DNA of 64,000 nucleotides. Source: Synergistales bacterium (lineage in GTDB: Bacteria > Synergistota > Synergistia > Synergistales > Aminithiophilaceae). A program made the translations under genes and the position numbers. Shown in pieces: positions 1 to 64,000 of this stretch; position 1 is the first letter of the stretch, and every line of letters begins with the position of its first letter. The stretch lies in the NCBI GenBank assembly GCA_018433595.1, contig JAHDQY010000003.1, positions 62,001 through 126,000 of the forward strand, written 5' to 3'. The notes beneath the pieces were generated by a model. It ran no database searches, had not been told where the DNA came from, and saw only the letters and a list, made by a program, of their open reading frames with translations.

Positions 1-329
1 CCGCAGAGACGGTCGTCATCGCCGGTCTTGAACTTGACCCGGGCGGGACGGGAACCGTTGCCGTCGACATCCCCGAAGGTCTGTCCGTCACGTGGAGCGT
101 CACTCAGGGCAAAGCCGTCGTCGACCTGAGTGGTACGACAGGTGCCTCCGTCCAGGTCCGGGCCCTCCAAGCCGGAGAGGCGACGCTGAAAGCGGTTCTT
201 CCCGATCAGGCTTCGGTCGAGAGTGTCGTCACCGTCTCCGGCGGAGCCTCAGGCGGCGGTGGCTGTGAAATGGGGTTCCTTCCCGCCGTCGCACTGCTTT
301 TTGTCCCCCTTCTTTTCCTCCGGAAATAA
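1..329 (+). CDS. C-terminal part of a surface/secreted protein with Synergist-CTERM sorting signal (truncated by window start)
   Basis: The frame is open from position 3 and stops at TAA 327-329; the start lies outside the window. About 108 residues are visible. The first 75 or so are rich in Val, Thr and Gly and read like a bacterial Ig-like (Big_2) beta-sandwich repeat, for example SVTWSVTQGKAVVDLSG and EATLKAVL. The tail is a Gly-rich linker (GGASGGGGC), one Cys, a hydrophobic segment of about 18 residues and a final Arg-Lys. That tripartite end fits the Synergist-CTERM protein-sorting domain, so the protein is probably exported, processed and anchored at the cell surface. The passenger function is unknown because the N-terminus is missing. 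Confidence 0.8.
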   Translation, partial: AETVVIAGLELDPGGTGTVAVDIPEGLSVTWSVTQGKAVVDLSGTTGASVQVRALQAGEATLKAVLPDQASVESVVTVSGGASGGGGCEMGFLPAVALLFVPLLFLRK

Positions 330-414
330 TGAGAGAAGAAGTCCTTCCGCCTCAGACGGAAACCGGAAGGGTCTCTTGCCGACGGCTTGTCGAAAAAAAG
401 AGGAGGCTTCCTGT

Positions 415-492
415 ATGGCACGGTCTGTGCATCTGATGGGGCTGCCCGGCTTCCGTTGCCTTCGTGGGCTCGCCCCTTTCACCCGTCGATGA
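415..492 (+). CDS. possible small ORF, 25 codons, function unknown
   Basis: ATG at 415 is preceded by AGGAGG at 401-406 with 8 bases of spacing, a good ribosome-binding site. The peptide begins MARSVHLMGLPGFRCLRG and ends in two Arg at a TGA at 490-492. It has no recognised domain. The short palindrome CCCCTTAAGGGG (505-516) lies just downstream, between two direct repeats. It may be a second leader-type peptide, a remnant or chance. Confidence 0.25.
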   Translation: MARSVHLMGLPGFRCLRGLAPFTRR

Positions 493-533
493 CATTTTCC
501 CTGTCCCCTTAAGGGGCGACATTATCCCTGTCC
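491..533. repeat. pair of 16-bp direct repeats flanking a short palindrome
   Basis: GACATTTTCCCTGTCC (491-506) recurs as GACATTATCCCTGTCC (518-533), 15 of 16 bases identical. A 12-base palindrome, CCCCTTAAGGGG, lies at 505-516. Such motifs occur at ends of some insertion sequences, so this may be a remnant, but no transposase is present. Confidence 0.5.
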
Positions 534-556
534 GGCCACATGCGATGAGGTTTGAT

Positions 557-585
557 TTGACAAAAGGGGCAGGACTCCGTAGAAT
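557..585 (+). promoter_or_regulatory. sigma-70 type promoter of the metQNI leader
   Basis: A perfect -35 TTGACA (557-562) and a -10 TAGAAT (580-585) are separated by 17 bases. Transcription would start near 592, giving a leader of about 57 bases before the Met-rich peptide ATG at 649. Confidence 0.8.
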
Positions 586-648
586 GCCCATCAGCAAGGG
601 AACGGGAAATTGATAGCATCGCCCGATGAAAGGAAAGGAGGAGTCGCC

Positions 649-735
649 ATGACGCGTCGTATCGACATGATGATGTGCAGCATGATGATGTGCGGCGTCA
701 GCGGATCTCCTCCAGGAAGGATCGGCGATTGTTGA
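649..735 (+). CDS. methionine-rich leader peptide of the metQNI operon (putative attenuator peptide)
   Basis: A 28-codon ORF starts at ATG 649 behind AAGGAGGAG (635-643) and ends at TGA 733-735. It begins MTRRIDMMMCSMMMCG: two runs of three Met codons (667-675 and 682-690), each followed by Cys. The tail is short and rich in Gly, Ser and Pro. It lies downstream of a near-consensus promoter and 20 bases upstream of an intrinsic terminator, and the next gene is the MetQ receptor of a methionine importer. This arrangement is what a ribosome-mediated attenuator looks like: scarce Met-tRNA would stall ribosomes on the Met runs and favour read-through. The function is inferred from architecture; the ORF, its ribosome-binding site and the Met runs are directly visible. 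Confidence 0.8.
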   Translation: MTRRIDMMMCSMMMCGVSGSPPGRIGDC

Positions 736-755
736 CCTGTCGCTGTCTGGAATGG

Positions 756-786
756 GCCGGGATCCGGAAGGGATCCCGGCTTTTTT
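756..786 (+). terminator. intrinsic terminator in the metQNI leader (attenuator)
   Basis: A perfect 10-bp stem GCCGGGATCC (756-765) with GGATCCCGGC (771-780), loop GGAAG, is followed by six T (781-786). It stands between the leader peptide and metQ. Its 5' arm can also pair with GGATCGGC at 719-726 (8 bp with a 2-base bulge), inside the end of the peptide gene. That pairing would be an antiterminator available when ribosomes have not reached the peptide stop. Confidence 0.9.
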
Positions 787-814
787 GTATCAATCCAATA
801 GGGAGGGTTCACTC

Positions 815-1612
815 ATGAAAAAGGTGTTCGGTTTGGCGGCGCTGCTCGTTGCTCTGGTTTTTTCGGTTACCGCTCCCGCCTCGGCGGAGCTGGAGAAGCT
901 GAAGGTGGGCGCCACGGCGGGTCCTCATGCGGAGATCCTGGAGTTCGTCAAGGAGGGGGCTCGGGAACTGGGGCTCGAGATCGAGATCGTCGAGTTCAGC
1001 GACTACATCACCCCCAACGCGGCTCTCGATGAGGGAGACCTTGATGCCAACTCCTATCAGCACAAGTTCTTCATGGATACGCAGAACAAGGACCGGGGCT
1101 ACAAGCTCGTCTCCATCGCCAAGACGGCCGTCTGTCCCATGGGCTTCTACTCGAAAAAGCTCAGGAGCATCGACGAGCTGGCTGACGGCGCCACCGTCGC
1201 CGTCCCCAATGACCCCGCCAACGTGGGCCGGGCCCTGGTTCTGCTGGAGCAGAAGGGCTTCATCAAGCTGGCCGACGGCGTCGGCTATGGAGCCTCCGTC
1301 CTCGATGTCGTCGAAAATCCCAAGAAGCTGAAAATCGTCGAGATTGAGGCGCCTCAGCTCCCCCGCTCCCTCGACGATGTCGATCTCGGCGCCTCCAACG
1401 TCAACTACGCCGTCGAAGCCGGTCTCTCCCCTCTTGAGGATGCCCTGCTGCTGGAGGACCCCGCCACGTCTCCTTTCGCCAACATCATCGTCGTGCGTGA
1501 GGCCGACAAGGATCTCCCCGTCTTCCGGAAGCTGATCGCCGCCTACCAGACCGATGCCGTGAAGGCCTTCATGCTGGAGCGCTTCAAGGGAGCCTTCGTC
1601 CCGGCCTGGTAG
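815..1612 (+). CDS. metQ: methionine ABC transporter substrate-binding protein MetQ (NlpA family)
   Basis: A 265-residue NlpA/MetQ-family receptor for D/L-methionine import. ATG 815 is chosen because GGGAGGG (801-807) precedes it and a signal peptide follows directly: Met-Lys-Lys, a hydrophobic core, then PASA before Glu-25. There is no lipobox Cys, so it looks like a soluble periplasmic receptor rather than a lipoprotein. Family features include VGATAGPHAEIL near the mature N-terminus, DANSYQH in the ligand lobe and a conserved SNVNYAVEAG segment. It is the first gene of metQ-metN-metI. Expression is probably controlled by the upstream Met-rich leader and terminator. Confidence 0.93.
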   Translation: MKKVFGLAALLVALVFSVTAPASAELEKLKVGATAGPHAEILEFVKEGARELGLEIEIVEFSDYITPNAALDEGDLDANSYQHKFFMDTQNKDRGYKLVSIAKTAVCPMGFYSKKLRSIDELADGATVAVPNDPANVGRALVLLEQKGFIKLADGVGYGASVLDVVENPKKLKIVEIEAPQLPRSLDDVDLGASNVNYAVEAGLSPLEDALLLEDPATSPFANIIVVREADKDLPVFRKLIAAYQTDAVKAFMLERFKGAFVPAW

Positions 1613-1666
1613 GGCAGGGCTCCGGCAGTTTTTTCGAGAACGGCATCAGGAAAGGAGTTCATCGTC

Positions 1667-2728
1667 ATGGCCATTTCCCTTCAGGGGATCACGAAGATCT
1701 TCGGTCAGGGGCCCACGGCCCTGAAGGCTCTCGACGGCATCGACCTCGAGGTCCCCGAGGGGACGATCTTCGGCATCATCGGCTCCAGCGGCGCCGGCAA
1801 GAGCACCCTTGTGCGCTGCGTCAACCTGCTGGAGCGTCCCACGTCTGGAAAGGTCCTCGTCGGCGGCGTCGACTTCACGGCCCTCTCCGAGGCGGAGCTG
1901 CGCATTGCCCGCAAGAAGGTGGGCATGATCTTTCAGTCCTTCAACCTCCTCTCGCGGCGGACCGTCTTCGGCAACGTCGCCCTCCCTCTCGAGCTTGCCC
2001 GGTGGCCCAGGGAGAGGATCGCCCCCCGTGTCGAAGAGCTTCTCGACCTGGTGGGGCTGGCGGAGCGCAGAGACGCCTATCCCTCACAGCTTTCGGGAGG
2101 GCAGAAGCAGCGGGTGGGCATCGCCCGGGCGCTGGCCAACGATCCCGAGGTGCTGCTCTCCGACGAGGCCACCTCGGCCCTCGACCCGGGAACGACGCAG
2201 TCGATCCTGGAGCTGCTTCGGGACATCAACGAACGGCTGGGGCTGACGATCCTCCTCATCACCCACGAAATGAACGTCATCAAGGAGATCTGCCACAACG
2301 TGGCCGTTATCGACAAGGGGCGCATCGTCGAAGAGGGGGCCGTTCTCGACATTTTCACCGATCCTCGGGAGGAGGCGACGAAGAGCCTCCTCAGCGAGAT
2401 TGTCGGCGTCAATCTTCCCGAGCGTTTCGGCGGCCTCGATTTTTCGCGCGAGCCCATCGAGGAAGGCGATCTCGTCGTCCAGCTCCGTTTCTTCGGCGAT
2501 GTCGCCGCCGAGCCCGTCATGTCCGACCTGATCCGTCGCTTCGACGTCGACGTCAATATCCTGACGGCCCGCATCGATCACATCCGCAACGTCCCCTACG
2601 GAACCCTCGTCGTCGGTCTTTCCGGCGAGGAATGGCAGCGCCGCGACGCCCTCGAGCATCTGCGGTCGCTTGATCTTACGGTGGAGGTGGTCGGCCGTGT
2701 CGGCAAAGCTCTTCGCACTGCTGTGTAG
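1667..2728 (+). CDS. metN: methionine ABC transporter ATP-binding protein MetN
   Basis: A 353-residue ATPase that powers methionine uptake with MetI and MetQ at the inner membrane. ATG 1667 follows AGGAAAGGAG. Walker A GSSGAGKST is at about 39-47, the ABC signature LSGGQ at about 142-146 and Walker B with catalytic Glu (VLLSDE) at about 162-167. The last 80 or so residues form the NIL/ACT-like domain typical of MetN, which binds methionine and transinhibits transport. The 3' end overlaps metI, so the two are probably translationally coupled. Confidence 0.95.
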   Translation: MAISLQGITKIFGQGPTALKALDGIDLEVPEGTIFGIIGSSGAGKSTLVRCVNLLERPTSGKVLVGGVDFTALSEAELRIARKKVGMIFQSFNLLSRRTVFGNVALPLELARWPRERIAPRVEELLDLVGLAERRDAYPSQLSGGQKQRVGIARALANDPEVLLSDEATSALDPGTTQSILELLRDINERLGLTILLITHEMNVIKEICHNVAVIDKGRIVEEGAVLDIFTDPREEATKSLLSEIVGVNLPERFGGLDFSREPIEEGDLVVQLRFFGDVAAEPVMSDLIRRFDVDVNILTARIDHIRNVPYGTLVVGLSGEEWQRRDALEHLRSLDLTVEVVGRVGKALRTAV

Positions 2729-3359
2729 CTCCCTGGTCGACACCCTCTACATGGTGGGGGTTTCCAGCGCGATCGCCTTTATCTTCGGTCTCCCCCTGGG
2801 CGTCGTCCTCCTCGTGACGGAGAGAGGGCAGATCATGGAGAGGCCGGCTCTGAATCGGTTTCTCGGCTCGATCGTCAACGCCGCCCGATCGACGCCCTTC
2901 ATCATCCTCATGGTCCTTCTCATCCCGGTGACGCGGATGATCGTGGGGACCTCCATCGGCACCAACGCGGCCATCGTTCCCCTGGCCCTGGCGGCGACGC
3001 CTTTCGTCGGCCGCGTCGTCGAGGGAGCGCTGAGGGAGGTCGACGGCGGCGTTGTCGAGGCGGCTCTTGCCATGGGGGCCTCGCCCTGGCAGGTCATCGC
3101 CAAGGTTCTCCTTCCCGAGGCCCTGCCGGCCATCGTCGTCGGCCTCACTCTCTCGGTGATCAACCTCATCGGCTATTCGGCCATGGCCGGGGCCATCGGC
3201 GGCGGCGGTCTGGGCGACCTGGCCATCCGCTACGGCTACCAGCGCTTCCGCCTCGACGTCATGTTCATGACCGTCGCCGTCCTCATCGCCCTGGTGAACC
3301 TCTGTCAGGGGGTGGGCGACTTCCTGGCCAAAAGCCTCCGCCGCGACGGAAGGAACTGA
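2697..3359 (+). CDS. metI: methionine ABC transporter permease MetI
   Basis: A 220-residue BPD-type permease with about five membrane segments and the EAA-loop region around MGASPWQVIAKVLLPEALPA. I choose GTG 2697 because GGAGGTGG (2683-2690) lies 6 bases upstream and family members start close to the LVDTLYMVG motif; an in-frame TTG at 2670 is less likely. The start lies 32 bases inside the metN 3' end. It forms the channel of the MetNIQ importer. Confidence 0.92.
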   Translation: MSAKLFALLCSSLVDTLYMVGVSSAIAFIFGLPLGVVLLVTERGQIMERPALNRFLGSIVNAARSTPFIILMVLLIPVTRMIVGTSIGTNAAIVPLALAATPFVGRVVEGALREVDGGVVEAALAMGASPWQVIAKVLLPEALPAIVVGLTLSVINLIGYSAMAGAIGGGGLGDLAIRYGYQRFRLDVMFMTVAVLIALVNLCQGVGDFLAKSLRRDGRN

Positions 3360-3368
3360 TCCTTTTCC

Positions 3369-3395
3369 GGGCGCGAGAGGAGGGCCGCGCTCTTT
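3369..3395 (+). terminator. weak candidate terminator after metI
   Basis: GGGCGCG (3369-3375) can pair with CGCGCTC (3386-3392), 7 bp with one G-U, followed by a short T stretch. It sits just after the metI stop at 3359. Confidence 0.4.
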
Positions 3396-3399
3396 CCCC

Positions 3400-3428
3400 T
3401 TGGATCGGAAGCCCCTTTGCCCTATTCT
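3400..3428 (+). promoter_or_regulatory. candidate promoter of the GNAT gene
   Basis: TTGGAT (3400-3405) and TATTCT (3423-3428) are 17 bases apart, upstream of the acetyltransferase at 3570. The boxes are only partly consensus. Confidence 0.35.
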
Positions 3429-3569
3429 CTTCATCAGAAGACCGGAGCCGGTGGCTGTGAAAGCGACGAGGCGGGCCCGTTCCGTCGGGAGGGAAGAGGG
3501 CTCCCGGGGCCGCAGAAAGGCGGGGAGAAAAACTCCCGTTATGACGATCGCTGAAAGGGGGGCGACAGG

Positions 3570-4376
3570 ATGGATATTCGATCGCTGGGTTACCGCACCG
3601 ACCTCATCTTCCCCCGGTTCGACGGAGAGGTCCTGGACCGCGGCGACTATCTGGTGATCCTGACACCTCGAAATCCCTCTTTCTTCTGGGGAAATTTCGT
3701 TCTTTTCCCCGACCCTCCTGGCGAGAGCGATCTGAGAAGGTGGAAGGACGTCTTCGATGAAGAGATCCGCTCGCGGCTGAAGGTGGGTCATTACGCCTTC
3801 GGATGGGATGGAGTCGAGGGGGTGATGGGCGAGATCGGGCCCTTCGAGAAGGAGGGGTTCAGCCTCAACCGCTTCGCCGTCCTCGTCGCCGACCGTGTCG
3901 AGGCCCCCCGGAAGTACGATCGCTCCGTCGTCGTGAGGCCCCTTCAGGGCGATGACGAATGGGAAGAGGCGACGTGGAATCAGATCGCCTGCTGCGATCC
4001 CTGTTTCAATCTCGAAAACTACAAGGTTTTTAAATTCGAGCAAATGTCTCGGTACAGGAAGATGGTGGTTTCGGGGTTGGGCTCCTGGTTCGGTGCTTTC
4101 CTGGAAGGTAAACTGGTGGCGGATTTAGGCATTTTCTCGACAGAGAGATTAGGGCGTTTCCAGAACGTGGAGACTCATCCGGCCTATCGCCGCAGGGGCA
4201 TATGCGGTGCTCTCGTCCATCAGGCCGGCCTTTTTGCCTTTGAAAGAATGGAAATCGAGACTTTGGTTATGGTTGCAGATAAAGACTATCATGCCGTGGA
4301 TATTTATCAATCAGTCGGTTTCCTTCCAAAAGAAAGTCAGGTTGGAGCCTTCTGGTGGGAAAAAGAGACGAAGTGA
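3570..4376 (+). CDS. GNAT family N-acetyltransferase
   Basis: A 268-residue protein whose C-terminal half is a GNAT fold. The acetyl-CoA pyrophosphate-binding motif is visible as HPAYRRRGICGALV, and the end VDIYQSVGFL is a typical GNAT strand. The N-terminal 130 residues resemble a second, degenerate GNAT half, as in tandem-GNAT proteins. ATG 3570 follows a GA-rich ribosome-binding site (AAAGGGGGG). The acceptor substrate cannot be read from the sequence. Base composition falls in the last third, which is richer in A+T than its neighbours. Confidence 0.8.
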   Translation: MDIRSLGYRTDLIFPRFDGEVLDRGDYLVILTPRNPSFFWGNFVLFPDPPGESDLRRWKDVFDEEIRSRLKVGHYAFGWDGVEGVMGEIGPFEKEGFSLNRFAVLVADRVEAPRKYDRSVVVRPLQGDDEWEEATWNQIACCDPCFNLENYKVFKFEQMSRYRKMVVSGLGSWFGAFLEGKLVADLGIFSTERLGRFQNVETHPAYRRRGICGALVHQAGLFAFERMEIETLVMVADKDYHAVDIYQSVGFLPKESQVGAFWWEKETK

Positions 4377-4461
4377 AGCATTTTGACCCGCTAGAAGCGG
4401 TGATTCTTTCCAAGGACCCGGTCGGACGGAAGAGATCTCCCCGAGTTTTAATGAGAGAATC

Positions 4462-4503
4462 GCGGAAGGGCGCAGGCCGTCAAAACGGTCCGCGCCCTTC
4501 CGC
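4462..4503 (-). terminator. hairpin terminator between convergent genes
   Basis: A 12-bp perfect stem GCGGAAGGGCGC (4462-4473) pairs with GCGCCCTTCCGC (4492-4503), with an additional inner pairing CCG/CGG. It lies between the convergent GNAT and MFS genes and probably acts in both directions. The T tracts are weak. Confidence 0.6.
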
Positions 4504-4511
4504 TTGAGCCT

Positions 4512-5798
4512 TCAGGCCTTTTCCGCGGCGGTGAAGATGTTGCGGCAGCCCGTCTCGGGCATGAGGAAGGCGCAGGCCGTCCCGAAGAGGGCGCAGGCGA
4601 AGGCGAAGGCGAAGACGGCCCGATACTGGACGAGCGGGGCGGCCTGGGGCATCCGGTCGAGGATCATGCCCATGGCCGTCGTGATGAGGGCCACGCCCAG
4701 AAAACCGACGGTGTTGACGAGGGCTACGGCCATTCCCGTATAGCGGGGGTTGTTGATCTCCTTGACGATGGCCCAGGTGAGGACGAAGGCCATGGAGGCG
4801 AAGCCGAGAACGAAAAAGAGAGGTTTCAGGATGATCTGAGGCGGCATCCCTCCCTTCCAGAAGACCATGGGCGTCAGGCAGAGGCAGAAAAGGACCGTCA
4901 TGGCCATCAGAATCGGCTTGCGCTCTCCCATGCGGTCCGAGGCGCCTCCGATCACGATGCCTCCGGCCATGGCGCCGAAGATGGAGTAGGAGACGACGCC
5001 CGCCGCCGCCGCTCGCGGGAGCTCGTAGACGGCCTGGAGGTAGGAGATCCCCCAGGCGCCGGAAAAGGCCAGGTAGACGCCGGCGACGGCGGCGTAGAAG
5101 AGCGACGAAGGCCAGATCCGCCAGTCGGCGAGGACGGCGCGGAAGCCTTCAGAGAAGGAGGGCCTGTTCCGGGTGGGAGGCGCCGGGTTGACGGGAGGCA
5201 GGCCCAGGTCGGCGGGGGTATTGCGGATGAGAAGCCAGCAGAGGGCGGCCAGCAGGAGAGAGAAGAGGCCGATTCCGGCGAAGGTCATCCGCCAGGTGAA
5301 GGCGGCCACGGCCCAGGCGAGGGGAGCCTGGGCGAGGACGCCGCCGAGGTTGCCGATCAGGTTGGTGACGCCCGAGAGAGTGGCGAACTCGCGCTCATGA
5401 AACCAGGTCGAAAGAACCTTGAGGATGGCGATGAAGACCGTCGAGACGCCGATGCCGACGAGGAAACGGCCGGCGAAAAGCAACGTCGGACCGGAGGCCG
5501 CGCCGAAAAGGAGCGACCCCGCGCCGGCCAGGGCCATGCCGAAGGTGACGGTGGCCCGGGCTCCGAGGGAGTCGGCCAGGTAGCCCACGGGAATCTGCAT
5601 GACCATGTAGGCGTAGAAATACATCGATGCCAGGGAGCCGAAGGCCGAGCCGCTGAGACCGAAGTCATCGACGAGGTTCTGGCGGACGACGCCGGCGGCG
5701 AGGCGATGAAAGAAGACGATCATGTAGGACAGAAGCATGATGGACCAGACGACCCAGCGGTAACGATAACCGCGGGGCAGGGCGCGTTCTTCAGCCAT
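4512..5798 (-). CDS. MFS transporter
   Basis: A 428-residue major facilitator with about 12 membrane helices. The helix 2-3 loop motif region reads GYLADSLGARATVTFG, close to the MFS signature, and the second-half equivalent reads GGASDRMGERKPIL. ATG 5798 follows AAGGAGAG. It lies 76 bases downstream of the arylacetate-CoA ligase in the same direction with no clear terminator between, so it is probably co-transcribed from the Trp-leader promoter. That context suggests an aromatic acid or aromatic amino acid as substrate; the sequence alone does not show it. Confidence 0.85.
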   Translation of the reverse strand: MAEERALPRGYRYRWVVWSIMLLSYMIVFFHRLAAGVVRQNLVDDFGLSGSAFGSLASMYFYAYMVMQIPVGYLADSLGARATVTFGMALAGAGSLLFGAASGPTLLFAGRFLVGIGVSTVFIAILKVLSTWFHEREFATLSGVTNLIGNLGGVLAQAPLAWAVAAFTWRMTFAGIGLFSLLLAALCWLLIRNTPADLGLPPVNPAPPTRNRPSFSEGFRAVLADWRIWPSSLFYAAVAGVYLAFSGAWGISYLQAVYELPRAAAAGVVSYSIFGAMAGGIVIGGASDRMGERKPILMAMTVLFCLCLTPMVFWKGGMPPQIILKPLFFVLGFASMAFVLTWAIVKEINNPRYTGMAVALVNTVGFLGVALITTAMGMILDRMPQAAPLVQYRAVFAFAFACALFGTACAFLMPETGCRNIFTAAEKA

Positions 5799-5874
5799 GG
5801 GGGCACTCTCCTTGGATTCGGCAGGTTCGTCGGAGACGATGATCCCGCCTGAGTTGGGCCGGGCGGTCCCGGCT

Positions 5875-7131
5875 TTATTTGGTCCGGTTGTCGAAGACGC
5901 GGCGGGTCTTTTTCGTCTCCCGGCCCAGTCCTCCCGGGGGGAGAAGCTTGACGCGGGGCAGGGCCGAGAGGGTCATCTTCATCTTCCGGGCCAGCTCCCG
6001 GGCGGGCTCGTCTCCACCGTCGCCGGAGCGTTCGACGTCGATGTCGAGGCAGTCCTTGCCCCCCTCGGTGGTCAGGACGATGCGGAACTCGCTTCCCAGC
6101 CCGGGAATTTCGGCGATGAGCTTCTCCACGGCCGAGGGGAAGAGATTGACGCCCCGGTAGGTGATCATGTCGTCGGAGCGTCCCAGGACCCGGGAGATCC
6201 TCGGATAGGGAGAGCCGCAGCGGCATCTTCCGGGGAGGATCGAGGCGAGGTCGCGGGTTCGGTAGCGGATGAGGGGCAGCCCCTCCTTCACGAGAGTGGT
6301 GATGACCAGCTCCCCCGTCTCGCCTTCGGGGAGGACCTCTCCCGTCGCCGGATCGATGACCTCGAAATAGAAGAGATCATCCCAGTAGTGGAGCCCCTCC
6401 TGGCAGGCGCACTCGATGGCGATCCCCGGACCGTAGGTCTCGGTCATGCCGTAGATGTCGAAGGTCTTGACGCCGAGCAGCTCTTCAATGACGGCGCGGC
6501 GTCGCTCGCCCCACTGCTCCGCACCGAGAATAGCTCCTTTGAGTCGAGGCGTCAGCCCCTCGCGACGAAGGGTCTCACCCAAAAGAAGCGCCATGGAGGC
6601 CGTCCCGATCAGGTAAGAGGGGCTCATCTTCCTGAGAAAGGTCATCTGCATCTCCATGGCGACGGGCCCCGTGGGAATGGCGCAGGCACCGATGCGCTCC
6701 ACGCCGGCCTGGAAACCGATGCCGGCCGTCCAGAGACCGTAGCCGGGGGTGACCATGGCCCGGTCGCCGTCGGTCATGCCCGCCATCGAGAGGGCACGGG
6801 CCATCAATGTCGTGAAGGTCTCCACGTCTCGAGCCGTGTAGGGGATGACGACGGGTTCTCCCGTCGTTCCCGACGTGCTGTGGATGCGAACGATCTCCTG
6901 TTCGTCGGCGCAGCAGAGGCCGAAGGGATTATGGCGCCGCAGGTCGTCCTTGGTCAGAAAGGGAAGGTGCCTGAAGTCGTCGAGATCCGAAATCTCGACG
7001 GACCTCTCCAATCCCAATTTGTCCCGGTAGGCGCCGCTTTTCAGTGCCCGGTCGAGGCTTTTCCGCAAGGCCTCCAGGGTAGAGGCGCTCTGTTTCATTG
7101 CAGGACGTTCCAGCAGGTGGGTCCGTGTCAT
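5875..7131 (-). CDS. paaK: phenylacetate/arylacetate-CoA ligase (PaaK family, AMP-forming)
   Basis: A 418-residue adenylate-forming ligase of the PaaK family, which links arylacetates to CoA at the cost of ATP. The phosphate-binding loop STSGTTGEP is at about 85-93 and the adenylation motif YGMTE at about 227-231; a C-terminal ACT-like lobe follows. ATG 7131 follows GAGGAGGAAA. Transcription would come from a promoter at 7378-7406 and pass a tryptophan-rich leader peptide and two intrinsic terminators, which suggests indoleacetate or another aromatic-amino-acid product as the substrate. A role in arylacetate metabolism during aromatic amino acid fermentation is inferred. Confidence 0.88.
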   Translation of the reverse strand: MTRTHLLERPAMKQSASTLEALRKSLDRALKSGAYRDKLGLERSVEISDLDDFRHLPFLTKDDLRRHNPFGLCCADEQEIVRIHSTSGTTGEPVVIPYTARDVETFTTLMARALSMAGMTDGDRAMVTPGYGLWTAGIGFQAGVERIGACAIPTGPVAMEMQMTFLRKMSPSYLIGTASMALLLGETLRREGLTPRLKGAILGAEQWGERRRAVIEELLGVKTFDIYGMTETYGPGIAIECACQEGLHYWDDLFYFEVIDPATGEVLPEGETGELVITTLVKEGLPLIRYRTRDLASILPGRCRCGSPYPRISRVLGRSDDMITYRGVNLFPSAVEKLIAEIPGLGSEFRIVLTTEGGKDCLDIDVERSGDGGDEPARELARKMKMTLSALPRVKLLPPGGLGRETKKTRRVFDNRTK

Positions 7132-7165
7132 CGTCGTTTCCTCCTCGGCTCATCTCGGCTCAGTC

Positions 7166-7200
7166 AAAAAATAGGGGGAAAGGCTCGAGGCCTTTCCCCC
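7166..7200 (-). terminator. second intrinsic terminator in the paaK leader
   Basis: On the minus strand GGGGGAAAGG (7200-7191) pairs with CCTTTCCCCC (7183-7174), loop of 7, followed by TATTTTTT (7173-7166). It lies 35 bases upstream of the paaK start. Its 5' arm AAAGGCC (7195-7189) can instead pair with GGCCTTT (7218-7212), the end of the first hairpin plus its T tract, so the two structures exclude each other. Confidence 0.85.
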
Positions 7201-7210
7201 CTGGGAAATG

Positions 7211-7247
7211 AAAAGGCCCCGGCGTGGATGTCCCACCGCCGGGGCCC
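7211..7247 (-). terminator. first intrinsic terminator in the paaK leader (attenuator)
   Basis: On the minus strand a 13-bp GC-rich stem with one bulged base (arms within 7246-7233 and 7227-7215) is followed by TTTT (7214-7211). Its 5' arm contains CGGCGGT (7241-7235), complementary over 7 bases to ACCGCCG (7273-7267) in the last codons of the leader peptide. That alternative pairing could act as an antiterminator. Confidence 0.85.
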
Positions 7248-7262
7248 AAAAGCACAGAAGCC

Positions 7263-7340
7263 CTAGCGGCGGTTTCTATACCACCACCAGCGGCCCGTCA
7301 TATCGAAAGAATCGCATCGGTTGTACTCGGCTCGGCTCAT
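7263..7340 (-). CDS. tryptophan-rich leader peptide of the paaK operon (putative attenuator peptide)
   Basis: A 25-codon ORF starts at ATG 7340-7338 behind AGAGGAG with 8 bases of spacing and ends at TAG 7265-7263. The second half reads MTGRWWWYRNRR: three consecutive Trp codons (7289-7281) followed by Tyr, eight codons before the stop. It is too short for an enzyme, sits about 30 bases after a strong promoter and is followed by two intrinsic terminators and then paaK. The layout matches trp-type leader peptides, in which low charged tRNA-Trp stalls ribosomes on the Trp run and prevents termination. Regulation is inferred; ORF, ribosome-binding site and Trp run are directly visible. Confidence 0.82.
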   Translation of the reverse strand: MSRAEYNRCDSFDMTGRWWWYRNRR

Positions 7341-7377
7341 GTTCAGGCTCCTCTGATCACGATCGGAAACTGCCGCT

Positions 7378-7406
7378 ATCCTACGTTGCCCTGTCGAAAC
7401 TGTCAA
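7378..7406 (-). promoter_or_regulatory. sigma-70 type promoter of the Trp leader-paaK unit
   Basis: On the minus strand a perfect -35 TTGACA (7406-7401), 17 bases, then TAGGAT (7383-7378). The start point would be near 7371, about 30 bases before the leader ATG. Confidence 0.8.
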
Positions 7407-7481
7407 GGCCCCGAGGCTGTCGAACGATGAAAATGTTCTCCTGGACCATGTCGCCCGCTTGAGGTGATCGGTGCTCCGCCG

Positions 7482-8765
7482 CTATTCGCAGGTCGGCCGT
7501 TTCGTGAGACAGGATGTTCTTTGAGGCGTTCTTTCAATTTCGATATGGCCTTCTTTGATGACATAAAGGATATTTCTGGTCTCCTGGAGCAAGGCAATAC
7601 CCTTTAAGGGGTCGCCTTGAACGACAAGGAGATCCGCCAGCTTGCCCTCCTCGATGGTGCCGATCTTCTTTTCAAGCCGCAGGCACCTGGCTGCACAGGA
7701 AGTCCCCGCCATGATGGCCTGCATGGGAGTCAATCCGGCGTCTACAAGGGCAGACAGCTCGAATGCATTTGTTCCATGGTCTACAAGGGGCATCCCGGCA
7801 TCGGACCCCATGGCGTACGGCACTCCTGCCTTTAGGGCCTTGCCAAAGCTTGTCAACCTCTTTTTCCTGCTTGACAGGGCTTTTTCTACGGCATAATCGG
7901 GAATTCCACAATCTCTGCCTTTTTCTTCAATGTGTTTTGAATAAGAAAAGGTTGGGATAAGGAAGATTTGTTTTTCTGCCATGGATTCAATGTCGTTGTC
8001 ATCAAGTATAGTGCCATGTTCAATGGTGTCACAGTCTGAAGCTATCGCAATTTTTACACCATTCGCTCCATGGGCATGACAAGAGACCGGAATCCCTTGG
8101 TTGTGAGCTTCTCTGACGGCTGTTTGTGCTTCTTCCAGGCTGAGAGCATAGGAATCCGGAGAAGAGGTTTTTCTGAACGTCCTCCCGCTGGTTAATATCT
8201 TGATGACGTCGACACCGTGTGCCAGCAGGGTTCTGGCCGCTTTTCTGATCTCGTCCGGAGAGTCCATGGTGAATCTTTCCGCAAAAGAGACTTGCGGCGG
8301 GTATAGCGGATAATCCGCCCCCGTAGGAAGTATCCTGAAGCCACTGACGAGCATTCTCGGGCCTTTTATGATGTTTTGGTTAATGGCGTCTCGAACGGCG
8401 AGGTCGATAAAATGGTCTGCTCCGAGGTCTCTGATTGTCGTGATCCCTGATTTAAGAGTGGTCTCGGCATTTTTGCATGCCTTGAGTGTTTTAAATGGAA
8501 CGCTTTCTTTGAGATTTGAAAGTTCTGTGTCTCCTTTCGACATGGAGACATGAGTGTGTGTGTCTATCAGGCCCGGCATAACAGTCACTCCTGGTAATTT
8601 GATTACGGTAGCCTTTTCAGGAAGCTCGGGCGTTGTGTCGGGGGAATAAATCTTCCTGATATGTTTGCCTTGGATGACAATGGTTCCCATTTTGGGACTG
8701 GACCCTGTTCCATCAATGATGTTGACCTTCGATAAGACCAGGATATCCTTGTCGTTTTTGTCCAT
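7482..8765 (-). CDS. metal-dependent amidohydrolase (imidazolonepropionase/prolidase-like)
   Basis: A 427-residue TIM-barrel amidohydrolase. Metal-ligand motifs are intact: DTHTHVS near residue 70, a Lys in VIKILTSGR as the likely carboxylated bridge, CHAHG, EHGT and the catalytic Asp in GSDAGMP. The class includes imidazolonepropionase-like and Xaa-Pro/Xaa-Arg dipeptidases, so hydrolysis of an amide or peptide-like bond is likely. ATG 8765 follows GGAGG. It is the last gene of an operon with an M20 hydrolase and a TRAP-TAXI importer, which suggests it processes the imported compound. GC content is lower than in most of the window. Confidence 0.85.
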   Translation of the reverse strand: MDKNDKDILVLSKVNIIDGTGSSPKMGTIVIQGKHIRKIYSPDTTPELPEKATVIKLPGVTVMPGLIDTHTHVSMSKGDTELSNLKESVPFKTLKACKNAETTLKSGITTIRDLGADHFIDLAVRDAINQNIIKGPRMLVSGFRILPTGADYPLYPPQVSFAERFTMDSPDEIRKAARTLLAHGVDVIKILTSGRTFRKTSSPDSYALSLEEAQTAVREAHNQGIPVSCHAHGANGVKIAIASDCDTIEHGTILDDNDIESMAEKQIFLIPTFSYSKHIEEKGRDCGIPDYAVEKALSSRKKRLTSFGKALKAGVPYAMGSDAGMPLVDHGTNAFELSALVDAGLTPMQAIMAGTSCAARCLRLEKKIGTIEEGKLADLLVVQGDPLKGIALLQETRNILYVIKEGHIEIERTPQRTSCLTKRPTCE

Positions 8766-8821
8766 TCCGCGCCTCCATTAAGCGTGAAAGCAATAGGTGT
8801 TTCAGAGGAAGGTTGCCTATG

Positions 8822-10033
8822 TCATAGCCGAGCCAACATTTCGTTGGCATTGAGCGCCATGCCGATGAGCGCTGCCAAGCCAAATCGAATGCAATTTTGG
8901 TCGGCCTTGAAAAGCGGGCTGTGCAGGGGGTGGATGTCTTCTTCCTTGGTGCCAGGTTCAGTGCAGCCTAAGAAAAAGAAGAGCCCCGGGATCTCATGCG
9001 TGTAATAGCTGAAATCTTCGGAGATCATGGAAGGTCTTTTCAGCTCGATGAATTCCATCCCCAGGTCTGATAACTTTTTTAAAATCGCTGAAGCGGATTC
9101 AAATAGAGTGAAATTGTTTTCCAGAACAGGGTAGCCGTCGAAATATTCGACTTCCCCTTTTCCTCCGAACATCTCTGCGGTCTTTCCCGTTATGTTGATG
9201 ATGCTCTGTCTCAGCTTTTCTCTTGCTGCCGAGGAGGTGTTACGAACGGTGCCCAATAGGCGTGTCTCTTCCGCCAGGACGTTGTACCGGGTGCCTCCCT
9301 CGATGCGCCCTATCGTCAGAACCGCTTCATCGAAGGGGCTGAGGCCCCTGGAGATGGCGCTCTGTAGTGCGAGCAGGACATGCCCGGCAATGACGATGGA
9401 ATCGACCCCTGCTTCCGGCATGGCCGCATGAGCGCTTTTGCCGATGATACGTAGCGTCAGCCTGTCGGATGAGGCGAAAAGCGGGCCTGGTTTCGTGCCC
9501 GCCTGGCCTGTCAAAAACCCAGGCCACAGGTGCAGTCCCAAGACAGCGGCACAATCGGCAAGGCCGCCTTCCCTGATGATCTTCTTTGCTCCTCCGATAG
9601 GATTATCCTCTTCGGCGGGTTGAAAGATGAATCTTAAATTTACGGACAGCCTGCCGGATAGGAGTGACAGCGCTTTTGCCGCTCCGGCCAGGATGGCGCT
9701 ATGGAAGTCATGGCCGCAGGCGTGCATGATGTTGTCGTTTTTTGATCTATAAGGCAGATCCGTCCTTTCGTTTATCGGCAATGCATCCATGTCTGCCCGA
9801 AAGGCTATTGTCGGAAAGTTTTTGTTTAGCTTCAGATCACATATAAGCCCTAAGGATTGCTTGCATTCGCGTATTTCGACGGATGTTCCGTCTAGAAATG
9901 TTTTTATTTTATTCCTGGTCTGTATTTCCATGTTTGAAAGTTCTGGATTTTGATGAATGGCCTCTTGTAGTTTTTTTGATTCAATATAAACATCTTTAAC
10001 AGATTTTTTTATTGTATCTGTTATTTTGTCCAT
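8822..10033 (-). CDS. M20 family amidohydrolase/peptidase (N-acyl amino acid or hippurate hydrolase type)
   Basis: A 403-residue zinc hydrolase. The M20 motifs are in order: ADMDALPI, HACGHDFHSA and QPAEE (metal ligands and catalytic Glu), with a central dimerisation domain. It resembles the aminoacylase/hippurate-hydrolase branch, which releases free amino acids from N-acyl forms. ATG 10033 follows AAAGGAGAAA. It lies between the TRAP permease and another amidohydrolase in the same orientation, so it probably hydrolyses an imported N-substituted amino acid or dipeptide. Confidence 0.87.
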   Translation of the reverse strand: MDKITDTIKKSVKDVYIESKKLQEAIHQNPELSNMEIQTRNKIKTFLDGTSVEIRECKQSLGLICDLKLNKNFPTIAFRADMDALPINERTDLPYRSKNDNIMHACGHDFHSAILAGAAKALSLLSGRLSVNLRFIFQPAEEDNPIGGAKKIIREGGLADCAAVLGLHLWPGFLTGQAGTKPGPLFASSDRLTLRIIGKSAHAAMPEAGVDSIVIAGHVLLALQSAISRGLSPFDEAVLTIGRIEGGTRYNVLAEETRLLGTVRNTSSAAREKLRQSIINITGKTAEMFGGKGEVEYFDGYPVLENNFTLFESASAILKKLSDLGMEFIELKRPSMISEDFSYYTHEIPGLFFFLGCTEPGTKEEDIHPLHSPLFKADQNCIRFGLAALIGMALNANEMLARL

Positions 10034-10160
10034 GAAGTTTCTCCTTTGAGATTCATTATTGCTAAAATTGCAGCATCAAACATAGCATTGCTTTTAATCT
10101 GTTTTAATGATGATTTTATAGACATTTCTTTAATGATTTGAATAAATAAAACTTGGGCGG

Positions 10161-12134
10161 CTATTGGTCAGCTTTGTTTACTGGAATAGTGGTATATTGT
10201 CCTTCTTTGTTGTTTTTCCTTAGCTTTTTGTATCTTGAGTAGTGCAAGATAAATCCTATGGCAAGGCCCGTCAGGCCGGAGATTCTAGTGATCATGTTGG
10301 GAAGCACCAATAAAACGGCGGCTGTTGCGGTGAATAGTCTTTCTAAAGCAGATATCTTTATCAGACAATGCCCCATGATGGATAGAGAGACCGCATAAAG
10401 GCCTACCATGGCTGTCGAGACAATCCAAAGATATTTTCCCCAATGAAAGGATTCGGCAAGAAGGATCGGGTTGTAGAGCCACATGTAGGGAAGGAGCAAA
10501 CCGGCGCTTCCCAAGAAAAGTCCGGAGAAGGCGACCTTCGTCGGATTGCATCGGGCTATGGCCGCCGCAGTGAAGGATGTCAGGGCAACCGGTGGAATGA
10601 CTGAGGACATCGTGCCGAAGTAGAAGGCGAAGAAATGTGCCCCCAGCTGCGAGACGCCGATCTTGACCAGTGCGGGAGCGGCTACGGTGGCGGTGATGAT
10701 GTAGCATGCAGGTCCGGGAAGGCCCATGCCCAGCACGACGGCCGTTATCATGCAGAGTATTCCCGTCAGCCAGAGCTGCCCTCCGGACCATTTGACGATG
10801 CTTGTCCCGATCGTCTGGCCGATGCCGGTCATGCCTACGGAAGCGATGACAAAACCGATTACGGCGCAGATGATCGCGATGGTGGCCCCGTTTACCGCGC
10901 CTTCCGCGAGCGCTTCGACAATCTGGAGCAGCGAAAGCCGCGTGTCTTTTCTGAAGAACGAAACCACCAGCACGCTGATGATTCCGATGAAAGCGGCAAA
11001 GAGCGGGCTGTAGCCGATAAAGAGAGCAACGATGATCAGAATCAGAGGAATGAGCAGTTGCCCCCGTTGTCTTAAGACCTCCTTCAGCTTGGGAAGCTGG
11101 TCTTTCGGCATCCCGGTGAGCCCCCATTTCGCTGCGCCCAGGTCGACCATGTGAAAGAGCGTCCAGTAGTACAACAGTGCCGGTGTGATCCCGGCCACCA
11201 TGATCTTGTTGTAGGGGATGCCCAGATAGGAGCTCATGATGAATGCCGCGGCACCCATGATCGGCGGCATGATCACGCCTCCGGTGGAGGCGATGGCTTC
11301 CACCGATGCGGCAAAGTAGGGCTGATATCCCGTGTGAATCATCAGAGGGATCGTGAAGGAGCCCGTCGTCGCCACATTCGCCTGGGAGCTGCCTGAAATC
11401 GTGCCGGTAAGGCCACTGGCGACGATCGATACTTTGGCCGGCCCGCCGCGGGTTCCGCCGGCGAGGGCCGATGCCAGGTCGTTGAAGAACTCCGAGGCTT
11501 TCGTCGCTTTCAGGAAGCTGGCGAAAAGGATAAACATGAAGATGTAAGAGGCCGAAACCATCACGGCCACTCCGAGCAACCCTTCGGAAGTCATCGTCAT
11601 TCGAACCAGTATCCTTTTCAAGGAAAAGCCGGCATGGGCGAGGAGCCCCGGGCACCAGGGACCGATGTAGGTGTAGATGAGGAACGCCATGCCGATCGAT
11701 GTGAGGACCCAGCCGACGCTTCTCCTGGAGGCTTCGATGACAAGGAGGACAAAGGCCAACCCGTAGACGATGTCCATCGTGTTCGTGGCCAACAGCGTCT
11801 CCATCCACCTGCCGTATGACGCAAGCAGGTAGATCCCCAGGCCGATTGAAAGGGCAAAAAACACCCAATCCAGCAAAGAGGGGACTTCGCTGTTGTCGGT
11901 TTTTTGGGCTCTCTTGGTGAGAAAGACAACCCCCATCATCAAGGATACGTGTATCATGTTTTTGGGGACGACTTCAATGAGCCCAAAACTGTTGTAATAA
12001 ATATGTATAAGAGAAACCGCCATGCAGAACAGGAGAAAGAAGTTTTTAAAAGAAAAAAATCTAGATGGGTTTAAAGAGCTTTCAGAAGATTCTTTTGCGG
12101 AGGCAGGGTGCTCAGAGAGGTGGTTATCCGACAT
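10161..12134 (-). CDS. TRAP transporter fused permease (DctQM type)
   Basis: A 657-residue polytopic membrane protein in which the small and large TRAP permease units are fused. The N-terminal 150 or so residues give about four helices; the large DctM-like part follows, with family segments such as GLTGTISGSSQANVATTG and GMGLPGPACYI. The start follows AGGAGGGACGACC. It lies next to a TAXI-type receptor, the usual partner. Uptake would be secondary, driven by an ion gradient; the substrate is probably an organic acid or amino acid derivative given the downstream hydrolases. Confidence 0.9.
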   Translation of the reverse strand: MSDNHLSEHPASAKESSESSLNPSRFFSFKNFFLLFCMAVSLIHIYYNSFGLIEVVPKNMIHVSLMMGVVFLTKRAQKTDNSEVPSLLDWVFFALSIGLGIYLLASYGRWMETLLATNTMDIVYGLAFVLLVIEASRRSVGWVLTSIGMAFLIYTYIGPWCPGLLAHAGFSLKRILVRMTMTSEGLLGVAVMVSASYIFMFILFASFLKATKASEFFNDLASALAGGTRGGPAKVSIVASGLTGTISGSSQANVATTGSFTIPLMIHTGYQPYFAASVEAIASTGGVIMPPIMGAAAFIMSSYLGIPYNKIMVAGITPALLYYWTLFHMVDLGAAKWGLTGMPKDQLPKLKEVLRQRGQLLIPLILIIVALFIGYSPLFAAFIGIISVLVVSFFRKDTRLSLLQIVEALAEGAVNGATIAIICAVIGFVIASVGMTGIGQTIGTSIVKWSGGQLWLTGILCMITAVVLGMGLPGPACYIITATVAAPALVKIGVSQLGAHFFAFYFGTMSSVIPPVALTSFTAAAIARCNPTKVAFSGLFLGSAGLLLPYMWLYNPILLAESFHWGKYLWIVSTAMVGLYAVSLSIMGHCLIKISALERLFTATAAVLLVLPNMITRISGLTGLAIGFILHYSRYKKLRKNNKEGQYTTIPVNKADQ

Positions 12135-12167
12135 GGTCGTCCCTCCTGTCGATGTGTCCGTTTATAA

Positions 12168-12200
12168 GAGACAGGTGCAGAATTGATCTGCACCTGTCTC
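12168..12200 (-). terminator. intercistronic hairpin between TAXI receptor and TRAP permease
   Basis: A perfect 13-bp stem GAGACAGGTGCAG (12168-12180) with CTGCACCTGTCTC (12188-12200), loop of 7. There is no good T tract, so it more likely protects the receptor mRNA or attenuates partially, giving more receptor than permease. Confidence 0.65.
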
Positions 12201-12219
12201 TTTGTGGTCTTTCTCGATG

Positions 12220-13230
12220 TCATTTCATTTCGGGGGGGATCAGATAATCGGGCAGAGAGAGGCCTTTCTCCTTGTAGAACCTGACGGCACCAGGGTGCAG
12301 CGGGGCTCCCGTCAGGCCTTTAACGGATTCTTCAAGGGTGACGAAACGCAGAGAGCCGTGCTGTTTCTGCGCTTCTTCGAGATGTTTGACATAGTAGGCG
12401 TTGAGCATGTTGTAGACGAGGTCTTCGGAAACATCCTGATCGCAGATGAGAGAGCATTTGATGGCGACTGTCTGCAGGGGGTTTTTCTGCTTGGGATAGG
12501 TCTCTTCCGGTATGACGACCTTGGTGAAAAAAGGTGCGGCAGCGACAATGCGCCCGATCTCTTCATCGGAAAATTCGATCATGCCTACGGGTACCTGGCC
12601 GGCATACATCTGAGCTACGGCGGATGTCGGCAGTCCCGCTGCCAGATAGCAGGCGGCGATGAGCCCGTTTTGAAGCGCCTGAACCGAGTCCCCGTATCCC
12701 AGGTACTGAGGCTCGAAATCGTCGAAAGTCATGCCGTTGTATTCCTTCATGATGATCGGCATATAAAAGACTCCTCCTCCGGCGGCAGGACCGACGGCGA
12801 TCTTCTTGTCTTTGAAGTCGGCCAGCGTCTGGATTCCGGAGTCCTTTCTGTACATCAGTTGTATCGCTTCGGGCCAGAGGGCTGTGACGAAGCGGACGTG
12901 TTTGATTTCCTTTCCCTTGTAGGCGTCGGTGCCTTCGTAGGCGTTGGCTACGGGAAGACTTCCGCATATCGCCAAGGGAATTTCCTTGTTGCGAAGCATT
13001 TCAAGATTTTCAGTGCTTCCGCCGGACGCCATGGCGGTGAATTTGTATCCTTCCGATGCCAGCTCTTCGTTGAAGAGATTTGAAAAGATGACCCCAATCG
13101 GATAGAATGTGCCCCCCGTCGAGCCTGTGGCAATACTCATGAACGTGGTCGCGGCATAGGCGCTGGTTGTGCAAAAAAGCACCGCGAGGATTAAGGCGGA
13201 TAGGACATGTACGACTCTGTTCCCTTTCAT
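12220..13230 (-). CDS. TAXI family TRAP transporter solute-binding protein
   Basis: A 336-residue periplasmic receptor. ATG 13230 is chosen because AAAGGAGCGG precedes it and a signal peptide follows immediately (MKGNRVVHVLSALILAVLF, cleavage after a small-residue box near residue 27). The mature start TTFMSIATGSTGGTFYPIG is the hallmark of TAXI receptors. It is the first gene of the operon receptor, permease, M20 hydrolase, amidohydrolase. Confidence 0.92.
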   Translation of the reverse strand: MKGNRVVHVLSALILAVLFCTTSAYAATTFMSIATGSTGGTFYPIGVIFSNLFNEELASEGYKFTAMASGGSTENLEMLRNKEIPLAICGSLPVANAYEGTDAYKGKEIKHVRFVTALWPEAIQLMYRKDSGIQTLADFKDKKIAVGPAAGGGVFYMPIIMKEYNGMTFDDFEPQYLGYGDSVQALQNGLIAACYLAAGLPTSAVAQMYAGQVPVGMIEFSDEEIGRIVAAAPFFTKVVIPEETYPKQKNPLQTVAIKCSLICDQDVSEDLVYNMLNAYYVKHLEEAQKQHGSLRFVTLEESVKGLTGAPLHPGAVRFYKEKGLSLPDYLIPPEMK

Positions 13231-14306
13231 CACGCACCGCTCCTTTCTTGGTCTCCTGATCGGTATGGAGCCGCTTGGAATGTTCTGATGCCGACGGCGC
13301 TTCGGCGCCGATTCTGCCGGCGTGCTCCGCATCGACTGATGTCGGCAAGGCCCGTGTCTCGAAAAATTCCTTGAGCCGGGGCAATATGCCGAACAACAGA
13401 CGAAAAGAGGCTCTCGTCGTCATGGCCGATGGATGGGGCGTGGAGAGGAACGTGTGTGGGTAGGGTGTGTGGGTAAAGTGCAGGGATAGGTGTAGGTAAA
13501 AGTGAAAGTTTGCGGCGACGTCTCCAATGCACCTTGCTCCCCGAGAAGAGCGAGATCTTGGGAGAGTGTCGAAAGAGAGCGAAGGCAGCCGGGAAGCAGT
13601 GGACCGCTCAAGGGCGAGCGGACTTTGAACGGCAAAAACCAAAAGACTAAAAGGGTCCGAACCAATAAATCCCAAAAATAAGCTCGATTTTTGCAGGGTG
13701 GTTTAAATAACCTTGCAAAAAGCCAAACACAAACCATTGGCTCAGGTTGATTGAGCTTGCGAGAGGCTATTGATAATACTACTACTCAAAATCATGTGTG
13801 TCAAAACAGGTTTTTCAGAGTTACGTCGGTGGCATTGCCAGCTTGTAGCCCTTTCGTTAGGGAATTTCCTTTTTATGTTTTGAAGTTGCAGATCCGTATC
13901 GCTATGGCATCTAAAATAAAGCTGCTCATCAAGGCCGAAGTTCAAAAAAACCTGGAATCTGAGGGTGCTCTTTAAGAAGTGGCTTTCGTTCGGGAATGTG
14001 TGCTGTGTTCGGCCCGGACGATAAGCTCGATGGGTTGCAAGAGGATACACGGCGGGGCCTGCGGTTGTCCCTGTCGGCAAAAAGGGGTCTCTCGGTTTTC
14101 TTCGTCGAGCCGTGACGGTCTTTGAGCGGAGAGTGTGTTTTGTGGAGTTTTGCAGAAAAAGCGTCCGCTTGCCTTGCAGAATCCTTTCCGGAAGGAGCAG
14201 TCTCCCGATCCCGGTGGGGGGGTCCAGAAGAGCCTGAAAAAACGGCGCCGATCGAAAAAAACACCTGGAGCGGCAGCAAACTTAATGAATATAAAATAAA
14301 ACTGTC
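13231..14306. other. gene-poor spacer of about 1.1 kb with GT-rich tract and a dyad
   Basis: No convincing protein gene is visible. The left part carries a perfect UUCG-type hairpin (CGGCGC/GCGCCG, 13291-13306) and a degenerate GT-rich tract at about 13451-13510, with repeated units like GTGTGTGGGTA. A dyad at 13688-13721 reads TTTTTGCAgGGT and AACCTTGCAAAAA in inverted orientation, a possible operator upstream of the TRAP operon. The remainder is A+T rich with stop codons in all frames. A 105-codon minus-strand frame at 13420-13737 has no recognisable features and no ribosome-binding site. Confidence 0.5.
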
Positions 14307-14335
14307 TTGTCTGTCATGTTTCGATTTGATAGAAT
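14307..14335 (+). promoter_or_regulatory. candidate promoter of the orphan metQ-like gene
   Basis: TTGTCT (14307-14312), 17 bases, TAGAAT (14330-14335). It lies in an A+T-rich stretch about 100 bases upstream of the ATG at 14439. Confidence 0.55.
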
Positions 14336-14438
14336 TCAAATATGATGAGCAATTCCTTGGCTTGGCTGTAAATTTCAGCTCGTAGAAAGAGTTTTCAAAG
14401 CAGAATGTCTGATTTCATGTCAGTCAAGAGGGGCAGGG

Positions 14439-15239
14439 ATGATTCCTTTGAGGAGAAGCCTGACTTCGATTCTCGCCGTCGCGTTGGTCTTTGCCTTCTG
14501 CGGCTCGGCTGTCGCCGAGGCCGTCAGGATCCGAGTCGGAGCCAACCCCGTTCCCCATGGAGAATTGCTCCGGCTCGTCGTCGGCGTCCTGGCCGACGAG
14601 GGGATCGATATGGAGATCGTTCTCTATGAAGACTACGAAGAGCCGAACGAGGATCTCGTCAACGGCGAGCTGGATGCCAACTACTTCCAGAACCGCCTCT
14701 TCCTCGATGGCTTCAACCGCGATTGCGGCACGGATCTCGTCGCCGTCGGCGCCGTCCATTTCGAGCGGATGGGCCTTTACTCCAGCAGGGCGCTCTCTCT
14801 TGAAGAGATTCCTCCGGGGGCCGTCATCGTTCATCCCGCCGACAACATCAATCGGGGGCGGGCCTTCCATTTCCTGGAGGATGCGGGGCTGATCCGCCTG
14901 TCGGCCAACGCCAGCCTCGAGGCCGGTCCCCTGGATGTTGTCGATAACCCCGGAAAGCTTCGTTTCCAGGGCGCCGAGGCCGAAGAGGTCCTGGCCTATC
15001 TGGATCGGAGCGGTGCCGTTGTCGCCAACTGCAACTTCGCCCTTGAGGCGGGGCTCCAGCCGTCGAAGGACAGCCTTTTCGAGGAGAGGGTGGATCCTCT
15101 TTTCCACAATGTGGTCGTCGTTCGCCCTGAAGATGCCGACCGGCGGGAGATCGTCGATCTTCTGAGAGCTCTCAGAAGCGAGAGGGTCCGCAATTTCATC
15201 ATAGAGACCTACAGCGGGGCGGTCACACCCGCCTTTTGA
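14439..15239 (+). CDS. orphan MetQ/NlpA-family substrate-binding protein
   Basis: A 266-residue NlpA-family receptor, clearly diverged from the MetQ at 815. The signal peptide ends near VAEA without a lipobox. Family landmarks are VGANPVPHGELL, LDANYFQNRLFLDGFN and NCNFALEAG, where typical MetQ proteins have DANxFQH and xNYA. It has no metN or metI beside it: upstream is a gene-poor spacer, downstream is convergent glutaminase. It may feed the MetNI at 1.7-3.4 kb or bind another amino acid. Confidence 0.85.
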   Translation: MIPLRRSLTSILAVALVFAFCGSAVAEAVRIRVGANPVPHGELLRLVVGVLADEGIDMEIVLYEDYEEPNEDLVNGELDANYFQNRLFLDGFNRDCGTDLVAVGAVHFERMGLYSSRALSLEEIPPGAVIVHPADNINRGRAFHFLEDAGLIRLSANASLEAGPLDVVDNPGKLRFQGAEAEEVLAYLDRSGAVVANCNFALEAGLQPSKDSLFEERVDPLFHNVVVVRPEDADRREIVDLLRALRSERVRNFIIETYSGAVTPAF

Positions 15240-15253
15240 GGTTCTGCTTTTTC

Positions 15254-15297
15254 CGTCCATGAGGGGGCCGGGGATATCCCCGGCCCCCTCATGGACG
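15254..15297. terminator. 44-bp perfect palindrome between convergent genes
   Basis: Positions 15254-15297 form an uninterrupted perfect palindrome centred on GATATC, with GGGGGCC and GGCCCCC arms. It lies between metQ-like (+) and glutaminase (-) stops and would give a very stable hairpin in either transcript. Neither side has a T tract. Confidence 0.7.
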
Positions 15298-15320
15298 TGT
15301 CCGGTGGCCCGTCCGAACCG

Positions 15321-16238
15321 CTACAGGACCCGCAGCCGCATCTCCCGGGAGAGTTCCTCCAGGACCTGCATGCCGCAGATGGAGTTGCCCTTGGCGTCCA
15401 GGGCGGGGCCGCAGACGGCGATGCCCATGCGCCGAGGGACGACGGCCAGAATGCCCCCGCCGACGCCGCTTTTGGCGGGGATGCCGACGCGGATGGCGAA
15501 CTCGCCTGACCCGTCGTACATGCCGCAGGTGGCCATGAGGGCGCGGACGACGCGGCAGACCCGGCTCGAGAGGACGCGCTCGCCTGAGACGGGGTTGATG
15601 CCTCCGGCGGCCAGGGTGGCCCCCATGATGGCCAGGTCCTTGACGGTGGCCTCGATGCTGCACTGACGGAAGTAGGTGTCGAGGACGTCTTCGACGTCAC
15701 CGTCGAGGATGGACGTGCTGCGCATGAAATAGGCCAGGGCGCGGTTGCGGTCGCTGGTGGTCCGCTCGGAGAGATAGATCGCCTCGTTGACGGCAAGGGC
15801 GTTGTTGCCCGTCAGTTTCCGGGCGAGGTCAAGGACGGCTGAGGTTCGCGCGGCGCTCTCCCTGTAGGGAAGGAAGGAGATGACGGCAATGGCTCCGGCA
15901 TTGACGAGAGGGTTGTAGGGGCGGTTGATGCGGTCCATTTCGAGGCGCATGATGGAGTTGAAGGGGTCCGGCGTCGGGTCGACGCCGACGCGGGAGAAGA
16001 CCTGTTCTTCCCCCAGTTCCGTCAGGGCCAGGGCCAGCGAGACCAGCTTGGAGATGGACTGGATCGAGAAAGGGTAGTCGCTGTCGCCGGCGTCGTAAGA
16101 GTCGCCCTCGACGGTGACGATGGCGATGCCCAGGGCGTCGGCCCGGGCCTTGCCCAGCTCGGGGATGTAGGTGGCCACGGCGCCGTTGCCGTGGCGGGGG
16201 CGCGCATTCTCGACGATGGCGGCGAGCATTTCATCCAA
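15321..16238 (-). CDS. glsA: glutaminase
   Basis: A 305-residue serine-dependent glutaminase that hydrolyses L-glutamine to glutamate and ammonia. The catalytic Ser-x-x-Lys is in FSIQSISK at about 58-64, and the family motif RPYNPLVNAGAI follows near residue 110. Length matches the bacterial GlsA family. The upstream AAAGGAGG is rather far (about 14 bases) from ATG 16238; the next in-frame Met is three codons on. It stands alone, convergent with the orphan receptor. A glutamine-fermentation role suits the other genes here. Confidence 0.93.
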   Translation of the reverse strand: MDEMLAAIVENARPRHGNGAVATYIPELGKARADALGIAIVTVEGDSYDAGDSDYPFSIQSISKLVSLALALTELGEEQVFSRVGVDPTPDPFNSIMRLEMDRINRPYNPLVNAGAIAVISFLPYRESAARTSAVLDLARKLTGNNALAVNEAIYLSERTTSDRNRALAYFMRSTSILDGDVEDVLDTYFRQCSIEATVKDLAIMGATLAAGGINPVSGERVLSSRVCRVVRALMATCGMYDGSGEFAIRVGIPAKSGVGGGILAVVPRRMGIAVCGPALDAKGNSICGMQVLEELSREMRLRVL

Positions 16239-16330
16239 GAGAGGGGCCTCCTTTCGAGACGGCCGGAAGGCCGAAGCTGTCTCCGATCATCTCTTTCGTC
16301 AGGTCGCTTTCTTTTAAGGTCCATGACAGG

Positions 16331-16367
16331 CAAAAAAGAGGGGAGGAGCTGAAAAGCCCTCTCCCCT
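16331..16367 (-). terminator. intrinsic terminator after the small exported protein gene
   Basis: On the minus strand AGGGGAGAGGGC pairs with GCTCCTCCCCT (one irregularity), followed by CTTTTTTG (16336-16331). Confidence 0.75.
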
Positions 16368-16383
16368 GCAGGTGCGTTTCCTT

Positions 16384-16791
16384 TCAGGTCGCTTCCCGGA
16401 TTCTGCGGGTCATCTCCGCCTTGATCGAGGTCTTTCTGCCCAGAAGCCGCTGCACTTCCCGGGCGCCGATGAGGGGGCCCCGATCGAGTGCGGCCTTGAT
16501 GCGCAGGTCGATCTTCCGAAGCTCGAGGGCCTGTTCGCGCAGCTGCTGCGATTCTTTCGGCCAGCTGGAGGTCAGGTCGCCCCCGAAGTCGCCGGCATCA
16601 GCGGTAACGGCCACAATCCCTGTGCGTTCAAAAGAGGAAGAACCGCGTAAAACGGACCGTTCGTTCTTTCTGGCGCCGATGACCTTTTCATCGGGCAGGG
16701 CGTTGGTTACCGTCGTGGCGAAGGAGGCCGAGCTGGGATCGGCCAGAGCCAACGCCAGCAGGGTCAAGAGAAGCAGAATGCGTCGATTCAA
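16384..16791 (-). CDS. hypothetical small exported protein
   Basis: About 135 residues. I use TTG 16791 as start because AAAGGGGGAT lies about 7 bases upstream and a signal peptide begins there (LNRRILLLLTLLALALA, cleavage near SASFA). An earlier in-frame start at 16863 would add a very basic extension before the signal. The mature part has no recognised domain; its C-terminal 70 residues are charged and probably helical. A terminator follows. Function unknown. Confidence 0.6.
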   Translation of the reverse strand: MNRRILLLLTLLALALADPSSASFATTVTNALPDEKVIGARKNERSVLRGSSSFERTGIVAVTADAGDFGGDLTSSWPKESQQLREQALELRKIDLRIKAALDRGPLIGAREVQRLLGRKTSIKAEMTRRIREAT

Positions 16792-16926
16792 AGGCGGTAT
16801 CCCCCTTTGGGCGATCTCGATGATCGTCTGAATTCTTCGCCTTCTTCCCCCGATCGGCACCATTGTAGCGCAGAAATCACTTTTTGTGTCTCCCTCAAAC
16901 GGCCTATTTTTCCGCGAGGGTCCAAG

Positions 16927-17880
16927 TCATCGAAATCGGCAGGCGACGAAATGGCCTCCGCCTCGGTCCTCCAGAGGGGGGCAGGTCTCGCCGCAGCCGC
17001 TGCGGGCCTGGGGGCAACGGCCGGCAAAGGGGCATCCTCCAGGAGGGTCGATGGGGCTGGGGACATCTCCTTCGAGGATGATGCGTCTTCGGTGACGCTC
17101 CTTGTCGGGGTCGGGGAGAGGTATGGCGGAAAGGAGCGCCTGAGTGTAGGGGTGGCGCGGGTTGGCGTAGAGGATGTCGCTGGGGGCGGTCTCGACGATT
17201 TTCCCGAGATACATGACGGCGACCCGGTCCGAGATGTAGCGGACCATGCCGAGGTCATGGGAGATGAAGAGGTATGTCAGGTCGAAGCGCTCCTGGAGAT
17301 CGACGAGGAGGTTGATGACCTGGGCCTGGATGGAGACGTCCAGGGCGGAAATCGGTTCGTCGCAGACGATGATGGAAGGGTTGACGGCCAGGGCGCGGGC
17401 GATTCCGATGCGCTGGCGCTGGCCTCCGGAAAACTCGTGAGCGTAGCGGTCGGCGTGGTCCTTTCCCAGTCCGACCAGGGCCAGCAGCTCGAAGACGCGG
17501 TCGGCTCTCTCCTTGCCGCGGTGAAGTCCGTGAATGTCGATCCCCTCGGCGATGATGTCGCTGACGGTCATGCGCGGATTGAGGGAGGCGTAGGGGTCCT
17601 GAAAGATCATCTGGGCCGACCGGATGAACTCCCTTTTTTGTACCCCCGTCAGGGTGGCCGTATCTTTCCCGCGGTAGCGCACCGTTCCCGATGTCGGTTC
17701 GTAGAGGCCGACCAGGGTGCGCCCCGCCGTCGACTTTCCGCAGCCTGATTCGCCGACGAGACCGAGCGTCTCTCCCTGCCGGAGGCTCAAGTCGATGCCG
17801 TCGACGGCTCTGAGCGTCCCCAGACCGGAAAGGGGAAAGTGTTTTTTCAGGCCCTCGGCCTGAAGGAGAAACTCGCTCAT
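16927..17880 (-). CDS. dppF: dipeptide/oligopeptide ABC transporter ATP-binding protein DppF/OppF
   Basis: A 317-residue ATPase of the peptide-importer type. Walker [10 protein letters not shown] is at about 42-50, Walker B is VCDEPISALD, the signature is FSGGQRQRIGIARAL, and a C-terminal Cys-rich oligopeptide/dipeptide domain (CPFAGRCPQ...CPPL) fits the possible Fe-S site of this subfamily. ATG 17880 overlaps the dppD stop by 4 bases, so the pair is translationally coupled. It is the last gene of the pepP-dppABCDF unit. Confidence 0.93.
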   Translation of the reverse strand: MSEFLLQAEGLKKHFPLSGLGTLRAVDGIDLSLRQGETLGLVGESGCGKSTAGRTLVGLYEPTSGTVRYRGKDTATLTGVQKREFIRSAQMIFQDPYASLNPRMTVSDIIAEGIDIHGLHRGKERADRVFELLALVGLGKDHADRYAHEFSGGQRQRIGIARALAVNPSIIVCDEPISALDVSIQAQVINLLVDLQERFDLTYLFISHDLGMVRYISDRVAVMYLGKIVETAPSDILYANPRHPYTQALLSAIPLPDPDKERHRRRIILEGDVPSPIDPPGGCPFAGRCPQARSGCGETCPPLEDRGGGHFVACRFR

Positions 17881-18920
17881 CGTGGCATCGCTCCTTCCAC
17901 GGCTCCCTGCCGGCGGATTCCCGCCATGGGGTGATGGAGCCAGCAGGAGGCGGTCTGTCCCTCTCCGACGGTCATGGGCGGGGGAGCGAGGGTGGCGCAG
18001 ATTTTCATCGCCCTCGTGCAGCGGGCAAAAAAGGCGCAGCCGGCCGGCGGAGAGAACAGGTCCGGCGGCGTTCCGGCTATGGCGGAAAGCTGCGTGGCCC
18101 GGGTGGCGTCGATTCGGGGTATGGAGCCGAGAAGGGCCCGGGTGTAGGGGTGGGAGGGGTTGTAAAAGATGGCGTCGCAGCTTCCCGTCTCGACGACCTG
18201 CCCGGCATAGAAGACGGCGATCCGGTCGGCCGTTTTGGCGACGACGCCGAGATCGTGGGTGATGAGAAGCAGCGTCATGCCCAGGCTCTTCTGAAGGTTT
18301 CTGATGATGTCGAGGATCTGGGCCTGGATGGTGACGTCCAGGGCCGTCGTGGGTTCGTCGGCGATGAGAAGGCTGGGGCGGCAGGCGATGGCCATGGCGA
18401 TGAGAACGCGCTGGCGCATTCCGCCGGAGAAGGCGTGGGGGTATTGGCCGTAACGGCGTTCCGCCTCGGGGATGCCGACAAGGCGAAGAACCTCGAGAGA
18501 GCGTTTCCGGCACTCCTCCCGGGAGATCTTTTCATGCTGGGCCAGAATCTCTTCGACCTGTCTCCCGACGGTCATGGTCGGATTGAGAGAGGTCATGGGG
18601 TCCTGAAAGATCATGCCGATCTCCCGTCCGCGGATGCGGTTCATGGCTCTTTCGGAGAGGTCGATCAGCTCGTTGCCCTTGAAAAGGATCGATCCGGACA
18701 TCCTGCCCGGCGGCATGGGGATCAGTTTCATGACGGCCATGGCCGTCACGCTCTTGCCGCATCCCGACTCGCCGACGATGGCCAGACACTCGCCGCCGTC
18801 CACGTGGAAGGAGATGTCTCGGACGGCCTGAACGGTGCCGCCGTAGGTGGCGAAGGAGACGCGGAGGTTGCGGAGTTCCAGGAGGCGCTTGTTTTCAGTC
18901 GTTTCGTTCATCAATCTCAT
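17877..18920 (-). CDS. dppD: dipeptide/oligopeptide ABC transporter ATP-binding protein DppD/OppD
   Basis: A 347-residue partner ATPase. Walker [10 protein letters not shown], signature [14 protein letters not shown], Walker [13 protein letters not shown], then the oligo_HPY C-terminal region with Cys residues ([14 protein letters not shown]). The start is either Met at 18920 or the Met at 18911; no strong ribosome-binding site is seen, as expected for a gene coupled to dppC 7 bases upstream. With DppF it energises peptide import through DppBC. Confidence 0.93.
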
Positions 18921-18927
18921 CTTGAGA

Positions 18928-19857
18928 CTACCGCAGCTTGGGGTCGAGGGCGTCGCGCAGGCCGTCGCCGAAGAGGTTGAGCGAGAGCATGGTGATGCTG
19001 ATGACGACGGCGGGGATGAAGAGCTGGAAAGGGGCGACGCGGAAGTTCTGGGCGCCGTAGCGGGCCAGAAGGCCCCAGCTCGATTGAGGCGGCTGGATGC
19101 CGAGGCCGATGTAGCTCAGGAAGGCTTCGGTGAAAATGGCGTAGGGAACGGCCATGGTGAGGTCCGTGATGATCAGCCCCAGCGTGTTGGGGATCATGTG
19201 CCGGAAGACGATCCGAAAGTCCGAGGCTCCCAGCTTGCGCGCCGCCAGGACGTATTCCTGGTTTTTCAGGGCGAGCACCTGGCCCCGGACGAGGCGGGCC
19301 GATTTGATCCATCCGATGATGACCATGGCGAGGACGATGGACTGCATGCCCGGCTTGAGCACGACCATGAGGAGGATGGCGACGATCATGTAGGGAATGG
19401 CGTACAGGACGTCGATGATTCTCATGAGGATCATGTCGGTCTTCCCCCCCACATAGCCGGCGAGGCCTCCGATGACGACGCCGATGCAGGAATTGATGAG
19501 GGCCGCCGCGAAGCCGATCAGGAGGGAGGCTCGCGCTCCCATCCAGGTTCGGGCCCAGAGGTCTCTTCCCAGCGAGTCGGTGCCGAACCAGTGGTTCCTG
19601 TCGGGAGGCATGTCAATGCAGGAGGCGTCTGTGGCCGAATAGCTGTAGGGAACGAGGGCGGGTCCGACGGCGGCCAGCAGGGCACAGCAGATGATGGCGA
19701 TCATCGATGCCGTGGCGACGCGGTTTTTACGGAGTTTCTGCCAGGCATCCTGCCAGAAGGTCAGGCTGGGCCGGCAGAGGGCTTCCCGTGCGTCGGCGTC
19801 GGCGACGGCGGGTTCGAAGAGTTCCGGTGAAAGTGTCTCCGGAGCGTGAAGCGTCAT
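18928..19857 (-). CDS. dppC: dipeptide/oligopeptide ABC transporter permease DppC/OppC
   Basis: A 309-residue permease with an N-terminal OppC_N segment, the GTDSLGRDLWAR motif near residue 90 typical of OppC proteins, and the EAA loop around AARKLGASDFRIVFRHMIPN. About six membrane helices. It starts 2 bases after the dppB stop. Confidence 0.94.
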   Translation of the reverse strand: MTLHAPETLSPELFEPAVADADAREALCRPSLTFWQDAWQKLRKNRVATASMIAIICCALLAAVGPALVPYSYSATDASCIDMPPDRNHWFGTDSLGRDLWARTWMGARASLLIGFAAALINSCIGVVIGGLAGYVGGKTDMILMRIIDVLYAIPYMIVAILLMVVLKPGMQSIVLAMVIIGWIKSARLVRGQVLALKNQEYVLAARKLGASDFRIVFRHMIPNTLGLIITDLTMAVPYAIFTEAFLSYIGLGIQPPQSSWGLLARYGAQNFRVAPFQLFIPAVVISITMLSLNLFGDGLRDALDPKLR

Positions 19858-19859
19858 TA

Positions 19860-20789
19860 TCAGCGCCTCCTTCCATCTGCAAGGGTGATTCGGGGGTCGA
19901 TAAGGCCGTAGAGGATATCGACGATGAAGTTGGCGGCGATGAGAAAGATGCCGTAAAAGGCCGTCAGGCCCAGAATGATGGTGTAGTCCAGGTTCTGGAC
20001 TCCCAGAACGTAAAACTTACCCATGCCGGGAATGGCGTAGATCGATTCGATGACGAAGGTCCCCGTCAGGATCGCCGCCGTGATCGGGCCGAGCACGGTA
20101 ACGACGGGAAGGATGGCGTTGCGGATCTGATGACGCCAGACGATCTTGAAGGTCGGGAGCCCCTTGGCCCGGGCCGTGCGGACGTAGTCCTGACCTGTCA
20201 CTTCGAGCATGCTCGTCCTCATGATGCGAGAGACGAGGGCCAGCGTGTAGAAGCTCAGAGCCAGGGTGGGGAGCACCGTGTGCCGGAAGCTCCGCCAGAG
20301 CGCTACGGGGAACCAGCCCAGCTTGAGGCCGAAAAAGTACTGGAGCAGCGATCCCGTTATGAAGTCCGGGAGGGAGATTCCTGCGATGGCAATGAAAATG
20401 CAGAGGTATTCCAGGGGGCGTCCCCGGTTGAGAGCGGCGACGACGCCCAGCCCTATTCCGACGAGAGAGGCGAAGAGGATCGTTCGGATTCCCAGGTCGG
20501 CCGAGTAGGGAAAGGAGTCGGCGATGACTTTGCCGACGGGCATGTTCTGGTACTTGATCGAAAAGCCCAGATCGCCCCTGAGGAGGTTGCCGATGTAGCG
20601 GAGGTACTGAAGGTGAAGCGGCTGGTCGAAGCCGTAGTAGGCCTCGAGGTTGGCCCGTATGTCCGGCGTCAGCTTGTCGCTGGAGAAGGGGTCTCCCGGG
20701 AGAAGACGGACGAGAATGAAGACGACCGTCACGAGCAGCCAGACGGTGATGACGGAGATCAGGAGCCGTTTGAGAATGTAGCGGGCCAA
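19860..20789 (-). CDS. dppB: dipeptide/oligopeptide ABC transporter permease DppB/OppB
   Basis: A 309-residue permease beginning MARYILKRLLISVITVWLL, the usual OppB start, with GDPFSSDKLTP in the first periplasmic loop and the EAA loop TARAKGLPTFKIVWRHQIRN. It follows the receptor gene after an intercistronic hairpin. With DppC it forms the membrane channel. Confidence 0.94.
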   Translation of the reverse strand: MARYILKRLLISVITVWLLVTVVFILVRLLPGDPFSSDKLTPDIRANLEAYYGFDQPLHLQYLRYIGNLLRGDLGFSIKYQNMPVGKVIADSFPYSADLGIRTILFASLVGIGLGVVAALNRGRPLEYLCIFIAIAGISLPDFITGSLLQYFFGLKLGWFPVALWRSFRHTVLPTLALSFYTLALVSRIMRTSMLEVTGQDYVRTARAKGLPTFKIVWRHQIRNAILPVVTVLGPITAAILTGTFVIESIYAIPGMGKFYVLGVQNLDYTIILGLTAFYGIFLIAANFIVDILYGLIDPRITLADGRRR

Positions 20790-20818
20790 AGCGAGTTCCC
20801 TCCTTCCGGATGGGAGAG

Positions 20819-20853
20819 CGTCGTTCGCGCCCCTTGAAGGGGCGCGAACGACG
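20819..20853 (-). terminator. intercistronic hairpin between dppA and dppB
   Basis: A 17-bp near-perfect inverted repeat (20819-20835 with 20837-20853) and no T tract. The position, between receptor and permease, suggests mRNA stabilisation or partial termination that yields more receptor, as at 12168-12200. Confidence 0.7.
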
Positions 20854-20870
20854 GAGGTCCGGGTCAGCCG

Positions 20871-22493
20871 TTACTGATCGACGGTGGCGAAGCGGAAGTC
20901 CAGGTCGGCGCCGACGAAGGGGCGGACGATTCCCTTGACTCCCGGCTGGGTCATCCAGGCTCTGCGTCGGAGCTGGAGAGGGATCATGGGAGCCTCTTCG
21001 AGGAGGATCTTTTCCGCCTCGAAGAGCAGATCAAGCCGCTTGCGGTGATCCGTCTCCCTCCTTGAGGAGGCGACGAGTTCGTCGAAGGTCTTGTTTCCCC
21101 ATCCGCTGGTATTGTGGCTGACGTCGCTTCCCCAGATCTCGACGTAGGTCAGAGGGTCGTCGAAGTCGGGGCCCCATCCAGAATAGACGAGGTCGTAGTC
21201 GGCCTGGCCTTCCATGAGGTAGCGCTGCTTGCGTGTCACGAGCTGGACGTTGAATTTGATCCCGAGAGTCCTCTGAATCTGATCCTGCAGGGCCTCGGCC
21301 ATGAGGCGGCACTCCTCCTGGTCCTGGATGAGGTAGGTGACGGAGATCTTCCCGGCGTCGTCGATGGCGAGGCGTTCCATGGCCGTCTTCAGGTGCGCCC
21401 GGGCTTTCTCCGGATCGGCCTTCTCCGTGTAGAACTCCAGGGGATACTCCTCGGCGTAGTGTTTTTCCACGCCGGCCACCATGGGCAGGACGTAGCGGAG
21501 ATTGGGAATGTAGAGGCCTTTCGTGGCGATTTTGAGGTACTCGCCGCGGTCGATGGCCCAGGCCAGAGCCTTGCGGAAATCCTTATCGGCGAGCCAGGGC
21601 TTTTCGGGGTTGGGGCGGACGTTGACCTTGATCCAGTCGTCGGCTCCCGTCAGGGAGACCTGGGCCTTGCCGGTCGCGGCGTAATTGGCGTAGAGGTTGG
21701 CGGGGATGTCGACCATATCGATCTCTCCGCTCTCATAGAGGCTCAGGGCCGTGTTCTGTTCATAGACCTGATGGATGGTGACCCGATCGAGCTGAACGGT
21801 CTCGCTGTCCCAGTAGAGAGGGTTTTTCTCCAGGACCATGACCTGTTCGAGTTTCCACTCCTTGAGGGTGAAGGGGCCGTTGTAGACCATCCGATCCGCC
21901 GTCGTGGCGAAGGCATCCTTTTCCTTTTCGATCACATCCTGTCTGGAGGGGAGAAAGCACATGAGCTGCAGGTAGCCCAAAAGATAATCCATGGGCTCTT
22001 CAAGACGGATCTCGAAGGTCTTTTCGTCCAGGGCCTTGGCTCCGATCAGCTTGGGGTCGGTGATCTCCCCCTTGTTGAAGGCCTTGCCGTTGACGATGCC
22101 ATAAGCGGCGAAGGCGTACTCGGCTGCCGTGGCGGGATCGAGAAGACGGCGCAGGGAATACTCGAAGTCATAGGCCGTCACGGGCTTCCCGTCGCTCCAT
22201 TTGGCGTCGCGGAGATGAAAGGTGTAGACGAGCCCGTCAGGTGAAATCTCCCAGCTTTCCGCCATGCCGGGGAGGACCTTGCCGTCGTGGACGCGGACGA
22301 GTCCTTCGAGGACGTGGATGGCGATGACCATGGAGGGGATGGAGTTGGCCTTCTGCGGATCCAGGCCGGGGACTTCGTAACCCATGGAGAAGGTGAACTC
22401 CCGTGCCTTGGCCGGGGCCGAACCGGCAAGGGCGAAGGAGGTGACGAGAGCGACAAGGAGTATGGCAAGGCCCTTTTTCGATGATATTTTCAC
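20871..22493 (-). CDS. dppA: peptide ABC transporter substrate-binding protein (DppA/OppA, SBP family 5)
   Basis: A family 5 extracellular receptor of about 540 residues. I choose GTG 22493 because GGAAGGAG lies 9 bases upstream and the signal peptide begins there (VKISSKKGLAILLVALVTS, cleavage near APAKA); a longer GTG at 22520 has no ribosome-binding site. Family features include PGLDPQKANS, VYTFHLRDAKWSDGKPVTAYDF and WGPDFDDPLTY. It binds peptides in the periplasm for DppBCDF. Confidence 0.93.
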   Translation of the reverse strand: MKISSKKGLAILLVALVTSFALAGSAPAKAREFTFSMGYEVPGLDPQKANSIPSMVIAIHVLEGLVRVHDGKVLPGMAESWEISPDGLVYTFHLRDAKWSDGKPVTAYDFEYSLRRLLDPATAAEYAFAAYGIVNGKAFNKGEITDPKLIGAKALDEKTFEIRLEEPMDYLLGYLQLMCFLPSRQDVIEKEKDAFATTADRMVYNGPFTLKEWKLEQVMVLEKNPLYWDSETVQLDRVTIHQVYEQNTALSLYESGEIDMVDIPANLYANYAATGKAQVSLTGADDWIKVNVRPNPEKPWLADKDFRKALAWAIDRGEYLKIATKGLYIPNLRYVLPMVAGVEKHYAEEYPLEFYTEKADPEKARAHLKTAMERLAIDDAGKISVTYLIQDQEECRLMAEALQDQIQRTLGIKFNVQLVTRKQRYLMEGQADYDLVYSGWGPDFDDPLTYVEIWGSDVSHNTSGWGNKTFDELVASSRRETDHRKRLDLLFEAEKILLEEAPMIPLQLRRRAWMTQPGVKGIVRPFVGADLDFRFATVDQ

Positions 22494-22559
22494 TGGTGAC
22501 CGCTCCTTCCGTTGTTTCACATCCCGGGGGGTTGCTCCGGATCGAGAAAGTGGACCGGC

Positions 22560-23639
22560 TTAGAGGAGTTCCAGCAGCTCTTTCGGCGTTTTTGTGAGAA
22601 GCTCCACCCCCTCGTCTTCGACGAGGAGAGAATCCTCGATCCGTATCCCTCCCCACCCTTTCAGGTAGATGCCCGGCTCGACGGTGACGACGCAGCCTTT
22701 TTCCAGGCGTCTTTCGCAGCGGGAGTTCATGAAGGGCTCTTCGTGAATATCGAGGCCGACGCCGTGGCCAAGGCCGTGGGAGAAGGCGTCGCCCAGCCCG
22801 GCTGAAACGATCACCTCTCGGGCGGCCTGGTCCACATCCTTGCCCAGACGGCCCGGCCTGATGGCCGATATCCCGGCTTGCTGAGCCTCCAGCACGAGCT
22901 GATATCTCTCCTTCTGCTTTTTTGTCGCCCTGCCCAGGACGACCGTTCGGGTCATGTCGGAGCGGTAGCCGTCGCAGAGGGCCCCGAAATCGAAGGTGAT
23001 CAGATCTCCTTTCTCCAGGCGGCGGCGGGATGGGACGGCGTGAGGCATGGAGCCGTTGGGTCCTGAAGCGACGATGACGTCGAAGGCCTTGCCGTCGGCT
23101 CCGAGGCGCTCCATTTCGTAGGCCAGGTCCCGTGCCAGATCGCGTTCCGCCGCGCCGGGCACGATTCGCGGAAGAAGGGCGGCAAAGGCCCTGTCGGCGA
23201 TTTCAGCCGCTTTCCGGATGGAGGCCGCTTCTCTGTCGTCCTTGACGTAACGCAGCGTCTCGACGCCCTTTTCGGCGGGGACGAAGGCCACGTCTCCGAG
23301 CGCCTCGGCGATCTCTCGATAGAGGCTGTAGCAGACGAAGGCGGGCTCGAACCCGATGCTGCGCAGCCCCGTTTTTCCGGCCAGATCGGATATCGTCGCG
23401 CCCAGGGGAGGGAAGGGGTCCCGCCACCGCACGACGTCGAAGTCGGGACATTCTCTGGAGGCTTGCTCCGTGTAGCGGGAATCGGTGATGAAGAAAGCCT
23501 CTTTTCCCGTGATGAGGCCGTAAGAATCGGCTCCGGTGAAACCGGAGAGATAACGGAGGTTCGTCGGGCGGAGAATGAAGAGCCCTTCGCCCTCTTCCAG
23601 GGCGGCCTCTCTCCGCAGCCGCTGCAGACGATCGTTCAT
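22560..23639 (-). CDS. M24 family Xaa-Pro aminopeptidase/dipeptidase
   Basis: About 359 residues: an N-terminal creatinase-like domain (LRYLSGFTGADSYGLIT) and a C-terminal pita-bread peptidase. Metal ligands are visible in FDFGALCDGYRSDMTRT, GHGVGLDIHEEP and VVTVEPGIYL. It removes N-terminal residues preceding proline or splits Xaa-Pro dipeptides in the cytoplasm. ATG 23639 is preferred over 23657 because GAGG lies 8 bases before it. It is the first gene of the peptide-import operon, so imported Pro peptides would be cleaved at once. Confidence 0.9.
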   Translation of the reverse strand: MNDRLQRLRREAALEEGEGLFILRPTNLRYLSGFTGADSYGLITGKEAFFITDSRYTEQASRECPDFDVVRWRDPFPPLGATISDLAGKTGLRSIGFEPAFVCYSLYREIAEALGDVAFVPAEKGVETLRYVKDDREAASIRKAAEIADRAFAALLPRIVPGAAERDLARDLAYEMERLGADGKAFDVIVASGPNGSMPHAVPSRRRLEKGDLITFDFGALCDGYRSDMTRTVVLGRATKKQKERYQLVLEAQQAGISAIRPGRLGKDVDQAAREVIVSAGLGDAFSHGLGHGVGLDIHEEPFMNSRCERRLEKGCVVTVEPGIYLKGWGGIRIEDSLLVEDEGVELLTKTPKELLELL

Positions 23640-23708
23640 TTCGTCGCCTCGATTCATTTTGTTTTTATGTATGCTGATATATGAAGTTTCAGGGGAACTG
23701 GTCTATGA

Positions 23709-23735
23709 ATTATCACGAGCTTCAGTGTTTGTCAA
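23709..23735 (-). promoter_or_regulatory. candidate promoter of the M24 peptidase-dppABCDF operon
   Basis: On the minus strand TTGACA (23735-23730) is followed after 15 bases by GATAAT (23714-23709), within an A+T-rich gap. The spacing is short; TAATTC, two bases later, is an alternative -10. Confidence 0.55.
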
Positions 23736-23777
23736 ATATTAAAAACGGGCCTTGGGGTTTGGGGTGAAAAAGGAGGG

Positions 23778-24683
23778 TTAATTCTTTCTCTTCCGGTTCC
23801 AGAGGAGAATGACGGAGCCGACGATGACGAGCCCTCCCAGGACGGCCTGGAGGGAGATGGACTCGCCCGCGAGAAGGCGGCCGAGGACGAGGGCGACCAG
23901 GGGGTTGACGAAGGTGTAGGTGCCGACGAGGGTGGGGCTTTGGATGCGGATGAGCCAGTTGTAGGCCGAGAAGGCGATGAAGGAGCCGAAGACGATGAGA
24001 TAGGAGACGGCCAGCAGGGATTTGGCCGTTACCGATGCGGGATCGAATTCCTGCGTTTCACCAAAGAGGAGGCTCATGGTCAGGAGGAGGATGCCGCCGG
24101 TGGACATGGCGATGCCCGAGGACTGAACGTTAGACGGAGGCGAGGGGAGACGGCGGGTCAGCAGCGAGCCGAAGGCCCAGAGAAAGGGGCCCGATAGGGC
24201 GACGGCCAGTCCCTTGGGGTGGAAGGCCGGGGAGAGGGCGGTTCCGTGGCGGGAAAAGACGAGAAAGGCGACGCCGCAGAGGCCGAGGAGGACGGCGGCC
24301 AGTTCGCGGAGCCCGTTTTTCTCCTGCCGGATCCAGACGGCGTCGAGGAGGACGAACCAGAGGGGGACCGTCGCCTGAAGGAGGGCGATGACGCCGGAAG
24401 GGACGAACTGGCTGGCCCAGGAGACGCAGCCGTTCGTTCCGGCCAGGAGAAGGGCGCCGAAGAGGGCCGGCCCGAGCCATTGTTTTCGGGGAGGAAGGGA
24501 ATTGCCCTTGAAGGCCGCCCAGGCCATCATCGTCGTCCCCGCGATGAAAAAGCGGGTGCCGGCCCCCATGAAGGGGGGAACGGTCTCGACCATGAAGCGG
24601 ATGGCGAGGTAGGTCGATCCCCAGATCAGATAGAGCGACAGAAAGGCAAGAAGGATCTTGGCGTTCCAGTCTCCCTTTCCCAA
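23778..24683 (-). CDS. EamA/DMT family transporter
   Basis: About 301 residues with ten predicted membrane helices in two EamA repeats (LYLIWGSTYLAIRFMVE in repeat 1, FGSFIAFSAYNWLIR in repeat 2). TTG 24683 is chosen as start because GGAGG lies about 10 bases upstream and family members begin just before the first helix. Drug/metabolite exporter superfamily; substrate not determinable. Confidence 0.83.
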   Translation of the reverse strand: MGKGDWNAKILLAFLSLYLIWGSTYLAIRFMVETVPPFMGAGTRFFIAGTTMMAWAAFKGNSLPPRKQWLGPALFGALLLAGTNGCVSWASQFVPSGVIALLQATVPLWFVLLDAVWIRQEKNGLRELAAVLLGLCGVAFLVFSRHGTALSPAFHPKGLAVALSGPFLWAFGSLLTRRLPSPPSNVQSSGIAMSTGGILLLTMSLLFGETQEFDPASVTAKSLLAVSYLIVFGSFIAFSAYNWLIRIQSPTLVGTYTFVNPLVALVLGRLLAGESISLQAVLGGLVIVGSVILLWNRKRKN

Positions 24684-24742
24684 CGGTTTCGTCCCTCCTT
24701 TTGGCGGATAGGCCTTCTGCTCCACTATAGCCGGAGGACGGC

Positions 24743-24783
24743 AAAAAAGGACTCCCCGCGTCGTATGCGGGAAGTCCTTTTTT
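24743..24783 (-). terminator. bidirectional intrinsic terminator after rubrerythrin
   Basis: AGGACTCCCCGC pairs with GCGGGAAGTCCT (one mismatch) and is flanked by A6 and T6 runs, so it works in both directions. It closes the rubrerythrin transcript. Confidence 0.9.
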
Positions 24784-24793
24784 CGCTGAAGGC

Positions 24794-25348
24794 CTAGAAA
24801 CGCTCGTAACGATCCTTGCCCATGCCACAGACGGGGCACTTGTCAGGGGCTCCGTCGAGGACGGTGTGGCCGCAGAGAGGGCAGACGTAGATGCCTTCGA
24901 GCTCGATGTCCCTGCCCTCGAGGACGGCAGCACGGGCCTTGCGGAAGAGCTCGGCGTGCTGCTTTTCGGCGGCCAGCGCGAAGGAGAAGGTGCGGACGGC
25001 CTCCTTTTCACCCTGGGCCTCGGCGACGGCGATGTAGGCGGGATACATCTGGTCGACTTCGTGATCCTCGCCCATGGCCGCTCCCTCCAGGTTCTCGGCC
25101 GTCGACCTGAGCCCGAAGACGGCGCCGGCCGTGACGGCCATGTCGGCGATGTCACCGCCGAGGACGCGGAAATGTCCCTTGGCATGCACCCATTCAGCCT
25201 GGGAGACGGCCCGGAAGAGGCGGGCCACGTTGAGTTTGCCCTCTTTTTCGGCTGTTTCGGCCCAGACGAGGTAGCGCATGTGGGCCATGCTTTCGCCGCC
25301 GAAGGCGGAGCGGAGGAATTCGGCGGTCATGGCGTTCTTGACAGGCAT
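24794..25348 (-). CDS. rbr: rubrerythrin
   Basis: A 184-residue non-heme di-iron protein. The N-terminal ferritin-like four-helix domain supplies Glu/His ligands (ESMAHMRY, AEWVHAKGH, EDHEVDQMYP, EKQHAELF). The C-terminal rubredoxin-like knuckles CPLCG and CPVCG bind one iron. It reduces hydrogen peroxide in anaerobes. ATG follows GAAGGAGG. It is monocistronic, with promoter at 25392-25420 and terminator at 24743-24783. Confidence 0.95.
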   Translation of the reverse strand: MPVKNAMTAEFLRSAFGGESMAHMRYLVWAETAEKEGKLNVARLFRAVSQAEWVHAKGHFRVLGGDIADMAVTAGAVFGLRSTAENLEGAAMGEDHEVDQMYPAYIAVAEAQGEKEAVRTFSFALAAEKQHAELFRKARAAVLEGRDIELEGIYVCPLCGHTVLDGAPDKCPVCGMGKDRYERF

Positions 25349-25391
25349 GAAAGAACCTCCTTCAGGTGTGTTGTGGCGCTAAGTTGAAATC

Positions 25392-25420
25392 ATTATAGCA
25401 AAGAGAAGGGCGCCTGTCGC
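25392..25420 (-). promoter_or_regulatory. promoter of rubrerythrin
   Basis: On the minus strand a perfect -10 TATAAT (25397-25392) with GCGACA (25420-25415) 17 bases upstream. It begins directly after the stop of the UPF0182 gene at 25423. Confidence 0.65.
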
Positions 25421-25422
25421 GG

Positions 25423-28236
25423 TCACTCCCTTGCCGGGAGCTCCGGGGTTCCTTCTTTGCCGCCGTCGCTTTCGCCCTCGCCGGTCACCTCGACGAGTCG
25501 CCGGAGAAGGGATTCAAGGTGTGCCATCTCCCGGCCGTAGCCCTCCCAGTTACCCAGCTTGAGGGCTTCCTGAGAGGCCTCCCAGGTTTCCTGGGCCTGG
25601 CGGGCCAATCGTCCCGCCTCACCGGTCAGGACAGGAGGAGCGGGTTCCCTTGCAGGCGCCGGTTCCCTGGGAGGCTCCAGGTGGGCGGTTTTTCCGACGA
25701 GCGCCGTCAGCGCCTCGTCAAGGGTCTCGGCCCAGGCGATCCGGTTTCCCGAAGCGACGATGACCCGCTTCAGTTCGGGGAGGTCGCTGTTTTCGGCCTT
25801 CAGATAGAGGGGCTGAACGTAGAGGATGGCCCGGTCGATGGGGATGACGAGGACGCTGCCCCGGATGACGTCGGAGCCTCGCTGGCTCCAGAGGGAGAGC
25901 TGAGCCGAGATTTCCGGGTGCTGATCGATGAGGGCCTCGATCTGGCTCGGGCCGTAGATGAGGGTCTGCTTGGGAAAGCGGTAGAGGAGCAGTTCGCCGT
26001 AGTTCTCTCCGTCCGATCGTGCCGCCAGCCAGGCGATCATGTTGTTCCTCCCTACGGGAAGGAAGGGGGAGATGAGGGCGAATTCGGCCTTCTCCTCCAG
26101 GTGCATCATCAGGTAGTAGGGATCAATGGCCTTTCCCTGGCGGTCCTGAGCGGTCGTCCAGACATCTTCCTTGTTGTAGAAGGTGTTGGGATCGCCCATG
26201 TGGTAGATCCGGAAGATCTCGCTCTGAATCCGGAAAAGGTCTTTCGGGTATCGGAGATGGGCCCTCAGGGCGTCGGTCATCGCCTTCCGGGGCTGAATCA
26301 GGCCGGGGAAGATCTTTCGCCAGGCCTTCAGGAGAGGGTCGTCGTCGTCGATGGCGAAGAAGGAGACCGTGCCGTCGTAGGCGTCGACGGTGACCTTGAC
26401 GCTGTTGCGGATGTAGTTGACCCGTCGCGTCGACTGGCCGACGCGGATGTTGACGGGCTCTGAATAGGGGTAGCGCCCCGTCGCGGTGTAGGCGTCGAGA
26501 ATCCACAGGAGCCGGTCTTCGACGACGGCCAGGTAGGGATCGCCGTCGAAGAGGAGGAAGGGGGCGATCTTGCGGACCCGGTCCCCGATGTTGCGGTGGA
26601 TCAGGATCCGGCTTTCGGCTGTGATCGCGTCGGAGAAAAAGAGCTCCGAATCGCCCAGGCGGAGGGCGAAGAGGATGCGCCGCCAGAAGGAGCCGACGGG
26701 GATGCCGCCGGCGCCCTCGTAGGTGGTCCTCACGTTGCCCTCTCCCATGGGGTAATCGAACTCCTGGACGGTCGTGCGGACCAGGGCGTAGGAGGATGTC
26801 GTCTCTCCGTAGTAGATCTGCGGCCTGTCGATGGTCAGGGGGACGGAGAATCGGGTCGGCAGGTCGCGGGCCCAGAGGACGGGCTGTCCCGTAACGGTGA
26901 CTTCGTCGACGGGGTTCATGACGAGACCGTAGCCGTGGGTGAACTCGAGGTGGCGGTTGACCCAGGTCGGGTTCTGAAGCTGGCTCAGATCGAGCTCCCG
27001 CGGGGCCAGCATGACCTGGCGGTAATCGCCGTCGAAGTTGTAGCGGTCGATGTCGACGCCGATGAAGTCGTAGTAGGAACGGATCTCCTGGAGCTGACGG
27101 TAGCTCCGAAGCAGTGTGTTTTCGTCCCAGAGGCGGATGTTGCGGATCGTGTCGGGGTTGGCCCCGACGGCTTCCGCCGTTACGATCGGGCTCGGCTCGA
27201 AGGCTGTCGCCTGAAGGGCGTCGAGTCCGTAGGCCTCCAAAGTCGCCTTGATGTTGTATTCGATAAAAGGGCGTTCCCGCTGGAATTCATTGGGCTCAAC
27301 GGCGTATTTCTGGATGATCCCCGGGTAGGCGCCTCGGAGGGCGAGATTGGCCAGAGCCCAGAGGCCCAGAATCAGGCCGGCGAACTTCCATGTTTTTCGG
27401 GAAAGCCCTCCGAGAAGGAGCAGGGCCAGAGCGAAGGTGAGGCCGGTGAGAATGTTGAGGGCCGGCAGTTCGGCGAAGACGTCGGTGTAGCTGGCGCCGA
27501 AGGTGACGCCCCGGGGCGAGTAGAGCAGATCGTAGCGGGCCAGGAAAAAGCCGAGAGCCCAGAGAATGGCGATGACGGCTCCGAGAAGGGAAAGCTGCCG
27601 CTTTTCGGTCCGGGAGAGAGGGAAGGGGAACTGTTGCCCCCGCGAAGCGCCTCCGAGAGCGATGAGGAGGGCGACGCCGCCGAAGGCGAGAACGAGAAGG
27701 CCCTGGAGCCACTGGCGCAGGAAGGCGATGAAGGGGAGTCGGAAGATGTAGAAGGCCAGGTCCTTCCCGAAAAGGGGGTCGTAGGTGTCGAAGTTGCCTC
27801 CGCTCAGGAGGAGGAGAGCCTCTTCCCAGTGGCTGCGGGCTCCGGCGCCTTGGAGGAGAGAGAGGATCAGAGCGGCGAGGAAAAGGAGGCGGCGCTGCGT
27901 TCTTGACGAAAGGAGGATTTCGTCAGGGAGTTCGATTCGGGTCAGGGCGGGTCGCCAGTTGAGGTAGAGGATCAAGAAGGCGAGGCAGGCGGCGACGAGA
28001 AAAAGGAGGGCCTGAGGCCAGATGCGGATCCAGAAGACCTGCGAGGCCCCCGCCTCGTGGTACCAGAGCAGCTCCGTCAGGAAGGCGGCCATCGAGGGGC
28101 CGCCGGCGAAAAAAAACAGGGCCAGGGCGATGGAAGCCAGAAGCGAGAGCCTCAGAAGGGGGCTTGACGGCCGCTGCTTGGCGCCTTCCTGAGAGGTCCA
28201 GTCTCCTCGGTTGGGGTTCCAGAAAAAACGTTTCAT
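25423..28236 (-). CDS. UPF0182 family large membrane protein (COG1615)
   Basis: A 937-residue protein. The N-terminal 310 or so residues hold about seven hydrophobic helices; the remainder is a large extracytoplasmic domain with family-typical stretches such as PEEFQRERPFIEYN-like EPNEFQRERPFIEYNIK, YDFIGVDIDRY and RGSVLVIPIDRAILYVQPLY. The C-terminus is Pro/Glu rich and helical. The family is widespread but has no established function. ATG 28236 follows AAGGGAGC and overlaps the QueT-like gene by 4 bases. Confidence 0.9.
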   Translation of the reverse strand: MKRFFWNPNRGDWTSQEGAKQRPSSPLLRLSLLASIALALFFFAGGPSMAAFLTELLWYHEAGASQVFWIRIWPQALLFLVAACLAFLILYLNWRPALTRIELPDEILLSSRTQRRLLFLAALILSLLQGAGARSHWEEALLLLSGGNFDTYDPLFGKDLAFYIFRLPFIAFLRQWLQGLLVLAFGGVALLIALGGASRGQQFPFPLSRTEKRQLSLLGAVIAILWALGFFLARYDLLYSPRGVTFGASYTDVFAELPALNILTGLTFALALLLLGGLSRKTWKFAGLILGLWALANLALRGAYPGIIQKYAVEPNEFQRERPFIEYNIKATLEAYGLDALQATAFEPSPIVTAEAVGANPDTIRNIRLWDENTLLRSYRQLQEIRSYYDFIGVDIDRYNFDGDYRQVMLAPRELDLSQLQNPTWVNRHLEFTHGYGLVMNPVDEVTVTGQPVLWARDLPTRFSVPLTIDRPQIYYGETTSSYALVRTTVQEFDYPMGEGNVRTTYEGAGGIPVGSFWRRILFALRLGDSELFFSDAITAESRILIHRNIGDRVRKIAPFLLFDGDPYLAVVEDRLLWILDAYTATGRYPYSEPVNIRVGQSTRRVNYIRNSVKVTVDAYDGTVSFFAIDDDDPLLKAWRKIFPGLIQPRKAMTDALRAHLRYPKDLFRIQSEIFRIYHMGDPNTFYNKEDVWTTAQDRQGKAIDPYYLMMHLEEKAEFALISPFLPVGRNNMIAWLAARSDGENYGELLLYRFPKQTLIYGPSQIEALIDQHPEISAQLSLWSQRGSDVIRGSVLVIPIDRAILYVQPLYLKAENSDLPELKRVIVASGNRIAWAETLDEALTALVGKTAHLEPPREPAPAREPAPPVLTGEAGRLARQAQETWEASQEALKLGNWEGYGREMAHLESLLRRLVEVTGEGESDGGKEGTPELPARE

Positions 28237-28733
28237 CGGCTTCGGCTCCCTTCATCGGTCTTTCGTGCGAGACGTTGCTGGAGAAGGTGGATCAGGGGAA
28301 CGCCGAGGCCGAAGCAGGCCACGGCCTGGCCGCAACCGACGTAGAGAATCGTCGTGAGGGGAGGCAGATTCAGAAGGATCGAGAGATAGCCTCCGACGAT
28401 GATCCCGTTGACGATGACGGGGGGGACGGCGGCGAGGAATTTATTGGGCATCCTGCGCGTGAGAAGGGCCGCAAGAAGGGTCGCCAGGCTTCCGAAGATC
28501 ACATCGATCAGGCCCATGCCGCCGAAGAGGTTGGCGATCAGACAGCCGATAAAGAGTCCCCCCACGGCCTCAGGCAGGAGAAAGGGAAGAAGCGTCAGGG
28601 CCTCGGCGATTCGAACCTGGACGGCACCGTAGGAGAGGGGGGCGAAGGCGAGGCATAAGGCGGCATAAAGGCCGGCGATGAGGGCGGCCACGACGAGGTG
28701 ACGCGGGGTGACGGCAGGCGCTTTCAGGCGCAA
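28233..28733 (-). CDS. queT: QueT family transporter (likely queuosine-precursor ECF S component)
   Basis: A 166-residue membrane protein with about five to six helices. The segment GAVQVRIAEALTLLPFLLPEAVGGLFIGCLIANLF, given here only as a region at about residues 36-70, is the QueT signature (RIAEAL and IGCLIAN). QueT proteins are S components for uptake of queuosine precursors. TTG 28733 is the start, with AAAGGAGC 9 bases upstream. No preQ1 riboswitch was recognised in the leader. Confidence 0.85.
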   Translation of the reverse strand: MRLKAPAVTPRHLVVAALIAGLYAALCLAFAPLSYGAVQVRIAEALTLLPFLLPEAVGGLFIGCLIANLFGGMGLIDVIFGSLATLLAALLTRRMPNKFLAAVPPVIVNGIIVGGYLSILLNLPPLTTILYVGCGQAVACFGLGVPLIHLLQQRLARKTDEGSRSR

Positions 28734-28806
28734 CGAGGATCGCTCCTTTCAATCTTTTCATCAGGAGGGGATCTGCGGACGACGGCAAACGGAGGCAACT
28801 CCCTCT

Positions 28807-30474
28807 TCAGCTTCTGGCGGCGCCGTTTCCGCCTCCGGCTTTGACCTGGCAGAGGGCCACTCGGGCACGCTGAAGAAATTTTTCCGGAGAGTCTTCGCGG
28901 CCAAGGGAGGTGACTCCGCAGCTCAGCGTCATGTTCAGCTCCTGTCGCGCCAGAGAGACCAGCTTCTCGGCGAGGCGAAGCGATTTTGTCCCCTTTTGAG
29001 AGGTGAGGATCACGAAGTCGGCCTCTCCCCAGCGCGCCAGGAGGTCGGACTGGCGCAGATGTCCTTTGAGAAGAGTCGCCGTGCGGAGGACGAGGGCTTT
29101 TTCCGCCTCGGGCCCCTCCGCCTCGCCGCGGCTGGTCAGGCCGTCGATCTCCGCCATGACCAGAGAAAGGGGCGTCCGGTAGCGGTGAGCCCGCTCGACT
29201 TCCCGGCCCAGATCTCTCAGGAAGGCCCCGCGGAGGCGGAGCCCCGTCAGGAGATCGAGCTCGCTTCTTTCGATCAGGTCCGCTTTCACCTGTTCCCGGA
29301 GCTCCCGCTCCTGCATCATCTCGTCGATGTCCTGGAAGGTGCCGGCGAAGCGCATGGGGCGCCCCGAAGGGCTTCGCACGATCGCCCGTCCCCTGGCGAG
29401 AACCCATTTCCACCCTCCCGAGGCGGTCAGGAGGCGAAATCGCATCTGAAAAAGGGACGTCTTCTGATTGAAGTGGCGCCGCAGGGCCTCCTTGAGGAGA
29501 GGGGCATCGTCGGGGTGCGTGATCTTCAGAAGCCCCCGGCCTTCCTCGGGAAGGTCGTCCGGCTCCCATTTCAGCCATCGCAGGAGGTCGTCGCTCCAGT
29601 AGAGGCGGCCCTTGGTCAGATCCCAGTCCCAGATGGCGTCTCCCGTCGCCTCCAGGGCGAGCTGAACCCGGCTGTCGCGCTGAGGCCGGCTCTGTTCGAG
29701 GCGTCGTCGGAGCTCTTCGGCCTGCTTGACGGACGAGATGTCGCTGAACTCGCACAGGGCGTGGAGCACTTCGCCGAAGGGACAGGTTTCAGAGGCGAAA
29801 AGGCAGGGGAAAATCTCCCCCGACCGGGTGAGAAGGGCTGTCTCCGTCGGCTGGATACGTTGTCCCGAGCGGACTTTCTCGGTCAGGAGGGCCACCTTGC
29901 GGTGGTCGGCGATGAAAGGTGACTCGGAGAGGCGCAGCCCCAGCAGCTCTTCTTTGGAGAATCCCGTCCTTTGGATGAGCATCTCGTTGACATCGACGAT
30001 GACCTCGTCGTCGGCGCGGTGGAGGCAACGCAGATTGATCCCCCCCTGAAAGCAGTTGCGGAACTTGTTCATGGTCTTGAGGAGGGCGTCTTTGGCGAGG
30101 TGCTTGTCGGTGACATCGATGACGAGTCCCGCGGCGCGGAGGGGGTGCCCCGCCTCGTCGCTTTCGATCACCTTCCCCCTCGAGTTGAGCCATAGCCAGG
30201 TTCTGTCCGTTCCCAGGAAGCGGTACTCGATTTCATGGCAGAGGCATTTGCCGCTGCGAATCTTGTTTAGGATGCCCTCTACGATAGACAGGTCCTCCGG
30301 ATGGATGCGTTCGAACCAGCGGTCGAAGGGTAACGTCTCCGGAGGAGGGAAACCGTCCGTCAGGCTCTCCATGGGCGGGACCAGATCCAGACGGTCGCCT
30401 GAGATCCTCCAGATCCAGCCGAGCGCTTTTTCCTGTGCCAAAACCATCTCCATTCGGGAGACAAAATCGGGCAC
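28807..30474 (-). CDS. multi-PAS protein with degenerate GGDEF domain
   Basis: A 555-residue cytoplasmic signalling protein without clear membrane helices. Three PAS/PAC modules occupy about 20-125, 130-245 and 260-385 (PAS_3-like, WLWLNSRGKVIES and WKWVLARGRAIV). A GGDEF-fold domain spans about 395-550: DLLTGLRLRGAFLRDL is the usual start, but the catalytic signature reads WGEADF in place of GGDEF. Diguanylate cyclase activity is therefore unlikely, and it may act as a c-di-GMP or GTP sensor or partner. GTG 30474 follows AAGGAGGGG. Confidence 0.8.
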   Translation of the reverse strand: MPDFVSRMEMVLAQEKALGWIWRISGDRLDLVPPMESLTDGFPPPETLPFDRWFERIHPEDLSIVEGILNKIRSGKCLCHEIEYRFLGTDRTWLWLNSRGKVIESDEAGHPLRAAGLVIDVTDKHLAKDALLKTMNKFRNCFQGGINLRCLHRADDEVIVDVNEMLIQRTGFSKEELLGLRLSESPFIADHRKVALLTEKVRSGQRIQPTETALLTRSGEIFPCLFASETCPFGEVLHALCEFSDISSVKQAEELRRRLEQSRPQRDSRVQLALEATGDAIWDWDLTKGRLYWSDDLLRWLKWEPDDLPEEGRGLLKITHPDDAPLLKEALRRHFNQKTSLFQMRFRLLTASGGWKWVLARGRAIVRSPSGRPMRFAGTFQDIDEMMQERELREQVKADLIERSELDLLTGLRLRGAFLRDLGREVERAHRYRTPLSLVMAEIDGLTSRGEAEGPEAEKALVLRTATLLKGHLRQSDLLARWGEADFVILTSQKGTKSLRLAEKLVSLARQELNMTLSCGVTSLGREDSPEKFLQRARVALCQVKAGGGNGAARS

Positions 30475-30616
30475 CGCCTTCCCCTCCTTTTTGTTGTGAG
30501 CAGCTCCAGGAAACCTGCTGTCGCAGAAAAAGGCCTTTTTTCAAAAAACGGCATACCGCTTCGCTCTTTCAATAAAGAGAAACAAGAGCTGAGCTATAAT
30601 GACATGGAGATTCGTT

Positions 30617-31294
30617 CTAATCGTCCTTGCGGGGTATCGCCTCGTCAAGGGAGACGAGGCGATACCCTTTGCGCCGGATAAAATCGATGATTTCCGGCAA
30701 GGCCTCCACCGTCTCCGGAGGACCGTCATGGAGGAGGATGACGGCTCCGCAGCGCAGGTTCCGTTCGATCCGCCTCAGGATCTGGGCCGGCGTCTTCCCT
30801 ATATAGTCGGCGGTGTTGACGGTCCAGAAAGCCATCGTCAGGCCGCTCCTTTTTGCGGCTCGAAGGACTTCCCCGTCATACTGCCCCCCCGGAGGGCGGG
30901 CGAAGCGGGGACGTTTTCCCGTGAGGCCCTCGACGGTGTCGTTGCAGAGTTTCCACTCCAGCTCCATGTTTTCCGGCGGCAGCGTCGTCAGGTTGTTGTG
31001 ATAAAAGGTGTGGTTGGCGACGGTGTGCCCCTCCTGAGCGATCCGGCGGACCAGGTCGGGGTGCTTGGCGGCCATCCGCCCGACGACGAAGAAGGTGGCT
31101 TTGACCTCCTCTTTTCGGAGGATGTCGAGAATCCTGTCGGTGACGTCCGGGTGAGGGCCGTCGTCGAAGGTGAGGGCGACGAGGGGGTCCGAGGTCGGGA
31201 TCCGGCTGAAGGCCCCCCCCCAGGCGGGGGAGAGGGTCGAAAAAAGGATCAGCGCGAGAACCGGCAGGGCAGGAAGATGATGAGTACGCGTCAT
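30617..31294 (-). CDS. exported polysaccharide deacetylase (NodB domain)
   Basis: A 225-residue protein with a signal peptide (cleavage near SPAWG) and a NodB barrel. Motif 1 is ALTFDDGPHPD with the catalytic base and metal Asp, motif 2 is NHTFYHNNL with metal His residues, motif 3 is RPPGGQYD and the late motif is ILLHDG. It probably removes N-acetyl groups from peptidoglycan or another surface glycan. The last 17 codons contain a 15-bp perfect inverted repeat (30632-30667). Confidence 0.9.
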   Translation of the reverse strand: MTRTHHLPALPVLALILFSTLSPAWGGAFSRIPTSDPLVALTFDDGPHPDVTDRILDILRKEEVKATFFVVGRMAAKHPDLVRRIAQEGHTVANHTFYHNNLTTLPPENMELEWKLCNDTVEGLTGKRPRFARPPGGQYDGEVLRAAKRSGLTMAFWTVNTADYIGKTPAQILRRIERNLRCGAVILLHDGPPETVEALPEIIDFIRRKGYRLVSLDEAIPRKDD

Positions 31295-31386
31295 CGGTGC
31301 GAAGAGCCTCCTTGGGCGGAATGTCCCCCGATGATAGCGCCTTCTTTGGCGTTCGGCCAGGATTGGAGTCTTTCAGCCGGACCGTT

Positions 31387-31842
31387 TCATCCTTCTTTGG
31401 GACGGAAGATCAGGACGGGGCAGTGGGCGTAGCGGGCGATGTTCGTCGCCGTCGACCCGATGACGAGACGTTCCAGTGTGGAATGGCCCCGATGAGCGAC
31501 GATGAGCAGGGTGTAATTTTCCTCCCTGGCCATCTTGATGATCCTGTCGGCGGGGTTGCCCTCTTCGACGAGGATCCGGGCGGGGTGATCGCCTTCTCGG
31601 GGTGGGTGGCGCTCTTCGGCCTTGTGCAGGTAGTAGGCGATTTTCTTCCTGGCGATCTGCTGGACCTCATCGTCCAGCTCTTTGGGGATCCAGGGCTCGT
31701 AACCTTTCCAGAGGTAGGTGTGAGGGAGAACGTGGATGAAGGTCACCTCGGCATCGAGCCTTCGGGCCAGGGAGAGGCCGTAGGCCACCAGCTTTTCCGA
31801 GAGCTTGCTCAAATCGACGGCAACGAGGATTTTCTCCGTCAT
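31387..31842 (-). CDS. universal stress protein (UspA family)
   Basis: A 151-residue single Usp domain. It begins with the Usp strand MTEKILVAVDLSKLSEK and ends with the ATP-binding motif AHRGHSTLERLVIGSTATNIA, which keeps the G-2X-G-9X-G(S/T) pattern. A cytoplasmic nucleotide-binding stress protein. ATG 31842 follows GGAAAGGACC. Confidence 0.92.
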   Translation of the reverse strand: MTEKILVAVDLSKLSEKLVAYGLSLARRLDAEVTFIHVLPHTYLWKGYEPWIPKELDDEVQQIARKKIAYYLHKAEERHPPREGDHPARILVEEGNPADRIIKMAREENYTLLIVAHRGHSTLERLVIGSTATNIARYAHCPVLIFRPKEG

Positions 31843-31972
31843 GGTCCTTTCCCCCTTTCGGCCGTCCTGAGTAAGGAAAAGATCACAGATCTTTTTAGAG
31901 ATTTTATCATTATATCATTTCATTATCTCTTTAGAAAGACTGAAGACTTGATGCCTGCGGAGGTTGGAGCCG

Positions 31973-32746
31973 TTGACGATCACCTTCTTGTTCACGCTGT
32001 TTTCCTTCCTTCTGGGGGGGGCCTTGGGTTCTTTCTTCAACGTTGTTGCCGAGCGAGGCAGCCAGGGCCGTTCCTGGTGGGGGCGGGAACGCTCCCGCTG
32101 TGCTTCCTGCGGCAGGCTGCTGGGGCCCGGGGAGCTCATCCCCATCCTCTCCTACCTTCTCCAGAAAGGCCGATGCCGAGGCTGTCATCGTCCGATACCG
32201 AAGCTCTGTTTTCTCGCCGAGATGGTCTGCGCTTTCGGCGGAGGACTTCTCGCCTGGCGTTGGGGGCCGGGTTGGGCTGGTCTGCTGGCGTTGTCCGCCT
32301 TTTTCACGCTTGCCTTCAATGCCCTCACCGATCTCCACAGCGGCTACATCTATGACGTGACGGCTCTTTCCCCGGTCCTCCTCTTCGCCTTTCTGCGAAG
32401 CGCCGGGGGGCTTCCGGCCCTCTTTGACGGTGCTCTGGGGGCCGGGTTGGGTTTTGCCGTCATTGCCGTCATCATCGTTGTCAGCCGCGGGGGAATGGGG
32501 TGGGGGGACGCCATGCTCATGGCCGGCTGCGGGGCCGGTCTGGGCTGGCGCTTGACGGGACTCGGCCTCTATCTGGGGTTCATGACCGGCGGCCTCGTCG
32601 CTCTGGCTCTGCTGGCGATGAAGCGGGTGGGGCGGAAGACAGCTCTCCCCTTGGGGCCTTTTCTGGCTTTCGGCGCCTTCCTCTCCCTGCTTTTCGGCCC
32701 GGCTATTCTGGGCTACTGGCGCTGGGGCGCCGGATGGCCCTGGTAG
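31973..32746 (+). CDS. prepilin peptidase (A24 family)
   Basis: About 257 residues with seven to eight membrane helices. The cytoplasmic zinc knuckle has two CxxC pairs (CASCGRLLGPGE and CRGCHRPIP), and catalytic aspartates lie in FNALTDLHSGYIYD and GMGWGDAML. It cleaves and N-methylates type IV pilin-like precursors. TTG 31973 has GCGGAGG at a proper 9-base distance; TTG 31964 is directly adjacent to it. No pilin or secretion genes lie nearby. The 3' end overlaps the convergent EamA gene by 44 bases. Confidence 0.88.
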   Translation: MTITFLFTLFSFLLGGALGSFFNVVAERGSQGRSWWGRERSRCASCGRLLGPGELIPILSYLLQKGRCRGCHRPIPKLCFLAEMVCAFGGGLLAWRWGPGWAGLLALSAFFTLAFNALTDLHSGYIYDVTALSPVLLFAFLRSAGGLPALFDGALGAGLGFAVIAVIIVVSRGGMGWGDAMLMAGCGAGLGWRLTGLGLYLGFMTGGLVALALLAMKRVGRKTALPLGPFLAFGAFLSLLFGPAILGYWRWGAGWPW

Positions 32747-33593
32747 AAGCGGTCAGAAGGAGCACGGCGGCGGCGATGACCGCAGCGCCGATCCAGACGC
32801 GGGGTTCCGGCCTCTGGCCGAGGAAAAGGTAGCCCCAGAAGGCGGCGAAGGCGATTTCCGCCATGGAGAGGATCGCGGTGACGTTCCCCGGAACGTGGCG
32901 GAGGGCGAAAAGAAGGAGTCCGTAGCTTCCCAGAGTGGGGCCGACGATGAGAAATCCCAGGGGAATCCAGGCCCGCAGCGGGGCTTTGACGAGAGCTTCA
33001 AACTCTCCCGTGATGAGCGCGAGGGGCAGGAGGATCGCCGTGCCCCAGAAGAACATGGCAAAGAAGCTTCCCAGCGGGTCGGTGGCGGCCGGACCGTACC
33101 GTCCTAGCAGAATGTAGGCGGCGTAGGAAAATCCTCCTGCGACCATGGAGAGCATCCCGAGCCAGTGACAGCCTCCTCCGTCGCCGCTGCCCAGGGCGAT
33201 CCAGACGCCGACGAGGGCGATGGCGGAGGAGGCGAGAGCCTTGGCGGTGAAGGGCTCCTTTCCTGAGAGGTGGCCCAGCAGGAGGACCCAGAAGGGGGCC
33301 GTGTAGAAAAGGGTCACGGCCAAAGCCAAGGGGACGTGGAGCATCCCGTAGTTGCTGGCGGCATAGGTGCCGAAGACGCCGAACAATCCGGACAGGAAAT
33401 GGAAGAAGGGGCTCCTGAAGGGAGACAGAAGGCATCGGGGCCTGAAACGCCAGGCGATGAGGGCGGTGATGAGCGCAGCCCCGAAAGTTCGTGCCAGGGG
33501 CACCGCCAGAGGGCCCAGCCCCAGCTCCCCCGCGGTATGGAGCGCCGGTCCGATAAGCCCCAGAACCGCCGTGGCGGCGATGATGGCGGCCAA
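32703..33593 (-). CDS. EamA/DMT family transporter (start uncertain)
   Basis: About 297 residues, ten membrane helices, two EamA repeats (LFYTAPFWVLLLGHLSGKE in repeat 1, ALRHVPGNVTAILSMAEI in repeat 2). The start is a problem: the first helix seems to begin upstream (LEKGAIALYLLGLAA) but no ATG, GTG or TTG is in frame there. TTG 33593 is the nearest; a CTG at 33629 after the divergent start region is possible. Its C-terminal codons overlap the prepilin peptidase gene. Confidence 0.75.
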   Translation of the reverse strand: MAAIIAATAVLGLIGPALHTAGELGLGPLAVPLARTFGAALITALIAWRFRPRCLLSPFRSPFFHFLSGLFGVFGTYAASNYGMLHVPLALAVTLFYTAPFWVLLLGHLSGKEPFTAKALASSAIALVGVWIALGSGDGGGCHWLGMLSMVAGGFSYAAYILLGRYGPAATDPLGSFFAMFFWGTAILLPLALITGEFEALVKAPLRAWIPLGFLIVGPTLGSYGLLLFALRHVPGNVTAILSMAEIAFAAFWGYLFLGQRPEPRVWIGAAVIAAAVLLLTASTRAIRRPSASSPE

Positions 33594-33650
33594 TCCCAGC
33601 AGATACAGCGCGATCGCCCCTTTCTCCAGGTCGTCAAGGGAGGTCCATCC

Positions 33651-34301
33651 ATGATTCTTGAAGAAGCAAGAAGAAGCGTCGCCGCCTACGGGCGGAAGCT
33701 GATCGAAGCGAGGCTGACCCGCGGGACGGGAGGCAACCTGAGTTGCTACGATCGCCGGCAGGATCTCTGGGCCCTCAGCCCAAGCGGCCTCGACTACTTC
33801 TCCATCAAGGCCGAAGATGTGGTCGTCCTCGACGGAGAAGGGCATGTCGTCGACGGCTTGGAGCGCCCCTCCAGCGAGTGGGAGCTTCATCTCGAGGTCT
33901 ACCGGCGCCGTCCCGACGTGGCTGCCGTCGTCCATACCCATTCGCCCTTCGCCACCGTCCTGGCCTGTCTCGGCTGGGAGATTCCGGCCGTCCACTACCT
34001 CGTCGGCTTCTCCGGGATGAAAGTCGCCGTCGCCCCCTACGCCACTTTCGGTACGGCCGAACTGGCCCGGAGCACCGCAACGGCGCTGGGCGACGACGGG
34101 GCCGTTCTCATGGCCCACCACGGCCTTCTCGCCGTCGGCTCCGACCTGGTCCGGGCCTTCAATGTGGCCGAGGAGATCGAGTTCGTCGCCGAAATCTACT
34201 GGCGCGCCAAGGCCGTCGGCGGGGCGCCTCTGCTTTCCGAGACCCAGATGAAGGCGGCTCTGGAGCGTTTTCGCGACTACGGTCCCCGTCCGAAAGTGTG
34301 A
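33651..34301 (+). CDS. class II aldolase/adducin family protein (L-fuculose-phosphate aldolase-like)
   Basis: A 216-residue zinc enzyme. Family motifs are GTGGNLSCYD, a catalytic Glu in PSSEWELHLEVY, metal-binding HTHSPFA and MAHHG. It would split or form a small sugar phosphate or hydroxy-acid by retro-aldol chemistry. ATG 33651 follows GGGAGG with 8 bases of spacing. It is divergent from the EamA gene and convergent with the isomerase; substrate unknown. Confidence 0.88.
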   Translation: MILEEARRSVAAYGRKLIEARLTRGTGGNLSCYDRRQDLWALSPSGLDYFSIKAEDVVVLDGEGHVVDGLERPSSEWELHLEVYRRRPDVAAVVHTHSPFATVLACLGWEIPAVHYLVGFSGMKVAVAPYATFGTAELARSTATALGDDGAVLMAHHGLLAVGSDLVRAFNVAEEIEFVAEIYWRAKAVGGAPLLSETQMKAALERFRDYGPRPKV

Positions 34302-34316
34302 ACGAAACCGATTCCG

Positions 34317-34751
34317 TCAGCCGTTGACGATCTCGACGAGCTCCACCTCGAAGCGGAGATCCTCTCCGGCCAGAGGGTGATTGCCGTCGAGAAGGATCTC
34401 CTCTCCAACGGAGGCGACGCGCACGTCCAGAATCTGCCCGTCGGGGAAGCGCATCTGCAGATTCTGCCCCACGGCGGGAGAGGCCCCTTGGGGAAAGTGC
34501 TCCGGAGCGACGGGAAAGACCATCTCCTCGTGGCGGGGGCCGTAGGCCTCGCGACAGGGGATGACGACGGCCTTCGTCTGGCCCGGGGCCAGGCCCTCGA
34601 CGGCGCTGTCGAAGCCCTCGATCATCCGGCCGTCGCCGATGACGAATTCGATGGGCTCGTTGCGGTCGTGGGAGCTGTCGAACCGTCTCCCGTCAAGGAG
34701 CGTCCCGGTGTAGTGGACGCGGACGCGGTCGCCCTTCGCGGCGGTTTTCAT
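34317..34751 (-). CDS. slyD: FKBP-type peptidyl-prolyl cis-trans isomerase (SlyD-like)
   Basis: A 144-residue FKBP with the insert-in-flap organisation of SlyD: VRVHYTGTLLDGRRFDSS at the N-terminus, IEFVIGDGRMIEGFDSAVEGL in the active site, then a flap insert (AYGPRHEEMVFPVAPEHFP) and the return GNHPLAGEDLRFEVELVEI. The His-rich nickel tail of E. coli SlyD is absent. ATG 34751 overlaps the oligoendopeptidase stop by 4 bases, so the two are coupled, a peptidase-foldase pair. Confidence 0.92.
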   Translation of the reverse strand: MKTAAKGDRVRVHYTGTLLDGRRFDSSHDRNEPIEFVIGDGRMIEGFDSAVEGLAPGQTKAVVIPCREAYGPRHEEMVFPVAPEHFPQGASPAVGQNLQMRFPDGQILDVRVASVGEEILLDGNHPLAGEDLRFEVELVEIVNG

Positions 34752-36607
34752 TCTCTGATCGATTCCCCTTCCTTTTGCTGCCCGGAGGCGAGCAACGCTT
34801 CCATCTCCGTCAGGTGATGTTCGAAGCGGTCGATGGTGGCTTCCAGGGGCTCCGGCGTCGTCATGTCCACGCCGGCGTCGCGGAGGATGTCGATGGAGTG
34901 GGCCGACGATCCCCTGCGAAGGAAGTCGAGGTAGCGATCCAGAGCGACTCCGCCTTCCCCGGCGATTCTCTCGGCGAGGTAGGTCGCCGAAGCGTAGCCC
35001 GTGGCGTACTGGTAGACGTAGAAGGCGTTGTAGAAGTGGGGGATCCGGGACCACTCGCTGGAGATCAGGTCGTCGACGAACGCCTCGGGGCCGTAGTAGG
35101 CCCGGTTCAGTTCCAGCCACAGCTCCTCCAGCGCCTGAGGCGTCAGGGGTTCTCCTCCCTCGGCGCGGCGGTGCACCTCCAGCTCGAATTCGGCGAAGAG
35201 CGTCTGGCGGAAGACCGTTGTCCGCACCTGCTCCAGCGAGTAGTTGAGGAGGTAGAGACGCTCCTTCCGGTCCGACGCCCGGCTCAGCATGTCCTTCAGC
35301 AGAAGGGCCTCGTTCGTCGTCGACGCCACCTCGGCGAGGAAGATGGAATGTCCCGAATAGACGTAGGGCTGGGCGCTGTCGGAATAGTGGCGGTGCAGGG
35401 CGTGCCCCATTTCGTGGGCGATGGTGAAGACGTCCCGGATCGTCCCGCCGTAGTTGAGGAGGACGTAGGGGTGGACGCCGTAGGTCCCCCAGGAGTAGGC
35501 GCCGCTGCGCTTGCCCCGGTTTTCGTGGACGTCGATCCACCGGTTGCGGAAACCCTCGTCGAGAACGCGTCCGTAGGCGTCGCCGAGAGGCCGAAGCCCG
35601 GCACGGACCAGATCGAGGGCCTCGTCGTAGCTGTAGCTTCGGTCCATGTCGGCGACGAGGGGGACGTAGAGGTCGTACATGTGAAGATCCTCGACGGCGA
35701 GGGTCCTTTTGCGGAGGGCCACGTAGCGATGGAGGGTTTCGACGCGTCGCCGCACGGTCTCGACGGTGTTGCGGTAGACGGCTGTCGGGATGGCGTCACC
35801 GTCGAGAGCCGCCTCAAGGCAGGAACCGTACTTTCGCGTTCTTGCCGTGAAGAGATCCTTCTTGACGGAACCGCTGTAGGAGGCGGCCAGGGTGTTGCGG
35901 TAGCTCCGGTAGGTGCCGAGGATGCCTTCGAAGGCCTCGCGCCGGACGCGGCGGTCCTGGGAGCGGAGGAAGCGGGAGAAACGCTCCTCGCTCAGCTCGA
36001 CCTCGCTGCCTCCCTCGTCCCTGATGGAGGGGAACCGGATGTCGGCGTTGGTCAGCATGGAAAAGACGTTGTCCGCCGTCTGGGCCATCTCGCCCATCCC
36101 TGCCAGGAGCGCTTCCTCGGCGGCGGAGAGGACGTGAGGCCTGGCTCGGAAGACCTCGGAAAGGGCGAAGCGATAGAGGGCCAGCTCCTCCTCATCCAGA
36201 AAGGCCTCGACCCGTCCTTCATCGATGGCCAGCAGTTCCGGGGCCATCCAGGAGGCGGCGCTTCCGGCCTGGACGGAGAGGGCCACGGCCCGGTCGGCCA
36301 TGGCCTGAGCCTCCGTGTTGCCCGTGTCTTCGTCGCGCCTCATGAAGGCGTAGGCCAGAAGGGCGCCCACCCGGCGGCTGATGTCGTCGCGGAGCCGCAA
36401 CGCCTCAAGGAGCGTCGCGGCCGACCGGCCGAGACGGCCCTGAAGGGCCTCAAGCCGGGGCAGGTCCCCGGCGGTTTCGGCCAGGCCCTTCTCCCAGGCC
36501 CTAGGCGTTTCGAAAATATCCTCAAGCCGCCAGGTGTCGGGCTCTTTGAGGGCGGAGCGCTCCGGTATGGTGTCCGTCGGTGCTGCGGCGCCTTCCGACG
36601 CCGGCAT
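34748..36607 (-). CDS. pepF: oligoendopeptidase F (M3B metallopeptidase)
   Basis: About 619 residues. The zinc motif HEMGH lies in IAHEMGHALHRHYSDS in the second half, with the downstream Glu ligand in FLAEVASTTNEALLL. It hydrolyses peptides of roughly 7-17 residues in the cytoplasm. I choose ATG 36607; an in-frame TTG at 36622, with a stronger GGAAGGAG upstream, is the alternative. It is co-transcribed with the SlyD-like gene from a promoter near 36678-36707. Confidence 0.93.
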   Translation of the reverse strand: MPASEGAAAPTDTIPERSALKEPDTWRLEDIFETPRAWEKGLAETAGDLPRLEALQGRLGRSAATLLEALRLRDDISRRVGALLAYAFMRRDEDTGNTEAQAMADRAVALSVQAGSAASWMAPELLAIDEGRVEAFLDEEELALYRFALSEVFRARPHVLSAAEEALLAGMGEMAQTADNVFSMLTNADIRFPSIRDEGGSEVELSEERFSRFLRSQDRRVRREAFEGILGTYRSYRNTLAASYSGSVKKDLFTARTRKYGSCLEAALDGDAIPTAVYRNTVETVRRRVETLHRYVALRKRTLAVEDLHMYDLYVPLVADMDRSYSYDEALDLVRAGLRPLGDAYGRVLDEGFRNRWIDVHENRGKRSGAYSWGTYGVHPYVLLNYGGTIRDVFTIAHEMGHALHRHYSDSAQPYVYSGHSIFLAEVASTTNEALLLKDMLSRASDRKERLYLLNYSLEQVRTTVFRQTLFAEFELEVHRRAEGGEPLTPQALEELWLELNRAYYGPEAFVDDLISSEWSRIPHFYNAFYVYQYATGYASATYLAERIAGEGGVALDRYLDFLRRGSSAHSIDILRDAGVDMTTPEPLEATIDRFEHHLTEMEALLASGQQKEGESIRE

Positions 36608-36643
36608 AAGATTCACCTTCAAAAACGATCAGCTCCTTCCCTG

Positions 36644-36668
36644 CGGGCCTTCTTCAGAAGAAGGCCCG
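36644..36668 (-). promoter_or_regulatory. perfect hairpin in the pepF 5' leader
   Basis: CGGGCCTTCTTC and GAAGAAGGCCCG form a 12-bp perfect inverted repeat around a single base. It lies between the pepF promoter and its ribosome-binding site; on the plus strand it is followed by AACTTTTT. It could protect the mRNA 5' end or terminate plus-strand transcription. Confidence 0.5.
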
Positions 36669-36677
36669 AACTTTTTC

Positions 36678-36707
36678 ATTATAGAGGGAACCCCCCTTCC
36701 CGTCGAA
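36678..36707 (-). promoter_or_regulatory. promoter of pepF
   Basis: Perfect -10 TATAAT (36683-36678); a weak -35 TTCGAC (36707-36702) lies 18 bases upstream inside a GC-rich inverted repeat. Confidence 0.5.
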
Positions 36708-36726
36708 AGGGGAAGGGGGTACCAAA

Positions 36727-36755
36727 TTGCAAAAAGGATAAAGATGTTCTAACAT
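36727..36755 (+). promoter_or_regulatory. promoter of the chemoreceptor gene
   Basis: TTGCAA (36727-36732), 17 bases, TAACAT (36750-36755), about 37 bases before the start codon. Confidence 0.55.
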
Positions 36756-36791
36756 GAAGATTAATAACGATGTCTTTATGGAGGTTTTATG

Positions 36792-38540
36792 ATGGTGAAA
36801 GCACGGTACGGCAAGCGTCTTTCCCTGGTCGTCAAACTCAGCGTCCTCGTTCTCGTCGCTCTCCTCCTGCTCGGGTCGGTCTCGCTTTTTGCCCTTCGCG
36901 TCGCTGTCGACGAGACGGTGAACCGCTCCGCTGTGGAGAAGGCCTCTTCCGACCTGGCCTTTTTCGAGGTCTACGTCGACCTTCTCTATCCCGGGCCCTG
37001 GCAGGTCCGGGACGAGAAGCTCTTCAAGGGAGAGGCCTTGGTCAGCGATAACGAGGCTCTCGTCGACCGGGTGGGTGAGCTTACGGGCGGGACGGTGACG
37101 GTTTTTCTCGGCGACAGGCGGGTGACGACGAACGTCAAGATCGACGGTCGCCGGGCCGTGGGGACTCGGGCCTCCCAGGCCGTCGTCGAAAGGGTCCTTC
37201 GCCGGGGCGAGATCTTCACCGGTCAGGCTCAGGTCGTGGGCAACACCTACCAGACGGCGTATCGGCCCCTCCGGGACGACGGGGGCGAGATCATCGGCAT
37301 GCTCTATGTCGGAGCCCCCACGGCCCTTGTCGAGGAGCTTTCCTCGTCGGCCCTGAAGCGCTTTCTCCTCCTTTTCATTCCGCCCTTTCTCCTGGCCCTC
37401 TTCGTCGTCGTCCTCTTCACCCGTTCCCTGCGCAAACCCCTGGCGCGCGTCGTCGAACTGGCCCGCCGCTTCGGAGAGGGCGATCTGACGCTGGAACGAT
37501 CCGACTTCGGATCGTCCCGCAGGGATGAGCTGGGTGACATGGCCGATGCCCTGGCTGAAATGGCCCGGGCCAACCGGGAGGCCCTGAAGCAGGTGCTGGC
37601 CGAGGCCAAGGCCGGCATGGACCGATCTCGCGACCTCTCATCCCTTTCGGAGGAGGCAGTGGGATCGATGGAAGAGGTCAAAGCGTCGGTGGATCGTGTC
37701 GCCGTTCAGGCTCAGTCGAACCTGAACGACCTCACTCAGGTCGCCGCTGCCGTTCAGGAAGTTTCCGCGAGCGCCTCTCTCTCGGCCGCTTCGGCCGCGG
37801 AGGGTGCCGATGCCGTCGCGGCCACGAATCGCGTCAGCGAAGAGGCCGTCGCCAAGGTACGGGGCATTGTCGAGGAGATGGGCAAGCTGGAAGGCCTTTC
37901 GCGGGAGACCGTCTCCGTCATGAACGAAGTCGGCGATGCCGTCGAGTCCATTACTTCCTTTGTCCAGACGATTTCGTCCATCGCTGACCAGACGAACCTG
38001 CTGGCGTTGAACGCCGCCATCGAGGCCGCTCGGGCCGGGGAAGCGGGGCGGGGATTCGCCGTGGTCGCCGAAGAGGTCCGCAAGCTTGCGGAAGAGAGCA
38101 ACGGCGCGGCACATCGGGTGGGCGAGATGATCGGAAACCTGCGCGAAAAGTCCCATCGTTCCGTCAGTTCCATGGGGAACGTCGATGCCATCGTCGAGAC
38201 CGTCGTCGGCGCTTCCGAAGGAGCCCTGACCAACCTTGAAGAGTCTCTCCGGGATATGAGCCGCGTCGGTGATGCCGTGCAGAACGTGGCTGCCGCCGCC
38301 GAGGAGAATGCAGCCTCCTCCCAGGAGATGACCTCCGGCGTGAGCCAGGTGACGGAAGAGACGCGTCAGATCGCATCGGTGCTGGACCAGATCCGCTCCG
38401 CCTCGGAAGAGACGGCCGGAGCGTCGGAGCGGGTGGCGACGTTGGCCCACGAACTGCTGGAAGGATCGAAGCGCCTTGAAGGCGTTCTTTCCCGATTCCG
38501 CCTCGAGAGGAAAGAAGCCGGCCTGACTCCGCTTAAGTGA
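36792..38540 (+). CDS. methyl-accepting chemotaxis protein
   Basis: A 582-residue transmembrane chemoreceptor. TM1 at about 13-35, a periplasmic Cache-like domain of about 155 residues ([28 protein letters not shown]), TM2 near 192-212, HAMP ([22 protein letters not shown]), then a long coiled coil with the invariant hairpin tip [23 protein letters not shown] 36792 is 7 bases after GGAGG; ATG 36789 is also possible. Ligand unknown. No other chemotaxis genes are in view. Confidence 0.95.
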
Positions 38541-38710
38541 TCTTTGCTGTGGACAAAGGAGGGTCTTGGGTGATTCTAAGGAGCCTTTGAAAAAGGTCCT
38601 TGACATCAGAGGCCTCTTCTCCCTCTGAAGGGATGCGGATCAAACCCGGCCTGCGCGCGGGCGAATCGGCCCGAGTCCCGAAAGCCTTGCGGACGTGACC
38701 GGAATGACTT

Positions 38711-38749
38711 GGGGCGGCGGGCCCTTTCTGCCACAGGGCCTGCCGCCCC
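38711..38749. terminator. GC-rich hairpin between convergent chemoreceptor and GntR genes
   Basis: GGGGCGGCGGGCCCT pairs with AGGGCCTGCCGCCCC (one mismatch), loop of 9. It has no T tract on either side. Likely bidirectional transcript end. Confidence 0.5.
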
Positions 38750-38806
38750 ATCCGCGATGGCCGGGGAGCGTTGCGGTCCGGCTCGCGCCCGGAGGTGCGA
38801 TAAAAG

Positions 38807-39490
38807 TTAAAAAACGTGACGGAACGAGGCGTTTTCAGTGAGGGCCTTGAAAGTAGAAAGGATATGCTCTTTCATCAGCTGTTCGGATTTTTTCGAGTCC
38901 TTGCTGAAAATGGCATCAATAAGGGCGACGTGCTCTTTGTATCCCTTGGATTTTTCGGGGTCTCTCAATCGCTCTCCCTTGCTGTTGCCGACATAAAAGG
39001 TATCAAAAAAGAAAAAATACAGTTCCGATCTCCAGAAGATCTGCTTGACACAGCGCTCAAGGTAGGGGTTTTGCGCCATGGAGGCGATGCCGAAGTGGAT
39101 CTCCTTGTTGATGTCATAGATTTCATAATCTCCCGTGTAGTAGCCCTGCCTTTCCTTTTCCAGCAAGGCCAGAAATTCCGGGTGCCTCGTGGGGGCGGCG
39201 TTTTCTGCCGCAGCAAAGGCCGCTTTGGGCTCAATGAGCAGACGCGTTTCGTTCAGCTTTTCCAGGTCTCTCCGAGAGAGGACCGGTATGATGCAGCTCC
39301 GGTTGGTGGGATTCTCCAACAGGCCTTCGGAGACGAGACGCCTCAGTGCATTGCGTACAGGAGTCCGGCTCATGCCCAGTTGTTCCGCGATCTGCACTTC
39401 GATCAGCGAAGAGCCGGGGGGGTACTTCTGAGAGAGAATCAGCCGGATGATTTCTCGGTAGGCTCTCTTTTCTGCCGATTCTTTGGCCAA
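38807..39490 (-). CDS. GntR family transcriptional regulator (FCD domain)
   Basis: A 227-residue regulator: winged helix at about 5-75 (LIEVQIAEQLGMSRTPVRNALRRLVSEGLL is the recognition region) and a C-terminal all-helical FCD effector domain with metal-binding His residues (HFGIASMAQNP and a late EH). TTG 39490 is the start, behind GAGGAGG with 9 bases. It lies downstream of, and in the same orientation as, the opine-synthase-like pair and NhaC transporter, so it probably controls them. Confidence 0.9.
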   Translation of the reverse strand: MAKESAEKRAYREIIRLILSQKYPPGSSLIEVQIAEQLGMSRTPVRNALRRLVSEGLLENPTNRSCIIPVLSRRDLEKLNETRLLIEPKAAFAAAENAAPTRHPEFLALLEKERQGYYTGDYEIYDINKEIHFGIASMAQNPYLERCVKQIFWRSELYFFFFDTFYVGNSKGERLRDPEKSKGYKEHVALIDAIFSKDSKKSEQLMKEHILSTFKALTENASFRHVF

Positions 39491-39864
39491 GTCGTCTAAC
39501 CTCCTCGTGGGTACCGCCCGAAAACCGCCTGGCGGTTAAGGCGTCCGTCATCGCTTGCCACAGGATGCCGGGGTGGTGCTGTTTCTTGTATGAGGCTGCA
39601 TCTTCGGCAGGTTAGCTGGAGGAAAGAAGAAGTTAGAAAGAATCCCTGCGCATAAAATCATATCAAGACATAACGTTATTGCAATATCCCGTAGTGGCGA
39701 CAACTCTCGCTTCGGTCTTTCAAGTGGCTGAATTCTTCTGATAACGGAGATCGGTTCCTATGGATTTAAATGACGTGGCCTGGCAGAAAAATTGCTGAAA
39801 AGAAGAAGTGAAAAGGAAGTAAAAAGAACACACTGAAACAATGGCAGATCATGGTCTTTTTTGT
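39491..39864. other. A+T-rich intergenic region upstream of the GntR gene
   Basis: No gene is visible. It includes the palindrome AACCGCCTGGCGGTT at about 39523-39538, which could be a GntR autoregulatory site or a minor hairpin, and otherwise A+T-rich sequence. Confidence 0.4.
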
Positions 39865-39903
39865 CACGGAGGCTGGAGGAGAATCACTCCTCCAGCCTCC
39901 GTG
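39865..39903 (-). terminator. strong hairpin after the opine-synthase-like pair
   Basis: A 17-bp perfect stem (39865-39881 with 39887-39903), loop AATCA, 10 bases after the stop at 39914. The T-rich side is on the plus-strand 5' flank, so termination on the minus strand is without a proper T tract. Confidence 0.65.
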
Positions 39904-39913
39904 TGCAGCCTTA

Positions 39914-40468
39914 TTAATTGAACACTTCGTGGTATTGCTTCAGGGCTTCGATCTCTTCAAGGGTCTTGACTTTAAGCTGTCCTCCGAATTCCCAGGGGAA
40001 GACGGTCTGGAACCAGCGATTCATGCAGTTTACGTAGTTCTGCCAGCTCCAGATAAGATCCCAGAACTCATCCTTCGTTTTGATGGTGTCATAGGAGTCG
40101 AGAATGTCGTTGGCGAATTGGCTGAATTTGGGAAGATTCATCCAGGGAGCGGGGCAGTTCTCGCCGGACTTGTCTCCCATAAGGCGTGCCATGTGGATGT
40201 TGATGTACTTCCACATCCGTTTGCAGTGATCGAGGGTGAAAAGATCATCTTTCAGGGCCTGCTGAATTGCCGGAGCGGCGGTCCACCAGCCCATCGCCTG
40301 GGTGTCGCAGACGAGGAAGAAGAGGTTTCCGAAATACTGACCGTCCGTTCCGGCTCCACTGGGGAAAACCCCGTTTTTGCTCATGGTGACTTCGATGGGC
40401 TCGTCCCACCAGTTCTTGTCGATCTCACGTTCGATTTCGTCTTTAACGTCCTGCCAATGTTTGGCCAT
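39914..40468 (-). CDS. helical protein resembling the C-terminal domain of cucumopine synthase
   Basis: A 184-residue, mostly helical, Trp-rich protein (NWWDEPIEVTMSKNGVFPSG, DTQAMGWWTAAPAIQQAL, FWDLIWSWQNYVN) with no signal peptide. I match it, from memory of the family only, to the helical-bundle domain found C-terminal in Agrobacterium cucumopine synthase. It starts 5 bases after a cyclophilin-like partner, so the two genes together would equal one split enzyme. Cucumopine synthase condenses L-histidine with 2-oxoglutarate. The actual reaction here is unknown; the pair could also act on another amino acid and oxo acid. Confidence 0.5.
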   Translation of the reverse strand: MAKHWQDVKDEIEREIDKNWWDEPIEVTMSKNGVFPSGAGTDGQYFGNLFFLVCDTQAMGWWTAAPAIQQALKDDLFTLDHCKRMWKYINIHMARLMGDKSGENCPAPWMNLPKFSQFANDILDSYDTIKTKDEFWDLIWSWQNYVNCMNRWFQTVFPWEFGGQLKVKTLEEIEALKQYHEVFN

Positions 40469-40473
40469 GATGA

Positions 40474-40932
40474 TTACCCCTTTCTCCGGACGATGGTGGT
40501 CGTCGGGACATGAATGTACATCTGCTGGTTCCAGATAAAATGACCGGCTTCATACAGCTTCTCAAGATCCTCTTTCACGACTTGAGCGACGAATGTTCCC
40601 GATGCGACGAGAGGCTCGGTGATGTGTTCACCGTAAATGACGCCGCACTCGTAGCCGGAGAAGAGGATCATCCCCGGCTTCATGTCGCAATACAAGCGCT
40701 TCACCTTGCTCAGGTTCGCGACCTGAAAGCCGATTTCCACGGGGTGGTATGCCGGCCGGGGGCGTGCGTCGAAGAAGCATCCCGTTGAAAGGGTGTGGCA
40801 GTTGACCATTTTGACCGGCTCTTTGACAAGATCCCAGAGACGCTGCGACATGATCGGTTCTTCCACGTCATTCAGCACGGCGCTAACGGTGACTTTCGCT
40901 TCTGGGAATTCGATTTCGAGCATTTTTTTCAT
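40474..40932 (-). CDS. cyclophilin-like-fold protein (DUF3830/cucumopine synthase N-terminal type)
   Basis: A 152-residue protein. ATG 40932 is used because CCTGGAGGGACAGTC precedes it; an upstream ATG at 40968 lacks a ribosome-binding site and overlaps the promoter. The pattern VTVSAVLNDVEEPIMSQRLW, then a conserved His/Cys segment (NCHTLSTGCFFDARP) and PGMILFSGYECGVIYGEH, suits the cyclophilin-like barrel of DUF3830 and cucumopine-synthase proteins. It is adjacent to the helical partner and to an NhaC-type transporter. Function is proposed, not shown. Confidence 0.5.
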   Translation of the reverse strand: MKKMLEIEFPEAKVTVSAVLNDVEEPIMSQRLWDLVKEPVKMVNCHTLSTGCFFDARPRPAYHPVEIGFQVANLSKVKRLYCDMKPGMILFSGYECGVIYGEHITEPLVASGTFVAQVVKEDLEKLYEAGHFIWNQQMYIHVPTTTIVRRKG

Positions 40933-40954
40933 GACTGTCCCTCCAGGAAAATTA

Positions 40955-40982
40955 ATTATAGAAAGCATCTCCAGTAATCAAC
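40955..40982 (-). promoter_or_regulatory. candidate promoter of the opine-synthase-like pair
   Basis: Perfect -10 TATAAT (40960-40955) with GTTGAT (40982-40977) 16 bases upstream, between the NhaC stop and the cyclophilin-like gene. Confidence 0.5.
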
Positions 40983-40988
40983 ATGAAA

Positions 40989-42506
40989 TCAATCGCCCTG
41001 TGTGATCACCTCTTTCTCTATGGCCTCTCCGAAGAAAGAGGTGCAGAGGTAGAAGAAGAGCAGCATGAGGGCTATCGCAATCGGGACAAGCACCATCGCG
41101 TTCTGGGTGAATCCGGCCAGAATGAGCGTGCAGAAAGCCGCGGCGGCTGCGACCAGCGCATAGGGCAACTGGGACTTGGCGTGGTCGACGGGGTCGCATC
41201 CGCTGCCCATGGACGCCAGGATCGACGTATCCGAAATCGGCGAACAGTGATCTCCGAACAGTCCGCCCGCGGCGGCGGCGGCGATGACGACCATCAGCGG
41301 TGCATCCGCCTGGAGTGCAAGCGGGACCGCAAGCGGAATGATGATCGCCTGCGTTCCGTTTGCCGAGCCCGTCGCAAAGGAGATCCCGACGGCAATGGCA
41401 AAGACGATCGCTGCAAGCATGGAGCTGGGGATATAGGGAAGAGTGACTCTGGCAAGGTAATTGGCTGTCCCCATTTCGCCGCAAAGACTCCCAAGCCCGA
41501 AAGCGAGAATAAGCATAATGAGGACGGGCATCATGTTTTTGCATCCGTTCATGGCGGATTCTATCGCTTGAGTTACCGTCATGACCTTCTTGCTTACGAC
41601 CATGAAGATGCAAGTCAGAGTTCCCATGAAATAGGCACTTGCGAGGGAAATCCTGAAGTCTCCGCTACTCATGTTGGGGAACCCGAAGCTCACAAACATA
41701 CTCACAAGAACAACCACAAGAACAAGGAAAGGAACAAGGGCGACGTAAATGGACGATTCTTTCTTGTCGTTGTTCTTTTCTTGATGAGTTTCATGCTTTT
41801 TTAAAACGCTCTCCCTGTTGATGGCTATTTTTTCGAAGGCAACCATGGGACCGAATTCTTTTTTGCTCATCGCGACGATGGGAACAATCATGACGGCAAG
41901 AAGGGTATAAAACTGATAGGGAAGGGTGCCTACGTAAGCGCTGAATGCATCTATCGTTAAGCCATTTTCTTTCATGGCCGCTTCAATAAAGCCTCCGATC
42001 AGTACGCCCCAGCTTGTTATGGGAACAAGCATGCAGACAGGAGAGGCTGTGCTGTCAACAATATAGGCTAATTTTTCCCTTGAAACGTTCAACCGATCTG
42101 CAACGGGGCGAAAGATAGGGCCTAGGATAAGACAATTGGCTGAATCCGAGAAAAAAAGGCAAAGACCGCCGAGCCATGTGGCAAGCTGGACCTTTAGCCT
42201 GCTTCCGATGACAAGAGAAAACTTCCTTGTCATCGCTTCAATTCCTCCGGATGCCTCAAGGATGGCGACGAATCCACCAATGATTGTCATTAAAATAATC
42301 AGTTCGGCAGCCCAAGCGCTGGTAAGCTGGGAAAAAATATATTTTTTCCAGAAATTAACCAATGCGAGATAGGGATTACCGTTTGCTGCAATTAAAGCGC
42401 CGACGGCGACGCTGGTAAAAAGAGAAAGGATAACATCTTTTGTCTTAAAGGCCAGAAAGATTGCAAGTAGCGGTGGGATGATGGATAAAAAACCATATTC
42501 ATTCAT
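40989..42506 (-). CDS. NhaC family Na+/H+ antiporter-like transporter
   Basis: About 505 residues and 11-12 membrane helices. Family landmarks are GLCLFFSDSANCLILGPIFRP, a duplicated-half motif with SPVCMLVPITSWG, and GGLFGDHCSPISDTSI near the C-terminus. NhaC-family members exchange Na+ or an organic solute for H+; several transport amino acids. ATG 42506 follows GGAAGGGGAG; an upstream in-frame ATG is not supported. It is the first gene before the opine-synthase-like pair, so an amino acid or opine-type solute is a reasonable guess. Confidence 0.88.
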   Translation of the reverse strand: MNEYGFLSIIPPLLAIFLAFKTKDVILSLFTSVAVGALIAANGNPYLALVNFWKKYIFSQLTSAWAAELIILMTIIGGFVAILEASGGIEAMTRKFSLVIGSRLKVQLATWLGGLCLFFSDSANCLILGPIFRPVADRLNVSREKLAYIVDSTASPVCMLVPITSWGVLIGGFIEAAMKENGLTIDAFSAYVGTLPYQFYTLLAVMIVPIVAMSKKEFGPMVAFEKIAINRESVLKKHETHQEKNNDKKESSIYVALVPFLVLVVVLVSMFVSFGFPNMSSGDFRISLASAYFMGTLTCIFMVVSKKVMTVTQAIESAMNGCKNMMPVLIMLILAFGLGSLCGEMGTANYLARVTLPYIPSSMLAAIVFAIAVGISFATGSANGTQAIIIPLAVPLALQADAPLMVVIAAAAAGGLFGDHCSPISDTSILASMGSGCDPVDHAKSQLPYALVAAAAAFCTLILAGFTQNAMVLVPIAIALMLLFFYLCTSFFGEAIEKEVITQGD

Positions 42507-42525
42507 GATGGCAACTCCCCTTCCA

Positions 42526-42538
42526 TGTCTATACGACA
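42526..42538. promoter_or_regulatory. candidate operator (TGTC-N5-GACA dyad)
   Basis: TGTCTATACGACA is symmetric in its outer four bases on each side and lies 20 bases upstream of the NhaC start. Size and form fit operators of FCD-type GntR regulators, one of which is encoded 3 kb downstream. Confidence 0.35.
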
Positions 42539-43090
42539 GGTTCTTTTTCACATCAGACATTGTCATGTCTCAGGTGACCGTCAAGGTGCTGGTCGCATTC
42601 CTTGAGATTCGAAGGAGTTTCCGCTCTCCGCGTTTGTCTTTCTTTTCTGGATAAGGTGCCAATTGCTATCGGCGGGTTGGGGTTCCGGACGTCTCTTGCT
42701 CTCCATCGTCAGGGGCTGTTTTTTCTGTTTTCCTTAGAAAGCACGCTCCTTTCTTTAGGGATGTCTTCCGCATCGGCTTTGATGCCGTGGCCCGGGAGCG
42801 ACGAACCCCGGCGGTGGGCCGGTCTCCTGGGGTGGGGATGTGCAAGAGAAGCCTCGGGAAGTTTTAATCAAAGCGTATCCCGCCATGTTCTATTTTAGAG
42901 GATACTTTCGTCATCTCTCTTTGTCAATAGGTCTTGACCGAGAATGCCTGCGGGCTCCTTTCTCGGAGGTTTCTCTGGAGGCCCTTCCCGCTGGACGAAA
43001 AGGCTCCCTTCGGCTATTCTTTTTACATGAGGAAAAGGTTTTCAAAATAAAGGAAGGGACTGCCTTTCGAAAGAAGGAGGAGGAGGATTC
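42539..43090. other. intergenic region of about 550 bp
   Basis: It separates divergent NhaC and dihydroorotate-dehydrogenase-like genes. I find no ORF with a convincing ribosome-binding site, RNA gene or repeat. The only clear site is AAGGAGGAGGAGG just before 43091. Confidence 0.4.
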
Positions 43091-44104
43091 ATGGCCGATT
43101 TGAGGACGACCTGTTTTGGACTTGACCTCAAAAATCCCGTCATCGCCGGGGCGAGCCGTCTCACGGCGAACATGGAGACCCTCAAGGGCCTTGAGGCTTC
43201 CGGTGTAGGGGCCGTCGTCATCGCGTCTCTTTTCGAGGAGCAGATCCGCCTCGGCCACGATCGTCTCGAAGACCTGCTGATGGGCTTCGACTCACGGGAA
43301 CAGCCGGAGATCTCCATTTTTCCCGGAATGGCCTATGCCGGTCCCGAGGAGCATCTCGAATGGGTGAGCAAGGCGAAGCGCAGTCTTGAGATCCCTGTCG
43401 TCGCGAGCCTCAACGCCGTCACGGCCGAAACCTGGGCGGAGTGGGCCCGGAAGTTGGCGCAAACGGGCGTCGACGCCTTGGAGCTCAACTTCTATGCCAC
43501 GCCCGTCGATCCCGATAAGAAGGGCAGTGACATCGAAGACGAGCACGTCAACGCCGTGGTTCGGGTCTGCAAGGTCGTTACTGTTCCCGTCGCGGTCAAG
43601 CTGAGCCCCTTCTACGCCAATCCTCTTCACGTCATGAAGCGCATGGCCGAGGCCGGAGCTTGTGGCTTCGTCCTCTTCAACCGCTTCTTCCAGCCCGACA
43701 TCGATGCCGAAACGGAGAAGCCCCGCTTCGTTTTCGACCTCAGCGAAGCCGAGGAGAACCGCCTTCCCCTGCGTTTCACGGCCCTCGCCAGCGGACGAGT
43801 CAAGGGGGATCTCGTCGCTTCGACGGCCGTCCTGACGGCGGCCGACATCGCCAAGATGATTCTCGCCGGGGCAAAGGCCGTCCAGATGGTGACGGCCTTC
43901 TACCGCCATGGCCTCGACTATGCCGGAACGGTTCTCTCCGATTTTTCCTCCTGGATGGACCGTCACGGCCACAGGACGATCGAGGACTTCCGCGGACGGC
44001 TGGACAAGCGCCATGCCGAAGATCCCCACGCCTGGGAGCGCGCCCAGTACGTGCGCATCCTCATGCGTTCCGACGCCTCCGTCGGCCGCTATCCCCTGCT
44101 GTAG
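43091..44104 (+). CDS. dihydroorotate dehydrogenase-like FMN protein
   Basis: A 337-residue TIM-barrel flavoprotein of the DHOD-like family (the PRK07565 type), not a clear pyrimidine enzyme. It starts with LRTTCFGLDLKNPVIAGAS and ends its barrel with TAADIAKMILAGAKAVQMVTAFYRHG, the usual phosphate-binding end. Oxidoreductases of this type are common in amino-acid fermenters, but the substrate is unknown. It has a very strong purine-rich ribosome-binding site and no other pyr genes beside it. Confidence 0.85.
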   Translation: MADLRTTCFGLDLKNPVIAGASRLTANMETLKGLEASGVGAVVIASLFEEQIRLGHDRLEDLLMGFDSREQPEISIFPGMAYAGPEEHLEWVSKAKRSLEIPVVASLNAVTAETWAEWARKLAQTGVDALELNFYATPVDPDKKGSDIEDEHVNAVVRVCKVVTVPVAVKLSPFYANPLHVMKRMAEAGACGFVLFNRFFQPDIDAETEKPRFVFDLSEAEENRLPLRFTALASGRVKGDLVASTAVLTAADIAKMILAGAKAVQMVTAFYRHGLDYAGTVLSDFSSWMDRHGHRTIEDFRGRLDKRHAEDPHAWERAQYVRILMRSDASVGRYPLL

Positions 44105-44120
44105 CTCTTCCGTTCTCCAC

Positions 44121-44148
44121 AGGGCCGCGCCGACTTCGGCGCGGCCCT
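44121..44148 (+). terminator. hairpin after the DHOD-like gene
   Basis: AGGGCCGCGCCG pairs perfectly with CGGCGCGGCCCT around ACTT. No T tract follows, and the next gene's ribosome-binding site is 11 bases on, so it may only reduce read-through. Confidence 0.5.
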
Positions 44149-44171
44149 GTCTGTCCCCGGAGGTGATTTCC

Positions 44172-45161
44172 TTGAAGGGATTGTTCGCTCTGATCACCGC
44201 CGTTCTTTTGGCCGGATCGGCTTCGGCCGGCGCCCTGAGGCCGACTTTCGTCGGTTCCCGGGCCGCCCTTTTTCCTCCGGCCCCTCTTGTCCCGCTCCCC
44301 CCGTCGGTCGTCACCCCTTCCGGGAAAGCTGTCGATATTGTGGCCTGGGCTCTCCTGCCCGGAGGGGAGCGTCTTGCCGTGCTGGGGCCGTTGGCAAGGC
44401 AGTCCGGGCTGATCGGTTTTCTTGGCTCCGTCGGCTTCGACGGAGCTCCGAAGGCTCTCCGGCCGTCCCCTCGTTTCCCCGATCTGACTCAAACCGATCG
44501 CTCTCTCGGCCTTCCTTTAGGGGGTTGGGTTCACTGCGGACCGGTGGCGGCCGCCGATGTCCTCGGAGCCCTGGGTCTCGTCGATGATGCCGGAGGAGTT
44601 GCCGCCCGTCTCGGAGGCCGCTCCTGCATGGACACCCGCCTCTCCGTCGGAGGCACGCCGGTGGCGGCTTTCCTCGAAGGGTTGCAGGCTTTTTTCGACG
44701 AAGCGTCTATCGAGGAGGTGACCCTCGAATACCAGGGATGGCCGTCACGCCCCTTCCGTTACGGTCTTGTGACGGCGCCTCGGTGGGAGGACATCCGCCT
44801 CGCTTTGGCTTTCGGCGGGGGGGCGGTGCTTCAGGTGGGGTGGTTTGCCGAGAGAAAGGGTGCCTGGCATCGCCGATCCGGCCACTGGGTCGCCCTGGCC
44901 GGATATGACGGTGAAAGATGGTTCGTCGCCGACCCCGGTCCCTGGGCGGGGCAAGGACCTGCCCTGCAGGAGGTCCTCTTTAGCCCTTTGTCGGTGGGGA
45001 CGGTTCTCGTCGCCGGGGGGAATCGGATGGAGGGGGGGAACTACCGGGAGGTCCTTTCCGGGCTGGCCCGTCCCCGACAGGGTGAGCGGGCCGTCGCCGA
45101 AGGTGTGGTGCTTTTCTGGTGCCTTCAAAAGGAGCTTGACTGGGGGAGGTACGCCGATTGA
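44172..45161 (+). CDS. exported C39-like (papain-fold) peptidase-family protein
   Basis: About 329 residues. TTG 44172 lies 5 bases after GGAGGTGA and begins a signal peptide (LKGLFALITAVLLAGSASAG). After about 115 residues of Pro/Gly-rich sequence the C39-like catalytic layout appears: Cys-122 in GGWVHCGPVAAADVL, His-238 in GHWVALAGYDG and Asp-254 in FVADPGP. It probably cleaves peptides or isopeptides in the envelope. The stop overlaps the next gene by 3 bases, so it is co-translated with protein-isoaspartate methyltransferase. Confidence 0.72.
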   Translation: MKGLFALITAVLLAGSASAGALRPTFVGSRAALFPPAPLVPLPPSVVTPSGKAVDIVAWALLPGGERLAVLGPLARQSGLIGFLGSVGFDGAPKALRPSPRFPDLTQTDRSLGLPLGGWVHCGPVAAADVLGALGLVDDAGGVAARLGGRSCMDTRLSVGGTPVAAFLEGLQAFFDEASIEEVTLEYQGWPSRPFRYGLVTAPRWEDIRLALAFGGGAVLQVGWFAERKGAWHRRSGHWVALAGYDGERWFVADPGPWAGQGPALQEVLFSPLSVGTVLVAGGNRMEGGNYREVLSGLARPRQGERAVAEGVVLFWCLQKELDWGRYAD

Positions 45162-45805
45162 AAGAGGAATGGAAGGTCAGAGCCGAAGCGATGGTGCGCC
45201 GCCAGATCCTTGCCAGGGGGATTCCCGAAGGCTTGCTGACGGAGGCCATGCGGACCCTGCCCCGGGATCGCTTCGTCCCCGAGGAGCTGCGGGAGCGCGC
45301 CTGGGACGACGGTCCCCTGCCCATCGGGCGGGGGCAGACGATCTCCCAGCCCTATATGGTGGCCCGCATGACCTGGCTTCTGGATGTCGGGCCTGGCGAC
45401 AGGGTCCTCGAGATCGGTACGGGGTCGGGCTACCAGGCCGCCCTTCTGGCCGCCATGGGCTGCGTCGTGGTCTCCGTGGAGCGCATCGCCGTCCTGGCGC
45501 GGCATGCGAAGGCTTTCCTGGACGAGCTGGGGCTGACCGTGACCGTCGTCGCTGGCGACGGCCGGGAGGGCTATGCTCCCGGGGCCCCCTACAGAGGGAT
45601 TCTCGTCACCGCTGCGGCCCAGGAGCTTCCTCCGGCCTGGTCGGAGGAACTCGATGAGGGAGGGCGTCTCGTCGTTCCCCTGGAGGTTTCGCCGGGGCTT
45701 GAGCGGCTTCTCGTCCGCCGCCGCGTCGAAGGGCGTTTCATCGACGGGTGGGATGACTACTGCCGCTTTGTCCCCGTTCTGCCCGGCGTCGAGGAGGAAG
45801 ACTAG
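45158..45805 (+). CDS. pcm: protein-L-isoaspartate O-methyltransferase
   Basis: A 215-residue SAM-dependent methyltransferase that starts repair of isoaspartyl residues in damaged proteins. Motif I is VLEIGTGSGYQAALLA; family-specific segments are RFVPEELRERAWDDGPLPIGRGQTISQPYMVA and the late LVVPL strand. TTG 45158 overlaps the upstream stop (TTGA) and follows GGGGAGGT. Confidence 0.93.
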   Translation: MKEEWKVRAEAMVRRQILARGIPEGLLTEAMRTLPRDRFVPEELRERAWDDGPLPIGRGQTISQPYMVARMTWLLDVGPGDRVLEIGTGSGYQAALLAAMGCVVVSVERIAVLARHAKAFLDELGLTVTVVAGDGREGYAPGAPYRGILVTAAAQELPPAWSEELDEGGRLVVPLEVSPGLERLLVRRRVEGRFIDGWDDYCRFVPVLPGVEEED

Positions 45806-45834
45806 GAGCGCCGCCCCCTAGGGGACGGCGCTCC
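45804..45834. terminator. hairpin between convergent pcm and fchA
   Basis: AGGAGCGCCG pairs with CGGCGCTCCT, and an inner CCCC/GGGG helix extends it. No T tract. Shared end of both operons. Confidence 0.6.
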
Positions 45835-45855
45835 TGCCGGTCAGGGAGGGTGGGT

Positions 45856-46482
45856 CTAAAGGAGCGACTCGATATGCCGTTCCACCGAAGAGACGGTCTT
45901 CTCGATCCCGGCCAGGGCCCGGTCAATCTCTTCCTTCGTCTTTTTCACGAAGCCTTCGTCCTTGATGCCGCCCAGGTTGATCCGGACGTTGTAAGCTGCC
46001 GCTGCGGCTGCGGCGCGAGCCAGAAGAGCGGCCGTGCCGGCGTCGGTGACGGCGTTGCCGTTGCCGCGGCGGGCAGCCGTTTCGGCCAGTCCCGCCAGGA
46101 GCTGGCAGGCCGAGAGGGTCTCCAGGGGGACGATGGCCGCCTCCTTGAGCCCTTCCTGCATCCTGGCTGTCCGAAGGGCTTTCTCCTCCGGCGTCTCCTT
46201 GGGCATCTTGAGGGCGGCGAAGAAGGTGTTGAAGGCCTCGGCGTCCTGTTCCATGAGGGAGAGGAAACGCTCCTGGAGTTCCTTTCCCTCCTTCTGGATT
46301 TTTCCCATTTCGTCCCAGACGTCGCGGTACTTCTCCTTGCCGATGGTGAGTCTCGTCACCATCACCGAAAGGGCGGCGCCCAGGGCGCCGCAGAGGGCGG
46401 CGACGCTGCCCCCTCCGGGGGCGGGCGAATCGGAGGCCAGTTCCTTGGCGAACTCCTTCAGGCTCATTTTCGTGAGTTCCAT
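45856..46482 (-). CDS. fchA: formiminotetrahydrofolate cyclodeaminase (cyclodeaminase/cyclohydrolase family)
   Basis: A 208-residue all-helical enzyme that converts 5-formimino-THF to methenyl-THF and ammonia. The family start is visible as LASDSPAPGGGSVAALCGALGAAL, with AYNVRINLGGIKD near the C-terminus. It is a stand-alone version of the C-terminal half of eukaryotic FTCD. It follows hutI by 25 bases, completing histidine degradation at the one-carbon step. ATG 46482 follows GGAAGGAG. Confidence 0.92.
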   Translation of the reverse strand: MELTKMSLKEFAKELASDSPAPGGGSVAALCGALGAALSVMVTRLTIGKEKYRDVWDEMGKIQKEGKELQERFLSLMEQDAEAFNTFFAALKMPKETPEEKALRTARMQEGLKEAAIVPLETLSACQLLAGLAETAARRGNGNAVTDAGTAALLARAAAAAAAYNVRINLGGIKDEGFVKKTKEEIDRALAGIEKTVSSVERHIESLL

Positions 46483-46507
46483 TGGTCAGACTCCTTCCTC
46501 TGGTTCT

Positions 46508-47749
46508 TCAGGCGACGTGCTCGCCGCGTTTGTAGACGGCCAGGACGGGCGAGACGCCGGCGTGGTAGGCGATGCCGGCCGGTGTCTCGCAGTCGAGGAG
46601 GAGGAAGTCGGCCGACTTCCCCTCGTCGAGGCTGCCGACGCGGTCGGCCATTCCCGCCGAGTAGGCGCTGTTGAGGGTCGTCGCCGTCAGGGCCTCTTCG
46701 GGGGTCATGTCCATGTTCATCACCGCAAGGCCGAAGATGAAGGGCATGGATTCGCAGAAACAGGATCCGGGATTGCAGTCGGTGGCGCAGGCGACGGGGA
46801 CGCCCAGTTCGATCATCCTCCGCGCCCGCGCGTAGGGTTTGCGGAGGCTGTAGGCCGTGGCGGGAAGAAGGTCGGCGATGACGCCGGCGGCCGCCATGGC
46901 CCGCAGGCCGTCGTCGTTGGCGGCCAGAAGGTGTTCGGCCGAGAGGACGCCCAGCTCTCCGGCCAGGGCGGCCCCTCCCGTATCGTGAACCTCATCGACA
47001 TGGGCGCGGAGCTTCAGCCCCGCCTTCCGTGCCGCCTCAAGAAGGCGGCGGCTCTGTGCGACGGAAAAGACCCCCTCTTCACAGAAAATGTCGCAGGTGT
47101 CGGCGATGCCCTGCCCGATGACGGCGGGGATCATCTCGTCGATGATGAGGTCGACGAATCCGTCGCCGTTGCCCTTGAACTCCTCGGGGATGGCGTGAGC
47201 TCCCATGAAGGTGGCCGTGATGTCCAGAGGCGTCTCGCGGCGGATGCGGTCGATGACGCGGAGCATCTTGAGCTCATTTTCGGTGTCGAGGCCGTAGCCG
47301 CTTTTGATCTCCATCGTCGTCGTGCCCAGGGAGAGGGCCGAGAGAACGTTTTCCAGGGTGGCTTCGAAGAGCTCCTCTTCCGAGGCGGCCCGGACGGCCC
47401 GGACGGAAGAGAGAATGCCCCCGCCCTGGCGCAGGATCTCCAGGTAGGGCGTTCCGGCGCGGCGGAGCTCGAACTCCTTCTCCCGCCGGGCGGCGAAGCA
47501 GATATGGGTATGGGGATCGACGAAGCCGGGGGTGAGGCAGCATCCGCCGCAGTCGACCTCCATGTGGGGCCGGCGGTTGAGGCGGCTGGCGATCTCTTCC
47601 TCCTTGCCCAGGGCGACGATCCGTCCTCCCTCGGTGAGGAGAGCGCCGCGCTCGAAATGCCGGATCTTCCCCTGGTCGGGGCCGGCGGCAGGCCTGCCGC
47701 CGTCGACGGGGGTGTAGATGCGGGCGTTGCGGAAGAGCTTGACCGTCAT
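46508..47749 (-). CDS. hutI: imidazolonepropionase
   Basis: A 413-residue amidohydrolase that opens imidazolonepropionate to N-formimino-L-glutamate, step three of histidine degradation. Metal ligands are H80 and H82 in GFVDPHTHICF; family-typical stretches are EIKSGYGLDTENELKML, AHVDEVHDTGG and CATDCNPGSCFCES. The start ATG shares a base with the ftcD stop (TGATG), so translation is coupled. hutH and hutU are not in the window. Confidence 0.95.
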   Translation of the reverse strand: MTVKLFRNARIYTPVDGGRPAAGPDQGKIRHFERGALLTEGGRIVALGKEEEIASRLNRRPHMEVDCGGCCLTPGFVDPHTHICFAARREKEFELRRAGTPYLEILRQGGGILSSVRAVRAASEEELFEATLENVLSALSLGTTTMEIKSGYGLDTENELKMLRVIDRIRRETPLDITATFMGAHAIPEEFKGNGDGFVDLIIDEMIPAVIGQGIADTCDIFCEEGVFSVAQSRRLLEAARKAGLKLRAHVDEVHDTGGAALAGELGVLSAEHLLAANDDGLRAMAAAGVIADLLPATAYSLRKPYARARRMIELGVPVACATDCNPGSCFCESMPFIFGLAVMNMDMTPEEALTATTLNSAYSAGMADRVGSLDEGKSADFLLLDCETPAGIAYHAGVSPVLAVYKRGEHVA

Positions 47750-48669
47750 CAGCGATCCTCTCCCATCATCTCCAGGAGCTTGAGCTCGATGACCTGTTTG
47801 GGATCGAAACCGGCGACCTGCATGTAGTAGGCGGCGCTGTCCAGGACGGCGGCGGCGGGGACCATTCCGTAGATTTCCGTCTCCACGACGGGAACTCCCC
47901 AGCGGGCGGCCTCCATGCGGATCGTCTCCAGGACGCGGTAGATGGCGTTCTTCTCGTAGTCGACGATGTTCATCGATACCTGGACGAGACCCCGATCTTC
48001 GAGGGCCAGTCCGATGCCCTTGACGTGGCAGAAGCCGCCCTTGGAGGCCCGGACGGCGTTGGCGATCTCCTTGGCCACCTTGACGTCCGTCGTGCCCAGA
48101 TTGACGTTGAAGGCCACGAGGAACTTGCGGGCTCCGATGACGGTGCCGCCGGCCGTGGCGTGAAGGCCCGGTCCGCCCACGTCGGGATGGCGGTCGGGGT
48201 TGGTCCTGGCCTCGTCTTTCAGCACCTCGTACTGTCCCTTGCGGACCACTTCCAGCTTCTGACGCTCCGGCCGCAGGGCGGCCTCTTCGTAGAAGTAGAC
48301 GGGGATGGACGTCTCGGCATGGTAGTGCTTGCCGAAATCGTGGGCCAGGGTGACGCACTCCTCCATGGTGATGTTGCTGATGGGAGTGAAGGGGATGACG
48401 TCGACGGCGCCGACGCGGGGGTGGGCGCCCTGGTGGCTGTTCATGTCGATGGCGTCGCGGGCGGTCTTGGCCGCCTCGATGAGGGCGTCGCAGATCGCCT
48501 CGGGTTCGCCGACAAGGCTGATGACGAGGCGGTTGTGGTCTTCGTCGGCCCGATAGTCGAAGAGGTAGCATCCCTTCGTCTTCTTGAAAGGCGATGCGAT
48601 GGCCTCGATGACCTCTTTTCTTCTTCCCTCGCTGAAATTGGGGACACACTCGATGAGACGTTTCGCCAT
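47749..48669 (-). CDS. ftcD: glutamate formiminotransferase
   Basis: A 306-residue enzyme that moves the formimino group from formiminoglutamate to tetrahydrofolate. It starts with LIECVPNFSEGRR, the family hallmark, and carries SHQGAHPRVGAVDVIPFTP and ATAGGTVIGARKFLVAFNVNL, folate- and substrate-binding regions. ATG 48669 follows GCAGGAGGG. It is the first gene of ftcD-hutI-fchA. Confidence 0.95.
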   Translation of the reverse strand: MAKRLIECVPNFSEGRRKEVIEAIASPFKKTKGCYLFDYRADEDHNRLVISLVGEPEAICDALIEAAKTARDAIDMNSHQGAHPRVGAVDVIPFTPISNITMEECVTLAHDFGKHYHAETSIPVYFYEEAALRPERQKLEVVRKGQYEVLKDEARTNPDRHPDVGGPGLHATAGGTVIGARKFLVAFNVNLGTTDVKVAKEIANAVRASKGGFCHVKGIGLALEDRGLVQVSMNIVDYEKNAIYRVLETIRMEAARWGVPVVETEIYGMVPAAAVLDSAAYYMQVAGFDPKQVIELKLLEMMGEDR

Positions 48670-48734
48670 GATTTTTCCCTCCTGCAGGTTGTGGATGATG
48701 GCACGGGTTCGGCCTCGATCTCTCTCTAAACCCA

Positions 48735-48762
48735 ATGTTACCAAAAGCGATGAATTTCTCAA
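48735..48762 (-). promoter_or_regulatory. promoter of the ftcD-hutI-fchA operon
   Basis: TTGAGA (48762-48757), 16 bases, TAACAT (48740-48735) on the minus strand, in the A+T-rich gap before ftcD. No His-rich leader peptide was found here. Confidence 0.6.
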
Positions 48763-48776
48763 GGGCTTTTGTGTAT

Positions 48777-49406
48777 TCATGAAGGAGACAGATCGTTCAG
48801 AGAGAAAAGAGGTGTCCAGTTCAGGCGGAGAATTTCCGGACCGTTCGCCCTCATTTGCAGTACCGACAGAGAGCCGTAGTCGAAACGGAAGGAAAAAAGG
48901 CGATCGTAGGTCAGGTCGAGAAGCCTCCTCAGGAGGAGCCGCAGGACGCCGGCGTGGGTGACGACAAGGACGTCGCCGCCGGTCGTTTCCATGACAGATT
49001 CGAGGTAGGGCAGGGTCCGTGCCTCGACATCCCCCAGGCTTTCGCCGCCGGGAGGCCGGAAGCCCATGAGATCTCTGCCTCGGGCGGCGTAGGCTTCGGG
49101 GTGGCGGAGGGCGATCTCCTCCCGAGGGCAAAGTTCCCAGGCCCCGAGGGCGACCTCGCGGAGGGCGGGGGTGGCGGAGAGGGGACAGGGGTGATGATCG
49201 AGGAGAATGCGGGCCGTCTCCCGGGTCCGTCGCAGGTCGCTGCAGCAGGCGAAGCGGAAGGGCACCTCTTCCAGGTGCTTCTTCAGGGTTTCGATTTGAG
49301 CCTCTCCTTTCGAAGAGAGGGGGATGTCGCTCTGGCCGAGAAAGAGCGATGAGGCTCCGGGCAGATCCGGTTCGCCGTGGCGGACGAGAAAGAGGCGGGT
49401 CTTCAC
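48777..49406 (-). CDS. histidine phosphatase family protein
   Basis: A 209-residue phosphoglycerate-mutase-like phosphatase. The catalytic RHG is in LFLVRHGEPD, followed by SDLRRTRETA, and the second His is in VVTHAGVLRLLL. Substrates in this family range from alpha-ribazole phosphate to nucleotides. It overlaps the NTP transferase-HD gene by 4 bases, so it probably acts in the same cofactor or nucleotide pathway. Confidence 0.88.
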   Translation of the reverse strand: MKTRLFLVRHGEPDLPGASSLFLGQSDIPLSSKGEAQIETLKKHLEEVPFRFACCSDLRRTRETARILLDHHPCPLSATPALREVALGAWELCPREEIALRHPEAYAARGRDLMGFRPPGGESLGDVEARTLPYLESVMETTGGDVLVVTHAGVLRLLLRRLLDLTYDRLFSFRFDYGSLSVLQMRANGPEILRLNWTPLFSLNDLSPS

Positions 49407-50569
49407 GGCAGGCCCTCGAGGATCGTCGCCAGTTCCCGACCGCTTTGTCTTTCGACGGCGAGCAGGATGGCCTCGGCTTTATCGAGGCGAAGGAGGGCGC
49501 CTTCAAGGGCTTCGGGGTTGTCGGCGAAGCGGCGGGCCGCCGTCTCCCGCCTCGCCTCGAGAGTCACTAAAGACGAGGACTCGACGATTTTGTCGGCGGC
49601 GAAGAGAAGGGCGGCCTCGTCGAGATCGTCTCCTTCCGGGCCCTTCATGTGGGATTCCACGAGAGGGGCCAGGGCGTCGAAACCCCACCGGATCAAAAAC
49701 CGGGCCCCTTCCTCGGCGTGACGGAAGCCGCCCCGGGCCAGGTCGTGGAGGAGCGAGGCTCGGTGAAGCCGTTCCCGGTCGAGTCCGGACGTTCCTCCCA
49801 ACGCCGAGGCCAGACGGTCGGCCACGGCAGCGACGGTTTCTCCGTGGCGCCGTGCGCCTTCAGGGGTGGAAGCCAGATCCCAGAGGGCGTGGCACTCGGC
49901 CTCCGACGGGATCGCTCCCGGGCGGATCCGCTCCAAAAGCCTTTTGTAATCCTCGGGGGAATCCATGTCGAGAAGGATGGCCTCGTCGGCGACGGCCACG
50001 TCGAGAGCCTCTTTTTCTCTCTCCGCGAGGAGGACGCGGAGCCCCCCCCGAGAGCCGTCGCCGTCGAGGATGGCCTTGAAGAAACGTCGTCCCACCAGAG
50101 GAGGGTGTCCCCGCCTTCCCAGGAAGGTCGGGTAGGCCAGGTCGACTCCTTTTTCGTGGGTCTCCAGAAGGGTTCGTATCGTGGCCGGGGAGACGAGGGG
50201 GACATCGACGGGCAGGAGGAGAAAGGCCGAGGCGTTATCCAGGGCCTTGATGCCTCTCCTGATGGAAGAAAACATGCCCCTCTCGTAACTTTCGTTGAAG
50301 ACGGCGCGGCACCGAAGCCGGAAGGCCTCCTGCTCCACCTCGTTCCGGTAGTGGCCGGTGACGACGACGATCTCCTCAATGCCGCCTTCCCGCAGGCTTT
50401 TTACGGTACGCTCCAGAGCCGAAAGGCCCTTCAGATCCAGTAAGGCCTTGCAGCGCCCCATGCGGGAAGAAAATCCTGCCGCAAGGACGAGCGCTTTGGG
50501 GCGATAAAAAGAGTGAAAGGCGCACACAGGAGGTTTTTCCCGATCTAAAGATTCTTTTTGTTCAGCCAT
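49403..50569 (-). CDS. MocA-like nucleotidyltransferase fused to an HD domain
   Basis: A 388-residue fusion. The N-terminal 210 or so residues form an NTP transferase with the signature LVLAAGFSSRMGRCKALLDL and the metal/nucleotide Asp in LPVDVPLV, like MocA (molybdopterin cytidylyltransferase). The C-terminal 170 residues carry an HD phosphohydrolase motif (HRASLLHDLARGG) with ESH and FAADKIVE further on. It is divergent from xdhC, so a role in making or remodelling the cytidylated molybdenum cofactor of the hydroxylase at the right edge is likely. ATG 50569 follows AAGGAG. Confidence 0.85.
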   Translation of the reverse strand: MAEQKESLDREKPPVCAFHSFYRPKALVLAAGFSSRMGRCKALLDLKGLSALERTVKSLREGGIEEIVVVTGHYRNEVEQEAFRLRCRAVFNESYERGMFSSIRRGIKALDNASAFLLLPVDVPLVSPATIRTLLETHEKGVDLAYPTFLGRRGHPPLVGRRFFKAILDGDGSRGGLRVLLAEREKEALDVAVADEAILLDMDSPEDYKRLLERIRPGAIPSEAECHALWDLASTPEGARRHGETVAAVADRLASALGGTSGLDRERLHRASLLHDLARGGFRHAEEGARFLIRWGFDALAPLVESHMKGPEGDDLDEAALLFAADKIVESSSLVTLEARRETAARRFADNPEALEGALLRLDKAEAILLAVERQSGRELATILEGLP

Positions 50570-50670
50570 AAAATGATTCTCCTTAAATTTTATAGCAAGA
50601 AAACATTGTTGATTTTTGGAAGAAATGATGTCAAGATCATGTTACTTGATGAAGTGGGGAGGTCAAGAGC

Positions 50671-51498
50671 GTGTACAAGGAATATCATAACGTTTTCGAG
50701 GCGATTCACGAGGCCCTTCAGAACGGTGATCAAGGGGTGCTCTGCACGCTTGTCGAGGAGGCAGGATCGACTCCGCGCTCTCAAGGAGCCCGCATGTGGG
50801 TCCGCCCCGACGGCTCCATCGTGGGGACCATCGGCGGCGGCATTCTGGAGCACCGCGTCATCTCGAGGGCTCTCGAGATGATCCGCTCCCACGAGGCGAC
50901 CTGCTATTTCAGGGAATCCCTCGCCGGAGAGCCCATCAGCGGCGAAGAGGCGCTCTGCGGCGGTACGGCCGGTGTCTTCCTGGAATATATCGGTCGGCAG
51001 AAAAAGGTCGTCATTTTCGGCGGCGGCCATGTGGGGAGGGCCTTGGCTCTCGTCTCCGTCGCCGCCGGGTACCATGTCGTCGTCTGGGACGAGCGGGATG
51101 AGTTCGCCAACACCGAACGCTTCCCGGGAGCCGTCGTCCACTGCTGTCCCCTGGAGTCGGCCTTCGACGGCCGTATCGTCTTCGACGATACCACCTTCGT
51201 CGTCATCGTCACTCGGGGCCATGTCCTCGATGGCGACGTCGCCCGCCTCCTGGAGGGGAAAAAGGCGGCCTATATCGGCATGATCGGTTCCCGGAAGAAG
51301 TGGAAGGCTCTCAAGGAGTCGCTTCTCAAGGAGGGGCTTTCGGCGGGTTTTCTCGACGGGATCTTCTCCCCCATAGGCCTTCCCCTCAACGCCGAGACGC
51401 CTGAGGAGATCGCCCTTTCCATCGTCGCCGAGATCGTCGCCGTCGACAGGGGCGCCGATATCGAGGGGCTGCGGAGCCACGGCAAAGCTCCGATCTGA
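50671..51498 (+). CDS. xdhC: XdhC/CoxI family molybdenum hydroxylase maturation protein
   Basis: A 275-residue protein with an N-terminal XdhC_CoxI domain (GSTPRSQGARMWVRPDGS and GTIGGGILE) and a C-terminal Rossmann domain (VVIFGGGHVGRALALV, later IGMIGSRKKW). XdhC proteins bind molybdenum cofactor, help sulfurate it and insert it into xanthine-dehydrogenase-type enzymes. GTG 50671 follows GGGGAGGT. Confidence 0.92.
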   Translation: MYKEYHNVFEAIHEALQNGDQGVLCTLVEEAGSTPRSQGARMWVRPDGSIVGTIGGGILEHRVISRALEMIRSHEATCYFRESLAGEPISGEEALCGGTAGVFLEYIGRQKKVVIFGGGHVGRALALVSVAAGYHVVVWDERDEFANTERFPGAVVHCCPLESAFDGRIVFDDTTFVVIVTRGHVLDGDVARLLEGKKAAYIGMIGSRKKWKALKESLLKEGLSAGFLDGIFSPIGLPLNAETPEEIALSIVAEIVAVDRGADIEGLRSHGKAPI

Positions 51499-51522
51499 GC
51501 GCTTCGGTTCCGGGGTTTTGCG

Positions 51523-51990
51523 TCAGTCGTCATCTTCCTCCTCCGGGTCCTTTCCCCCGGAGGAGTTCGTTTCTTTTGAAGCCTTTGCTTCGCAGGCTGG
51601 GCAGCGCCCGTAGACGACAAGCTGCTTGCCTGCGACGAAATACCCCGGTGGGACGTCGACGCGCGGAAGCGGCTGATCGGGAAGGCAGACCATGAGGCCG
51701 CAGTCGAGGCAGAGGAAGTGAGGATGGTTGCCGGGACAGCCCGGGTGATCGGGACGATGGGCGCAGAAGCGCCAGGACCCGTCGATCCCCAGGACGCGGT
51801 GAACGAGGCCGACCCGTTCCAGGGAGGAAAGGGTCCGGTAGAGGGTGACCCGGTCCGTTCCTTCTTTGAGACGCTCCTGGACCTCCCCGTGAGAGAGGGG
51901 GCGCCCTTCGTCGAAGAGGAGCTTTAGAACGTCGAGGCGGATCTCGGTGGGCCGCAGTCCCACCTCTTCGAGGAACTCTCGCTCCGTCAT
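51523..51990 (-). CDS. Fur/Zur family metal-responsive regulator
   Basis: A 155-residue protein: winged helix at about 10-80 (RLDVLKLLFDEGRPLSHGEVQERL, DRVTLYRTLSSLERVGLVHRV) and a metal domain with HPGCPGNHPHFLCLDCG and CPACEA, giving two CxxC structural zinc sites plus the HxH sensing site. The C-terminus is acidic. It overlaps the MoeA-like gene by 4 bases at the end of the mod operon. A regulator of molybdate/tungstate or zinc/iron uptake is possible; the context favours metal supply for the molybdenum system. Confidence 0.87.
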   Translation of the reverse strand: MTEREFLEEVGLRPTEIRLDVLKLLFDEGRPLSHGEVQERLKEGTDRVTLYRTLSSLERVGLVHRVLGIDGSWRFCAHRPDHPGCPGNHPHFLCLDCGLMVCLPDQPLPRVDVPPGYFVAGKQLVVYGRCPACEAKASKETNSSGGKDPEEEDDD

Positions 51991-53015
51991 GGCCGGGCGG
52001 CGAAGGCGCAGTCAGGGTAGCAGCAGACGAGACAGTGCCGGCAGAGCCCGCCGACGCCCCAGAGACGGACCTCCCGTTGCGTTGGGCGGATCCCGGCGAA
52101 AAGGAGCTGCAGGAGCGGGTCGAGCGTCGTCCTTTCGTCGTGGATGACGCAGGCAGGGGCGCCGACGACGGCTGCCTCCCCCTTCGTCGCCAGCATCAGC
52201 ATCGATCCCGGCAGGGCCGGGACGCCGCGGAAGAGGACCTTGTCGGAGACGGATTCGATGGCGGCGGGGGTCAGGTCGTCGGCGTCGACGCTCATGCCGC
52301 CGGTGCAGACGACGAGATCGGCCCCTTCATTGAGGAAGGCTCGAATGGCCTCTTCGATGGCCCTCCGGTCGTCGGTGACGATTCGCTGCCCCTTGACGGA
52401 GCCTCCGAAGGCGGCCACCTTGCGCTCCAATTTGGGCCTGAAGGCGTCCCGGATTCGTCCCTCGGCAATCTCTCTGCCTGTCGTGACGAGGCCGATGGAG
52501 AGGGGGCGGAAAGGCAGGACGTCGACGGGTTTCGCCGTTCTTTCGGCCCGGCGGACTTCCTCGTCACGAACGCAGAGAGGGAGGATCCGAAAGGCCGCGA
52601 CCTGCTCCCCCTTGTGCACGGGGCTGTGACGGGGGAGGGTGGAGAAGACCCACTGCCCCTCGCCGTTGAGGGTCTCCACAGCGGAGACGTCGAAATCCAG
52701 AAGGCCGTCTCGGGCGGCAAGGAGAACGCACTTGCCCTCCTTCGGGCCTCGAGCCTCGACGCCTTTTCCGGTCACGACGGGGAGAAGGCGCAGAGCCGCC
52801 TCGTCCTCGTGAACCTCCGTCGCCTCCAGGTCCATGAAGGTCAGGTGCTCCCGGCCCATGGATCGCAGCGTTTCCAGGTCGCTTTCGGTGACGATGTGGC
52901 CGCGGCGGAAGCGGGCTCCCTTGTAGCCGGTTTCCGCGACGATCTGGGTCAGGTCGTGGGCCAGGGGAAGGCCCAGGGCCTCTTCAAGAGGCAGGACAGT
53001 GATCTTCATCGGCAT
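51987..53015 (-). CDS. MoeA-like molybdopterin-binding protein with C-terminal Cys cluster
   Basis: A 342-residue protein with an MPT-binding (MoCF_biosynth) domain: SIGLVTTGREIAEGRIRDAF, then VVCTGGMSVDADDLTPAAI. This type resembles the shorter MoeA-like proteins found beside molybdenum hydroxylase genes. The last 25 residues hold a Cys cluster, GGLCRHCLVCCYPDC, which could bind a metal or Fe-S cluster and is unusual for MoeA. ATG 53015 follows AGGAGG and lies inside the modC 3' end (32-base overlap). Confidence 0.82.
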   Translation of the reverse strand: MPMKITVLPLEEALGLPLAHDLTQIVAETGYKGARFRRGHIVTESDLETLRSMGREHLTFMDLEATEVHEDEAALRLLPVVTGKGVEARGPKEGKCVLLAARDGLLDFDVSAVETLNGEGQWVFSTLPRHSPVHKGEQVAAFRILPLCVRDEEVRRAERTAKPVDVLPFRPLSIGLVTTGREIAEGRIRDAFRPKLERKVAAFGGSVKGQRIVTDDRRAIEEAIRAFLNEGADLVVCTGGMSVDADDLTPAAIESVSDKVLFRGVPALPGSMLMLATKGEAAVVGAPACVIHDERTTLDPLLQLLFAGIRPTQREVRLWGVGGLCRHCLVCCYPDCAFAARP

Positions 53016-54087
53016 TCGTGACCTCCTCGAAAGGGCGAGGTTCCAGCAGAGAGACGCAACGCGGCCTCACGGCGAATCGCGCCGTCTCTCCCTCCCTCAG
53101 GTTAAGGAAGGCGTAGGCCTCCCTGGAAAACTCGGCCTGCCACTGGAGCCCGCAGGCGGAAAGGTAGACCCGCGTCATGGAGCCCATCTCCAAGGCCTCG
53201 ACGATCGTTCCCGTCATGACGTTCTCGGCGAGCTGCGGATCGACGGGAAGGTCGGGATAGAGAAGCTTGACGTGGTGGGGGGCGACGAAGGCCCGCGTCT
53301 TGCCTCGGAATCGCGTCGAGGGGGGCAGCAGAAGCCTGCCCTTCTCCCAGGCGAAGATAATCCCGCCGGTGAACTCCGTCACCTCGCCGGAGAGGAAGGT
53401 TCCCCATCCGAGAGACCGCCAGGCCGCTTCGACGGCGTGATTTTCCCACAGGCTGCCCACAGGGAGCGAAGCCGTCACGGCACCGTCGTTCATGAAGAAG
53501 ATGTGGTCGCCCAGGGCGCAGACGTCTTCGATCTGGTGGGTGACATAAAGCAGCGGCGTTCCCGTCTCACGGTGAAGCCTCTTGAGTTCCCTTCTCAGGC
53601 TGCTTCGCAGCGGGCCGTCGAGGGCGCTGAAGGGCTCGTCGAGAAGGAGCAGATCCGGTTCGGGCGCCAGGGCCCGGGCCAGGGCCACCCGCTGCCGCTG
53701 TCCCCCCGAGAGCTGGTGGGGGAGGCGCTTCTCGAAGCCGTCGAGGCGCACCTGGGAAAGCCAGTGCCGGGCCTTTTTCAGGCGATCGGGGCCTTTGAGA
53801 CCATAAGCCACGTTCTCGACGACGGAAAGATGGGGGAAAAGAGCCAGCTCCTGGAAGACGAGGCCGATTTTGCGCATTCCCGGCGGAAGGTCCGCCAGAT
53901 CCCGCCCGTTGAGGCGTATGGAGCCCTTATCGGGTCGAGTCAGACCGGCCAGAACGCGCAAGGTCTGACTCTTCCCGGCACCGCTGGGGCCGAAGAGGAT
54001 GCCGATTTCCGGCCCCATCTCGAGAGAGACGTCCAGCCTGAAGGAGTCGAGACGATGGGCGAAGCGGGCATCAAGCCAGGCGGCCAC
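52984..54087 (-). CDS. modC: molybdate/tungstate ABC transporter ATP-binding protein ModC
   Basis: A 367-residue ATPase: Walker A FGPSGAGKSQT, signature LSGGQRQRVALARAL, Walker B LLLLDEPFSALD, and a C-terminal TOBE/MOP-like domain (VMTGTIVEALEMGSMTRVYL) that may bind oxyanion. GTG 54087 lies 17 bases inside modB, so the pair is coupled. Confidence 0.92.
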   Translation of the reverse strand: MAAWLDARFAHRLDSFRLDVSLEMGPEIGILFGPSGAGKSQTLRVLAGLTRPDKGSIRLNGRDLADLPPGMRKIGLVFQELALFPHLSVVENVAYGLKGPDRLKKARHWLSQVRLDGFEKRLPHQLSGGQRQRVALARALAPEPDLLLLDEPFSALDGPLRSSLRRELKRLHRETGTPLLYVTHQIEDVCALGDHIFFMNDGAVTASLPVGSLWENHAVEAAWRSLGWGTFLSGEVTEFTGGIIFAWEKGRLLLPPSTRFRGKTRAFVAPHHVKLLYPDLPVDPQLAENVMTGTIVEALEMGSMTRVYLSACGLQWQAEFSREAYAFLNLREGETARFAVRPRCVSLLEPRPFEEVTNADEDHCPAS

Positions 54088-54715
54088 GACCGGAGCCTTC
54101 CATGCGGCGCACCAGAAGAAGGCAGCCGATACCTACAACTGTCAGGACCACGGCCGCCGCGTGGGCGAGGGCGAAATCCAGGGCTTCGATGCAGCTGTAA
54201 ATATACAGGGGAAGCGTCTGGGTCCTCCCCGGGATGTTGCCGGCCACCATGAGGGTGACGCCGAAATCGCCCAGAACCCGGGCCGACGAGAGAGCCAGTC
54301 CCGCCAGAAGGAAGCGCCGCGCCAGAGGGAAGGTGACGCGCCGGAACACGGCGGCTTCGCCGTCGCCCAAGGTCCGGGCGGCGTCTTCCAGCCGCTCGTC
54401 GACGGAGGCGAAACCCGACCGGGCCGCCTGAATCATGATGGGCAGCGCCGGCAGCAGGGGAGCCATCGCCGCCGCGGGAAAGGAAAAGAGCAGCCCCAGA
54501 TCGTGGAAAAAGCTCACCCGACCGAAGAACATCAAAAGATAAAGGCCCAAAACCGAGGGCGGAAGCACCACCGGCAGGAGAAGCAAAAGGTGGAGCAGCT
54601 CCCGTCCCCGAAAGTTCCGCTTTGCCAGCAGCCAGCCCAGAGAGGTTCCCAGAATCAGCAGCAGGGGGATGTCGACAGCCAGGACCTTGAGGCTGGTGAG
54701 AAGGGCCGTCCTCAC
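54071..54715 (-). CDS. modB: molybdate/tungstate ABC transporter permease ModB
   Basis: A 214-residue BPD permease with five to six helices and the EAA loop EDAARTLGDGEAAVFRRVTFPLA. The N-terminus LLTSLKVLAVDIPLLLILGTSLGWLLA is typical of ModB. GTG start at 54715. Confidence 0.93.
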   Translation of the reverse strand: MRTALLTSLKVLAVDIPLLLILGTSLGWLLAKRNFRGRELLHLLLLLPVVLPPSVLGLYLLMFFGRVSFFHDLGLLFSFPAAAMAPLLPALPIMIQAARSGFASVDERLEDAARTLGDGEAAVFRRVTFPLARRFLLAGLALSSARVLGDFGVTLMVAGNIPGRTQTLPLYIYSCIEALDFALAHAAAVVLTVVGIGCLLLVRRMEGSGRGRLA

Positions 54716-54722
54716 GGGTGGA

Positions 54723-55454
54723 TCACCGTACGTCGTAGCCCCACTTCCGCCAGATGGGAGCGGCTTCTGAAGAGAGGCAGAAATTCCAGAAGGTGCGGCT
54801 TGCGGGACCTGCCGAGGCGAGAAGGCCGCCGATCATGGGCGTCGTCTCCTCCGGGACGACCGCCGAGGTCCCTCCGGCCTTGATCTCCGTTCCGACGGGG
54901 ACACAAGCCGCCTTCGCCGAGCCGCTTTTGACGGCCACTACGGCCGCCGGGGCGTTGGCGACGATAAGGATGGCTCCTTTCCTGTTCATTTCCTCCCAGA
55001 GTCCCCGCTTCTCCAGGTAATGCTTGCCGAGGACGCCGTAGGCCGTCGTCTTCGGATCGGGGACGGCGAGCGGCGAAGGGATGCTGTTCAGATCGATCAT
55101 CGCATCGGCCTTGCCCCACCAGAAGGCCAGCTTCCCGATGGCGAAGGCCGCCGACTCCTTCAAGAGCCCCTTCTCTTCAAGCCATTGGGGCCACTTGGGC
55201 TCCGAAAGGAGGATCATCTGGTAGGGAGCCCCTCCGGCGATCTGTTTGGCCAGAACGCCACAGGAGCCGGTCACCACTTCCAGAGGCTCGCCGCCTCCCT
55301 TGACGTGGGCCTCCATGGCCTCTTTAACGGCCGGAGCGATGCCTGCCGCGACGGCGACGACCTCGGCCGAGGCGGAAGAGGCGAGGCAGAGGAGCGCGCA
55401 CAGGAGAAGCACGGGGGCGGAACGCAAAAGGCCGCTTCTTGAACGTCTGAGCAT
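54723..55454 (-). CDS. modA: molybdate/tungstate ABC transporter substrate-binding protein ModA
   Basis: A 243-residue exported receptor: signal peptide with basic start and cleavage near SSASA, then VVAVAAGIAPAVKEAM, VVTGSCGVLAKQIAGGAPYQMILLS (oxyanion-binding loop) and a late WKWGYDVR-like end (WRKWGYDVR). It binds molybdate or tungstate in the periplasm for ModBC. ATG 55454 follows AAAGGAAGG. Confidence 0.9.
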   Translation of the reverse strand: MLRRSRSGLLRSAPVLLLCALLCLASSASAEVVAVAAGIAPAVKEAMEAHVKGGGEPLEVVTGSCGVLAKQIAGGAPYQMILLSEPKWPQWLEEKGLLKESAAFAIGKLAFWWGKADAMIDLNSIPSPLAVPDPKTTAYGVLGKHYLEKRGLWEEMNRKGAILIVANAPAAVVAVKSGSAKAACVPVGTEIKAGGTSAVVPEETTPMIGGLLASAGPASRTFWNFCLSSEAAPIWRKWGYDVR

Positions 55455-55518
55455 GACAACCTTCCTTTCCGAACTGAAGTTGGAGCGACGAGGCGCAATT
55501 CTGTTGCAATTTATGATT

Positions 55519-55547
55519 AAAATACAACGTCTCTCCCCCTCGGTCAA
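55519..55547 (-). promoter_or_regulatory. promoter of the mod operon
   Basis: TTGACC (55547-55542), 17 bases, TATTTT (55524-55519). The 340-bp divergent gap to ubiX has A+T-rich sequence around both promoters; no Moco or tungsten riboswitch was recognised in it. Confidence 0.6.
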
Positions 55548-55741
55548 GCGAGAAAAACAGGGCCGATCGCGCTCAGGGGGACAGGGGATGAGCCTGGCAG
55601 GTACGGGGGAAAATTCAACGTCGTTTCGATCCGGCTCTCGGTGTTCGAAAGAGCGTTGCAGGAGAAAAAGGCATGCTAAACTAAACATCTCAAGCGCTAA
55701 ATGGGAAAATACAACTATATGCAATAAAATAAAATTTATAA

Positions 55742-55770
55742 TTGTCAAGTTAGTGTTTTTATGATACAAT
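55742..55770 (+). promoter_or_regulatory. promoter of ubiX
   Basis: TTGTCA (55742-55747), 17 bases, TACAAT (55765-55770): both boxes match five of six. The start codon is 30 bases downstream. Confidence 0.75.
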
Positions 55771-55799
55771 TAACCCATCTTGAGAGATGAGGTGATTTT

Positions 55800-56381
55800 A
55801 TGAGGCTGATTATCGCTTCGACCGGAGCCACGGGGCAAGTTTACTTTGTTCATCTCCTTCGTGTGCTGATAGAGCGTGACATTGAGGTCCATGCCGTTCT
55901 TTCCTCGTGGGGGGAGCGGGTCTTGCTGCACGAGACGAAAAAGACCTTTCGTGACATTGAGGCGATGGGCGTTGTCGTCTACAGGGGGGAGAATCTGCTG
56001 GCCCGTCCTGCGAGCGGCTCCTTCCGCCATGACGGCATGGTGATTCTCCCCTGTTCGATGAAAACCCTGGCTGGTGTCGCCGGCGGGTATGCCGACAATC
56101 TCGTCCTCCGGGCCGCCGACGTGGCTCTCAAGGAGGGGAAACGGCTGATTCTCTGCCCGCGGGAGACGCCTCTCGGCGTGGTTCACCTGGAGAATCTGCT
56201 CCGCGCGGCGCGTCTCGGCGCGGCCGTCATGCCTCCCATGGCCGCCTTCTACGGTCATCCCCGATCGATCGACGAGATGGTCGATCACTTCATCGGACGT
56301 CTCCTCGATCGCTTGGGCATCGAGAACGACCTGGCCTATCGTTGGGAAGGAGAGGAAGAGCCGCCGATGGTCGAAGGCTAA
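55800..56381 (+). CDS. ubiX: flavin prenyltransferase UbiX
   Basis: A 193-residue Rossmann-like flavoprotein that joins a dimethylallyl group to FMN, giving the prenyl-FMN cofactor of UbiD decarboxylases. Landmarks are IIASTGATGQVY (FMN phosphate loop), LPCSMKTLAGVAGGYADNL and LILCPRETPLGVVHLENLL. ATG 55800 follows GAGGTGA. It is convergent with ubiD (5 bases between stops). Confidence 0.94.
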   Translation: MRLIIASTGATGQVYFVHLLRVLIERDIEVHAVLSSWGERVLLHETKKTFRDIEAMGVVVYRGENLLARPASGSFRHDGMVILPCSMKTLAGVAGGYADNLVLRAADVALKEGKRLILCPRETPLGVVHLENLLRAARLGAAVMPPMAAFYGHPRSIDEMVDHFIGRLLDRLGIENDLAYRWEGEEEPPMVEG

Positions 56382-56386
56382 CGGCC

Positions 56387-57745
56387 TCAGTAGTCGTCGA
56401 TCTCTCTGGCGACGCGCTCCAGGATCGCTCGGGGGGGCAGGGCCCGAAGAAAGGGATCCACCCTTCCGCCGTCGCCGCTTTTGGCCGTGGCGTCTACGGC
56501 GACTTTCGTGATCAGTCCCCGTTCCTCCAGGGGATCGCAGCGGTCGCAGCGCAGGCCGGGGAGAATGAAGATGTCCCGATCCCCTTTCATCCTTGATGCC
56601 AGGGCCCACTCGACCTGAATCGGATCTTCGGCGTCGACGTCGCTGTCGACGGCGATGGCCCTTTTGAGGAGGTTCGTGTGTCCCATGGCGAGGAGGAGGG
56701 CGCGTTTGGCTTCGCCGGGACGGGGCCGCTCCAGGGTGATGACGGCGTGGAGGCGTCCCATGCCGCCCTCGGTGACGAGAACGCTTCGGACGGAGGGGAT
56801 GACGGGTAAAAGGGCGCGACAGGTTGTTGCCCCGATGGCTTCGCCCCCCAGCAGAAGGTGTTCGGGTGCGAAGCCGGGCAGGATGGCCTGGTAGAGAGCA
56901 TCCCGCCTCCCCGTTATCGCTTTGACGGCGATTTTCTGGCCGGGGCCGTACTCCTCGTAGAAGCCGTGGAATTCGGAGACGGGCCCTTCGTCCTTCTCAA
57001 GGGAAGGGGAGAGCTCTCCTTCGACGATGAATTCCGCTTCGGCCGGCGCCTCCAGGGGGATGGTTCTGCAGGGCAGGAGCCGGAGCGGTTCGCCCAGGAG
57101 GGCGCCTGCGATCTCCATCTCGTCATGACCAAGGGCGACGTACATCTGAGAGGCCAGGAGCAGGGCGGGATGGTTGCCGATGGCGACGGCTATGGGGAGG
57201 TTCTCTCCCCGGGCCGTGGCCTTTTCCATCAGGCGGCTCAGGTGATGGGAGGGGGAGATGCCGGCCAGGAGGGAGTTGCCTCCTTCCAGTCTCAGGCGGG
57301 CGATGGAGACGTTGCGTTTGCCCGTTTCGGGATCCCTCGCGATGATGACGCCGGCCGTGATGTAGGGGCCTCGTTCCTTTTCGAACCAGTGGGGGACGGG
57401 AAGTACTTTGGCGATTTCCGGGTCCCCCGTGACGAGGACCTCCTGGACGGGGCCTTCGGAGACGACTTCGGGGGCGATGCCTCGGTCGATAGCGTCGATG
57501 CAGTGGCGCTGAAGGCGTTCCTTCTCCACGCCCAGGCAAAGAGCCAGCTTTCTGCGGCTGTTGAAGAGATTGCCGACGACGGGGACCGTGTGGCCGACGA
57601 TGCGTTCGAAGACGAGCCCCGGGCCGCCTCGAAGCACCTGCATGACCGAGGCCAGCTCGTGTCGGAGATCGACGGCCCGGGTGACGGTACGCAGCTCTCC
57701 GGCCGCCCGGAGCCGTTCAAGAGAGGGTCTGAGACTCTGATCCAT
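56387..57745 (-). CDS. UbiD family prenyl-FMN-dependent decarboxylase
   Basis: About 452 residues. ATG 57745 follows GAGGAGGAATGTCTC. Family regions include FERIVGHTVPVVGNLF, SIARLRLEGGNSLLAGISPSHHL (metal and prenyl-FMN binding), AEAEFIVEGE and the catalytic acidic stretch near DVDAEDPIQVEWALASR. It would reversibly decarboxylate an aromatic or unsaturated acid using prenyl-FMN from UbiX. The substrate is unknown. Confidence 0.9.
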   Translation of the reverse strand: MDQSLRPSLERLRAAGELRTVTRAVDLRHELASVMQVLRGGPGLVFERIVGHTVPVVGNLFNSRRKLALCLGVEKERLQRHCIDAIDRGIAPEVVSEGPVQEVLVTGDPEIAKVLPVPHWFEKERGPYITAGVIIARDPETGKRNVSIARLRLEGGNSLLAGISPSHHLSRLMEKATARGENLPIAVAIGNHPALLLASQMYVALGHDEMEIAGALLGEPLRLLPCRTIPLEAPAEAEFIVEGELSPSLEKDEGPVSEFHGFYEEYGPGQKIAVKAITGRRDALYQAILPGFAPEHLLLGGEAIGATTCRALLPVIPSVRSVLVTEGGMGRLHAVITLERPRPGEAKRALLLAMGHTNLLKRAIAVDSDVDAEDPIQVEWALASRMKGDRDIFILPGLRCDRCDPLEERGLITKVAVDATAKSGDGGRVDPFLRALPPRAILERVAREIDDY

Positions 57746-57813
57746 GAGACATTCCTCCTCGACTTGTCGTTTCTCGGCAAAAGGATTCAGCACCTGCAGG
57801 AAGGGAGATGGCG

Positions 57814-58206
57814 ATGATGACGAAAGAAGACCGGAAAGAAACGGGCTGTCTCGTCTGGGATTTTTCGACGGGTTCAGGGCCCTTCGACCTGTCGGCCAAG
57901 GTTCTGCGTCTCGGAGACGACTGGGTTGTCCTCTTCTGGGGCGGTCGCTCTCACGTCGGGGCTGTGGCCGTCGTTTCTCCCGGCGAGATCCCGACGGCGT
58001 CTCTCCTTCGCTTCGGTGAACATCGGGAAGATCTGCTCGTTCGTGAGGCGGCCCTCCGCCTGAGTCGAAGGCTGGGCGGATCGGTGACGGTGACGGCGGG
58101 GATGCATTGGGACGCCATCACGAAGGAGCAGATCTCCGACGTGGAGGAGCGCATGCGAGCTCTGACGGAGAGGATCGCCTTCCTCGGATCTCCTGAAGAG
58201 ATCTAA
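57814..58206 (+). CDS. small protein, LpdD-like prenylated-flavin chaperone (proposed)
   Basis: About 130 residues, divergent from ubiD by 68 bases. Visible features: a beta-rich first half (VVLFWGGRSHVGAVAVVSPGE) and a conserved-looking end with MHWDAITKEQISDVEE. Size, context with UbiX and UbiD, and this pattern recall the LpdD proteins of gallate-decarboxylase operons, which are thought to deliver prenyl-FMN. I choose ATG 57814 because GAAGGGAG abuts the earlier ATG 57808. The stop overlaps that of the convergent amidase. Confidence 0.55.
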   Translation: MMTKEDRKETGCLVWDFSTGSGPFDLSAKVLRLGDDWVVLFWGGRSHVGAVAVVSPGEIPTASLLRFGEHREDLLVREAALRLSRRLGGSVTVTAGMHWDAITKEQISDVEERMRALTERIAFLGSPEEI

Positions 58207-59399
58207 TCAAGCAGGGCGTCGATGTCGACGAGGGCCCTTGCCAGGAGTGTCGCTCCCCGCAGGAGGTCCTCCTTCGGGGAGAACTCCTCTCTGCTGTGGC
58301 TGATTCCTCCGACGCTGGGGACGAAGATCATCGCCGTCGGCAGGACCCGGGCCAGAGGGCTGGCGTCGTGAGAGGCTCCGCTGGGCATGCGGATGAAGGT
58401 ATAATCGAGTCCCCGACAGCTTCCTTCAAGGGCGGTGATGAGCTCCTCATCCAGTGCCACGGGAGGTTTCCGGACCCAGAGCCCCCATTCGGCCCGGCAG
58501 GAACCGGGCGTTTCAAGGAGATTCTTCAGCCTGTCGGCTGCATCGGCGATGCGGCCCTCGTCGGTCGACCGGATCTCGACGGCGAAACGGACCTCGCCGG
58601 GGATGACGCCGATCTCGTTGGGAAGGATTTCGACGTTGCCGACATTGCAGACAAGGTCCTCCTTTTCCCGGACGTAGTCGATCCAGCGGCAGAGCGTCGC
58701 CATCGTTTCGTAGAGGGCGTCTTTCCGCTCCCTCATCGGCGTCGTCCCGGCGTGATTGGCCGCGCCTTGGACGGTGACGCGGTAGCGGGTGATGCCGACG
58801 ATCGCCGTGGGGAGGCCGATGGCGATACCTTTTTTCCAGAGGACCGGCCCCTGCTCGATGTGCAGCTCAAGGTAGGCTCCGTAGCGGCTCAGGTCGGCCT
58901 TGGAGGCGGTGATGTCTTCGACGGTCAGCCCTGCGGCGCCAAGGGCCTTCGCCGAGGGCGGCGTCTCCATCTGTCCCGTGAAGACCCGGCTCCCGAAGGT
59001 TCCCCCCAGGGGGCCTCCCTCCTCGGCGGTGAAGGCCACCACTTCCAGTGGGTGATGGCAGCGGATCTCCCCCTCCTGAAGGGCCCGGAGCGCTTCAAGG
59101 GCGGCGAAGATGCCTAGGGGACCGTCGAGGATGCCGCCGCCCCGGACCGAGTCGAGGTGAGAGCCCGCCAAGATCGCCGGAGCCCGGCTGTCGGTTCCCT
59201 CAAGGCGGCCGAAGAGGTTCCCCACCCTGTCGATGCGGGTATGGAGCCCGGCGGCCTCCATACGGGCCTTCAGGAAGGCCCGTGCCCTTTCGTAGTTTGC
59301 GGAGTAGGCATCCCGAAAGAGCCCCTCTCCCTCTCGGTAGCCGATGCGGCCCTGCTCCTTCAGCTCCTCCAGAAAACGCTCTCCCTTGATGGCGATCAT
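58203..59399 (-). CDS. M20 family hydantoinase/carbamoylase amidase (allantoate amidohydrolase-like)
   Basis: A 398-residue dinuclear-metal amidase. Ligand motifs are GSHLDSV, GGILDGPLG, TAEEGG and ELHIEQGP; the late SGASHDAS provides another His. Members remove carbamoyl or ureido groups from N-carbamoyl amino acids or allantoate. It overlaps the dihydropyrimidinase-type gene by 4 bases, and the pair would take a cyclic ureide to an amino acid or ureidoglycine-type product plus ammonia and CO2. Confidence 0.9.
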   Translation of the reverse strand: MIAIKGERFLEELKEQGRIGYREGEGLFRDAYSANYERARAFLKARMEAAGLHTRIDRVGNLFGRLEGTDSRAPAILAGSHLDSVRGGGILDGPLGIFAALEALRALQEGEIRCHHPLEVVAFTAEEGGPLGGTFGSRVFTGQMETPPSAKALGAAGLTVEDITASKADLSRYGAYLELHIEQGPVLWKKGIAIGLPTAIVGITRYRVTVQGAANHAGTTPMRERKDALYETMATLCRWIDYVREKEDLVCNVGNVEILPNEIGVIPGEVRFAVEIRSTDEGRIADAADRLKNLLETPGSCRAEWGLWVRKPPVALDEELITALEGSCRGLDYTFIRMPSGASHDASPLARVLPTAMIFVPSVGGISHSREEFSPKEDLLRGATLLARALVDIDALLD

Positions 59400-60781
59400 G
59401 ACGGCCTCCCGGTGATCCAGCGGCCCCAGCCTCCGTCGGCGACGATGCGGCCCTCATCGAAGAGGAGATGGCCTCGGAGGAAAGTCTTCTTAATCCTGCC
59501 GTAAAGGCGCTTGCCCCTGAAGGGGAGGGCGATGTCTCTGGCCTGGGTGAACATCTCCTCGGGCCGGACGACGAAGGATTCGCGGAGATTGACGAGGATC
59601 AGGTCCGCATCGGCTCCGGGACGGATCGTCCCCTTTCCGCCGAGGCCGAAGATGCGGCCGGCATTCCCGCCGAGGAGATCCACAGCCCGCCGGAGGGTGA
59701 TTCGCCCGTCGTGGACGGCTGTGAGCATGAGAGGGAGTCGGGTCTCGAGGCCGGGGAAGCCGGCGGGGGCGACGAAGATGTCATCGGGGGATTGCTCCTT
59801 CTCTGCGACGGTGTAGGGGGCGTGATCACTTCCGACGGTGTCGATGGAGCCGTCCTGGACGTATTTCCAGAGACGGGCCACCTCCTCTTCGGAGCGCAGG
59901 GCGGGGTTGCACTTGGCATAGGCTCCGTGCTCGTCGAGGGCCTTCTCGCTGAGGTAGAGGTAGTGGGGGCAGGTCTCGATGTAGATCTCCTGACCCTCCG
60001 CTCGTGCCTTCAAGGCCATTTCGACGGCCTCGGCCGTCGAAATGTGGACGAGGTAGAGGCGAGCTCCGGCTTCACGGGCGAGGCGGATGAGCCGTTCGAC
60101 GGCCAGTGTCTCGACGAGGGGGGGGCGGGAGAGACAGTGGGCCCGGGGAAAGGTCCGTCCCTCCCGGCGGAGGGAGGCGATGGAGCCGGAGACGAGGTCG
60201 TTGTCCTCGCCGTGTGCCGCGGCGAGGAGTCCCGTTCCGGCGATGCGGTCGAGGACCTGGAAGAGTTGATGGTTGTCCTTGCTCGTCAGTCCTTCGAACT
60301 CCTTCTCTCTCCCTTCGGGGGCCTGATGGAGAAAGGTCTTGTAGCCGACGATGCCCGATTTGCCCAGGGGAGCGATTTCCTCGAGATGGTCGCCGCCGGC
60401 GGCGCCGAGAAAGGCGACATCGACGAGCGCCTGATCACGAAGGGCCTCGATCCTCCGGTCCAGGATGGCCTTCGAGTACTGCGGAGGCGTCGAGATGGGG
60501 TGTTCGATGATGGTCGTCGCCCCTCCGGCCGCTGCGGCCTGCGTCCCCGTCAGAAAGGTCTCCCTGTGGGCCCCTCCGGGATAGCGGATGTGGACGTGAG
60601 GATCAATGCCTCCAGGGAGAAGGTGGTTGCCGCCGCCGTCGATTTGTTCGACATCCTCCTCGGTCGGAAGGCTTTCATGGGTGCCCAGGGCGGCGATACG
60701 TCCCTGGCGCAGGAGAGCCCACCCGAAAAAGATTCCGCTCTCGGCGGCGATGTGGACGTGGTGTATTAAAAGATCGGACAC
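59396..60781 (-). CDS. cyclic amidohydrolase (dihydropyrimidinase/allantoinase type)
   Basis: A 461-residue TIM-barrel enzyme. Metal ligands: GGIDPHVHIRYPG, the likely carboxylated Lys in VGYKTFLHQ, His in AAAHGED, LVHISTAEAV, and the catalytic Asp in GSDHAPYTVAEK. It opens a hydantoin, dihydropyrimidine or allantoin ring. GTG 60781 with AAAGGAG upstream. Placement after IclR and next to the amidase and a xanthine-dehydrogenase-type enzyme fits purine (allantoin) degradation, but hydantoin substrates are equally possible. Confidence 0.9.
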   Translation of the reverse strand: MSDLLIHHVHIAAESGIFFGWALLRQGRIAALGTHESLPTEEDVEQIDGGGNHLLPGGIDPHVHIRYPGGAHRETFLTGTQAAAAGGATTIIEHPISTPPQYSKAILDRRIEALRDQALVDVAFLGAAGGDHLEEIAPLGKSGIVGYKTFLHQAPEGREKEFEGLTSKDNHQLFQVLDRIAGTGLLAAAHGEDNDLVSGSIASLRREGRTFPRAHCLSRPPLVETLAVERLIRLAREAGARLYLVHISTAEAVEMALKARAEGQEIYIETCPHYLYLSEKALDEHGAYAKCNPALRSEEEVARLWKYVQDGSIDTVGSDHAPYTVAEKEQSPDDIFVAPAGFPGLETRLPLMLTAVHDGRITLRRAVDLLGGNAGRIFGLGGKGTIRPGADADLILVNLRESFVVRPEEMFTQARDIALPFRGKRLYGRIKKTFLRGHLLFDEGRIVADGGWGRWITGRPS

Positions 60782-60787
60782 GATCGT

Positions 60788-61555
60788 TCAATCTCCTTTC
60801 CTCTCCCCTATCAGGCGCGAAAGGCTTTCGGCAGCCCTGAGAACGGAAGAGATCCGTTGATCCCATTGGTCTTCAAAATCAAAACGTGGTCCGGCGATGC
60901 TGAGCCCGGCAACGAGCTCCCCCTTCGGCCCCCTGACGGGGGCGCCGACGGAGGCCGCCCCGGCGTCGACTTCTTCGATGCTTGTCGCGTACCCCCGGGC
61001 CCGGATCCGCTCCAGTTCGGCCGAGAGCTCGGTCGGAGAGGTGATCGTCATGGGGGTGTAGGCCCGAAGAGGTTGAAGCAGCAGGCGGGCCTGGAGTCTC
61101 TCAGGGGCGAAAGCCAGAAGCGTTTTGCCCGTCGCCGTCGCATGGAGAGGAGTATGGCCGCCGATGCGGGAGACCAGTTTGATGGCGTTTTTGGACTCCA
61201 CCTTGTGGAGGCAGACGGCGTGATTTTCTTCAAGGAGAGAGAGGATGGCCGTTTGCCCTGTCTCGTCAACTAGATCCTCCATGATGGGACCGCTCAGGCG
61301 GACGAGTTCGAGGCGGGAGCGCCATTCGTCGGCGAAGAGCAGGAATCTGACGCCGATCCGGTAGTTCTGAGTCTCCTCGTCCTGGTAGACCCATCCCTTT
61401 TCCTTGAGGGAGAGGAGTATCCGGTGGATCGTGCTTTTCGAGGTCCGGCATCGTTCGGCCAGCTCCCGGATTCCCAGATCGCCCTCTTCGGCCATGAGGG
61501 TCTCCATGATGTCCATCACTCTGCCTAAAAGCTCCTGTGCCTTGAAGGGAGTCAT
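60788..61555 (-). CDS. IclR family transcriptional regulator
   Basis: About 255 residues: an N-terminal helix-turn-helix (LGIRELAERCRTSKSTIHRILLSLKEKGWV) and a C-terminal GAF-like effector domain (LHATATGKTLLAFAP). ATG 61555 follows AAGGAGG; an earlier in-frame start adds a basic extension without a ribosome-binding site. It lies between the molybdenum-hydroxylase genes and the ureide-hydrolysis pair and probably controls them. Confidence 0.9.
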   Translation of the reverse strand: MTPFKAQELLGRVMDIMETLMAEEGDLGIRELAERCRTSKSTIHRILLSLKEKGWVYQDEETQNYRIGVRFLLFADEWRSRLELVRLSGPIMEDLVDETGQTAILSLLEENHAVCLHKVESKNAIKLVSRIGGHTPLHATATGKTLLAFAPERLQARLLLQPLRAYTPMTITSPTELSAELERIRARGYATSIEEVDAGAASVGAPVRGPKGELVAGLSIAGPRFDFEDQWDQRISSVLRAAESLSRLIGERKGD

Positions 61556-61645
61556 CGAATCCTCCTTGGGCTGCGCCCGGTTCTTTTTCCGGAACGTAAC
61601 CCCTGGCTTCCTTTTCGTCAACAGGAGGGCGTAGGGGACCCGGAG

Positions 61646-62170
61646 TCAGTCCCGTGGCTTCTGGACCTGCTCGATGGCCTGCCAGACGCCGTCGTCGACA
61701 TCGAAGATCTCGCCGGCGCCGACGCTCTCGATGGCCTCGAAGATCTTCTCGTACCCGGTGCAGCGGCAGAGGTTGCCCGAGAGAGCCTTGCGGATTTCGG
61801 AGCGGCTTGGCCTGGGGTTGGCGTCGAGAAGAGCCTTGGCTGACATCAGCATCCCCGGAGTGCAGAACCCGCACTGAATGGCCCCTTTGGCGATAAAGGC
61901 TTTCTGAAGAGGGTGGAGTTCGCCGTTTCTTTCGAGGCCTTCGACGGTCGTGACGGACCGTCCGGCGACGTCGACGGCGAGCATCATGCAGGAGTTGACG
62001 TTCCTGCCGTCGACGATGACGGTGCAGGTACCGCACTCTCCCTCCCGGCAGCCGCCTTTGGTCCCCGTCAGGCCGAGCCTGTCGCGGATCAGCTCCAGCA
62101 GCGTCCAGTGGACGGGGCAGCTCACCTCCAGCGGTTTTTCGTTAAGATGAAAGCGGATCGTCTTTTCCAT
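61646..62170 (-). CDS. molybdenum hydroxylase [2Fe-2S] subunit (xanthine dehydrogenase small subunit type)
   Basis: A 174-residue protein with a plant-type [2Fe-2S] domain (C41, C46, C49, C61 in the GGCREGECGTC region) and a second all-helical [2Fe-2S] domain (CGFCTPG and NLCRCTGY). It passes electrons from the molybdenum site to the FAD subunit. It follows the FAD subunit by 13 bases. The purine or aldehyde substrate cannot be read from it. Confidence 0.93.
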   Translation of the reverse strand: MEKTIRFHLNEKPLEVSCPVHWTLLELIRDRLGLTGTKGGCREGECGTCTVIVDGRNVNSCMMLAVDVAGRSVTTVEGLERNGELHPLQKAFIAKGAIQCGFCTPGMLMSAKALLDANPRPSRSEIRKALSGNLCRCTGYEKIFEAIESVGAGEIFDVDDGVWQAIEQVQKPRD

Positions 62171-62183
62171 TGCGGCGGCCCTC

Positions 62184-63041
62184 CTAAAGTTTCTGCAAAA
62201 GGCTGGAGAGAGCCCGCTCCGTCAGGACCGAGACCATCTCCTTGCGATATTCCTGCGATCCCCTCAGGTCGGAAATGGGGCGAACCTCTTCGGCGGCCCG
62301 TCGTCCCGCCTCGGCGGCATCGATGGATGAGGCCTCTTGCCCCTCGATCCAGGCTTCGGTTTCGCGGGCCCTGAGGGGGGTTGGAGCCACTGACCCCAGG
62401 GCGATGCGGGCCCGGGCGCAGCGCCCTCCGTCGAAGGAGAGGGAGACGGCCGTGTTGACGACGGAGATGTCACCGGACTTGCGCGGGCCGAGCTTGATGA
62501 AGGTCTGAACGGTCAGGAGAGAGGGGACGGGAACGATGATGGCCGTCACGATCTCTCCTGCGGAGAGGGTCGTCTTCCCCGGGGCTAGAAAGAAAGAGGC
62601 GATCGATTCCTGTCTCGTTCCCTGCCGCCCGCTGATTTGGAGAGAGGCCTCCGAAACGAGAAGGGCCGGTGCCGTATCGGCGCAGGGAGAGGCGTTGCAG
62701 AGGTTTCCCCCCAGCGTGGCGAGATTGCGGATCTGAGGGGTTCCGACGCTGTCGGCTCCCAGGGCCAGGGCGGGAAGTTTCGCTCTGATGAGAGGTGAGA
62801 CCGCCAGATCGGCAAGGCGGGTCAAGGCGCCGATCCGGACGTTCCCTCCCTCCAGAGCGATCTCGTTGGAGCCGGGGATCGTCTTGAGGTTGATCACTCC
62901 GACAGGTTCGCTTACGCCGCGTTTCATGCGAACGACGAGATCGGTGCCTCCGGCAAGGAGGCTTGCCGCAGGTCCCAGCTCCCCGAGAAGGGAGCAGGCT
63001 TCCCCGATGGAGGTCGGTTCGTAATAGTCGAAGGGCTTCAT
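62184..63041 (-). CDS. molybdenum hydroxylase FAD-binding subunit
   Basis: About 285 residues, FAD-binding PCMH type. Motifs: AASLLAGGTDLVVRMKRG (FAD pyrophosphate loop) and ATLGGNLCNASPCADTAPALL, typical of xanthine dehydrogenase/CO dehydrogenase medium subunits. ATG 63041 follows GGGAGGAATTGCA. Part of the three-subunit enzyme with genes on both sides. Confidence 0.93.
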   Translation of the reverse strand: MKPFDYYEPTSIGEACSLLGELGPAASLLAGGTDLVVRMKRGVSEPVGVINLKTIPGSNEIALEGGNVRIGALTRLADLAVSPLIRAKLPALALGADSVGTPQIRNLATLGGNLCNASPCADTAPALLVSEASLQISGRQGTRQESIASFFLAPGKTTLSAGEIVTAIIVPVPSLLTVQTFIKLGPRKSGDISVVNTAVSLSFDGGRCARARIALGSVAPTPLRARETEAWIEGQEASSIDAAEAGRRAAEEVRPISDLRGSQEYRKEMVSVLTERALSSLLQKL

Positions 63042-63106
63042 TGCAATTCCTCCCTGCAAGTGGTGTGTGGGGCCGGCCGCGAAGGGTCCGGCCCCGGTCG
63101 GTTCTG

Positions 63107-64000
63107 TCAGATTCGGGCCTTTTTGATTTCCCGGAAGACCCTCTCGGGCGTGCAGGGTAGATCACGTATCCTGACGCCGCAGGCGTTGTAGATGGCGTTG
63201 GCCACGGCGGGAGCGACGGGGTTGGTCACTCCTTCACCGATGGCCTTCGAGCCCAGAGGCCCTGTGGGCTCGAAGGTGTCGGCGAAGACGATCTCCACGG
63301 GGGGCATGTCGAGGGTCGTCAGCATTTTGTAGTCGGCGAAGTTGGCGTTGAGGGGCCTTCCAGTGGCGGCGTCGAAGAGGGTGTCCTCCATGAGGCCGAA
63401 GCCGAGTCCCATGTGAAGCCCTCCGGCTGCCTGCCCTTCGACGTTGTTGCGGTTGATGATCGTTCCCGTGTCGACGCCGCTGATGGCGCGGGTGACGTCG
63501 ACGCGGCCCGTGCGGGTGTCGACTTCGACTTCGAGAAAGATGACGACGAAGTGGGGCGGGCAGGCAGTGGGGCGGACCGTCGAATGAGCCATGATGTTGC
63601 CCCAGCCCCGGGCCTGCCCCAGGAGGACCACTTCAGAGACGGTCATGGAGTCCTCCGGTTTGAAGTGCCGGTAGACTCTCCCCTGGTGAATTTCGAGGTC
63701 TTCGGGACCGCAACGGAAGGCCCTGGAGGCCCATTCGAGAAGTTGCTGGCGGATATCTTCGGCGCAGGCCACGACGGGTTGTCCCGCTCCGTAGAGACCG
63801 CGGCTGGCGTGGGTGACGCCGTCGAAGGGGGTCGTGTCCGTGTCGCCGCCGTTGACGATGACGTCGCTGTAGCGGAGCCCGATCGTTTCGGCGATGAGAG
63901 TGGCGTAAGTGCTGATGTTGCCGCCTCCGCAGTCGGCGGCGGCGTTCATGAGCTGGGCCGTTCCGTCTTCGTTCATCTTGATGAAGGCGCCGCTGAAGTC
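63107..64000 (-). CDS. molybdenum hydroxylase large (molybdopterin-binding) subunit, C-terminal part
   Basis: The frame stays open to the window edge; about 297 C-terminal residues are visible. Landmarks: AADCGGGNISTYATLIAETIG, HASRGLYGAGQPV, GLHMGLGFGLMED and TGPLGSKAIGEGVTNPVAPAVANAI, which contains the catalytic Glu of the xanthine-oxidase family (usually GAKGxGE). It contains the Mo-MPT cytosine dinucleotide site. First visible gene of the operon large, FAD, [2Fe-2S], IclR, cyclic amidohydrolase, amidase. Confidence 0.92.
   Translation of the reverse strand, partial: DFSGAFIKMNEDGTAQLMNAAADCGGGNISTYATLIAETIGLRYSDVIVNGGDTDTTPFDGVTHASRGLYGAGQPVVACAEDIRQQLLEWASRAFRCGPEDLEIHQGRVYRHFKPEDSMTVSEVVLLGQARGWGNIMAHSTVRPTACPPHFVVIFLEVEVDTRTGRVDVTRAISGVDTGTIINRNNVEGQAAGGLHMGLGFGLMEDTLFDAATGRPLNANFADYKMLTTLDMPPVEIVFADTFEPTGPLGSKAIGEGVTNPVAPAVANAIYNACGVRIRDLPCTPERVFREIKKARI

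Follow-up and report, generated by a model that had tools for sequence, protein, structure and literature searches.

Why a ligase gene related to paaK should lie behind a leader that repeats the tryptophan codon is the question raised by this locus, since ligases of the PaaK type are chiefly familiar as enzymes of phenylacetate degradation. The window, by which we mean the whole 64,000-nucleotide stretch of a Synergistales genome (G000 below, contig C15) that was analysed, carries on its minus strand a PaaK-like arylacetate-CoA ligase gene (418 aa, positions 5875..7131; Pfam AMP-binding and AMP-binding_C_2) and, as the second gene of the operon, a gene for an MFS transporter (428 aa, 4512..5798, minus strand; MFS_1, E 3e-46), which adjoins the ligase gene in the sister genome G021 too. 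The ligase scored 354 bits against TIGR02155 (E 6e-106), below the equivalog cut-off of 646; membership of the superfamily is clear, with PaaK as the nearest relative. A first-pass annotation had read the region upstream as a tryptophan leader with two terminators acting as a double lock on a probably catabolic operon. The results described below suggest that this region is probably a Trp-sensing ribosome-mediated attenuator that governs the expression of a tryptophan-supply operon.

The promoter, ribosome-binding site, 25-codon ORF with a WWW run and two intrinsic terminators that the first-pass annotation had listed on the minus strand are all present in the sequence, and every feature given below lies on that strand. 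The sigma-70-type promoter TTGACA-17-TAGGAT (7378..7406; TTGACA at 7406-7401, TAGGAT at 7383-7378) matches the consensus at 10 of 12 positions, and both of its hexamers are also kept upstream in both sister lineages. The Shine-Dalgarno (SD) sequence AGAGGAG (7348..7354) is located 7 nt before the ATG of the leader peptide ORF (7263..7340), whose 25 codons encode MSRAEYNRCDSFDMTGRWWWYRNRR and are followed by a stop codon; codons 18-20, at 7289-7281, are the Trp codons. No second short ORF combining an SD with WWW was found on either strand of the 64 kb, and none at all occurred in ten first-order Markov windows. The sequence, the alignment of sisters and the Markov control thus agree on a translatable leader with tandem Trp codons.

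RNA folding of the leader gave -99.2 kcal/mol (z = -5.4) and showed a 1:2 hairpin followed by the terminators T1 and T2. In the 1:2 hairpin (7264..7291, minimum free energy structure), the Trp codons GGUGGUGGU (strand 1) are base-paired to ACCGCCGC, located where the peptide ends (strand 2). This hairpin was missing from the first-pass annotation, and its addition completes a classical attenuator. When strand 1 was masked, the minimum free energy structure contained the antiterminator 2:3 (7235..7273), in which ACCGCCG at 7273-7267, already noted as complementary to the 5' arm of T1, pairs with CGGCGGU at 7241-7235, together with an inner GGGC/GCCC pairing. T1 (3:4; 7211..7247) consists of a stem-loop at 7247-7214 and a U tract at 7214-7211, as seen in the fold and the alignment, and T2 (5:6; 7166..7201) of a stem-loop at 7201-7173 and a U tract at 7171-7166. 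Computationally, therefore, mutually exclusive 1:2, 2:3 and 3:4 structures end in an intrinsic terminator. An Rfam scan of the window returned no Trp_leader (RF00513), T-box (RF00230) or riboswitch match at the gathering score.

Orthologous ligases (83-85% identity) were confined to the same genus among 188 genomes of the phylum, the next best being at most 54% identical. All sisters carry a leader of the form GRWWW[YF]..RR followed by a stop codon, with T1 and T2 at the same place. Since G021 and G022 are nearly identical at the paaK leader, three independent lineages were counted, not four. The WWW run within this motif, the 1:2 hairpin and both terminators are kept in the two sister lineages (G021/G022 and G023) while the remaining peptide diverges, residues 6-16 being diverged or unrelated; the 2:3 pairing is kept in all three lineages. 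T1 is nearly invariant in the alignment, and the T2 stem is kept by compensatory changes (GGAAAGGC/GCCUUUCC to GGAGAGGC/GCCUCUCC). The leader was absent before the distant PaaK homologues L005-L030 (45-54% identity).

The same device was found elsewhere. A full trpEGDCFBA operon is present in G000, in which trpB was identified by profile and the other genes by sequence and order. The leader of this operon encodes MNLSALTASTTRNWWWQAF.. and has a 1:2 hairpin and two terminators, T1 and T2. When the genus was searched with a pattern consisting of TGGTGGTGG and then CCRCC within 30 nt, leader-like matches occurred only before trpE, before paaK and, in sisters, before a second trpB (trpB2) with the leader ..NRFWWWPL; the few other matches appeared to lie inside genes, a judgement made without annotating every one. 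In most of the Synergistota examined, trpE follows a WWW leader, whether the tryptophan-binding protein TRAP is present or absent, and T1 and T2 were seen where these leaders were folded. An alignment of ten trp leaders gave 39 consensus pairs, nine of which had two-sided changes, a count not corrected for phylogeny. In the pattern search of 20 other genomes, chance matches dominated in the GC-rich ones, and only the trp leaders, along with a second, conserved leader of family f11, stood out. Since the WWW and hairpin device otherwise precedes trpE and trpB2, the paaK-MFS operon is placed in a tryptophan-supply regulon.

Two of these further leaders deserve description. The second trpB (L058 6561-6765, G021:C1; L074, G023:C8), a gene absent from G000, has its own WWW leader and two terminators, with GAG repeats over both the leader start and the gene start. 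In family f11 (L155, L173; G003:C76, G004:C1:267760; G002:C18:11315), a WWW leader with T1 and T2 stands before a small ORF, which is followed by a sodium:solute-symporter-like gene; this gene, named from sequence features only, is a candidate tryptophan transporter.

Because the WWW run, hairpin and terminators are conserved in sisters and the same arrangement precedes trpE and trpB2, the paaK leader is very likely a tryptophan-responsive, ribosome-mediated transcription attenuator, and the leader-peptide attenuation proposed in the first-pass annotation is well supported. Its operation would be as described below. When Trp-tRNA is plentiful, the ribosome would finish the leader, and strand 2 would be covered or paired with strand 1; T1 would then form, and T2 would catch leak-through. 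When Trp-tRNA is scarce, the ribosome would stall on the WWW codons and hide strand 1, so that strand 2 could pair with strand 3. T1 would consequently fail, and its freed 3' arm could form a helix with the T2 5' arm and loop (4:5), in which case one stall would open both terminators.

The last step corresponds to the double lock of the first-pass annotation, in which preventing T1 also frees a strand that blocks T2. T1 and T2 pair through GGCCUUU of the former and AAAGGCC of the latter, and the longest contiguous helix, the relay helix 4:5 (7186..7221), joins the T1 3' arm and U tract to the T2 5' arm and loop by 12 bp (CGGGGCCUUUUC, 7221-7210 with 7197-7186; p of about 0.003 relative to shuffled sequences). 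A competing explanation, to which we give roughly one chance in three, is a plain attenuator with redundant tandem terminators, in which T2 is a fail-safe only and the complementarity is a by-product of GC-rich arms that are purine-rich on the 5' side and pyrimidine-rich on the 3' side. Seventeen leaders were examined for helices between the T1 3' arm and the T2 5' arm; these leaders are related, so that the p-values given here are not independent tests. With T2 stem bases only, own partners compared with swapped partners gave a modest signal (permutation p 0.008), with none for paaK; with four loop bases allowed, p was 0.0008, and the leader of the window gained its 12-bp contiguous helix. 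Because the loop extension was chosen after the stem-only result had been seen, the relay is reported as partial. The better pairing of own partners argues against T2 being a fail-safe only, as does the extension of the helix into the T2 loop, which is unconstrained by the T2 stem, in G176, G182 and the trp leader of G000. On the other hand, several leaders have no excess of T1/T2 complementarity, and in paaK leaders the pairing of a shuffled T2 arm is often almost as good. In the sister paaK leaders, the complementarity is interrupted by a bulge.

Nascent RNA was also folded up to the T2 loop with strand 1 masked, mimicking a stalled ribosome. The combination of 2:3 and 4:5 was the predicted nascent fold for about half of the leaders, namely paaK of G022 and G023 and trp of G000, G023, G176, G004 and G123, which again speaks against a purely fail-safe T2; moreover, the stall of a ribosome could not by itself open the operon if T2 acted independently. 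This fold was not predicted for trp of G021, G020, G182, G009 and G019, and several trp leaders (G020, G182, G009 and G019, and G021 in the fold test) have a weak relay pairing or none. For the paaK leader of the window, 2:3 with 4:5 was predicted when the mask ended just before ACCGCC and was a minority state with two more bases masked. The double lock is thus only partly upheld: the nascent fold is predicted for two of the three paaK leaders yet is not uniform in the family, and the window's own leader has the 12 contiguous pairs but reaches the predicted fold only with less masking. According to the folding, transcription of the T2 3' arm makes T1 with T2 the more stable combination, and the relay would therefore need kinetic trapping, as in ordinary attenuators. 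On the strength of these models, we lean towards a relay that operates in part of the leader family.

The transcript also carries GAG repeats, overlooked in the first-pass annotation. A chain of GAG-NN-GAG-NN-GAG-NN-GAG with one adjacent GAG (7141..7161) overlaps the SD of the ligase gene and, judging from sequence and alignment, is a candidate TRAP site. Three GAG repeats with 2-nt spacing lie over the start codon of the leader (GAGCCGAGCCGAG, 7326..7338), in columns largely invariant in the three lineages, and are a possible TRAP contact. G000 has a TRAP (MtrB) gene (PF02081, E 8e-34; E about 1e-24 to Bacillus-type solved TRAPs), the product of which aligns over its length with the solved TRAPs and retains the motifs SEKLD and KVRG. 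Repeats spaced by exactly 2 nt number four plus one adjacent at paaK, six at the trpE start and five at the trpD start, and G000 contains the chain of four, GAGNNGAGNNGAGNNGAG, five times, three of these at the paaK, trpE and trpD starts. A TRAP gene is present in 57 of the 188 genomes of the phylum. Chains of at least four repeats were also found at trpE in G123 and at trpD in G176; none was found at trpE in the four TRAP-less genomes of a small sample, nor was there a chain at trpE in most other TRAP-bearing genomes.

The repeats might instead reflect a strong SD or coding context, a reading which is possible though the weaker of the two. The paaK chain, which sits over a purine-rich SD and overlaps GAGGAGG, has 4-5 repeats as compared to 11 in the Bacillus subtilis trp leader (PMC4027176); the chains comprise only 4-6 repeats, and those at the trpE start are partly decayed (GAGCCGAATCGAAACGAG) in the sisters G022 and G023 (L056, L057). 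Against this reading stand the exact 2-nt spacing, the coincidence of three of the five chains of four with starts in the Trp regulon, the repeats that in sisters cover the starts of both the trpB2 leader and the trpB2 gene, and the lack of chains at trpE in the four TRAP-less genomes, albeit a small sample. Judging from sequence, it is somewhat probable that TRAP acts on transcripts of the Trp regulon, and Trp-loaded TRAP would then probably add translational repression through the repeats over the ribosome-binding site of the ligase gene. Three further observations concern the repeats and TRAP. The trpD and trpB2 repeats are kept in sisters despite the decay at trpE, and downstream of a PaaK paralogue there is a GAG-NN chain in an SD-like context (L082 / L152, G023:C8:706980-706997). 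Besides, many TRAP-bearing Synergistota, among them G006, G125, G131 and G141, lacked a match to trpE at E 1e-60, and TRAP may therefore regulate uptake or other genes there.

What the operon does was approached through the relatives of its ligase. In family f8, ligase homologues of 45-50% identity are encoded directly after iorA-iorB, the genes of indolepyruvate:ferredoxin oxidoreductase (IOR); those of family f11, which are slightly closer, are not behind iorAB. The IOR alpha subunit of G000 scored 655 bits, above the TIGR03336 cut-off of 650.9. In G000, iorAB is not linked to the ligase gene, and no WWW leader was found before it. The first-pass annotation had taken the target to be probably catabolic. 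In that vein, the operon could degrade or export arylacetates and be induced by Trp starvation, sparing or balancing aromatic amino acids; the phenylacetate-degrading role of PaaK-type ligases and the possibility that this MFS transporter acts as an exporter would agree with this. We consider it unlikely, since a switch that is on at low Trp has the wrong sign for Trp catabolism and fits tryptophan supply, the only co-regulated operons are those for tryptophan biosynthesis, and related ligases are coupled to iorAB. Among the readings of the target, salvage of indoleacetate to tryptophan fits best, and we regard it as reasonably plausible. Once the genes were opened, the MFS transporter would import the arylacetate and the ligase would activate it to the CoA thioester; reductive carboxylation by IOR and then transamination would yield tryptophan. 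Such salvage would not be essential because genes for making Trp de novo are present as well. On contig C38 of G000 (L055 4226-7322), iorA-iorB directly follow a YbgC/FadM-type thioesterase gene, an arrangement which suggests a flow from Trp to indoleacetate when Trp is abundant.

Leader-peptide attenuation and TRAP are textbook alternatives for regulating tryptophan genes. Taken together, the leaders may represent a phylum-specific attenuator in which one stall opens two terminators by a five-step relay (1:2, 2:3, 3:4, 4:5, 5:6), joined in one genus by TRAP repression on the same transcripts, so that Trp-tRNA and free Trp would be read together and would gate indoleacetate salvage to tryptophan; we propose this composite only tentatively. 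If true, the presence of both on one transcript set would imply that attenuation and TRAP can be layered, with tRNA charging and free tryptophan sensed together. Linked terminators would offer a design for tight attenuation that can be put to the test. From the regulon there also emerges a likely bacterial route by which tryptophan is recovered from indoleacetate; this metabolite attracts interest in communities of the gut and of anaerobes. A literature search covering a minority of subscription papers found neither TRAP in Synergistota, nor its combination with a leader peptide, nor a tandem-terminator relay.

Among known systems, the E. coli trpL-type attenuator shares with the paaK leader the tandem Trp codons, the exclusive 1:2, 2:3 and 3:4 pairings and the intrinsic terminator; unlike it, the paaK leader has a second, linked terminator, has a ligase/transporter operon as a further target and does not match the Rfam Trp_leader. 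TRAP regulation of B. subtilis trp, trpG, trpP and ycbK resembles the present case in the TRAP gene, and the repeats at 2-nt spacing are candidates for the (G/U)AG type. At trpG and trpP of B. subtilis, the TRAP repeats lie over ribosome-binding sites, as the GAG repeats do here. Here, however, there are 3-6 repeats, not 11 (PMC4027176), and a leader-peptide attenuator is on the same transcript. The rimP leader (PMC2965389) likewise combines tandem premature terminators with an antiterminator, whereas no leader peptide or amino-acid sensing is described for rimP. In B. subtilis, the Trp T-box and anti-TRAP (PMC11255114) also combine Trp-tRNA sensing with TRAP, but they do so by a T-box and a protein antagonist, while here leader translation would act on the target transcript itself. 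Methanococcus maripaludis converts aryl acids into aromatic amino acids via IOR (Porat et al., as cited in PMC4162585), and in both cases an arylacetate-CoA ligase and IOR could run 2-oxoacid oxidation in reverse; the present organism is, by contrast, a bacterium in which a ligase and a transporter for the putative pathway are under Trp attenuation. The paaK leader thus belongs to a known kind, the ribosome-mediated trp attenuator, and what appears new are its tandem and possibly linked terminators, a probable TRAP overlay and an unusual, biosynthetic-looking target.
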